Positions 1 through 30,991 of a stretch of DNA of 30,991 bases are shown here, piece by piece; within the stretch, counting starts at the first letter, position 1; each line of letters opens with the position of its first letter. A program made the translations under genes and the position numbers. A model generated the notes under the pieces. The model was given only the letters and a program-made list of their open reading frames with translations. It was not told the origin of the DNA and did no database searches. The stretch spans positions 1 to 30,991 of the IMG/VR virus record IMGVR_UViG_3300034013_000050; one strand, given 5' to 3'. Source of the stretch: a virus.

Positions 1-125
1 AAAAGACCAATTTTTACGTTGGAATAAAGCAGGTGGTAGAGTAGTACGTGGATTAACATTAAGAAGAAATGAAGAAGCATTTATATATTTTAGTTAGTTT
101 AGTATTACTATCTTGTGGTTCAAGA
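1..125. repeat. Terminal direct repeat, left copy
   Basis: These 125 bases are identical to the last 125 bases of the window (30867-30991). The repeat runs through the 3' end of the endolysin gene and the first 19 codons of the spanin gene, so both genes are whole only when the ends are joined. This shows a closed circular contig of 30,866 bp. The repeat could be an assembly k-mer overlap of a circularly permuted genome or, less likely, a real short terminal repeat. Its position inside two coding genes fits an arbitrary assembly break better than a packaging end. Confidence 0.95.
2..97 (+). CDS. Endolysin, C-terminal fragment (window edge)
   Basis: This frame encodes the last 31 residues of the endolysin and stops at 95-97. 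It starts without an initiation codon because the window opens inside the gene. The complete gene lies at 30517-30963, and this is its second copy within the terminal repeat, not a separate or broken gene. It overlaps the start of the spanin gene (ATG at 69) by 29 bases in another frame. Confidence 0.93.
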   Translation, partial: KDQFLRWNKAGGRVVRGLTLRRNEEAFIYFS

Positions 126-557
126 AAGGTACAAGTAAACACTACAGAAATTAAAAAAGATTCAAGTGTAACTACAACTCAAATTGATAGTAGTAAATCT
201 ATTAAAACTACAGATGATTCTACTAATATTAATATTGATACTGAAGAAACTGAAATTTGTATAATTCCGTTAGATTCTACCAAAGAAATTAAAGTAAATG
301 GTAAAACGTATTTTAACGTGAAATTACGCATTAAAAAACGTAAAGATAATACTACATATCAAAATACTAATAAAGTTGCTCAAATCGATTTAAAACACGT
401 TATAAAGCATACTGAAGCTAAAAGTTCTACTAAACAAAACACTAAAGTTAAAAATATAGACAGAAAAGAATCTATTTTAAACTATTGGTGGATTTTATTA
501 ATTCTAATTATAATTTATTCTGCATACAGATGGCAAAACAAACTGCGGTTATTGTAA
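69..557 (+). CDS. One-component spanin (u-spanin) candidate
   Basis: This 162-aa protein is a candidate unimolecular spanin, the lysis protein that links outer and inner membranes and fuses them after the endolysin has cut the wall. Visible evidence: a short basic N-terminus, a hydrophobic stretch (residues 5-15) and a lipobox LLSC with Cys16, which predicts an outer-membrane lipoprotein. A long polar, Thr/Lys/Asp-rich middle follows, then a C-terminal membrane segment at about 139-153 (YWWILLILIIIYSAY) followed by basic residues. A lipoprotein at one end and a transmembrane helix at the other is the known u-spanin layout (phage T1 gp11 type). Its start lies inside the endolysin gene, typical of lysis cassettes. 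No enzymatic motif is seen. The alternative is an unrelated lipoprotein, but the location argues for lysis. Confidence 0.8.
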   Translation: MKKHLYILVSLVLLSCGSRKVQVNTTEIKKDSSVTTTQIDSSKSIKTTDDSTNINIDTEETEICIIPLDSTKEIKVNGKTYFNVKLRIKKRKDNTTYQNTNKVAQIDLKHVIKHTEAKSSTKQNTKVKNIDRKESILNYWWILLILIIIYSAYRWQNKLRLL

Positions 558-664
558 AAGTTGAACGTGATATTAATAGACCAAATATCCACGCTAAAAG
601 TAAAACTTCTAAATTAAAAACTTCTAAAAACTACAAAAAGCAATATGCAGGTCAAGGAAGATAA
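530..664 (+). CDS. Conserved 44-aa basic phage protein
   Basis: ATG at 530 overlaps the end of the spanin gene by 28 bases; the stop is at 662-664. The 44-residue product is Lys/Arg-rich, with the ending SKNYKKQYAGQGR preceded by a repeated KTSK motif (residues about 28-35). Short proteins ending in a similar KKxYxGQGR motif recur in Bacteroidota phages in my memory, but I know of no function. Charge and size would suit nucleic-acid binding, which is only inference. It is the last gene before the AT-rich gap. Confidence 0.6.
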   Translation: MAKQTAVIVKVERDINRPNIHAKSKTSKLKTSKNYKKQYAGQGR

Positions 665-890
665 AAATTCCTTTTTCGCTTATTTTATATATTTATATTA
701 TATTATATATATTATTATATTTTTTAGTTATATATTTAACTATATTTAGTGTTATATTATATATATTATTAAAATTAAAAATAAAATAAATAAGCCGTTT
801 TAACGCATTGTTTTTATGACAGGTATACAAGTATATCAAAACACAAAGAAAGTTGTTTAAAACGCTTTAAAATGCAATATACGATATGTT
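665..890. other. AT-rich intergenic tract
   Basis: This 226-base gap separates the lysis end of the genome from the homing endonuclease gene. About 680-790 is almost pure A/T (runs of TATAT, ATTAT and TTTAA), well beyond the genome average. The second half holds a short perfect dyad (824-835). I find no convincing hairpin terminator, TAnnTTTG promoter or tRNA. Easily melted DNA like this could serve as an origin-unwinding element or a promoter region, but nothing here proves either. Confidence 0.5.
824..835. promoter_or_regulatory. Short inverted repeat, possible operator
   Basis: TATAC-AA-GTATA is a perfect 5-bp dyad with a 2-base centre, about 55 bases upstream of the homing endonuclease start. 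It is too short and AT-rich to exclude chance, but it lies in the only non-coding space upstream of this gene and ninG. It could be an operator half-site pair. Confidence 0.2.
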
Positions 891-1478
891 ATGGCAAATG
901 TTTATAGACACAGAAGGTTAGACACCAATAAAATTTTTTATGTTGGTATATCTAAAGATTTAAAAAGACCTTATGCAATTGGAAAATATAGAAATAATAT
1001 TTGGAATAAAATAGTTAGTAAAACTAATTATGATATTGAAATAATAGCTAATAATATTTCCTATGAGGATGCTATTGAATTAGAAATATTTTTAATAAGC
1101 ATATATGGTAAAATATATAATAAAACCGGTTGTTTATCTAATTTAACTGATGGAGGTGAAGGTACAGTTGGTTTTTCTAATTGGTGTTCAGGAACTAAAG
1201 GCTTAGTTAAAGCAAATAAAGGTAGTTTTCAAAAAGGACATAAATTATCAATAGGCAGAAAATTATCTGATGAGCAAAGAAAAAATATAAGTAATAGACA
1301 AAAAGGAATAAAACCAAAATGTACACCGCCTGATTTTTCAAAATTATGTTTAGATACTTATACAGGTATATTTTATGATAGTTTATTAAATGGTTGTATT
1401 GCAGTTAATATAAGACATAATACAGAAATAACAAGAATTAGCAGAAAAAGCAAATTACAAAGATTCATATATGTCTAA
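891..1478 (+). CDS. GIY-YIG homing endonuclease (free-standing)
   Basis: This 195-aa protein matches the GIY-YIG nuclease family used by phage homing endonucleases. The N-terminal VYRH (4-7) and FYVGI (16-20) correspond to the GIY and YIG elements. Glu65 lies in the helix that usually carries the catalytic glutamate, and LTDGGEG (85-91) is a common downstream signature of this group. A NUMOD3-like DNA-binding segment, GRKLSDEQRKNIS (122-134), follows, with a second small motif (about 154-170, LDTYTGIFYDS) resembling NUMOD1. The gene interrupts no recognisable gene and overlaps ninG by 8 bases, so it behaves as a free-standing homing gene. Such enzymes cut relatives lacking the gene and are copied in by repair. 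The AT tract upstream may mark its insertion edge. Confidence 0.85.
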   Translation: MANVYRHRRLDTNKIFYVGISKDLKRPYAIGKYRNNIWNKIVSKTNYDIEIIANNISYEDAIELEIFLISIYGKIYNKTGCLSNLTDGGEGTVGFSNWCSGTKGLVKANKGSFQKGHKLSIGRKLSDEQRKNISNRQKGIKPKCTPPDFSKLCLDTYTGIFYDSLLNGCIAVNIRHNTEITRISRKSKLQRFIYV

Positions 1479-1851
1479 AAAAATAAGTAGGAGCGCATTG
1501 GTTAAAAAGTTAGACCAAGTTTTTAGTATTTATATTAGAAAAAAAGATGCAATAAATGAAGTAGCACAATGTGTAACCTGTGGTAAAAAAGACCATTGGA
1601 GTAAACTTCAAAATGGGCATTGGGCAAGTAGAAGGCATTATAACACACGTTGGGATGAACGGAATTGTAATGTTCAATGTTCGGGGTGTAATGTATTTCG
1701 TGCAGGTGAAATTTACTTATACACTAAATACCTTTGTTCAAAATATGGTAATAACTTTCCTGAAGAACTATATGCGCTATCGCAGAAAACAGTTAAATTT
1801 GCTGATGTAGATTTGCTCGAAAAAATAGAATACTATAAAAATAAAATATAA
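1471..1851 (+). CDS. ninG: NinG/Rap-like recombination nuclease
   Basis: This 126-aa protein resembles lambda NinG (Rap), a structure-specific endonuclease acting on D-loops and Holliday junctions in phage recombination. It has CxxC pairs at 34-37 and 70-73, probably binding one zinc, around a core with GHW (49-51) and RWDERN (60-65). The pattern LQNGHWASRR then TRWDERNCNVQC is characteristic of the family. It is shorter than lambda NinG (about 200 aa) and lacks extra N-terminal sequence. It overlaps the homing endonuclease upstream, is followed by a terminator at 1902, and belongs with the ERF, SSB and exonuclease module. The family call is firm; the exact substrate is not. Confidence 0.85.
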   Translation: MSKKISRSALVKKLDQVFSIYIRKKDAINEVAQCVTCGKKDHWSKLQNGHWASRRHYNTRWDERNCNVQCSGCNVFRAGEIYLYTKYLCSKYGNNFPEELYALSQKTVKFADVDLLEKIEYYKNKI

Positions 1852-1901
1852 TTCTGTACTTGGATTAAATTTGTCTGTTCTTTGTTATTTCTTTAAAAAT
1901 T

Positions 1902-1929
1902 GGGTAGTGTCAGCTACCCTTTTTTTTTG
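1902..1929 (+). terminator. Rho-independent terminator T1
   Basis: GGGTAG (1902-1907), six-base loop, CTACCC (1914-1919), then ten Ts. It sits about 50 bases after ninG and just before promoter P1. Its sequence GGGTAGTGT...AGCTACCC is almost that of T2 (3451) and close to T3 (7223), so these terminators form a family. Confidence 0.9.
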
Positions 1930-1935
1930 CTACCT

Positions 1936-1986
1936 GTTAAAGTTTTGTTAAAAAAAATTAGTATATACTTTTTTAATATACATTTG
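1936..1986 (+). promoter_or_regulatory. Promoter P1 (GTTAAAGTT box + TAnnTTTG)
   Basis: TACATTTG at 1979-1986 matches the Bacteroidota -7 consensus TAnnTTTG, 29 bases before the ATG at 2016. A GTTAAAGTTTT box begins at 1936, 43 bases upstream of the -7 box; the same arrangement recurs at P2 and P3 (42 bases). A good -33 TTG at standard spacing is not seen. The distal box may therefore be an activator site or a variant sigma element. Confidence 0.72.
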
Positions 1987-2015
1987 CTTCATCAAACAAT
2001 AACAAATAACAAATT

Positions 2016-2222
2016 ATGTCACTATCATTTATTGAAACAACAGAAGAACAAACAGTTAATTGGAATATGATTGACTGCTGCAAATCAGAAAAAGAAATTG
2101 AGAAACTTGTAAAAAGATTAGAATCAGAAATTGAGTTTTACAATAGTAGAGCAAATACTGTTAATAAACTTACAAACAAGTATAAACTTCCAATTTACAA
2201 ATTAACCCTAAAGAAACAATAA
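2016..2222 (+). CDS. Hypothetical protein, first gene after P1
   Basis: This 68-aa acidic/basic mixed protein is predicted largely helical, with a possible short coiled coil at about 23-47 (KSEKEIEKLVKRLESEIEFY). I recognise no family. As the first gene after promoter P1 it is probably among the earliest expressed, a position where phages often put small host-takeover proteins; this is inference from location only. ATG follows an A-rich leader (ACAAATAACAAATT) without a Shine-Dalgarno, as usual for this phylum. Confidence 0.65.
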   Translation: MSLSFIETTEEQTVNWNMIDCCKSEKEIEKLVKRLESEIEFYNSRANTVNKLTNKYKLPIYKLTLKKQ

Positions 2223-2240
2223 CAATTAAAAACAAAGACA

Positions 2241-2345
2241 ATGAAACAATTTATTAAGGATTTTTTCCAAAAACGTGAGTACCAATACACATTCTGCTTT
2301 GTATGCGCAATGTATTTTATTTTACAATTAATTTTTAGAAGCTAA
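2241..2345 (+). CDS. Small membrane protein, 34 aa
   Basis: ATG at 2241, stop 2343-2345 sharing its last A with the next gene's ATG (TAATG). The product has a basic N-terminus (KQFIKDFFQKR) and one hydrophobic segment (about 17-32, with FCFVCAMYFILQLIF), so it is a probable single-pass membrane peptide. No family is recognised. The coupled stop/start and A-rich upstream sequence support translation. Confidence 0.5.
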   Translation: MKQFIKDFFQKREYQYTFCFVCAMYFILQLIFRS

Positions 2346-2533
2346 TGAAAGATTTAATCGACTACCAAAGATTCCAAATTGAGGCATTACAAAATAATGT
2401 TTGCAAGTTGAATAGTTTATTATCACAGTTAGAAACTTACTGCTTCGAATTAGCAGCAGATGATTGCCCAACAGATTACAAAAGAATAATTAAACAACAG
2501 ATTTATAATTTAAAACAAGAAAACAATGCCTAA
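2345..2533 (+). CDS. Hypothetical protein, 62 aa
   Basis: Short helical, acidic protein with no recognised domain. Residues 5-35 have a leucine-rich heptad-like pattern, and two Cys (33 and 41) flank the middle. It is coupled to the 34-aa ORF upstream (TAATG) and overlaps the ERF annealase start by 8 bases, so it is likely co-translated with the recombination genes. The location suggests an accessory role there, without direct evidence. Confidence 0.6.
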   Translation: MKDLIDYQRFQIEALQNNVCKLNSLLSQLETYCFELAADDCPTDYKRIIKQQIYNLKQENNA

Positions 2534-3101
2534 AACAGAATTAAGTTTAGCAGAAAAACTATCTAAAATACAGGTAGAATTTAAGTCGAATAAAAGTAGA
2601 TTTAATAGCTTTGGTAAATATAACTTTAGAAGTGCTGAAGATATATTAGAAGGTTTAAAACCATTTAACGAAAAGTACGGTGTTTATTTTACGATTCGTG
2701 AAGAAGTAAATGTAATATTTGAAACTACACCAATTATTGTTTCTACTGCTACTATTCACGATAACAACGAAATTAACGAAATAGAAGCTACTGCAATTGT
2801 GGGTGTAGATTTACAACAAAAAGGAATGCAAACACCACAAGCATTTGGTTCTGCTTCAAGTTATGGTAAAAAGTATGCGTTAGGTAACCTATTATTAATT
2901 GATGATACACAAGATGCTGATGCTACTAATTCACACGGTAAAGAAAGCAAACCTGCAACAGAAGAAAAATGGTTAAACAAAAATACACCTGAATTTAATC
3001 AGGCTATTGAATATTTAAAAAAAGGTGGTAATATTGCAACGATAGAAAATAAATATAAATTAGCAAAATCAGTAAAAGAAGAACTTTTAAAAATTAAGTA
3101 A
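2526..3101 (+). CDS. erf: ERF-family single-strand annealing protein
   Basis: This 191-aa protein is an ERF (essential recombination function) annealase, which coats single strands and anneals homologous DNA during phage recombination and end repair. The family signatures are visible: KYNFRSAEDIL (31-41) near the N-terminus and the strongly conserved core TPQAFGSASSYGKKYAL (103-119), followed by NLLLIDDTQDADA. The C-terminal third (about 140-191) is variable and lysine-rich, as usual. It lies directly before the SSB gene (2-base gap). The partner exonuclease is not adjacent but in the next operon (7922), so the recombination module is split between two transcripts. Confidence 0.9.
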   Translation: MPKTELSLAEKLSKIQVEFKSNKSRFNSFGKYNFRSAEDILEGLKPFNEKYGVYFTIREEVNVIFETTPIIVSTATIHDNNEINEIEATAIVGVDLQQKGMQTPQAFGSASSYGKKYALGNLLLIDDTQDADATNSHGKESKPATEEKWLNKNTPEFNQAIEYLKKGGNIATIENKYKLAKSVKEELLKIK

Positions 3102-3103
3102 AT

Positions 3104-3442
3104 ATGAGTACATTAGTAAACGCAAGTATTAGAGTAGACAAACTACCAAAAGAAAAATTTGTAATTGGAAAAGATGGTGCAGTTTTTTATAACTTCACAA
3201 TTTCAATTAGTGATGAAACAAACCAATGGGGTCAAAACGTATCTTTAACTGATTCACAAACGCAAGAAGAACGTGAAGCTAAAAAAGCTAAAAACTACCT
3301 TGGAAATGGTAAAGTAGTTTGGACAGATGGTAAAGTAACAACTGCTACAAAGCAAGAAGCTAAACCTGCAGGAAGATTAAACGGCGATATGGCTGAACAA
3401 TTTAACGCAAGCCAAAACGATGATAATGATTTACCATTTTAG
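3104..3442 (+). CDS. ssb: Single-stranded DNA-binding protein
   Basis: A 112-aa protein with an N-terminal beta-rich, OB-like part (about 1-75) and a flexible Asn/Asp-rich end finishing in DDNDLPF (106-112). That acidic tail ending in Pro-Phe is the hallmark of bacterial-type SSBs and docks partner proteins. The first half, including NASIRVDKLPKEKF, resembles small SSB-like proteins of Bacteroidota phages rather than canonical SSB. It follows the ERF gene immediately and is closed by terminator T2, so ssb and erf are probably the most abundant products of this operon. Confidence 0.82.
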   Translation: MSTLVNASIRVDKLPKEKFVIGKDGAVFYNFTISISDETNQWGQNVSLTDSQTQEEREAKKAKNYLGNGKVVWTDGKVTTATKQEAKPAGRLNGDMAEQFNASQNDDNDLPF

Positions 3443-3450
3443 ATTTAACA

Positions 3451-3477
3451 GGGTAGTGTAAAAGCTACCCTTTTTTT
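3451..3477 (+). terminator. Terminator/attenuator T2
   Basis: GGGTAG (3451-3456), eight-base loop, CTACCC (3465-3470), then seven Ts, only 8 bases after ssb. No promoter is seen between it and the next ATG at 3489, so it probably acts as a partial terminator that lowers expression of the ATPase and later genes. It is a near copy of T1. Confidence 0.85.
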
Positions 3478-3488
3478 ACAAAAGACAA

Positions 3489-4337
3489 ATGACAATAGAC
3501 AAAGATTCACATAGATTAATAATGCAGTTGTATGAAGAAGAATGTTACATAAACCCTTTAGAAAAAATAGAATATCCGTTACCTGCTATTTCATTTGGAA
3601 CTAAACAATTTGAAACAAAAGATGGTGTAATTGAATATCCTATACCGGTAGGAACTTATGGAAACTTTAGCTTTGTACAAGCACCACCTAAAAGCAAAAA
3701 AACATTTTTTATTAGTTTACTTTCAGCAGTATATTTAAATGATGAAATAAATGGTATATCGGGTGATTTAAAAGGCAATAGGAATGGTAAACATTTAATT
3801 CATTTTGATACTGAGCAAGGGAACTTCCACGCTTCTTTAGTTTTTAAAAGACCTATGGAAATGAGTGGAAATAAAATAGAAAACTATCACACTTACGCAT
3901 TAAGGCAATTAAGCGCAAAAGATAGAATTGATTTTATAGAGTTTTGCCTATATGATAAATTAGAAGGCAAAGAAATAGGTTTAGTAATTATAGATGGTAT
4001 TGCAGATTTATGTTCAGATGTAAACAATATTGAAGAATCTAATTTAGTAGTTCAAAAGTTAATGAAATGGACAAAAGAATTACATTGCCATATAGTAACT
4101 GTTATTCACTCAAATTTTGGAACTGATAAACCTACAGGGCATTTAGGTTCAGCATTAGAAAAAAAAGCAGAAACACAGATTCAATTAGAACTAAACACAG
4201 TCAATAAAGAATTAGTAACCGTATCGTGTAAAAGAAGTAGAAATACAAGTTTTGAAAGTTTTAGCTTTAAAGTAAACAAAGCAGGTTTACCACAAGTAGA
4301 AGGTAATTTATACGATGTATTAAAAGGGGTATTTTAA
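3489..4337 (+). CDS. RepA/RecA-like AAA ATPase, replication helicase candidate
   Basis: This 282-aa protein belongs to the RecA-fold ATPases of the RepA/AAA_25 type found in plasmids and mobile elements of Bacteroidota. A Walker A-like loop is at 65-73 (APPKSKKTF), with SKKT in place of the usual GKST/GKT. FDTEQ (106-110) fits the catalytic glutamate region, Walker B is GLVIIDGIADL (164-174), a sensor-like VIHSNF is at 205-210, and GHLGSALEKKAET (217-229) follows. RepA-type proteins are hexameric replicative helicases or ssDNA-dependent ATPases. With no other helicase, primase or polymerase in the genome, this is the best replication candidate. It sits just after ssb behind terminator T2. Confidence 0.82.
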   Translation: MTIDKDSHRLIMQLYEEECYINPLEKIEYPLPAISFGTKQFETKDGVIEYPIPVGTYGNFSFVQAPPKSKKTFFISLLSAVYLNDEINGISGDLKGNRNGKHLIHFDTEQGNFHASLVFKRPMEMSGNKIENYHTYALRQLSAKDRIDFIEFCLYDKLEGKEIGLVIIDGIADLCSDVNNIEESNLVVQKLMKWTKELHCHIVTVIHSNFGTDKPTGHLGSALEKKAETQIQLELNTVNKELVTVSCKRSRNTSFESFSFKVNKAGLPQVEGNLYDVLKGVF

Positions 4338-4338
4338 G

Positions 4339-4632
4339 ATGATAACACTAAAAAATAAGATTCAGGAACTACAAAACGATGCTGCACGTATGGAATTACA
4401 TTGGTGTGATAACAACGAATTACTGCACTATTTTAGAAGCATACAAACGAGTTTAGGTTTAATTGAACGATTATGTGCATTGGAATCTAAATTTGATTAT
4501 ATTGCGCTTGAAGATTTAATGAATGGATTGCAAGATAAAGATGAAACACTAACAGACATAACAGTAAATTTTAGAATTAAACCAATAGAACGTGAACGAA
4601 AAGAAGCACGTATAACCGCTAAAATGTTTTAA
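4339..4632 (+). CDS. Hypothetical protein, 97 aa
   Basis: Mostly helical protein with no recognised domain; the C-terminal third is rich in Arg/Glu (KPIERERKEARITAK). It starts 1 base after the ATPase stop and ends 1 base before the next ATG, so it is part of the same tightly packed operon. A replication-associated role is possible by position only. Confidence 0.65.
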   Translation: MITLKNKIQELQNDAARMELHWCDNNELLHYFRSIQTSLGLIERLCALESKFDYIALEDLMNGLQDKDETLTDITVNFRIKPIERERKEARITAKMF

Positions 4633-4633
4633 T

Positions 4634-4846
4634 ATGATTTTATTTCTTGTTTGCTTTTGCTTAATTTGTTTAATAGTATTTCAGTTTGTAGACTGCGAAA
4701 TTATTATAACTCCAATTAAAGGTGTAATGGTTGGTGCATTATACAACGATGATGTTTATGAAGATGAAACTGAACACACAATACAAGTGCTTTTATTCGT
4801 AATTTCATTTTCTTTTGTATGGATAACAAATGGCTCAACCAAGTAG
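4634..4846 (+). CDS. Small two-helix membrane protein
   Basis: A 70-aa protein with two hydrophobic segments (about 2-18, FLVCFCLICLIVFQF, and 52-66, VLLFVISFSFVWI) separated by an acidic loop (YNDDVYEDETEH). It is probably an inner-membrane protein with both ends on the same side. Size and layout could fit a holin, but the position in an early operon beside the sigma factor makes that unlikely. It overlaps the sigma factor gene by 28 bases. Confidence 0.6.
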   Translation: MILFLVCFCLICLIVFQFVDCEIIITPIKGVMVGALYNDDVYEDETEHTIQVLLFVISFSFVWITNGSTK

Positions 4847-5358
4847 CAGCACATCACGATGAATGGATTAAAATTATTAATTCGTTTGGTGAATATGACT
4901 ACGCAGAAGATATTGTACAAGAAACGTACATAGCTTTGTACAAGTATGCTGATGCTACAAAGATTATAGATGCTTCAGGCAATGTTAGAAAGGGCTACGT
5001 GTTTTTCACTTTAAAAAGTTTATTCTTTCAGTACTATAACAAAAAAATGAAAGTAAATAAAGTATCAATAGATGAACAATTTACTTTATTTGATGATTCT
5101 AATTTAGATGAACACAATGCTTACAATGATATTTGTTTGCTAATTGATGAAGAAATAAAAAATTGGCATTGGTACGATGAAAAGTTATTTAAACTTTATA
5201 GGGATTCTGATATGTCTATGCGTGATATAGCTAAAGAAACAAACATAAGTTTAATATCAATTTTTAATTCAATCAAAAATTATAAAGAAATTTTAAACAC
5301 TAAATTTAATAAAGATTATCAGGATTACATTAATAACGATTATAACGGAATATACTAA
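4819..5358 (+). CDS. Phage-encoded sigma-70/ECF-like factor
   Basis: A 179-aa protein with the two essential parts of an ECF-type sigma factor. Residues 28-43 (YAEDIVQETYIALYKY) match the conserved region 2.1-2.2 helix that binds core RNA polymerase, with the usual AEDIVQET signature. Residues about 120-158 (EKLFKLYRDSDMSMRDIAKE, then NISLISIFNSIK) form a region 4-type helix-turn-helix that would read the -35 element. Promoter-melting region 2.3-2.4 (about 55-75) is aromatic-rich. It would redirect host RNA polymerase to phage promoters. The GTTAAAGTT box shared by P1-P3 is a candidate target, but that link is inference. No anti-sigma gene is recognised beside it. Confidence 0.78.
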   Translation: MDNKWLNQVAAHHDEWIKIINSFGEYDYAEDIVQETYIALYKYADATKIIDASGNVRKGYVFFTLKSLFFQYYNKKMKVNKVSIDEQFTLFDDSNLDEHNAYNDICLLIDEEIKNWHWYDEKLFKLYRDSDMSMRDIAKETNISLISIFNSIKNYKEILNTKFNKDYQDYINNDYNGIY

Positions 5359-5369
5359 AACTAAAAATT

Positions 5370-5747
5370 ATGGCACGTAGAAAAAAAGCAGCAGGTTTAG
5401 GTGATACAATAGAACAAATCACAGAAGCAACAGGAATTAAAACAGTAGTAGAAAAGTTTAGCAAAGCTACCGGTGCTGATTGTGGATGCGATAAAAGAAA
5501 AGAAATACTAAACAAATTATTTCCATACCATAAACCAAATTGTTTAAACGAAGAAGATTACAACTATTTAACTAATTTCTTTATTGTGGTTAAAGACCAA
5601 TTAACAGTGAATCAGCAGTACAAGTTAATTGATATTTATTTTAGAATTTTTAATAAGAAATTAGAAAATTCAAATTGTGGTTCTTGTTGGCGGGATAGAA
5701 TATCTGAAATTAAAAAAGTATATAACGAATATGAGTTAGATGCTTAA
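5370..5747 (+). CDS. Conserved Cys-containing phage protein, unknown function
   Basis: A 125-aa protein with a basic N-terminus (MARRKKAAGLGD), a helical GDTIEQITEATGIKTVV segment, then CGCDKRKEILNKLFPY (38-53). Additional Cys pairs near the end (NCGSCWRD) could form a metal site. Proteins with the same GDTIExITxATGI...DCGCDxRKExLNKLFPY pattern recur in flavobacterial phages and prophages in my memory, without known function. It starts 11 bases after the sigma factor and overlaps the next gene by 8. Confidence 0.68.
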   Translation: MARRKKAAGLGDTIEQITEATGIKTVVEKFSKATGADCGCDKRKEILNKLFPYHKPNCLNEEDYNYLTNFFIVVKDQLTVNQQYKLIDIYFRIFNKKLENSNCGSCWRDRISEIKKVYNEYELDA

Positions 5748-6132
5748 TTGGAAAGAAGAAGATTTATTTAATTGGTTAAAGGAAAATAAATTTCCTGATT
5801 TAGTTAAATCTAAAAATCAAATGTCAAGGTGGGATTGTTACTCACCTGATACTAAATTTAGGTTAGAACTAAAATGTAGAAAAGCACATTACGATACTTT
5901 ACTACTTGAAAAGAAAAAGTACGATGCAATGATACAAGAATGTGAAAAGCATTTAGATATTCCTTTGTATATTAATTCAACACCGCAAGGTATATTTTCG
6001 TTTAACCTTTTAAAAATATTCCCAATATGGGAAATTAACTATCTGAACCCTGCAACTACACAATTTACAAACACAAATAGAATAGCAAAAGAAGTAACAT
6101 ATTTACAAATTAAATTAGCAGAACAATTATGA
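5740..6132 (+). CDS. Possible PD-(D/E)XK nuclease or resolvase
   Basis: A 130-aa protein with Asp32 in WDC, then an ELK triad (Glu43-Leu44-Lys45) on the following strand, and a helix with YDTLLLEKKKYDAM (51-64). This D...ExK spacing, with the motif ending a beta strand, is what small PD-(D/E)XK nucleases and Holliday-junction resolvases show. The rest of the fold cannot be confirmed by eye. It sits in the early operon with ERF and SSB genes, which supports a DNA-processing role. It overlaps neighbours on both sides (8 and 4 bases). Confidence 0.55.
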   Translation: MLNWKEEDLFNWLKENKFPDLVKSKNQMSRWDCYSPDTKFRLELKCRKAHYDTLLLEKKKYDAMIQECEKHLDIPLYINSTPQGIFSFNLLKIFPIWEINYLNPATTQFTNTNRIAKEVTYLQIKLAEQL

Positions 6133-6488
6133 AAGAAAACCCAATACAATTAGAATATTTAAAATCAGTTTTATTATCGCAGTTATTACTTGAATCAAAT
6201 GAAAATTTATTCTTCACAAAGCAATACAAGCAGCAGATTAAACATAAAATTAATTCTTTAAACAAGGATTTAGAAGAAATTGTACGTACAGAATACGCAA
6301 CTATTTATAAAACTGATGCAGAAATGACTACAAACATTTTAAATGCAATAGATGATATTATAAGCAAATTGCAAACTTCTACTATAGATGAACTTGTAAT
6401 GATAAATGCAGTAATTGATAAATACAAAGAAAATAAAGAATGGTTTGCTGAATATGCACAGGCAGAATTTTTACGAATAGATGGCTAA
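6129..6488 (+). CDS. Hypothetical helical protein, 119 aa
   Basis: Predicted almost entirely alpha-helical, with many Leu/Ile/Lys/Glu residues and no Cys or recognised motif. A leucine-rich N-terminal part (LEYLKSVLLSQLLLE) may drive self-association. ATGA overlap with the preceding gene and an 8-base overlap with the next show operon coupling. Function unknown. Confidence 0.63.
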   Translation: MKENPIQLEYLKSVLLSQLLLESNENLFFTKQYKQQIKHKINSLNKDLEEIVRTEYATIYKTDAEMTTNILNAIDDIISKLQTSTIDELVMINAVIDKYKENKEWFAEYAQAEFLRIDG

Positions 6489-6741
6489 AAAAAAAGAAGT
6501 TAAATACTACCCTGCACACCAAGAATTAAATGATATGCGAATTTGCCACCAAAATAATTTAGCTTATGTAATTGTGCCTACCGGTAGTAATAAGTATTGG
6601 ATTAGTAAATACAGTTTAAACGATTTACACAGGGTAATTTATTTAGAAGAAAATAACGTAAGAAAAGAATTTAGCCAATACGAAGCAGACAAAAAGATTA
6701 TGGAACTTTACACACAACACTCAAAAAGATTTAAGAAATGA
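6481..6741 (+). CDS. Hypothetical basic protein, 86 aa
   Basis: Starts MAKKKEVKYYPAHQELNDMR and ends in a Lys/Arg cluster (KRFKK). The middle looks beta-rich (AYVIVPTGSNKYWISKY). No family can be named. The net positive charge hints at nucleic-acid contact, but nothing in the sequence shows it. Overlaps both neighbours (8 and 4 bases). Confidence 0.6.
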   Translation: MAKKKEVKYYPAHQELNDMRICHQNNLAYVIVPTGSNKYWISKYSLNDLHRVIYLEENNVRKEFSQYEADKKIMELYTQHSKRFKK

Positions 6742-6959
6742 AACCACAACACTACGACAATAACAAAAGCTACGATGTAATAGATTTTGTAAAAGATTAT
6801 GATTTGAATTTTAATGAAGGAAACGTGATTAAATATGTAGCACGTGCAAGAAAGAAAGATAACCAAATAAAAGATTTAGAAAAGGCTATAGATTATTTAG
6901 AAAGAGAATTAACACACGTAAGAAAAGAACAAGCAAAATGGATAGAACTGAACAAATAG
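6738..6959 (+). CDS. DUF3310-family protein
   Basis: This 73-aa protein matches DUF3310, a small domain common in phages. Visible signatures are HYDNNKSYDVIDFVKDYDL (5-23), NEGNVIKYVARARKKD (26-41) and a helix with DLEKAIDYLERELTHV (46-61). The family is often found beside nucleotide-metabolism genes and is sometimes labelled a nucleotide kinase without biochemical proof, so I do not assign an activity. It overlaps the preceding gene by 4 bases and the following small ORF by 22. Confidence 0.85.
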   Translation: MKPQHYDNNKSYDVIDFVKDYDLNFNEGNVIKYVARARKKDNQIKDLEKAIDYLERELTHVRKEQAKWIELNK

Positions 6960-7111
6960 TATTTGAAACATTAGAATTAGAGTTTAAATTGACACAATTA
7001 ATTAAGAAACGAGAGCAACTATATTTAAAAGGAGGTAATGATGAAAAGTTAAATGATAAAATTAGAGATGTACAACATAAATTAAGAAGCAATGCCACTA
7101 CCAAAACCTAA
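6938..7111 (+). CDS. Small coiled-coil protein, 57 aa
   Basis: ATG at 6938 lies inside the DUF3310 gene; the stop is at 7109-7111. The product is a highly charged helix with a heptad pattern (FETLELEFKLTQLIKKREQL, residues 9-28) and a second helix from 36 on. A purine-rich AAAGGAGGT occurs within it at about 7030, but no good start follows. No recognised family. Nested overlap with both neighbours suggests translational coupling. Confidence 0.5.
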   Translation: MDRTEQIVFETLELEFKLTQLIKKREQLYLKGGNDEKLNDKIRDVQHKLRSNATTKT

Positions 7112-7235
7112 ACCAAATGAAAAGAAAACTGATTTCGTACAAAGATGTATGATTGATGAAAAAATGAAAACTGAATATCCTGATACAGAACAACGATATG
7201 CAGTTTGTAGAGAACAAGTAAAGGGTAGCAATTAG
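7092..7235 (+). CDS. Conserved 47-aa phage protein
   Basis: ATG at 7092, stop TAG at 7233-7235. The sequence begins MPLPKPKPNEKKTDFVQRCM and ends YPDTEQRYAVCREQVKGSN. The pattern P-x-P...DF..RCM......YPD..QR.AVC is a recurrent short motif in phages and prophages, in my recollection often near head-maturation genes, with no established function. Here it closes the early operon instead. Its last codons lie within terminator T3 (stem 7224-7240), so ribosomes finishing this gene would invade the hairpin. The two Cys could bind metal. Confidence 0.62.
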   Translation: MPLPKPKPNEKKTDFVQRCMIDEKMKTEYPDTEQRYAVCREQVKGSN

Positions 7236-7248
7236 CTACCTTTTTTTT
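7223..7248 (+). terminator. Terminator T3, overlapping a stop codon
   Basis: GGTAGC (7224-7229), AATTA loop, GCTACC (7235-7240), then eight Ts. The left arm and loop encode the last residues and stop of the 7092 gene, so translation reaches into the hairpin. It is immediately followed by promoter P2. Its sequence closely matches T6 at 24524. Confidence 0.88.
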
Positions 7249-7252
7249 AAAT

Positions 7253-7302
7253 GTTAAAGTTTTACTAAAATGTATTTTGTATTAATAACTTGTTTATATT
7301 TG
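7253..7302 (+). promoter_or_regulatory. Promoter P2 (GTTAAAGTT box + TAnnTTTG)
   Basis: TATATTTG at 7295-7302 fits the Bacteroidota -7 box. GTTAAAGTTTTACTAAAA begins at 7253, 42 bases upstream, and matches the P1 box. A TTTTG at 7275-7279 could be a -33 element, but at short spacing. The leader to the ATG at 7345 contains AACAAATAACAA and ACAAATT, as at P1. Confidence 0.75.
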
Positions 7303-7344
7303 CTTATAATTTAAAAACAAATAACAATTTAAAACAGACAAATT

Positions 7345-7590
7345 ATGAAAACTATCGATTTACAAAAAGAACATTACACTTACGAAAATGGAAATTTAGG
7401 TTCTATAATGACTAATAATGGTTATTTTTTAGATGTTGAAAAAGAAACTGAAAAAGCAATATTAATACAGTTGTATGGTAAATTACATTGGTTGCCTAAA
7501 AGTGCTTTTGTAGGTAAAGATTTAGGTAATGATTGTATTGTTTTTTCAATAAAACCATTTTTTACTAATCAAATAATGAATAAATTTTAA
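7345..7590 (+). CDS. Hypothetical protein, first gene after P2
   Basis: An 81-aa protein that looks beta-rich, with YFLDVEKETEKAILIQLYGK then LHWLPKSAFVGKD. The arrangement 'ILIQLYGKLHWLPKSAF' recalls small single-domain proteins encoded by phages and mobile elements, but I cannot name a family. It heads the second operon. The A-rich leader lacks a Shine-Dalgarno. Confidence 0.65.
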   Translation: MKTIDLQKEHYTYENGNLGSIMTNNGYFLDVEKETEKAILIQLYGKLHWLPKSAFVGKDLGNDCIVFSIKPFFTNQIMNKF

Positions 7591-7601
7591 AACAAAGATA
7601 A

Positions 7602-7718
7602 ATGGCATACTCAAAAAATCCTTTACCAAAAAGAGAAACTATATTTGAAATAGAATATAGATTAAAACAAGAAGCAAAAGAATTACTAAACAAACTAAAA
7701 GAACAAAAAAATGACTAA
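7602..7718 (+). CDS. Small helical protein, 38 aa
   Basis: ATG at 7602, 11 bases after the previous stop, overlapping the next ATG by 8 bases. The product begins MAYSKNPLPKRETIFEIEYR and continues as a charged helix rich in Lys/Glu/Leu. No family recognised. A codon pattern like its neighbours and the overlap support it as real. Confidence 0.48.
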   Translation: MAYSKNPLPKRETIFEIEYRLKQEAKELLNKLKEQKND

Positions 7719-7920
7719 GACAGAAATTTTACAAGAACTACAACTGCTAACTGATTTAGCAAGTACAACAAATGACACTTGGAGTTATAACAAGCTAATT
7801 AAAGTTATAACTTCTTTAGAATCTTTATGGCAAACAGAATATGCCTACTTTGAAGAAATTAAACAGGTGTTGAACTACGATGAAACAATGGAGAATTTAA
7901 ACCAATTAAACATTAGATAA
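7711..7920 (+). CDS. Hypothetical helical protein, 69 aa
   Basis: Leu/Glu-rich, predicted helical, with no motif that I recognise. It overlaps the 38-aa ORF by 8 bases and ends 1 base before the exonuclease start, so it is probably co-translated with it. An accessory role in recombination is possible by position only. Confidence 0.6.
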   Translation: MTKTEILQELQLLTDLASTTNDTWSYNKLIKVITSLESLWQTEYAYFEEIKQVLNYDETMENLNQLNIR

Positions 7921-7921
7921 T

Positions 7922-8692
7922 ATGGAAATTAAAACATTAGATAACAAGATTTGGGATAAAAAAGAAATTTTAGATAATATGTACAGTGATGACTTTTACT
8001 ATGGTTATTTAGGTAAACAAGCATTATCATCTTCTACATTGAAAATGGTGCTTAAATCGCCTAAAACATACAAGTACGTTACAAAGTATGGCCAAGCAGA
8101 AACGCAGCCATTACGTGATGGTAAACTATTCCATACATTGATATTAGAACCCGAAAAAATAGATACGTTTGTAATTGTAGATGCAGCAACAAAAGCAGCA
8201 AAAGCATACAAAGAAGCAAAGGCAGAAGGTAAAGAAGTTTACACATCTTCAGAAATGCGTGATGCTGAACGTTTAGCTGATGCAATTTTAAAGAATGATG
8301 AAGCAGTACACTATATGAGTAAAGCAGGATTTGAAGTACCTGAAATAGCAATGATAGACGGATTACCATTTAGAGCAAAAGCAGATATATTACGTGAAAA
8401 TATGATAGTAGATTTAAAAACTACTACCGGATTAAATGAATTTCGTTATTCAGCAGATAAATATAGCTACGATTTACAGGCTTATTTATACCGTGAAATG
8501 TTTGGTGTAGATGAATTTGTTTTTGTGTGTATTGACAAAGGTAGTTTAGATATTGGTATCTTTGAATGTTCAGATGAATTTTACCAAAGAGGCAAAGAAA
8601 AGTTAGAACAAGGTATTAGTAATTATAAATACTTTTTTGGCTCAGATAGCGATGTAGATTTGAATCAGTATGTATTACGTGGAATTTTATAA
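7922..8692 (+). CDS. Exonuclease VIII/RecB-like PD-(D/E)XK exonuclease
   Basis: This 256-aa protein has the layout of phage exonuclease VIII-type nucleases that resect double-strand ends for annealases. The N-terminal SSSTLKMVLKSPKTY (37-51) is followed by RDGKLFHTLIL (65-75, with His71). The active site follows: Glu141, then RAKADIL (151-157, Asp155), VDLKTT (163-168, Asp164 and Lys166) and a conserved YDLQAYLY helix (183-190). This spacing matches the RecE/DUF3799 family. The natural partner is the ERF annealase at 2526, here in a different operon. An intact nuclease and annealase pair suggests the phage can repair its DNA by strand annealing and exchange modules with relatives. Confidence 0.88.
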   Translation: MEIKTLDNKIWDKKEILDNMYSDDFYYGYLGKQALSSSTLKMVLKSPKTYKYVTKYGQAETQPLRDGKLFHTLILEPEKIDTFVIVDAATKAAKAYKEAKAEGKEVYTSSEMRDAERLADAILKNDEAVHYMSKAGFEVPEIAMIDGLPFRAKADILRENMIVDLKTTTGLNEFRYSADKYSYDLQAYLYREMFGVDEFVFVCIDKGSLDIGIFECSDEFYQRGKEKLEQGISNYKYFFGSDSDVDLNQYVLRGIL

Positions 8693-8702
8693 ATAAATAA
8701 TT

Positions 8703-8999
8703 ATGACAATAGAAATTTTTAATAAGATTAGAGTTTGGGCATTTAACAAAGGAATTTATAATAATTCAGATTCAAGAACACAATTTTTAAAACTACAAGA
8801 AGAAGCAGGCGAATTAGCAAAAGCATTACTTCACAACGATAGAGATGAAATAATAGATGCTATTGGTGATTGCATTGTAGTATTAACTAATATTGCACAT
8901 TTAGAAGGTTTAATACTTGAAGATTGTATTGCTTCTGCTTACGATGTTATTTCTAAACGCACAGGTAAAATGGAAAATGGAACATTTAAAAAGGATTAA
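8703..8999 (+). CDS. MazG-like nucleotide pyrophosphohydrolase
   Basis: A 98-aa all-helical protein with the MazG metal-binding pattern: LQEEAGELAKALL (31-43, Glu33, Glu34, Glu37) and DEIIDAIGDCIVV (48-60, Glu49, Asp52, Asp56). These acidic residues coordinate magnesium for hydrolysis of nucleoside triphosphates to monophosphate and pyrophosphate. Phage MazG proteins have been proposed to clean aberrant nucleotides or modulate (p)ppGpp, but the substrate cannot be read from sequence. The length matches the small single-domain type. The stop overlaps the next ATG (TAATG). Confidence 0.85.
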   Translation: MTIEIFNKIRVWAFNKGIYNNSDSRTQFLKLQEEAGELAKALLHNDRDEIIDAIGDCIVVLTNIAHLEGLILEDCIASAYDVISKRTGKMENGTFKKD

Positions 9000-9232
9000 T
9001 GAAAGAAATTACTGCTGAACATTATCACCTTGCTTTGTACGAATATGAACAGGGAATGAGTTTAGAAGAACTACGTGAGGTTATAAAGCATTACGAAGAT
9101 TTAGAACTATTTGAAGTATGTCAGGGTGTGCATTTAGCAGTAGAAGTAATTAGATTTCATATCTTATATGATTTAGCAAGAAAAGAACCAATAAAAACAA
9201 AAAAATTAAAATGGAAATTAACGAAAAAATAA
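8999..9232 (+). CDS. Hypothetical protein, 77 aa
   Basis: Helical protein with HYHLALYEYEQGMSLEELRE at the start and a very basic tail (KTKKLKWKLTKK). No recognised domain. It is start/stop coupled to the MazG-like gene and overlaps the next gene by 22 bases. The basic tail might touch DNA, with no other support. Confidence 0.6.
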   Translation: MKEITAEHYHLALYEYEQGMSLEELREVIKHYEDLELFEVCQGVHLAVEVIRFHILYDLARKEPIKTKKLKWKLTKK

Positions 9233-9723
9233 AAGAATTAGTATTACAACAAACTAACATAAACGTAGATGATACTACACGTACACGTGAGCAAGTAGAA
9301 GCACGTAGTTTATACTACACACTAATAAAAGAAATAGCACCTAAAACAACTTTAAAACAAATAGGTAATTCAGTTAAAAAGAATCACGCTACAGTTATCT
9401 ATGGTTTGAATCAATGGGATATGCTTGTAAGATATAACCCAACACTAAACAAGTATAAGGAACGCATTTTAAAGATGTTTGATAAAGAAATAGATTCAAC
9501 TGATATAGATTTACTACGCAAACAAATTAACCGCTTACAAGGCGAATTAATAGATTTGCAAATAGAGAATGAAAGATTAAAGAAACAATTACTACGAGAT
9601 GAACACGAAACAATACAAAATATTAAATTACTTTTTCATAGATTTGAAGGCACAGAACACCACGAATTGTTTTTGTTTAGATTAAATCAATTAGTAGATA
9701 TAAATAGTAAAAGAAAATTATGA
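9211..9723 (+). CDS. DnaA C-domain-like helix-turn-helix protein
   Basis: A 170-aa protein whose first half resembles the DNA-binding C-terminal domain of DnaA: RSLYYTLIKEI then TTLKQIGNSVKKNHATVIYG (46-65), an arrangement close to the DnaA signature (...IG..FG.RDHSTV...). There is no ATPase domain. The second half (about 100-135) is a long coiled coil (LLRKQINRLQGELIDLQIEN). It could bind DnaA-box-like sites in the phage origin, or act as a transcription regulator. With no phage polymerase, a role in host replisome recruitment is an attractive inference. Coupled to the next gene by an ATGA overlap. Confidence 0.76.
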   Translation: MEINEKIKELVLQQTNINVDDTTRTREQVEARSLYYTLIKEIAPKTTLKQIGNSVKKNHATVIYGLNQWDMLVRYNPTLNKYKERILKMFDKEIDSTDIDLLRKQINRLQGELIDLQIENERLKKQLLRDEHETIQNIKLLFHRFEGTEHHELFLFRLNQLVDINSKRKL

Positions 9724-9914
9724 AACAATTAGCAGTAGAATGGTTATTAAAACAATTAACTATAGCAAATTTTGAAGAACAACAAATAGTAATTCAACAA
9801 GCTAAAGAAATAGAAAAGCAACAAATAAAAGATGCATACATATCAGGAATGTACGATGCACATAGTAAAACATCAATAGACTATTACAAAGAAAATTATG
9901 AAACAACCGTGTAA
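9720..9914 (+). CDS. Hypothetical protein, 64 aa
   Basis: Short helical protein rich in Gln and Lys (QQIVIQQAKEIEKQQIKDAY), with a Ser/Tyr-rich end. Similar short sequences with the pattern AKEMEKQQIxDAYxxGxxD occur in Bacteroidota phages in my memory, all of unknown function. It overlaps the DnaA-like gene by 4 bases and the next by 17. Confidence 0.6.
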   Translation: MKQLAVEWLLKQLTIANFEEQQIVIQQAKEIEKQQIKDAYISGMYDAHSKTSIDYYKENYETTV

Positions 9915-10125
9915 CGCTCACGCATACGAGCAAGAAGCAAAAGAACGTGCGCAAATATTAATGCGACTAAAAGCAGGATACAAACCAATACATAACGGTA
10001 ACTACGCTACACTATGTAATAAATGCAATGTAATAATTTCAACAGGCGAAAACAAAGATGAAATAATGTGTGAAAGTTGTATAAAAGAAATAGAAGTTAA
10101 ACTAATAGATGAAGATAAAGAATGA
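9898..10125 (+). CDS. Small zinc-ribbon-like protein
   Basis: A 75-aa protein with two CxxC pairs, CNKC (about 40-43) and CESC (about 59-62), spaced as in small zinc ribbons, plus a Cys near the start. The surrounding residues are charged. Zinc binding is a reasonable prediction, nucleic-acid or protein partners are unknown, and no named family was recognised. Starts inside the preceding gene and overlaps the next by 4 bases. Confidence 0.62.
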   Translation: MKQPCNAHAYEQEAKERAQILMRLKAGYKPIHNGNYATLCNKCNVIISTGENKDEIMCESCIKEIEVKLIDEDKE

Positions 10126-10334
10126 CACCACAAGAAAAAGCAAAAGAATTAGTACACAAGTTTTATAATTTTACAACCGATATTTTTATTATAAGCAAAT
10201 CTTTAGAATGTTCTAAACAATGCGCTTTAATTGCAGTAGAAGAACTATTATCTGAAACAGAAGAAAGAGATGGTATGCGGGTTATAAATAATTCGTATTG
10301 GTTAGAAGTAAGAAACGAAATAGAAAAATTATGA
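10122..10334 (+). CDS. Conserved small protein, paralogue A of a tandem pair
   Basis: A 70-aa protein beginning MTPQEKAKELVHKFYNF, with KQCALIAVEELL in the middle and YWLEVRNEIEKL at the end. The same three blocks occur in the next gene (10331), so the two are tandem paralogues. Proteins with KAKELVxKF...AxQCALIAVDEI...YWxEVxxEIEKL are frequent in flavobacterial phages in my recollection, without known function. Overlaps both neighbours by 4 bases (ATGA). Confidence 0.72.
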   Translation: MTPQEKAKELVHKFYNFTTDIFIISKSLECSKQCALIAVEELLSETEERDGMRVINNSYWLEVRNEIEKL

Positions 10335-10552
10335 GTCCAAAAGAAAAAGCAAAAGAGTTAGTATATAAATTTTACCCAAGTGTTCAATGGAAATTAGGGC
10401 AAGAAGATTGTTTAGATAGAGCAAAACAATGCGCTTTAATAGCAGTTGATGATATATTGAATGCAATAACATTTAATATGTACGATGAAGAATCTTATAA
10501 TATAGAAGATAAATATTGGCAAGAAGTTAAACAAGAAATAGAAAAGCTATGA
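10331..10552 (+). CDS. Conserved small protein, paralogue B of a tandem pair
   Basis: I place the start at ATG 10331 rather than the earlier in-frame ATG at 10298. From 10331 the protein begins MSPKEKAKELVYKFYPS, aligning with the start of paralogue A, and the ATG overlaps A's stop (ATGA). It gives 73 aa, with AKQCALIAVDDIL and an ending YWQEVKQEIEKL matching A. The middle differs and is longer (QWKLGQEDCLDR). The pair probably arose by an old duplication, since the nucleotide sequences have diverged. Confidence 0.72.
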   Translation: MSPKEKAKELVYKFYPSVQWKLGQEDCLDRAKQCALIAVDDILNAITFNMYDEESYNIEDKYWQEVKQEIEKL

Positions 10553-10770
10553 CAAATAAAACATTACAATACTTAATTAACGAAATAGTAGAATTAAGAA
10601 TAAAAGAAGATAAATTAGAAAAACAAAATTATAAACTTGAAAATGAAAAAAAAGCAAGTGATAATATAATTCTAAACTATAAACAAGAAATAGCTAATTT
10701 AAGAATAGCACTATCAATTAAAAACCAAGAAGAAAATACAAAAATAATTACTAATGTTAATGACAAATAA
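10549..10770 (+). CDS. Small coiled-coil protein, 73 aa
   Basis: Nearly all helix with a clear heptad pattern (LEKQNYKLENEKKASDNIIL), Lys/Glu/Asn-rich and without Cys. It overlaps paralogue B by 4 bases (ATGA). No family recognised; such short coiled coils often serve as adaptors, but nothing here identifies a partner. Confidence 0.58.
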   Translation: MTNKTLQYLINEIVELRIKEDKLEKQNYKLENEKKASDNIILNYKQEIANLRIALSIKNQEENTKIITNVNDK

Positions 10771-10903
10771 AGAAAGAGCAGAACTACTACATAAGAAATA
10801 CACTAAAGACTATTTAAGATTTGTAGTAAGTGGATATATTAAACAAGGTTATCCTGAATGGATAGAAATAGGAAAAGAACTAAAACAACTTTATAATAAA
10901 TAA
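10760..10903 (+). CDS. Small hypothetical protein, 47 aa
   Basis: Starts at ATG 10760 (an alternative in-frame ATG at 10754 adds two residues) inside the preceding gene and stops at 10901-10903. The sequence begins MTNKERAELLHKKYTKDYLR and ends YPEWIEIGKELKQLYNK. The amphipathic helical character and codon use resemble its neighbours. Function unknown. Confidence 0.52.
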   Translation: MTNKERAELLHKKYTKDYLRFVVSGYIKQGYPEWIEIGKELKQLYNK

Positions 10904-10904
10904 T

Positions 10905-11000
10905 ATGGAAGCAATACTTATAATGTTATGGTTAATGTCTATTCAATTTGGTGTAATAATTTATTTATTAAGTGAAATTAAAAAACAAATAAGATTATGA
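10905..11000 (+). CDS. Very small membrane protein, 31 aa
   Basis: ATG 10905, one base after the previous stop; TGA at 10998-11000. The product is one hydrophobic helix (about 4-22, ILIMLWLMSIQFGVIIYLL) followed by a short basic tail (EIKKQIRL). A single-pass inner-membrane peptide is likely. Its stop overlaps the next ATG (ATGA), which supports translation. Confidence 0.5.
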   Translation: MEAILIMLWLMSIQFGVIIYLLSEIKKQIRL

Positions 11001-11131
11001 AACGAATCATTAGACAATTAGGAAACATATGGTGTCTGTTTGTGCATAATATTATAAGAGATAAACACAAAATGCATAAAGCATATGGACCTCAAGAGTG
11101 TCAAATATGTGGTAGATGGTGGGAACTTTAA
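10997..11131 (+). CDS. Small CxxC protein, 44 aa
   Basis: ATG 10997 (ATGA overlap), stop 11129-11131. The sequence has a basic/hydrophobic start (MKRIIRQLGNIWCLFVHNII), His residues in the middle and a C-terminal CQICGRWWEL with one CxxC. The motif could bind zinc together with nearby His. No family recognised. Confidence 0.5.
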   Translation: MKRIIRQLGNIWCLFVHNIIRDKHKMHKAYGPQECQICGRWWEL

Positions 11132-11147
11132 TTTAAAAACAAATAAG

Positions 11148-11267
11148 ATGAAACTAACAGAACAAGACAAAAAAGAAATTAAATTTTTAGCAAAGACTGC
11201 TTTTAAAGTTTATGTAGGTTTATTATTAACTTTAGCAATAATGTATATATCTATTAATGTGCTTTAA
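11148..11267 (+). CDS. Small single-pass membrane protein, 39 aa
   Basis: I use ATG 11148 instead of the in-frame ATG 11085, because the longer form would overlap most of the 44-aa ORF and 11148 follows an A-rich leader (AAAACAAATAAG). The protein starts MKLTEQDKKEIKFLAKTAFK and ends with a hydrophobic helix (VYVGLLLTLAIMYISINVL). It is a probable tail-anchored membrane peptide of unknown function. Confidence 0.52.
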   Translation: MKLTEQDKKEIKFLAKTAFKVYVGLLLTLAIMYISINVL

Positions 11268-11351
11268 ATTGCACTATTTAATTAAATTATATAAAAAAAT
11301 AAAAGAAATATAAACTATAGTGTATTAAGAAGCACTTTTAAATAAAAAAAA

Positions 11352-11525
11352 ATGAAACTAATATTAGAACATTATAAAACCATTTATTCAATAGAAACTG
11401 AATTTGAAGATTTAGGAATTGATGAACATATTAATAATTTTTTTGGATTATTACACCAAGCAGGATTCCATCAAGATACTATAAAAGAAACTATAATAGA
11501 ATTAGCAGAATCATTTAAAAAATAA
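11352..11525 (+). CDS. Small acidic helical protein, 57 aa
   Basis: ATG 11352, after an 84-base gap of A/T-rich DNA; stop 11523-11525. Predicted helical and acidic, for example YSIETEFEDLGIDEHINNFF. A +1 shift at the A6 run just before the stop would extend it by 17 residues containing CEYYWHYKQKEE, which looks protein-like, so a sequencing indel or programmed slip is possible (see findings). No family recognised. Confidence 0.55.
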   Translation: MKLILEHYKTIYSIETEFEDLGIDEHINNFFGLLHQAGFHQDTIKETIIELAESFKK

Positions 11526-11620
11526 AAATGGTGAACAAGAATGCGAATACTATTGGCATTATAAACAAAAAGAAGAATAGATTATTTTTATTGAAATATA
11601 TTTAAACATTACTTTTAACT

Positions 11621-11917
11621 ATGGGATTTGAAAAAGGAAATAAATTAGGAAAAGGTAGACCGCCTAAAGTAGAAGAAGAAAAAGTAAACAACATTTTTCT
11701 AAAAGCATTAGGGCAATTATACAATAAAGAAACTGAAGAAGAAACAAAGATTGCGTTTGTTAAAAATACTTTAATGGAATCACAACGTGGACAGTTATTT
11801 ATAGCTGAACACATATTCGGTAAACCAAAAGAAATAATAGAAGCTACACACAACGTAAACGATTTTAATATAAAAGATATCTTCAAAGTTGGGAATAGCA
11901 ATAAATCAGAAATATAA
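11621..11917 (+). CDS. terS: Terminase small subunit
   Basis: A 98-aa protein starting MGFEKGNKLGKGRPPKVEEE, the short basic leader usual for many TerS proteins, followed by helices. TerS recognises phage DNA for packaging and loads it onto TerL. The protein is shorter than typical small subunits (about 150 aa), and no clear HTH can be pointed to by eye. The assignment rests on the leader and the large subunit directly downstream, which it overlaps by 29 bases. Confidence 0.72.
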   Translation: MGFEKGNKLGKGRPPKVEEEKVNNIFLKALGQLYNKETEEETKIAFVKNTLMESQRGQLFIAEHIFGKPKEIIEATHNVNDFNIKDIFKVGNSNKSEI

Positions 11918-13097
11918 TTTACTTGGTTCTGATAGTAGATACTTTGTAATTACAGGCGGAAGGGGAAGTGGTAAATCATATTCCCTTAATTCCTTTTTAC
12001 TATTGCTTACTTATGAATCCGGTCACGTTATATTATTTACACGTTACACTTTAACTTCTGCAAACGTTTCTATTATTCCTGAGTTTATAGATAAGATTGA
12101 AAGAGCTGATTTAAGCAACGATTTTTATATAACTAAGGATGAAATAGTAAATCTAAAAACAGGTTCTAAGATTCTATTTAAAGGCATTAAAACAAGCAGT
12201 GGAACACAAACTGCTTCGCTTAAATCTTTAGCAGGTGTTACTACTTGGGTATTAGATGAAGCAGAAGAATTAACAGATGAAGAAACGTTTGAAAAGATTG
12301 ATTTTAGTATAAGAACAAAAGGCATACACAATAGGGTTTTATTAGTGTTAAATCCTGCAACAAAAGAACACTTCATTTATAAAAAGTTTTTTGAAGATAA
12401 AGGTGTACAAGCAGGAAGTAATTTAATAAAAGGTGATACTACTTACATACACACTACATACTTAGATAACATAGAAAACCTATCTGAATCATTTATAACA
12501 CAGATAGAGAATATAAAACAACGTAGACCGGAAAAGTATAACCACCAAATATTAGGTGGGTGGATGGACAAAGCAGAAGGAGTTATATTTACTAATTGGA
12601 CAATAGGCGAATACAAACAAATAGGTAAATCTATCTTTGGTCAGGATTACGGATTTGCAGCAGATGAATCTACATTATTAGAATGCAATATAGATACATC
12701 TAACAAACGCATTTATATCAATGAAAGGTTTTACTTAAAAGGTTTAACAACATCACAGATATACAGTTTAAACAAGCAGCACGCAAACGATGCTTTAATA
12801 GTTGCTGATTCAGCAGAACCAAGATTAATTAGCGAACTACAAACATTAGGTTTAAATATCGTACCTGCAATTAAAGGTCCTGATTCAGTAACGTATGGCA
12901 TTAGTATTTTACAAGATTACGATTTGATAGTTTCACCTGAATCTATTAATTTAATCCGAGAACTAAATAACTACTGTTGGTTAGAAAAGAAGTCAAAAAC
13001 GCCACAAGACGCCCACAACCATTTATTGGACCCACTTCGATACTGCGTTACTTACCAATTAGAAAATAAAAACAAGGGTAATTACTTTGTCTATTAA
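11889..13097 (+). CDS. terL: Terminase large subunit
   Basis: A 402-aa DNA-packaging motor of the Terminase_3 (PBSX-like) type. ATPase: Walker A GGRGSGKS (23-30), Walker B TWVLDEAEE (119-127), coupling motif LNPA (154-157). RNase H-like nuclease: Asp253 in GQDYGF, Asp307 in ADSAEPR and Asp381 in NHLLDPLRY give the three metal-binding acids. It translocates DNA into the prohead through the portal and cuts it. The only standard start before Walker A is TTG at 11889; the frame is closed by a stop at 11871 and has no ATG. TTG initiation within terS suggests translational coupling. The portal is unusually far away (24930). Confidence 0.95.
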   Translation: MGIAINQKYNLLGSDSRYFVITGGRGSGKSYSLNSFLLLLTYESGHVILFTRYTLTSANVSIIPEFIDKIERADLSNDFYITKDEIVNLKTGSKILFKGIKTSSGTQTASLKSLAGVTTWVLDEAEELTDEETFEKIDFSIRTKGIHNRVLLVLNPATKEHFIYKKFFEDKGVQAGSNLIKGDTTYIHTTYLDNIENLSESFITQIENIKQRRPEKYNHQILGGWMDKAEGVIFTNWTIGEYKQIGKSIFGQDYGFAADESTLLECNIDTSNKRIYINERFYLKGLTTSQIYSLNKQHANDALIVADSAEPRLISELQTLGLNIVPAIKGPDSVTYGISILQDYDLIVSPESINLIRELNNYCWLEKKSKTPQDAHNHLLDPLRYCVTYQLENKNKGNYFVY

Positions 13098-13249
13098 TGA
13101 CCTACGGACAATTCATAGCTACAATTCAATGCTACATACATCACGTTAAAGATGTAGAAGTAGATATAGCTTTACCAAGAAACATTGGTGAAATAAAGCT
13201 AATGAAGAAAATGTATGAAATAGCAAATGCTTATTTATCAGCTACTTAA
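13097..13249 (+). CDS. Small protein coupled to terL, 50 aa
   Basis: The ATG shares the final A of the terL stop (TAATG), stop 13247-13249. The sequence starts MTYGQFIATIQCYIHHVKDV and ends EIANAYLSAT. Direct coupling to terL suggests co-translation. It is predicted helical with a short basic patch (KLMKKMYE). I recognise no family. Confidence 0.55.
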   Translation: MTYGQFIATIQCYIHHVKDVEVDIALPRNIGEIKLMKKMYEIANAYLSAT

Positions 13250-13261
13250 TAATTAAACTGT

Positions 13262-13322
13262 GTTAAAGAAATGTTAAAGTTAACATTGAGTGTTAATAAT
13301 TTAAAAAGTAGGTGTATGTTTG
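13262..13322 (+). promoter_or_regulatory. Promoter P3 with repeated GTTAAAG box
   Basis: TATGTTTG at 13315-13322 fits the Bacteroidota -7 box, 31 bases before ATG 13354. GTTAAAGTT begins at 13273, 42 bases upstream, as at P2. A second GTTAAAG starts at 13262, exactly 11 bases (about one helical turn) earlier. The doubled box suggests a bound regulator. Transcription would serve the two small genes at 13354-13811 and possibly the tail operon past T4. Confidence 0.68.
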
Positions 13323-13353
13323 TACAAGAAATAACAACAAACAAAAAAAACAA

Positions 13354-13527
13354 ATGGAAACTTTAGTAATAGAATTAGAAAACAAATTTACAGGCGAATT
13401 AGTAATTAATAAACAACACTCTACAAACGCAACTGCTTTTAAAGAAAGTTTCATTAAAGGAACTAAAACTATGAAATGGTTGTTAGGTGATTGGAATGTA
13501 TCAAGATGTTATATTGAAACTAAATAA
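13354..13527 (+). CDS. Hypothetical protein, 57 aa
   Basis: Start chosen at ATG 13354: an in-frame ATG at 13312 overlaps the -7 box of P3 and would lie upstream of the transcript start, while 13354 follows an A-rich leader. The product begins METLVIELENKFTGELVINK and ends LLGDWNVSRCYIETK. It is mixed alpha/beta with no recognised family. Confidence 0.58.
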   Translation: METLVIELENKFTGELVINKQHSTNATAFKESFIKGTKTMKWLLGDWNVSRCYIETK

Positions 13528-13538
13528 ACAAAGGACAA

Positions 13539-13811
13539 ATGAGAACATACAGAATAAGTTACTACACAGAATACGCTGATGAATGTTTTGATTCAGAAGC
13601 TACAATAGATGCCACAGGTATTTACGATGCGCTTATAACGTTTAATTCTAAGAATGTATGTAAACGTATTTACAAGGTAGAAGAAATGCCTGAGATGTCT
13701 TTAGAACGCAGAATAGAACTAAAGGTAAACGAAGGAAACGATGTATGGATTCCATACGCACAAATATCACAATCACTTAGGGATTTTTGGATAGAGTATT
13801 TTAAGAAATAA
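13539..13811 (+). CDS. Hypothetical protein, 90 aa
   Basis: Starts MRTYRISYYTEYADECFDSE, which looks like the first strand of a small alpha/beta domain. The middle (YDALITFNSKNVCKRIYKVE) suggests a strand-helix-strand arrangement. No named family. It is the last gene before terminator T4, hence a two-gene unit with 13354. Confidence 0.6.
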   Translation: MRTYRISYYTEYADECFDSEATIDATGIYDALITFNSKNVCKRIYKVEEMPEMSLERRIELKVNEGNDVWIPYAQISQSLRDFWIEYFKK

Positions 13812-13838
13812 AATTGGTTGGTTAAATAGTTGGAATTA

Positions 13839-13865
13839 GGGTAGCAGAAATGTTACCCTTTTTTT
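13839..13865 (+). terminator. Terminator T4 with GAAA tetraloop
   Basis: GGGTAGCA (13839-13846), GAAA loop, TGTTACCC (13851-13858), then seven Ts. The eight-pair stem includes one G-T wobble, and GAAA is a stable GNRA loop, making this the strongest-looking terminator of the window. It separates the P3 genes from the tail operon. Confidence 0.9.
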
Positions 13866-13870
13866 ATTTC

Positions 13871-13885
13871 AATAGCTTCGCTATT
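13871..13885. promoter_or_regulatory. Hairpin between T4 and the tail operon
   Basis: AATAGC-TTC-GCTATT is a perfect 6-bp inverted repeat six bases after the T-run of T4. It may be an operator or a weak second terminator (followed by TTGTTT). No recognisable TAnnTTTG promoter is seen in the rest of this gap, so what drives the tail operon remains unclear. Confidence 0.35.
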
Positions 13886-13933
13886 TTGTTTAATACAATT
13901 TCACATAAAAGTTATTATTAAATAAAAAACTTT

Positions 13934-14611
13934 ATGAAGTTAGAAATTTCTATACCTACATCTTTAAAAGAAATAACATTAGAACAATACCAAAGATTTA
14001 CAAGTATAGCTAAAGATAATCCTGAAGGTGAGTTTTTGCAGCATAAGATGATAGAAATATTTTGCAACGTATCATTAAAGGAAATATCACTAATGAAGTT
14101 GAAGGATATTAACGCAATAACAAATAAGTTAGGCGAAATGTTCAATAACAACTATCCGTTAATTCAAACATTTAAACACAAAGGTTTAGAGTTTGGTTTT
14201 ATTCCTAATTTAGATGAAATTAGCTTAGGAGAATATACCGATTTAGAAACGTACATTTCTGATTGGGATAATATGAATAAAGCAATGGCAGTTTTATACA
14301 GACCGGTAATAAACAAGCTAAACAAAAAATACCTAATAGAAGAATATAAAGGTTCAGCAGAATATGCAGAAGCAATGTTACAAATGCCGTTAGATGTAGC
14401 TTTAGGTGCTATGGTTTTTTTTTATCATTTAGGCAACGCATTATTGATGTCTACCCTGAATTATTTGGAGACGGACAAACAGCTGATGGATTTAGCAGAG
14501 AAGCACAGTTTGGAAAAAAATGGAGTTGGTATAGCTCCTACTATGGCCTTGCTCAAGGAGATGTTAGAAGATTTGATGAAGTTTCCAAACTTAGACTTAC
14601 AACCTGTTTAA
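13934..14611 (+). CDS. Tail assembly chaperone-like protein (short product)
   Basis: A 225-aa helical protein starting MKLEISIPTSLKEITLEQYQ. It opens the tail operon and resembles, by sequence character, proteins of Bacteroidota phages found upstream of tail genes (FIPNLDEISLGEYTDLE in the middle, MAVLYRP, then PLDVALGAMVFFYHLG). From about 14350 the -1 frame is also open and encodes protein-like sequence, as expected when a chaperone gene makes a second product by ribosomal slippage (lambda G/GT system). This zero-frame product would be the abundant G-like form. The chaperone role is inferred; the existence of the gene is certain. Alternatively it could be a structural neck protein. Confidence 0.7.
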   Translation: MKLEISIPTSLKEITLEQYQRFTSIAKDNPEGEFLQHKMIEIFCNVSLKEISLMKLKDINAITNKLGEMFNNNYPLIQTFKHKGLEFGFIPNLDEISLGEYTDLETYISDWDNMNKAMAVLYRPVINKLNKKYLIEEYKGSAEYAEAMLQMPLDVALGAMVFFYHLGNALLMSTLNYLETDKQLMDLAEKHSLEKNGVGIAPTMALLKEMLEDLMKFPNLDLQPV

Positions 14612-14685
14612 CATATTTAACATTTGAAAAAGAAAAAAACGAATTAGAAGCACAACAATTAAGAAGAAATGAAAACATATTATAA
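14422..14685 (+). CDS. -1 frameshift extension of the chaperone (GT-like)
   Basis: The -1 frame is open from 14350 to the stop at 14683-14685 with no usable start codon near its beginning. It overlaps the zero frame to 14611 and continues 74 bases beyond. Its product contains RIIDVYPELFGDG, then FGKKWSWYSSYYGLAQGD and YLTFEKEKNELEAQQL. The segment FGKKWxWYxSxYxLAQGD..RF.....K is one I associate with chaperone C-termini of Bacteroidota phages. Two heptamers could slip into this frame: T_TTT_TTT (14416-14422) and A_AAA_AAT (14515-14521). Either gives a 250-residue fusion. The coordinates assume the first site. Overlap of the downstream gene (14669) by 17 bases adds coupling. Confidence 0.6.
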   Translation, partial: LSFRQRIIDVYPELFGDGQTADGFSREAQFGKKWSWYSSYYGLAQGDVRRFDEVSKLRLTTCLTYLTFEKEKNELEAQQLRRNENIL

Positions 14686-15130
14686 GATTACTGAAGCACT
14701 AAGAGATTCACTACTACAAGATGGTATAGTAAACAATTGTTCTACCGGTGATATATTCAATGTAGATTTAAACAAGCGTACTATATTTCCTTTAGCACAC
14801 GTTATTGTAAATAGTGTAGCAGAATCAGCAAGTGGAAATACAAACCTATTTAATGTTTCGGTATTGCTTATGGATGTTTGCGATATTTCACCTGATGAAT
14901 CTACTGATTTGTGGTTAGATAACGATAACGAGCAAGATATATTTAACACACAGTTAGAAGTAGGTAAACGATTTGTAGAATCAATGCGTAGAGGTGATTT
15001 ATACACCTTAGGTTATCAGTTAAACGGCAATGCAAATTACGAAGCGTTTAGCGATAGATTCGAAAACAAGTTAGTAGGTTGGACAATTACATTTAATGTA
15101 GAAGCAGCAAACGATACAACTATTTGCTAA
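14669..15130 (+). CDS. Tail terminator-like/neck protein
   Basis: A 153-aa protein matching a family recurrent in Bacteroidota phages, with the conserved middle DIFNVDLNKRTIFPLAHVIV, then DNDNEQDIFNTQL and DRFENKLVGWTITF near the end, closing in DTTIC. The fold looks alpha/beta, like tail terminators (gpU type) that cap the growing tail tube; this role is inferred from position between the chaperone-like and gp10-like genes. It overlaps the frameshift extension by 17 bases and the next gene by 1 (TAATG). Confidence 0.65.
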   Translation: MKTYYKITEALRDSLLQDGIVNNCSTGDIFNVDLNKRTIFPLAHVIVNSVAESASGNTNLFNVSVLLMDVCDISPDESTDLWLDNDNEQDIFNTQLEVGKRFVESMRRGDLYTLGYQLNGNANYEAFSDRFENKLVGWTITFNVEAANDTTIC

Positions 15131-15717
15131 TGGCATACAATTTAGTAAATACACAAAAGACATTAGAACGCTTTAGAGATTACGTAATACAACAAAGTAG
15201 AACTAATCTAACTAAAGGCGGAAAGAACGTTACAAGCAATTTATACAACCAATTAAAGGGCGAAGTAAAAGCAATGCCTAATTCAATAGGTGTTTATTTT
15301 GAAATGCCACAATATGGTTTATTTCAAGATAAAGGTGTACGTGGTGTAGGTGGTACAAAAAAGAATGGTGATGCATACGAACAAAGAGGTGGTAATAGTC
15401 CATTTAGATTTGGTAGCGGTAAATCAAAAGGCGGTTCAATGTATGCTTCTATTTTAAAATGGGTACAAGCAAGAAGATTCCAATTTACAACCAAGAATCA
15501 AAAGAACAAAAAAGACAATGGTAAATTAATGTCTTATAAAACAACTGCTGCAATAATTACAAAATCATTATGGCATACAGGAATAAGACCAAGTTTATTC
15601 TTTACAAAACCATTTGAAGCAGGATACAAGAAATACATCACAGAAGATTTAATAAAAGGATTCGCATTAGATGTAGAAGATTTAATGAAAACAAGTTTAA
15701 AAGATAATAAGAAATGA
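15130..15717 (+). CDS. HK97 gp10-like head-tail/tail completion protein
   Basis: Start set at ATG 15130, which shares the A of the preceding stop; a TTG at 15124 would add two residues. The 195-aa protein begins MAYNLVNTQKTLERFRDYVI, has YGLFQDKGVRGVGG in the middle and a basic, Gly/Lys-rich region (SGKSKGGSMYASILKWV). A QDKGVRG turn followed by a gap and a C-terminal helical part is reminiscent of HK97 gp10-family proteins that join tail to head. The family match is by eye and not certain. Operon coupling is clear on both sides. Confidence 0.62.
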   Translation: MAYNLVNTQKTLERFRDYVIQQSRTNLTKGGKNVTSNLYNQLKGEVKAMPNSIGVYFEMPQYGLFQDKGVRGVGGTKKNGDAYEQRGGNSPFRFGSGKSKGGSMYASILKWVQARRFQFTTKNQKNKKDNGKLMSYKTTAAIITKSLWHTGIRPSLFFTKPFEAGYKKYITEDLIKGFALDVEDLMKTSLKDNKK

Positions 15718-16814
15718 GAGTAATTAACGCACGTACACCATACTTTATAGAAGTAGATGAAGAAGGTCAAGCAGGAGCATTGTTAAAACTATGGGTTTGG
15801 CATAAATACGAAACACAACCTGCTACAGCTACTTACACTTTACAGAAAAATATTGCTTCTGATACACAGACTGCTATAGTGTTTAATATATCACCATACA
15901 TAGCAGAACAAATAGAAACTATTAATGCATATATTGAATTATACCCGAAAGAAGATAATGATGATATGTGGGTTTATGTGTATGCTGAATGGTATTACAA
16001 TACAGAAGAAGTAAAAGATTGGGAGTTAGTAAGAAGCAGATACTTTGTAGGTGTTCAAGGATTTACTGATTATTTAGGTGGCGCAAACCAAGTAATAGTT
16101 GAGCAAATAAGATATTTAACAAACCCTAATATTATTCAGTATTATAATGAAGATTCTACACAAGCAGAACTACCATACTTTAACGTATTGATTGAACACG
16201 ATGGAGATTCTTTAACTGAAGTTAAATGGACAAATAGAAGGAATTTATCTTCAAGTACTATTACTATTTTAGATGATACTTTTGATGCAGGAACTTATAT
16301 GTTTAAAATACCTGCAAAGAATACAGAAATTACAAACCATAACTTCGGGAACGATGTAATTATAGAATCTGAATTAGTAGAAACTATTTTACCTACAGTT
16401 ACGTTTTTACCTGTGTGTGAAATGAAATACTCACCTGTAGTTTGTACGTTTATTAATCGTTATGGTGGATGGCAGTTCTTAAACTTTTGGAAGGCACAAA
16501 CAAACAACGTAGAAGTAAAAAATAGTGAATTTAGATTACTACCTGATAATTGGGATTACAACCCATTAAGAAACCAAACGCAGCAGTTTAATTTTGTAGG
16601 TACACAATCAGTTAAACTAAATACCGGTTGGGTAGATGAAAACTATTCTGATTTGATGTTTGATTTAATGGCTTCTGAAACTATTTTATTAGATGATAAA
16701 CCTGCAAACATTAAAACTAAATCTATGCCAATTAAAACAGGTTTAATGGATAAAATGATTAATTATGAAGTAGAGTTTGAATATAGTTATAACCTAATAA
16801 ACGATGTAGTATAA
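15714..16814 (+). CDS. Tail structural protein (Bacteroidota phage type)
   Basis: A 366-aa protein, predicted beta-rich, starting MRVINARTPYFIEVDEEGQA. A segment with two Cys, CEMKYSPVVCTFINRYGGWQ (about 240-260), followed by FLNFWKA, is a pattern I associate with tail or baseplate proteins of phages of this phylum; I cannot give a named domain. It precedes the 778-aa protein, with the stop and next ATG sharing one base (TAATG). Likely part of the distal tail, by position before the tape measure and by the repetitive beta character. Confidence 0.6.
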   Translation: MRVINARTPYFIEVDEEGQAGALLKLWVWHKYETQPATATYTLQKNIASDTQTAIVFNISPYIAEQIETINAYIELYPKEDNDDMWVYVYAEWYYNTEEVKDWELVRSRYFVGVQGFTDYLGGANQVIVEQIRYLTNPNIIQYYNEDSTQAELPYFNVLIEHDGDSLTEVKWTNRRNLSSSTITILDDTFDAGTYMFKIPAKNTEITNHNFGNDVIIESELVETILPTVTFLPVCEMKYSPVVCTFINRYGGWQFLNFWKAQTNNVEVKNSEFRLLPDNWDYNPLRNQTQQFNFVGTQSVKLNTGWVDENYSDLMFDLMASETILLDDKPANIKTKSMPIKTGLMDKMINYEVEFEYSYNLINDVV

Positions 16815-19150
16815 TGCAAACTGTACAATTATTTATTTATGTTGATGGTGTTGCTAATCGTATTGAATTGTTTAAAGATGAAAAGATTTCGGTAACTTCT
16901 TCTATTCAAAATTTTAACGATATTGGTAAACTATTTACCGACTATTCACAATCGTTTACTATTCCTGCAAGCAAACACAATAACGCTATTTTCAGGCATT
17001 GGTACGAATCAGCAGTAGGTGAAAATAATGATGAAAATCCATTAAACGTAGATGGTGCATTTGACCATAGAATAAAGTATTACGGATTTATTGAAATAGA
17101 TACTATTCCTTTTCGTGATGGTAAATTTATTCTACAAAAATCAAATAAAAAGAACGGATTTATAGAATCATACACAATTAACTTTGTAGGGAATTTAGTT
17201 CAGCTAAAAGATAAATTTAAAGATGATAAATTAATTTCTTTAAATGGCTACGATACATTAAATTTTGAATATAATGTTGGTAATGTTACTAATAGAATAT
17301 ATACGTTATATGATGATATTACATTTCCATTAATTGGCAGTAATAGAAGATATGAATTTGGAACTTCTACAAGTTCTGATATTACAACAACAAGTGGTGC
17401 TATAGACTATAGAGAATTATTCCCTGCTATTCAGGTAAAAAAAATATTTGAATTTATAGAAGATACTTACGGCCTAACCTTTAGTGGTACTTTTTTAAAT
17501 TATACTGAATTTACGAAATTATATTTATATTGTAAAAATGCAGAAACTTTTAATTTTTATGGCGATGCTTTAAGTCCTAATTTCAGCAGTAAAACAACAG
17601 GATTTACCGAATTTGATTTAGCACTTGAACAATGTACAATTTCTTTTGAATTAGACCCATTAGCTGATAGACTTGAATCTTGGATTAAAATAGAACCTAC
17701 TTCATCTACTATAACATACAGTGTTGATATTTATGATAATGGAGTACTTTACACAAGCTACAATGATTTGCAAGGCGACACTGATTTAGGTTATTTTAGC
17801 AAAATAAGAATAAACGAAACAATTATAGGTGGTCAATACGTTACGCATAAGTTTACATATAAAGTTACATCTAATTTACCAATGACTTTTGATGCGTTTG
17901 TAAATTTAAAACGTAATTACGGAATTGGTGCTAATTATTTTTATAGAACTGCTTATTCTTATGGCAATACAACTTCATCTGATTTACAAATTAAAAGATA
18001 CATACCTGATATTACAGTTGAAGCATTTTTATCAGGAATTGTAAAAGCACTTAATTTGGTAGTTATTCCAATTGACCAAAATACTTTTGAATTTCAACAA
18101 ATCGAAGCTTGGTATCAAATAGGTGATGTTGTAGATGTAACTAAATATATACAAGCAAATGATATAGAAATAACAACAGCAAATTTATTTAAGAAGATAG
18201 ATTTTAAATATGAAAAATCAGAAAACATTTTAAATAACAAATATAGCTCTCAAAATAGTCCTTTAGAATATGGTGATTTAATGTTTGATAATCCTAATTC
18301 AGCATTTACATCTAATTACGAGGTTAAACTACCTTTTGAAAATATAATGTTTGAAAGATATACTGATTCTACATTTTTAACAGCTACTTGTTGGAATAAA
18401 GATTTACAAGCATATACACCAAAGCCGTTATTATTGTACAGTAATGGTATAGAACAATTTAAGTTAGATGGTACTGCTATAGATGCTTATTATACAGATG
18501 GAACTACTACAACTGACTTTTCACAATACCATAGATTTTCAAACGAAATTGCAATAGGTGGAACTGATTTAAGTTACATTAATACTTTAAATTGGAACGC
18601 TGAAATTTCAACTTGGTATTTACAAACAGTTACAAATGGATTATTTCAAAGATATTATTCAAATCAAATTTTCAATTTATATAATCAACGCACAAGGGTA
18701 TTAAAAGTTAAAGGAAATTTTACACCTAAACTTTTAACTTCTATTCGATTAAATGATAGGTTAATTGTTTCTAATAAACGATATATAATTAACACAATGA
18801 CTACTGATTTAACTACAGGTGAAGTAGAATTAGAACTACTAAACGATTTTAGACAAATTGGAGGTGCTAATATTTTTAGAAGAACAAACATACCTGAATT
18901 AGAAGTAGATAATACTGCACAAGTAGTTGAGTACTTAATTTATAAAGGTGATTTAGATTATTTTGATGTAAAACTTGCAGCAGGATTTTTAAGTTATCCA
19001 TTAACAACTGATAATGATACTGATATTACACTTGAAGTTACTATACCTGCAAACACATCAGCAGTAGATAGAACTGATAATATAATTTTAGAAGGTTTTA
19101 AGAACGGAACAAGTGAATTTATTTATATACCAATTTATCAATATGCTTAA
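16814..19150 (+). CDS. Large tail/baseplate protein
   Basis: The largest gene of the window, 778 aa. The N-terminal ISVTSSIQNFNDIGKLFTDY (25-44), then SFTIPASKHNN, marks a family common in Bacteroidota phages upstream of tape measures. The central part is long and beta-rich. The C-terminal 75 residues (about 700-778), with VTIPANTSAVDRTDNIILEG and FIYIPIYQYA, look like an Ig/BACON-type beta domain that may bind carbohydrate, which is inference. A baseplate hub or tail-tip role is likely from its size and from lying between the tail-structural gene and the tape measure. It overlaps the next small gene by 8 bases. Confidence 0.62.
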   Translation: MQTVQLFIYVDGVANRIELFKDEKISVTSSIQNFNDIGKLFTDYSQSFTIPASKHNNAIFRHWYESAVGENNDENPLNVDGAFDHRIKYYGFIEIDTIPFRDGKFILQKSNKKNGFIESYTINFVGNLVQLKDKFKDDKLISLNGYDTLNFEYNVGNVTNRIYTLYDDITFPLIGSNRRYEFGTSTSSDITTTSGAIDYRELFPAIQVKKIFEFIEDTYGLTFSGTFLNYTEFTKLYLYCKNAETFNFYGDALSPNFSSKTTGFTEFDLALEQCTISFELDPLADRLESWIKIEPTSSTITYSVDIYDNGVLYTSYNDLQGDTDLGYFSKIRINETIIGGQYVTHKFTYKVTSNLPMTFDAFVNLKRNYGIGANYFYRTAYSYGNTTSSDLQIKRYIPDITVEAFLSGIVKALNLVVIPIDQNTFEFQQIEAWYQIGDVVDVTKYIQANDIEITTANLFKKIDFKYEKSENILNNKYSSQNSPLEYGDLMFDNPNSAFTSNYEVKLPFENIMFERYTDSTFLTATCWNKDLQAYTPKPLLLYSNGIEQFKLDGTAIDAYYTDGTTTTDFSQYHRFSNEIAIGGTDLSYINTLNWNAEISTWYLQTVTNGLFQRYYSNQIFNLYNQRTRVLKVKGNFTPKLLTSIRLNDRLIVSNKRYIINTMTTDLTTGEVELELLNDFRQIGGANIFRRTNIPELEVDNTAQVVEYLIYKGDLDYFDVKLAAGFLSYPLTTDNDTDITLEVTIPANTSAVDRTDNIILEGFKNGTSEFIYIPIYQYA

Positions 19151-19301
19151 ACAAATATTAGAACTTCTGCAATGCACAGAGCATTACGGACAAAGCGAAT
19201 TAATAGAAATTGCTAAAGGTAAATACGAACTACCTTCTACATTTAAAAAAGGATATACACAACTTAAACGAGAAATAAAATGGCTGAAAAGTACGAAATA
19301 G
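19143..19301 (+). CDS. Conserved 52-aa protein before the tape measure
   Basis: Start at ATG 19143 (in-frame ATG 19113 would overlap the previous gene by 38 bases). The product begins MLKQILELLQCTEHYGQSEL and ends FKKGYTQLKREIKWLKSTK. Short proteins with this arrangement, a helix, a Cys and a FxKGYxQLKxxI ending, recur between baseplate and tape-measure genes of Bacteroidota phages as I recall. It overlaps both neighbours (8 and 22 bases). Unknown function, perhaps a tail-assembly cofactor by position. Confidence 0.62.
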   Translation: MLKQILELLQCTEHYGQSELIEIAKGKYELPSTFKKGYTQLKREIKWLKSTK

Positions 19302-21133
19302 ATTTAGAGTTAAAAAGTAACTTTGATAAGGTTATAAAAAATGTAGATGACCTTAAAAAAGGTATGCAAAATGTCCAAAAGGAAACTGAGGATATTAGCA
19401 AATCAGCAAAGAACGCAGAAAAGGGTGTTAAATCTATTGGCGAAGGTTTTAAAGCAGTAGGTTTATCTATTAAAGCAATGGGTATAGGTTTGCTTCTTGA
19501 AGCGTTTGCTATACTTAAAGATGTGTTTTCACAAAACCAAGCTGTAGCTGATACATTTGCTACTGCAATAGGTGCTTTGTCAAAAGCATTTAATGACTTG
19601 GTAAATTTTTTAATTACTAATCTTCCTAAATTATCTAATTTATTTAAAGATGCTTTTGAGAATCCACAAAAATATTTAAAATCTTTTGGTGAAAGTATCA
19701 AAGAAAACCTAATGGAACGCTTCCAATCAACTATTGATTTAGCGGGATATTTAGGTGAGGTATTTCAAAAATTATTTGCACGTGATTTTGCAGGTGCAAT
19801 TGAATCAGCAAAAAAAGCAGGTAAAGAATATGTAGATACTTTAACAGGTGTAAACAATACAGTAGATAGAGCAGGGCAAGCTATTGAAGATATTAAAGAA
19901 GGCATTAAAAATTATGCTACTGAAACTTGGAACGCTTCAAAGGCAAATACTGAATTACAAAAAGCAGCACAACTTGCAGCAGCAGAACAATCTAAATTAG
20001 TTGAAAAATATGGTATTGATGCTGAAAAACAAAGAAAGATTAGAGATAATGATTTGTTAAGCATTAAAGAAAGAATTGAAGCTAACGATTTGTTAAAAGG
20101 CATTTTAGAATTGCAAGGCAATGCTATGAATGAATTAGCAAAAAAGCAAAAAGAAGCCGCTCAAGCAACTTATGACCTTAATAAATCTACTGCAAATAAA
20201 ATAGCTTTAACTCAAGCAGAAACTAATGTTTTAGCAGTTAAAAATCAAGTTGAAGGTTTAACAAGTGAGCAAGAAGCAAATAGAGTTTCTTTATCAAAAG
20301 AATTAATTGCATTAAAACAAAGTGAAATTGATGCTACAGCAGAATTAACTTTAGAAAATAAAAAGTTTATTGCTTCACAGATAGACAATAATTTAGAAAG
20401 ATTAAAAGCCGAAAGAGATATATTACTTGATGAACAAGAAACTGAAAGGCAAAGATTACAATTAAAAATTGATTCAGCAGCAAAAGGAACACAAGCACGT
20501 GTAGATGCAGAAATAGAATATAAAAGGAGGATGCAAGAAATTGGCCAAGAAGTGAGCCAAAATTTAAAAAATACAAATGCAGAAATATTAGCACAAGAAA
20601 AAGCGGTTGCCGATGGTAAAAAAGCAATTCAAGAAGCATCGTTTTCAGTTGTAGAAGGTGGTATTGGTTTGTTAAAAGGATTATTTGAAAAAAATAAAGG
20701 AATACAAAAAGCATTATTAATAGCCGAAAGTGCTACAGGTATTGCAAGAATTATTACAAGTACAGGGGCAGCTAATGCTGCTGATACTGCTGCTGCTGCT
20801 TTAATGGGGCCTGCAGGTGCAGCATATTTAACAACTAAATTAGCTTTAAATAAAGTTAGTGCAGGGATTGGAATTGCGGCTAACGTACTCGCTACATCAA
20901 AAGCATTAAGTGCTTTAGGTGGTGGCGGTGCAGGTGGTGGTTCTGCTCCAAATAGTGGTGGCGGTGGAGCTGCTCCACAATTTAACGTAGTAGGCGCTAC
21001 AGGAGTAAATCAATTAGCAGGTGCAATTAGCAATAGAGAACAACAACCCGTTATGGCCTATGTAACCGCTAATAACGTGACCACAGCTCAGGCCTTAGAC
21101 CGCAATATAATCCGTTCAGCTACATTAGGATAA
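19280..21133 (+). CDS. Tape measure protein
   Basis: A 617-aa protein with tape-measure features: long charged coiled coils (NVDDLKKGMQNVQKETEDIS at 21-40; about 350-450), hydrophobic patches (AMGIGLLLEAFAILK, 66-80; about 490-560, rich in Ala and Thr) and a Gly-rich segment (GGGGAGGGS) before the end. The tape measure sets tail length and is chaperoned during tail assembly, then ejected through the membrane. If about 0.15 nm per residue applies, a tail near 90 nm follows; this is a rough rule, not a measurement. The C-terminal AAAPQFNVVGATGVNQLAG region is typical of this group. Confidence 0.85.
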   Translation: MAEKYEIDLELKSNFDKVIKNVDDLKKGMQNVQKETEDISKSAKNAEKGVKSIGEGFKAVGLSIKAMGIGLLLEAFAILKDVFSQNQAVADTFATAIGALSKAFNDLVNFLITNLPKLSNLFKDAFENPQKYLKSFGESIKENLMERFQSTIDLAGYLGEVFQKLFARDFAGAIESAKKAGKEYVDTLTGVNNTVDRAGQAIEDIKEGIKNYATETWNASKANTELQKAAQLAAAEQSKLVEKYGIDAEKQRKIRDNDLLSIKERIEANDLLKGILELQGNAMNELAKKQKEAAQATYDLNKSTANKIALTQAETNVLAVKNQVEGLTSEQEANRVSLSKELIALKQSEIDATAELTLENKKFIASQIDNNLERLKAERDILLDEQETERQRLQLKIDSAAKGTQARVDAEIEYKRRMQEIGQEVSQNLKNTNAEILAQEKAVADGKKAIQEASFSVVEGGIGLLKGLFEKNKGIQKALLIAESATGIARIITSTGAANAADTAAAALMGPAGAAYLTTKLALNKVSAGIGIAANVLATSKALSALGGGGAGGGSAPNSGGGGAAPQFNVVGATGVNQLAGAISNREQQPVMAYVTANNVTTAQALDRNIIRSATLG

Positions 21134-21176
21134 ATAAAACAAAATCAGTATAAATTAATTTTAAAATAAAAATAAA

Positions 21177-21758
21177 ATGCGAATAGTAGAATTAATATTA
21201 GATGATGACAAAGCTACCGGTGTAGAAGCAATTTCAATTGTAGAAAATCCTGCAATAGAAGAAAATTTTGTAGCATTAAATAAAGAAATAGAAATTAAAC
21301 TTGCTGAAGTAGATTCTGATAAAAGAATTTTAATGGGTGCTGCATTGATACCTAATAAAAACATTTACAGAAGAAGCGGTGATGAAGAATACTATATTTT
21401 CTTTTCAAAAGATACAGTTAAAAAAGCAAGTGAGTTATACCTAATGAATGGGTTTCAAAATAACGCAACTTTAGAACATAGTACAAAGCTAAAAGATTTA
21501 TCAGTAGTTGAATCTTGGATAGTAGAAAGTGAAGTAGACAAATCACGTAACTACGGTTTAGAAATGCCTATTGGAACTTGGATGGTTTCTATGAAAGTAA
21601 ATAACGAAGATATTTGGCAGGAGTTTGTTAAAACTAAAAAGGTTAAAGGTTTCAGCATTGAAGGTTATTTTAGCGACAAAGTAGAAATGAATTTTCAAAA
21701 AGCTAAAGAAGATGAATTGATTGAAAAAATTAAAGAAATAATTTCAAGAAATGAATAA
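21177..21758 (+). CDS. XkdF-like prohead protease candidate
   Basis: A 193-aa protein with the pattern of XkdF-like proteins: an N-terminal domain (RIVELILDDDKATGVEAIS), ILMGAALIPNKNIYRR, FFSKDTVKKASELYLMN, an LEHSTKL motif, GTWMVSMKVN and the ending VKGFSIEGYFSDKVE. XkdF-like proteins are regarded as prohead proteases/structural proteins acting before capsid expansion. The His of LEHS and Ser of FSIEG would be candidate catalytic residues, by analogy with herpes-fold proteases. It opens the capsid module and overlaps the next gene by 8 bases. Confidence 0.72.
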   Translation: MRIVELILDDDKATGVEAISIVENPAIEENFVALNKEIEIKLAEVDSDKRILMGAALIPNKNIYRRSGDEEYYIFFSKDTVKKASELYLMNGFQNNATLEHSTKLKDLSVVESWIVESEVDKSRNYGLEMPIGTWMVSMKVNNEDIWQEFVKTKKVKGFSIEGYFSDKVEMNFQKAKEDELIEKIKEIISRNE

Positions 21759-21906
21759 GAAATTAAAAGTAACATCACCAAAAGGCGGTAAACGTGGTTG
21801 CTTGTGTAAGAATGGTACATACGATTCTAAATGCTGTACCGGTAAACTACACGAACAAGGCATAGGTAGTTTAGTAGGTCAAGGTAACGAACCTGCACCA
21901 AACTAA
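21751..21906 (+). CDS. Cys-rich small conserved protein, 51 aa
   Basis: ATG 21751 lies within the end of the XkdF-like gene; stop 21904-21906. The sequence has basic RGCLCKNGTYDSKCCTGKLH and ends QGIGSLVGQGNEPAPN. Four Cys (17, 19, 28, 29) could bind metal or form disulfides. The motif RGCxCxxxTYxxxCCxGxLxxQGIG occurs in many Bacteroidota phage genomes in my recollection, usually near structural genes, with no assigned function. It may be a virion or assembly component, by location beside the capsid genes. Confidence 0.68.
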   Translation: MNKKLKVTSPKGGKRGCLCKNGTYDSKCCTGKLHEQGIGSLVGQGNEPAPN

Positions 21907-21952
21907 TTTATAACAATTTAAAACAACAATTATTAATATAAAAAATTTTACT

Positions 21953-22342
21953 ATGACACCTGAAGCACTAAAGATTTTAAACACGTTTCAAAAAACTGAA
22001 TTATCTACTCAAAAAGTAGAATTAGCAATGGATTTTAGTGTTATAACTAAACAAACAGATTCTGCATTAAAAGATACAGGTGTTGCTTCTGCTAAACTAA
22101 CTAAAGCGGCTGCTGCTTATGCAGATGCTAAAAAAGCATTTCCACAGTATCAAAATGTTCCTAATGTATATCAAAAGAATGTTGATGCTTATTACAAAGA
22201 TTACGAGAAAAAGGCTAATGAATTAGGAATTGATGTTAAGTCAACACAATTTTATAAAGAGTATTTAGATGTCGTACAAAAAATTGGGCAAATTTCGGAT
22301 AATGTAAGCCAAATGAAAGAATCTATTAATTCTGCTAAATAA
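21953..22342 (+). CDS. Hypothetical helical protein in capsid module
   Basis: A 129-aa protein, almost all helix, with Lys/Ala-rich segments (KLTKAAAAYADAKKAF) and no Cys. Position between the Cys-rich gene and the scaffold-like gene suggests a role in head assembly, possibly an additional scaffold or decoration. No named family recognised. Confidence 0.6.
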   Translation: MTPEALKILNTFQKTELSTQKVELAMDFSVITKQTDSALKDTGVASAKLTKAAAAYADAKKAFPQYQNVPNVYQKNVDAYYKDYEKKANELGIDVKSTQFYKEYLDVVQKIGQISDNVSQMKESINSAK

Positions 22343-22361
22343 TAAACTAAATTAAGTAAAT

Positions 22362-22904
22362 ATGAATGTAATTAACGAAATCAAAACGTTATTGGGAATG
22401 GAGGTAAAACTCGCCCAAATGAAACTTGAAGATGGTGTTACGGTAATTGAAGCAGAAGTGTTTGAACCGGAAGCAGCCGTTTTTATTGTAAATGGTGAAG
22501 ATAGAATTGCTTTGCCTGTAGGAGAATACAAACTTGAAGATGGAATGGTTTTAAAAGTTGAAGTAGAAGGTGTTATTGCTTCTATTGAAATGCCTGAAGA
22601 AGAAATGCCTGAAACTGAAACTGAAGCTCCTGAAGTAGAAGTAGAAGTTGAAGCACAAGCTGCTGCTCCTAAACGTGTAGTTGAATCAATTACTAAAGAA
22701 ATGTTCTTTTCTGAAATTGAAAAACTACGTGCTGAAATTGCTGAATTAAAATCAGTAAAAGAAGAAGTACAATTAAGTGCTGAAGTTGATGTACAACCAT
22801 TAACACATTCACCTGAAGTTACTTCAACTGTTAAATTAAATAAAATATCACCTAATCGAGCGATGTCTACACAAGACATTGTAATGTCTAAACTTTTTAA
22901 CTAA
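22362..22904 (+). CDS. Capsid scaffold-like protein
   Basis: A 180-aa very acidic protein. The N-terminal part begins NEIKTLLGMEVKLAQMKLED, followed by strands with EAAVFIVNGEDRIALPVGEY (40-60 region). A Glu/Pro stretch (EEEMPETETEAPEVEVEVE) and a helical C-terminal part with IEKLRAEIAELKS follow. Low complexity, acidity, coiled-coil tendency and position directly before the major capsid gene fit a scaffold that is cleaved or ejected by the protease. I recognise the IVxGEDRIALPxGEYxLEDG block as common near capsid genes in this phylum. The scaffold role is inferred. Confidence 0.65.
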   Translation: MNVINEIKTLLGMEVKLAQMKLEDGVTVIEAEVFEPEAAVFIVNGEDRIALPVGEYKLEDGMVLKVEVEGVIASIEMPEEEMPETETEAPEVEVEVEAQAAAPKRVVESITKEMFFSEIEKLRAEIAELKSVKEEVQLSAEVDVQPLTHSPEVTSTVKLNKISPNRAMSTQDIVMSKLFN

Positions 22905-22913
22905 AAATAAAAA

Positions 22914-23861
22914 ATGGCTACAACTACTACAATTACTTCACCAACTTATTCAGGTGAATTTGCAGGAAAATATATTTCTGCTGCATTACTTTCAGGTTCT
23001 ACTATCGCAAATGGTGGAATCGAAGTTATGCCTAATGTAAAATACAAACAAGTAATCCAAAGAATTGCTACAGATGGTATTGTTAAAGATGCTACTTGTG
23101 ATTTTGATGCTACTTCTACAATTACTTTAACTGAAAGAATTTTGCAACCTGAAGAATTTCAAGTGAATTTACAATTATGTAAAAAAGACTTCCACCAAAC
23201 TTGGGAAGCCATCACAATGGGTTATTCTGCCTTTGATACTTTGCCTCCTTCATTTGCTGATTATTTGATTTCACACGTAGCTGCTAAAGTTGCTGAAAAA
23301 ACTGAACAAAACATTTGGAAAGGTGTTAATTCTAATGCAGGTGAGTTTGCAGGTTTTGTAACATTGGCTACTGCTGATTCTTCTGTTATCGATGTTGCTT
23401 CACCTGCTTCAGGTGGTATTACTGCTGCTAACGTAATTGCTGAACTTGGAAAAGTTGTAGATGCTATTCCTGCTGCATTATACGGAAAAGAAGATTTGTA
23501 TTTATACCTTTCACAATCAGCTGCACGTGCTTATGTTAGAGCATTAGGAGGATTTGGTGCTTCAGGTTTAGGTGCTAATGGTACTAACAATATGGGTACA
23601 CAATGGTGGAACAACGGAAGTTTGTCTTTCGATGGTGTAAAAATCTTCGTTGCAAACGGAATGGCTGATGATTACGTAATGGCTGCACAAAAATCAAACT
23701 TATTCTTTGGAACAGGTTTGCTTTCAGACCAAAATGAAGTTCAATTAATTGATTTAGCCCCAATCGACGGAAGTATGAATGTCAGAGTGGTAATGCGTTT
23801 TACTGCTACTGTTAACTACGGAATTGGAAGTGAAATTGTGTTGTACACTCCTGCTGCATAA
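22914..23861 (+). CDS. Major capsid protein
   Basis: A 315-aa protein, start MATTTTITSPTYSGEFAGKY. It includes an alpha/beta core with ILQPEEFQVNLQLCKKDFHQ and WEAITMGYSAFDTLPPSFAD, then helices (ISHVAAKVAEKTEQNIWKGV) and an end with strands (SNLFFGTGLLSDQNEVQLID). Length and position after protease and scaffold-like genes fit the major capsid protein, presumably an HK97-type fold, which sequence alone cannot prove. It starts after an A-rich leader (TAAAAATAAAAA) and is followed by strong terminator T5, so it is likely the end of an abundant transcript. G/A-rich codons such as GGTGGA and GCTGCT are more frequent here, suggesting high expression. Confidence 0.85.
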   Translation: MATTTTITSPTYSGEFAGKYISAALLSGSTIANGGIEVMPNVKYKQVIQRIATDGIVKDATCDFDATSTITLTERILQPEEFQVNLQLCKKDFHQTWEAITMGYSAFDTLPPSFADYLISHVAAKVAEKTEQNIWKGVNSNAGEFAGFVTLATADSSVIDVASPASGGITAANVIAELGKVVDAIPAALYGKEDLYLYLSQSAARAYVRALGGFGASGLGANGTNNMGTQWWNNGSLSFDGVKIFVANGMADDYVMAAQKSNLFFGTGLLSDQNEVQLIDLAPIDGSMNVRVVMRFTATVNYGIGSEIVLYTPAA

Positions 23862-23884
23862 TCATAACAAATAAACAAGAAAAG

Positions 23885-23913
23885 GGTGGTGGAATAAACA
23901 CCACCTTTTTTTT
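23885..23913 (+). terminator. Terminator T5 after the capsid gene
   Basis: GGTGGTG (23885-23891), seven-base loop, CACCACC (23899-23905), then eight Ts. It limits transcription from the capsid operon into the tail-tube gene and could set the ratio of capsid to later products. Confidence 0.9.
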
Positions 23914-23935
23914 ATTATTACTTCAAATAAAAAAA

Positions 23936-23953
23936 GATAATTAACTAATTATC
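23936..23953. promoter_or_regulatory. 18-bp palindrome before the tail-tube gene
   Basis: GATAATTA-AC-TAATTATC is a perfect 8-bp inverted repeat with a 2-base centre, 24 bases before the ATG at 23978. It lies between terminator T5 and the next gene, where no TAnnTTTG promoter is visible. It could be an operator or a transcript-stabilising stem; AT-only pairs make a strong RNA stem unlikely. Confidence 0.4.
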
Positions 23954-23977
23954 AATAACTTATAAAAAAATATAAAA

Positions 23978-24502
23978 ATGGCTTGTGATTTAACACTTGG
24001 AAGATTAGAACCCTGTAAATCAGCAGTAGGCGGCTTGAAGGCCGTTTATTTTGTGAATTGGGGTGAAATGACAGGATACACCTACACTACAGGTACAGAT
24101 ATTATTGATGCTGTTACAGGTGACCCTGATGCATTTAGATACGAATTAAAAGGAACTAATAGTTTTGACCAAACTATAACTTCATCACGTGAGAACGGAA
24201 CTACATTTTTTGACCAAAGCGTAAAACTTCAGTTGAAAAGTTTAGATGCAGTTACACACAAACAAATTAAACTACTTGCTTATGGTCGTCCACAAGTAAT
24301 TGTAGAAGATAACAACTCAAACTTCTTTTTGTGTGGATTAGAACACGGAATGGATGTTACAGGTGGAACTATTGTTACCGGTACTGCAATGGGTGATTTA
24401 TCAGGCTACACATTGGAGTTAAAGGGGATGGAACGTGTACCCGCTAATTTCTTGGGTGATACTTTGGCTGAAGTTGGATTTAATGTAATTATTACTGACT
24501 AA
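23978..24502 (+). CDS. Major tail/tail-tube-like protein
   Basis: A 174-aa protein, start MACDLTLGRLEPCKSAVGGL. It looks beta-rich with AVYFVNWGEMTGYTYTTG, FDQTITSSRENGTTFFDQ and a final LKGMERVPANFLGD. The pattern matches tail-tube-like proteins encoded near the capsid gene of Bacteroidota phages, in my recollection. The tail-tube fold is inferred from length, composition and enclosure by terminators T5 and T6, which fits abundant, independently tuned expression. Alternatives include a head-decoration protein. Confidence 0.6.
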   Translation: MACDLTLGRLEPCKSAVGGLKAVYFVNWGEMTGYTYTTGTDIIDAVTGDPDAFRYELKGTNSFDQTITSSRENGTTFFDQSVKLQLKSLDAVTHKQIKLLAYGRPQVIVEDNNSNFFLCGLEHGMDVTGGTIVTGTAMGDLSGYTLELKGMERVPANFLGDTLAEVGFNVIITD

Positions 24503-24523
24503 TTAATTATTACAATTTAATTA

Positions 24524-24548
24524 AGGGTGGCATTAGCTGCCCTTTTTT
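24524..24548 (+). terminator. Terminator T6, related to T3
   Basis: AGGGTGGC (24524-24531), ATTA loop, GCTGCCCT (24536-24543), then five more Ts. The two A-to-G differences from T3 (GGTAGC/GCTACC) keep pairing as G-T wobbles. T5 and T6 frame the tail-tube gene, which may therefore have its own start signal or rely on partial readthrough. Confidence 0.85.
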
Positions 24549-24595
24549 ATTTTAAAACAATTTCGACTTTTATTTATTATTTAATAAAAAATAGA

Positions 24596-24937
24596 ATGAT
24601 AGTTTTAAAGGATTCTACATACTCACAAAATTTCAAGTTTATGCCGCGTAGTTGTAATATTACTTCTATGGTGTTTAAAGATGAATTAGCGAATGTAGAA
24701 CACGAAATAGAAAATCCTGTACTTGTTAAAGAAAAGTATTGGATGCAATTTCAAGAAGATTTAACGTTTGAATTTCTAATAGATGGCCGTACTTATGCTT
24801 TAACTTGTTTTGATGGCGCAAATGTCGTTTATAGAGATAAAGTAATGTGTACAAATCAATCTATTTCTACTTATACAATTAATCAGGGTGTGTATGTTCA
24901 AAATGCTACATCTAATGAATTTATAATATATGACTAA
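24596..24937 (+). CDS. Small structural protein before portal
   Basis: Start taken as ATG 24596 (an in-frame ATG at 24527 lies inside terminator T6). The 113-aa product starts MIVLKDSTYSQNFKFMPRSC and looks beta-rich, with FLIDGRTYALTCFDGANVVY, then KVMCTNQSISTYTINQG. Similar small beta-rich proteins precede portal genes in related phages as I recall; a baseplate or connector part is plausible. Overlaps the portal start by 8 bases. Confidence 0.58.
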   Translation: MIVLKDSTYSQNFKFMPRSCNITSMVFKDELANVEHEIENPVLVKEKYWMQFQEDLTFEFLIDGRTYALTCFDGANVVYRDKVMCTNQSISTYTINQGVYVQNATSNEFIIYD

Positions 24938-26729
24938 TAATATTTCAGTTGTTAATTTATCGGCTTATACTTCACCCGAAATTAAGGAGAATAAAAAAGC
25001 TAATTACATTGAATACGGAAACGATAATAATTACTTTCAGTATTTAATAGATAGATACTTGTATAGTACTTCAAATGGTGCTATTATTACCGGTATTACT
25101 AATATGATATATGGTAAAGGTATCGGTGCATTAGATGCTAATAAAAAGCCTAATGAGTACGCACAAATGATTTCTTTAATTAAACCTGATTGTTTAAAAA
25201 AGGTAGCATTAGAACGCAAATTATTAGGAATGGCTGCAATGCAGGTTGTAATGGAAAAGAAACAGGTAAAATCTATTTCACACTTTCCTATGCACACTTT
25301 ACGTGCTGAAAAATGTAATGATAAAGGCGAAATTGAAAATTGGTATTATTTCCCTGATTGGACAAAGAAAAAGCCAAGTGAAGAACCTAAAAAGATTCCT
25401 GCTTTTGGTTTTGGTAACGGAAACGAAGTAGAAATTTATATTGTAAAACCTTATGTATCAGGGTTTCACTACTATACACCAATAGATTATTCAGGTGCTT
25501 TACCTTATGCTTATTTAGAAGAAGAAATAGGTGATTATCTTATAAACGATATTGCAAACGGATTTAGTGGTACTAAAGTTATCAATTTTAACAATGGTAT
25601 TCCTTCTGAAGAAATGCGTGATAGAATAAAAAGTGATGTTCTATCTAAAGTTACCGGTGCAAGGGGTGAAAAAGTAATTGTAGCTTTTAACGCTAATGCA
25701 GAAAGTAAAACTACAGTTGATGATTTACCTTTAACTGATGCACCTGCACACTACGAATATTTAAGCAAAGAATGTTTTGAAAAACTAATTGTAGGACATA
25801 GAGTAACTTCACCTATGCTTTTAGGAGTTCGCACAGGTGATGGTGGTTTAGGTAATAATGCAGATGAAATTAAAACTGCTACCCTGTTAATGGATAACAT
25901 TGTTATTAAACCATACCAAGAAGAATTATGTGCTGCATTAGATGAAATTTTAGCAGTTAATGGTATTTCTTTAAAATTATACTTTAAAACTATTCAGCCA
26001 TTAGAATTTACTGATTTAGAAAACACTACTACACAAGAACAGGTAGCAGAAGAAACAGGTTTAAGTTCACACACTTGTTTAGGTTCTGAATCTATAGCTG
26101 ATGAATTAATAAACAAAGGCGAAGTATTGGGTGAAGAATGGTTATTGATTGATGAAACAGAAGTAGATTACGATGCAGAAGAAGAATTAGATGCTGAAAT
26201 AAACTTTATTAATCAGAAGCAAAACGATAAATCTTTACTATCTAAAGTATGGAAATTTGTTAGTACAGGAACTGCAAAACCAAATATTAAAAGTCCTGAA
26301 CAAGATAAAACTATTGATGGTGTAAACTTTATTACAAGATACGTTTATAGCGGTAATTTAACAGGTGAAAGAAAATTTTGCAATAAAATGTTAAATGCAG
26401 ATAAAGTATATCGTAAAGAAGATATAATTGCTATGGAAAATTTAGCTGTAAATGCAGGTTTTGGTAAAGGTGGTGCTGCAAATTATTCTATATGGTTATA
26501 CAAAGGCGGGCCGAGATGTTTGCATAAATGGCTACGTAGAACGTATGCAAATTTAGAAGGTGTAAAAGTAGACCCTACAAATCCAAACGCTAAACCATTA
26601 AGCAATAGAATAGCTGAAAAGTACGGTTATAGAATTAGAAACGAAAAAGAAGTATCTATGAAGCCTGCTGATATGCCAACAAAAGGTTATACACAAGAAT
26701 ATTGGGATAAAATGGGATTTAAAAACTAA
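24930..26729 (+). CDS. Portal protein with extra C-terminal domain
   Basis: A 599-aa portal: the ring at one capsid vertex through which DNA enters and the tail attaches. N-terminal part: NYIEYGNDNNYFQYLIDRYL, then TGITNMIYGKGIG and LGMAAMQVVMEKKQ. Core: YAYLEEEIGDYLINDIANGF, then VGHRVTSPMLLGVRTGDGG, and the helical LMDNIVIKPYQEELC, all in portal order. Residues about 463-540 form an additional domain (KFCNKML, KVYRKEDIIAMENLAVNAGF, SIWLYKGGPRCLHKW). I have seen this domain in head proteins of related phages; it may be a nuclease- or protease-like accessory. Portals are usually about 400-500 aa, so the extension is notable. The portal lies after capsid genes and 12 kb from terL, unlike most siphoviruses. 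Confidence 0.85.
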   Translation: MTNNISVVNLSAYTSPEIKENKKANYIEYGNDNNYFQYLIDRYLYSTSNGAIITGITNMIYGKGIGALDANKKPNEYAQMISLIKPDCLKKVALERKLLGMAAMQVVMEKKQVKSISHFPMHTLRAEKCNDKGEIENWYYFPDWTKKKPSEEPKKIPAFGFGNGNEVEIYIVKPYVSGFHYYTPIDYSGALPYAYLEEEIGDYLINDIANGFSGTKVINFNNGIPSEEMRDRIKSDVLSKVTGARGEKVIVAFNANAESKTTVDDLPLTDAPAHYEYLSKECFEKLIVGHRVTSPMLLGVRTGDGGLGNNADEIKTATLLMDNIVIKPYQEELCAALDEILAVNGISLKLYFKTIQPLEFTDLENTTTQEQVAEETGLSSHTCLGSESIADELINKGEVLGEEWLLIDETEVDYDAEEELDAEINFINQKQNDKSLLSKVWKFVSTGTAKPNIKSPEQDKTIDGVNFITRYVYSGNLTGERKFCNKMLNADKVYRKEDIIAMENLAVNAGFGKGGAANYSIWLYKGGPRCLHKWLRRTYANLEGVKVDPTNPNAKPLSNRIAEKYGYRIRNEKEVSMKPADMPTKGYTQEYWDKMGFKN

Positions 26730-26732
26730 CAA

Positions 26733-27233
26733 ATGGCACAGGCACTATTTATAACTCGTGATGATATTGTAAAATTTACTGCATTAAATGGCAATATTGA
26801 TACTGATAAATTTATACAGTTTATTAAAATCGCTCAGGATATTCATATACAGAACTATCTTGGTACTCGATTATTTAAAAGGATTAATGATGATATAGTT
26901 TCAGGTGATTTAGAAGAACCATATACAACGCTTTTAAGCACTTATATTAAACCTATGGTAATTCATTGGTCTATGGTAGAATATTTGCCCTACGCTGCTT
27001 ATACTATCGCTAATAAAGGTGTATTTAAACACACAAGCGAAGCAAGTACAAACGTAGATAAAAACGAAATAGATTTCTTAATAGAAAAAGAGCGTGATGT
27101 AGCACAATCTTATACAAATCGTTTTATAGATTATATGTGTTTTAATCAATCTTCGTTTCCTGAATATAACCAAAATTCAAATGCTGATGTTTACCCTGAT
27201 TCTTCTGCAAATTTTACAGGATGGATACTATAA
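26733..27233 (+). CDS. Head-tail connector-like protein
   Basis: A 166-aa helical protein starting MAQALFITRDDIVKFTALNG, then FIQFIKIAQDIHIQNYLGTR. The long helix and the pattern ...DIHIQNYLG..LF..I, together with its position directly after the portal, fit the connector/adaptor family (gp6-like, DUF6712 in recent phage annotation). Starts 3 bases after the portal stop. The function by family is inferred. Confidence 0.65.
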   Translation: MAQALFITRDDIVKFTALNGNIDTDKFIQFIKIAQDIHIQNYLGTRLFKRINDDIVSGDLEEPYTTLLSTYIKPMVIHWSMVEYLPYAAYTIANKGVFKHTSEASTNVDKNEIDFLIEKERDVAQSYTNRFIDYMCFNQSSFPEYNQNSNADVYPDSSANFTGWIL

Positions 27234-27361
27234 AAGAAACATACAAACCCAAAGAAAAGAACGTACAAAAATTACAATTATTTTTAAATAAAATAGAAAA
27301 TGAGTTTAAACTTCACACACATAAAGTCAGATACGTTCGAGGCAGTAAACTTCGAGATTAA
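27221..27361 (+). CDS. Small basic overlapping ORF, 46 aa
   Basis: ATG 27221 lies at the end of the connector gene; stop 27359-27361. It overlaps the next gene by 62 bases in another frame. The sequence MDTIKETYKPKEKNVQKLQL continues as a basic helix. The first 65 bases (27234-27299) lie where no other frame is annotated, so it may be a real small gene; the overlap makes it uncertain. Confidence 0.4.
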   Translation: MDTIKETYKPKEKNVQKLQLFLNKIENEFKLHTHKVRYVRGSKLRD

Positions 27362-27632
27362 TATAGATGAAGTACCGGTAGATTTATCAGATACTATTAT
27401 TCGTATGCAATTACGCAAAGAATACGGTGGTGTAGTTGGTTTATCTTTAACTTCTGTAGGTAATGCAGGAATAACAATTACAGATGCTCCAAACGGCTTA
27501 TTTCGTATTAATCAGCAAATTATAGATATACCTGCTTTTAATTACATTTACGATATTGAATTCGATTTTGATGGAGTTGTAAAAACCTATATTTCAGGGA
27601 ATTTTTTAATTAAAAATGATGTAACCCGATAA
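27300..27632 (+). CDS. Baseplate/fibre-base beta protein
   Basis: A 110-aa beta-rich protein starting MSLNFTHIKSDTFEAVNFEI, with PVDLSDTIIRMQLRKEYGG and IPAFNYIYDIEFDFDG. This resembles the N-terminal domain of BppU-like upper baseplate proteins, which carry receptor-binding fibres; the family match is by eye. It shares its final base with the ATG of the fibre gene (TAATG). Likely links fibre to baseplate. Confidence 0.62.
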   Translation: MSLNFTHIKSDTFEAVNFEINIDEVPVDLSDTIIRMQLRKEYGGVVGLSLTSVGNAGITITDAPNGLFRINQQIIDIPAFNYIYDIEFDFDGVVKTYISGNFLIKNDVTR

Positions 27633-29650
27633 TGTGTGAACAAGTAAACATAAACGTTTCTGAAACTAACGAAACAATTAATATAGTATCTTCTGAAATT
27701 CAAGAAGTAATTGATATTAATGTGTTTGAAACTGCTGAAGATGTTACTTTAAACATTACTGAACAACTAATTCAAGTAAACGTAAATAAAGTAACGGCTG
27801 CTGAACAAATACAATCTGATTGGAATCAAACAGATGTAGATGCATTAGATTTTATTAAAAACAAACCTACTTCTACTTCTGACTTTATAAACGATGGTGA
27901 AGATGGTGTTAATCCATTTATAACGGCTGCCGATATTCCTCCAGTAACAGGCTTTGTTCCATACACAGGCGCAACGGAAAATGTTGACTTAGGCGAGTAT
28001 GAATTAAAAGCAGGACAGGTTGAGTTTGACCAAACACCAACAGGCACTGCGGGAGTTGGGGTAATGCGTTGGAACGATAGCGATGGAACGGTTGATTTAG
28101 GATTGAAAGGCGGCAACGTAACTTTGCAAATTGGGCAAGAGTCAGTTTTAAGAGTTGTAAATAAAACGGCTACCAATATAAATTTATTAGAAGCAAATTA
28201 CCAAGCGGTAAGAGTTACAGGAGCGCAAGGGCAAAGATTAAAAGTTGATTTAGCGCAAGCCACAACCGACAATTTAAGCGCAGAAACAATCGGACTTGTA
28301 ACCGAAACAATAAACAACAACCAAGAGGGTTTCATTACCACAGGCGGAATTGTTAGAAATATAAACACAACAGGAAGTTTGCAGGGCGAAACGTGGGCCG
28401 ATGGAGATATACTATATTTGTCTCCTACAACTGCGGGAAATGCTACAAAAGTAAAACCTACTGCGCCAAACCATTTGGTTATACTTGGTTACGTTATTCA
28501 CGCTCACATTACTCAAGGCTCTATTTTTGTAAAAGTAGACAACGGCTACGAATTAGACGAACTGCATAATGTAAAAATAACAAGCGCAGGGAATAACAAC
28601 GTATTGGCTTACACTTCAGCGACTGACATTTGGGAGAATAAAACAATTAATACTGTTATAGGGTATACACCATTTCAATTACCCGCACTCACAAGCGGCA
28701 GCGTTTTATTTTCAGATGGTACGACCATAGCGCAGGACAATGCAAACCTATTTTGGGATGACACGAATAATCGTTTAGGAATTGGAACAAATGCGCCTAC
28801 TTATAATCTTGATATTTTATCAACAGGAACGCCTGTTTTTAGATTAAAAAGAGGAACAACTACGGAATTAAGATTTTCTTGCTTTTCGGGTGGTGCTTAT
28901 ATTGGTACTTATAATTCATCTCCTTTAATTTTTACAACAAATAGCACGGATAGAGCTACTATTTTTGCAAACGGAAATTTTGCTATCGGCACCACAACCG
29001 ACGGAGGCTTTAAATTAGACGTAAACGGCACGGCGAGGATAAAGGGTGCAAGTAATTTAGGAACAACAACTGCTTTTACTGTTACAAATAGTGATTCAGT
29101 TAATGTTTTACAAGTACAGGATAATGGTTATATAAGAATAGGTAGTCAAGCTACAAGCGCATTTCGTGTTTATGCAACTGATGCTTCGGGAGATTCTGAG
29201 CCTTCGGGATTAAATTTAGCGTTAAATTCACGTGTAGTTGCTCAAACAACCGCTTTTAATCTTGGTATGGTTACTGTTAATGGTATTAATGGAACGGCTA
29301 CAACGGGAAATCAAAACGTGTTTTTAATTTCAAAAGGATTTGCGCCTACAAGTGGGACTTGTGTTTATGCGGCTTCCTCAATAATACCTACAATCAACCA
29401 AACAGGAACGGCAACAGGAATAACAAGAGGTTTATATATCAATCCTACTTTAACAAGTGCTGCTGATTTTAGAGCGATTGAAGTTGCAAGCGGAATAACT
29501 ATATTAGGCGCATCAACAACGGCGAAGGCATCGCTTAGAATACCAAGCGGAACTGCACCAACAACACCAACAAACGGCGATATTTGGTTTGATGGAACTG
29601 ATTTAAAAATACGAGTAGCAGGAGTAACAAGAACAATAGTTTTATTATAA
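27632..29650 (+). CDS. Tail fibre/receptor-binding protein
   Basis: A 672-aa fibre with modular structure. Residues 1-50 are short beta repeats (INVSETNETINIV and similar). QSDWNQTDVDALDFIKNKPT (61-80) is a common segment of trimeric fibres. Middle blocks (PYTGATENVDLGEYELKA, TNNRLGIGTNAPTYNLDI) match repeat units of tail fibres, and the end has TPTNGDIWFDGTDLKIRVAG, a typical carboxy-terminal tip. Host binding is inferred from family and position before the lysis genes. Large parts from about 27930 on are richer in G+C than the rest of the phage, suggesting acquisition by recombination (see findings). Confidence 0.78.
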   Translation: MCEQVNINVSETNETINIVSSEIQEVIDINVFETAEDVTLNITEQLIQVNVNKVTAAEQIQSDWNQTDVDALDFIKNKPTSTSDFINDGEDGVNPFITAADIPPVTGFVPYTGATENVDLGEYELKAGQVEFDQTPTGTAGVGVMRWNDSDGTVDLGLKGGNVTLQIGQESVLRVVNKTATNINLLEANYQAVRVTGAQGQRLKVDLAQATTDNLSAETIGLVTETINNNQEGFITTGGIVRNINTTGSLQGETWADGDILYLSPTTAGNATKVKPTAPNHLVILGYVIHAHITQGSIFVKVDNGYELDELHNVKITSAGNNNVLAYTSATDIWENKTINTVIGYTPFQLPALTSGSVLFSDGTTIAQDNANLFWDDTNNRLGIGTNAPTYNLDILSTGTPVFRLKRGTTTELRFSCFSGGAYIGTYNSSPLIFTTNSTDRATIFANGNFAIGTTTDGGFKLDVNGTARIKGASNLGTTTAFTVTNSDSVNVLQVQDNGYIRIGSQATSAFRVYATDASGDSEPSGLNLALNSRVVAQTTAFNLGMVTVNGINGTATTGNQNVFLISKGFAPTSGTCVYAASSIIPTINQTGTATGITRGLYINPTLTSAADFRAIEVASGITILGASTTAKASLRIPSGTAPTTPTNGDIWFDGTDLKIRVAGVTRTIVLL

Positions 29651-29655
29651 TAATT

Positions 29656-29907
29656 ATGGCACAAATTCAACCGATTAACTTTCCCTTTACAGGCGAAGCA
29701 ACACAACTAAAAGTTTTAATACTTAACTTTCCAACCGATGCAAACACTTGCACAACCTACAACGAACTATTAACCGACGAAGGTGTAATGTGTGCTAATT
29801 GGAATTACACGCTAACCGATGACGAGTTTGCAGCGTGGGGCGAAGACAATACGTGGGTTGAAACTTGCGTGGCAAAAGACAAAAACATTACTATTTTAAC
29901 ATACTAA
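29656..29907 (+). CDS. Conserved protein after the tail fibre
   Basis: An 83-aa protein starting MAQIQPINFPFTGEATQLKV, with NFPTDANTCTTYNELLTDEG and WNYTLTDDEFAAWGEDNTWV, four Cys in total. Proteins of this pattern follow tail fibres in phages of this phylum in my recollection and may be virion-associated. It starts 5 bases after the fibre stop and shares the fibre's raised G+C. Function unknown. Confidence 0.65.
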   Translation: MAQIQPINFPFTGEATQLKVLILNFPTDANTCTTYNELLTDEGVMCANWNYTLTDDEFAAWGEDNTWVETCVAKDKNITILTY

Positions 29908-29909
29908 AA

Positions 29910-30047
29910 ATGGAGGAATTAAACGTAATTAAACAAGCGATTGAAATCGCAGTAAAAGCGGGCGTATATCAAATGGCTGACGTTGTTGCTTTGTCGCAAA
30001 TACTTGACAAATTAGCGGCTAAATTGCAAGACGATGAAGCAAATTAA
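29910..30047 (+). CDS. Small helical protein, 45 aa
   Basis: I use ATG 29910 rather than the in-frame ATG at 29865, which would overlap the preceding gene by 43 bases. The product MEELNVIKQAIEIAVKAGVY continues as an amphipathic helix (ALSQILDKLAAKL) with an acidic end. Such 40-50 aa helices occur just before holin genes. Overlaps the next gene by 14 bases. Confidence 0.55.
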   Translation: MEELNVIKQAIEIAVKAGVYQMADVVALSQILDKLAAKLQDDEAN

Positions 30048-30234
30048 GGAGCATTTACTGCCGATTATTTTAATCGTTTTGGGAATACTTGACCAAACGA
30101 CTCATTTGCTCGTTGATTTAATTAGTCAAGTAGGATTACCTGAATACGTAGGAACTATATTTAAGATATTAGTAATAACACTTGGTGCAGTAAAATTATA
30201 TTTATCGCAACCTAATAAATTTAAAAATGACTAA
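30034..30234 (+). CDS. Holin candidate, 66 aa, two helices
   Basis: Basic start (MKQIKEH) followed by two hydrophobic segments (about 8-30, LLPIILIVLGILDQTTHLLV, and 39-56, YVGTIFKILVITLGAVKLYL) and a charged tail (NKFKND). Small size, two membrane segments and position two genes before the endolysin fit a holin that permeabilises the inner membrane so the endolysin can reach the wall. The alternative is a membrane-anchored antiholin. No named family. Confidence 0.65.
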   Translation: MKQIKEHLLPIILIVLGILDQTTHLLVDLISQVGLPEYVGTIFKILVITLGAVKLYLSQPNKFKND

Positions 30235-30520
30235 TTTAGAAAGTGAAAGATTAGATAGAATAGAACAACACTTAAAACTATTAAAACAAGATAGTGAAAT
30301 TCGTTCTGCTGATATAAAAGAGATTAAAATAGCTTTAATAGGTTCTGCTTTAAACGATTTTAAAGGTTTAGTTTGGAAAGTATCAGATATTGATAATAGA
30401 GTAACTGAACTTGAAGATAACGATAATGAAATGAAAGTTTATGTTCGACAGGCTAAATTTGTTATAGCTGCTTTTACTGCTGCATTAGTTACTTTACTTT
30501 TTAAAACATTTTCTAAATGA
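30227..30520 (+). CDS. Coiled-coil, C-terminally anchored protein (holin/XhlA-like)
   Basis: A 97-aa protein with a coiled coil at about 5-45 (ESERLDRIEQHLKLLKQDSE), another around 60-70 (VTELEDNDNEMK) and one membrane helix near the end (about 76-93, FVIAAFTAALVTLLFKTF). This is the layout of hemolysin XhlA-like proteins, which act with holins, and of some class III holins. It overlaps the holin candidate by 8 bases and the endolysin by 4 (ATGA), so the three form one lysis unit. Which of the two membrane proteins is the pore former cannot be told. Confidence 0.62.
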   Translation: MTNLESERLDRIEQHLKLLKQDSEIRSADIKEIKIALIGSALNDFKGLVWKVSDIDNRVTELEDNDNEMKVYVRQAKFVIAAFTAALVTLLFKTFSK

Positions 30521-30963
30521 AATTAAACTCAGAAGGTTACCGGTTAATAACAAAGTTTGAAGGATTTAGTGCTAAACCATATTTGTGTTCTGCAAAAGTT
30601 CCTACGATAGGTTACGGAAATACTTACTATTCGAATGGTAAAAAAGTAACGTTACTCGATAAACCAATTACAGAAGCAGAAGCGTTTGAAATGTTTAAAG
30701 AAATAGCTGATAGATTTGCTGATAAAGTAAGTAAGTTAGTTACCTACCCTATAAATCAAAATCAGTTTAATTCTTTAGTTTCACTTTGTTACAACATCGG
30801 GGTATCAGCGTTTCAGTTATCTACTTTGCTAAAAATGGTAAATGAAAACGGAAAGAATCCAAAAATAAAAGACCAATTTTTACGTTGGAATAAAGCAGGT
30901 GGTAGAGTAGTACGTGGATTAACATTAAGAAGAAATGAAGAAGCATTTATATATTTTAGTTAG
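30517..30963 (+). CDS. Endolysin, GH24 lysozyme
   Basis: A 148-aa muramidase of glycoside hydrolase family 24 (T4/P22 type), cleaving the N-acetylmuramic acid to N-acetylglucosamine bond of peptidoglycan. Active-site spacing is visible: Glu15 (KFEGF), Cys24 and Thr30 (PTIGYGNT), 9 and 6 residues apart as in T4 lysozyme Glu11/Asp20/Thr26. Here Cys replaces Asp, as in several phage lysozymes. No signal or anchor sequence is seen, so export depends on a holin. The gene is whole at this end; its tail also appears at 2-97. The u-spanin gene starts inside it in another frame (ATG at 30935). Confidence 0.93.
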   Translation: MKLNSEGYRLITKFEGFSAKPYLCSAKVPTIGYGNTYYSNGKKVTLLDKPITEAEAFEMFKEIADRFADKVSKLVTYPINQNQFNSLVSLCYNIGVSAFQLSTLLKMVNENGKNPKIKDQFLRWNKAGGRVVRGLTLRRNEEAFIYFS

Positions 30964-30991
30964 TTTAGTATTACTATCTTGTGGTTCAAGA
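30867..30991. repeat. Terminal direct repeat, right copy
   Basis: Identical to 1-125. Joining the two copies restores one endolysin and one spanin gene and closes the genome at 30,866 bp. Confidence 0.95.
30935..30991 (+). CDS. u-spanin, N-terminal fragment (window edge)
   Basis: The first 19 codons of the spanin gene, repeated from 69-125. The window ends here because it ends inside the repeat; the fragment includes the signal peptide and lipobox Cys16. The complete gene is 69-557. Not a separate or truncated gene. Confidence 0.92.
   Translation, partial: MKKHLYILVSLVLLSCGSR

Follow-up and report, generated by a model that had tools for sequence, protein, structure and literature searches.

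Three promoters (P1, P2 and P3) of a phage of the Bacteroidota carry, upstream of the -7 element, a pair of direct GTTAAA repeats 11 bp apart that stands in one of two registers separated by one helical turn. The same pair is conserved in related phages and lies before the stress protease gene htrA and the sensor kinase gene rprX in host genomes. Each pair is probably an activator site of the phage. Sequence comparisons predict that it holds two molecules of a response regulator of the OmpR/PhoB type supplied by the host, and the best candidate is RprY from the RprX/RprY stress two-component system of the Bacteroidota.

Paired repeats at three phage promoters

The window analyzed is the whole virus record of 30,991 bp. 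A first-pass annotation of this DNA had described a shared box at a fixed distance from the -7 element of three promoters, and the coordinates bear this out: GTTAAAGTT starts at positions 1936, 7253 and 13273 and TAnnTTTG at positions 1979, 7295 and 13315, which gives distances from GTTAAAG to TAnnTTTG of 43 bp (P1), 42 bp (P2) and 42 bp (P3). All three matches to GTTAAAG-N35/36-TAnnTTTG are intergenic and on the + strand, no fourth match exists on either strand of the whole window, and a reversed control pattern has no match in the window. The three matches compare with a chance expectation of 0.025 on average and a maximum of one (1000 first-order Markov simulations with the dinucleotide content of the window). 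TAnnTTTG by itself is not enriched in the window (58 found, 60 expected), so the signal is the spacing; the feature is real and its spacing is meaningful. The elements of the three promoters are listed below, with start sites derived from a -7 element at -12 to -5, a placement taken from PMC9723704.

1902..1928, + strand: terminator-like hairpin and T run directly 5' of P1, GGGTAGtgtcaGCTACCC-T8
1936..1941, + strand: P1 repeat copy 1, GTTAAA; offset 43 from the -7 element, about -55 to -50
1947..1952, + strand: P1 repeat copy 2, GTTAAA; 11 bp downstream, offset 32; perfect GTTAAAn5GTTAAA at 1936-1952
1979..1986, + strand: P1 -7 element TACATTTG; start site about 1991; gene 2016-2222
7223..7248, + strand: terminator-like hairpin and T run directly 5' of P2, GGGTAGCaattaGCTACC-T8
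7253..7258, + strand: P2 repeat copy 1, GTTAAA; offset 42
7264..7269, + strand: P2 repeat copy 2, degenerate (ACTAAA); offset 31; GTTAAA in relatives L011 and L015
7295..7302, + strand: P2 -7 element TATATTTG; start site about 7307; gene 7345-7590
13262..13267, + strand: P3 repeat copy 1, GTTAAA; offset 53, about -65 to -60
13273..13278, + strand: P3 repeat copy 2, GTTAAA; offset 42, about -54 to -49
13315..13322, + strand: P3 -7 element TATGTTTG; start site about 13327; gene 13354-13527

The hairpins ahead of P1 and P2 are of the type GGGTAGC...GCTACC-T8, and since both promoters start a few bases 3' of them, each resembles the start of a new operon. An Erf-like annealing protein gene and others lie downstream of P1, an exonuclease VIII-like protein gene and the terminase lie downstream of P2, and P3 is located 3' of the terminase large subunit gene. 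Two more terminator hairpins with T runs (3449-3479 and 13838-13866, GGGTAG...CTACCC/TTACCC type) are apparently not followed by a boxed promoter.

The second GTTAAAG that had been seen exactly 11 bp earlier at P3 is present (start 13262). The doubling is not peculiar to this promoter, since P1 carries a perfect second copy (1947-1952) and P2 a degenerate one (7264-7269). The unit is thus double, with two GTTAAA copies spaced by 11 bp in place of a single box, and both copies are perfect at P1 and P3. It stands in the near register at P1 and P2 and in the far register at P3, so that the alignment at 42–43 bp mixes the two copies, taking the upstream one from P1 and P2 and the downstream one from P3; the distances of the supposed single box are correct, but the same box is not aligned at all three promoters. 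A non-standard sigma recognition element, also considered in the first-pass annotation, is not supported: such an element would need one fixed distance to the start site, whereas the position of the pair varies by a full helical turn, in the window and in its relatives, and the -7 elements are of the ordinary sigma-A type.

Two further sequence features overlap these promoters. At P3, AATGTTAAAGTTAACATT (13270-13287) forms a near-continuous inverted repeat with 8-bp arms and a 2-bp centre that overlaps the downstream box and is also present in relative L014. The 35-nt stretch TTTGCTTCATCAAACAATAACAAATAACAAA (1979-2013) covers the -7 element of P1 and part of the leader. Flavobacterium sp. phage 1/32 has a counterpart of 97% identity (L004 3001-3035) but no GTTAAA pair at that place, and the first part of the stretch is common to several relatives. 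Judged by these comparisons, it is a conserved leader that is independent of the box.

The pair in related and unrelated phages

A total of 80 relatives were found via the terminase, 73 of them with enough sequence 3' of the terminase gene. The P3 pair (at most one mismatch) follows the terminase gene in 57 of these 73 relatives compared with 3 of 73 shuffled sequences. The remainder of the P3-type promoter is largely divergent among the relatives that keep the pair. Across the 80 relatives, offsets of 53, 42 and 31 before TAnnTTTG show an excess of GTTAAA, and an inspection of their individual promoters reveals paired repeats with an 11-bp spacing. In the relatives that keep the pair after the terminase gene, it lies about 25 or about 36 bp before TAnnTTTG. 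A histogram of all TAnnTTTG in the relatives produced peaks at offsets 53 and 44, which are partly an artefact because conserved coding stretches (the gene before the terminase and a structural gene) chance to hold both GTTAAAG and TAnnTTTG.

The two registers extend to other viruses and to host chromosomes. A scan of IMG/VR that allowed gaps of 16–46 gave about 131 cases with a bimodal distribution of pair-to-TAnnTTTG gaps (35 at 25–28 and 72 at 35–38), on contigs of up to 368 kb. The same two clusters were found in Flavobacteriaceae genomes (19 and 22 of 52). Phages and hosts thus share both the two direct half-sites about one helical turn apart (GTTAAA-N5-GTTAAA) and the helical phasing of the pair to the core promoter, with gap clusters about 11 bp apart. 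One viral fragment (L294) has seven boxed promoters, all in the far register. An exact scan of bacterial and archaeal genomes with allowed gaps of 30–42 gave at least 120 matches; among the matches listed, 96 of 121 occurrences have a gap of 36–39 and about 67 of the 80 titled matches belong to the Bacteroidota.

Bacteroides phage B124-14 contains five distinct promoters with repeats, each with 37 bases from the second GTTAA to TA and with n=4 or 6 between the GTTAA repeats (one site was matched twice as it holds three GTTAA). The consensus GTTAA(n)4-7GTTAA(n)34-38TA(n)2TTTG was reportedly described for strong promoters of Bacteroides phages (Whitaker et al. 2017, Cell). It resembles the pattern in the window, since GTTAA stands in it twice, at a set spacing from TAnnTTTG. 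P3 matches this reported consensus exactly (n=6, n=37), P1 has n=27 and is one turn closer, and P2 is without the second GTTAA. The present analysis goes beyond it in extending the motif to phages of other Bacteroidota and to the htrA and rprX promoters of the hosts, and in proposing a candidate binder.

The pair at host promoters and its candidate binder

A perfect GTTAAA-N5-GTTAAA is located 66–208 bp upstream of the htrA/degP gene, which encodes a stress protease of the Do family, in 26 of 30 genomes, against a background of no perfect pair in 235 kb of host DNA that was not selected for the pair. When ten genomes were searched in full for the pair together with a -7-like element, five of the six sites found were htrA promoters (control: 0). 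Upstream of rprX, 27 of 37 loci (mostly Flavobacteriaceae) have a pair with at most one mismatch, compared with 2 of 740 shuffles. Its position hardly varies: the distance to the start codon is typically 53–62 bp, with a TAATTTTG-like element nearby. Furthermore, an unbiased scan identified perfect pairs before four RprX-like kinases, all of which match RprX much better than PhoR. The Bacteroidales rprX loci tested have no clear pair upstream, although B124-14, which infects hosts of this order, does use the pair, and the rprX site is not phylum-wide. Overall, 100 Flavobacteriaceae genomes contain about 0.5 promoter-spaced pairs per genome, in two registers, which indicates that the pair is selective. 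Other genes behind a host pair encode TetR and PadR regulators, UppS and GldA and form no obvious single regulon, and tRNA genes were found downstream of host pair sites in isolated cases only. Taken over all TAnnTTTG of the host DNA, the upstream enrichment of GTTAAA is too weak to use.

These host sites bear on the question of what binds the pair. The first-pass annotation had pointed to the phage HTH proteins encoded at 4819 and 9211, and a phage-encoded activator or sigma-like protein that reads the box could time phage transcription, in line with the presence of the box at three promoters of the phage. The 4819-5358 product is small and weakly sigma-like (weak phrog_1740 and Sigma70_r2 matches) and the 9211-9723 product has a DNA-binding domain, but this is a DnaA domain IV (DnaA-box binding) without the ATPase part (PF08299, E 8e-10), and both proteins fit poorly as the activator. 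The -7 elements are of the ordinary sigma-A type. Moreover, boxes of this kind precede htrA and rprX in the hosts and are found in B124-14, a phage unrelated to this one; a factor of the host is therefore indicated, and a phage-encoded one is very improbable.

A second possibility dispenses with a regulator: the repeats may form a sequence-specific UP element to which the C-terminal domains of both alpha subunits of the host RNA polymerase bind directly. The repeat centres lie near -40.5, -51.5 and -62.5, not far from where the alpha-CTD is known to bind in E. coli; moreover, the pair can shift by one turn and occurs at promoters of unrelated genes and phages. This interpretation is favoured by the match to -41/-52/-62 and weakened by the rRNA promoters, where an UP element should be strongest, yet those examined in Bacteroidota genomes have A-tracts and no GTTAAA pair. 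Neither would an UP element be expected to be so rare in other host DNA and yet nearly fixed before htrA and rprX, and it is now considered an unlikely explanation. Bacteroidota rRNA promoters (L326-L355) have upstream A-tracts, TATATTTGcacccgc-type -7 regions are common among them, and often two promoters stand in tandem.

A bound activator, as had been suggested from the sequence of the window, is supported by a pair that is conserved, phased to the promoter and common to two host stress-response promoters. Host genomes encode one to three OmpR-type DNA-binding regulators each, and most of these are either PhoB-like or encoded after a kinase gene in the order coaE-rprX-rprY. The latter group is provisionally taken to be RprY because its N-terminus in Prevotella (MDEKFKI) and its IW.DDN segment agree with MEEKTRI and IWADDN encoded by published P. 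gingivalis rprY primers. The recognition helix of RprY (SMDVYI.KLRK) differs from the PhoB-like helix and is nearly identical in Flavobacteriaceae and Bacteroidales, which would explain why phages of both orders use one box. The protein of Porphyromonas gingivalis and Bacteroides fragilis is a conserved OmpR-type regulator that is autoregulated and linked to stress (PMC5706477, PMC3646045, PMC4072883), in agreement with the sites described here; in P. gingivalis it has been reported to bind promoters of stress genes as well as its own (PMC5706477), and in B. fragilis 638R no two-component regulator other than rprX/rprY is reported as essential (PMC4072883). None of these three papers reports a binding motif for RprY.

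Several genomes fit poorly with RprY. In Flavobacterium davisii (G001; C1:496583-498161 and L399), rprX is broken by stop codons and the adjacent rprY frame is a short fragment of 88 aa, in a system that is essential in B. fragilis, while the htrA pair is intact. The rprXY genes are present in G031, where the htrA pair is absent, and degenerate box repeats stand before htrA in the draft genome G066, in which RprX/RprY were not found. Genome G043 has no RprX or RprY matches and no htrA pair either. Because of G001, G031, G066 and the Bacteroidales rprX loci, the identification of RprY as the binder of the pair is only probable, and the host origin of the binding factor is better supported than its identity.

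The pair might instead be bound by a different host regulator in control of both htrA and rprX, whether another protein of the OmpR type or a global regulator unrelated to it. It would account for the htrA box that is kept in G001 despite the decay of rprXY, for the repeats in G066 and for the Bacteroidales rprX promoters without a pair. However, the sole other widely conserved OmpR-type protein found is PhoB-like, with a different recognition helix and an operon of its own that lacks the pair (seven phoB operon regions, none with a pair upstream), G001 has a paralogous kinase-regulator pair (L442) with its own near-perfect box before the kinase gene, and G066 is a draft; a regulator other than RprY is thus rather unlikely. 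A Pho box bound by PhoB, suggested by the 11-bp repeats, was discarded as the phoB operons examined have no pair and the boxed host genes are not phosphate genes.

Proposed mechanism and its parallels

With RprY as the probable binder, each of the two head-to-tail GTTAAA half-sites would hold one winged-helix domain. The half-sites have their centres close to -62 and -51 or to -51 and -40, and their spacing of 11 bp would place both domains on the same side of the helix. The regulator would then stand beside the polymerase and help the host sigma-A RNA polymerase to start at an ordinary TAnnTTTG promoter, where the dimer could compensate for a weak -33 element. A shift of the pair by one full turn keeps the DNA face, which matches the two registers. 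Three phage operons would in this way be placed under a host activator, and infection or stress might raise the activity of RprY; alternatively, the phage might benefit from the constant activity of an essential regulator.

The nearest functional parallel, by analogy, is CpxR. The E. coli CpxR box GTAAA-N5-6-GTAAA likewise consists of head-to-tail half-sites about one turn apart, is bound by an OmpR-type regulator, CpxR, which activates degP (PMC9600279), whereas the half-site here is GTTAAA with 11-bp spacing, in another phylum and at -33/-7 promoters, and has only a candidate binder. The nearest viral parallel, again as an analogy, is the use of host PhoB by cyanophages, whose Pho boxes also place phage genes under the site of a host two-component regulator (PMC10976474). 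In contrast to these, the pair is found on phage operons and not on auxiliary genes, and the proposed system responds to stress rather than phosphate; the same study warns that predicted Pho boxes are unreliable without binding tests (PMC10976474).

Since the paired repeat is common to the phage and to the stress protease and stress-sensor operon of the host, the virus probably ties its expression to a host stress regulator. A more tentative extension, held with less than even confidence, is that phages across the Bacteroidota (31-kb freshwater, jumbo and gut phages) converged on the RprY site and that their expression is tied to envelope or protein-folding stress of the host. A GTTAA-repeat phage promoter is in use to drive genes in engineered gut Bacteroides, and we know of no named binder for its upstream repeats. 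Although the GTTAA/GTTAA consensus itself is reportedly already known from Bacteroides phages, its link to host stress regulation appears to be new. If the repeats are RprY sites, this class of promoters would not be constitutive and would follow a host stress regulator reported to be essential in B. fragilis; RprY would gain a binding motif, and phages of a whole phylum would use one host two-component system.
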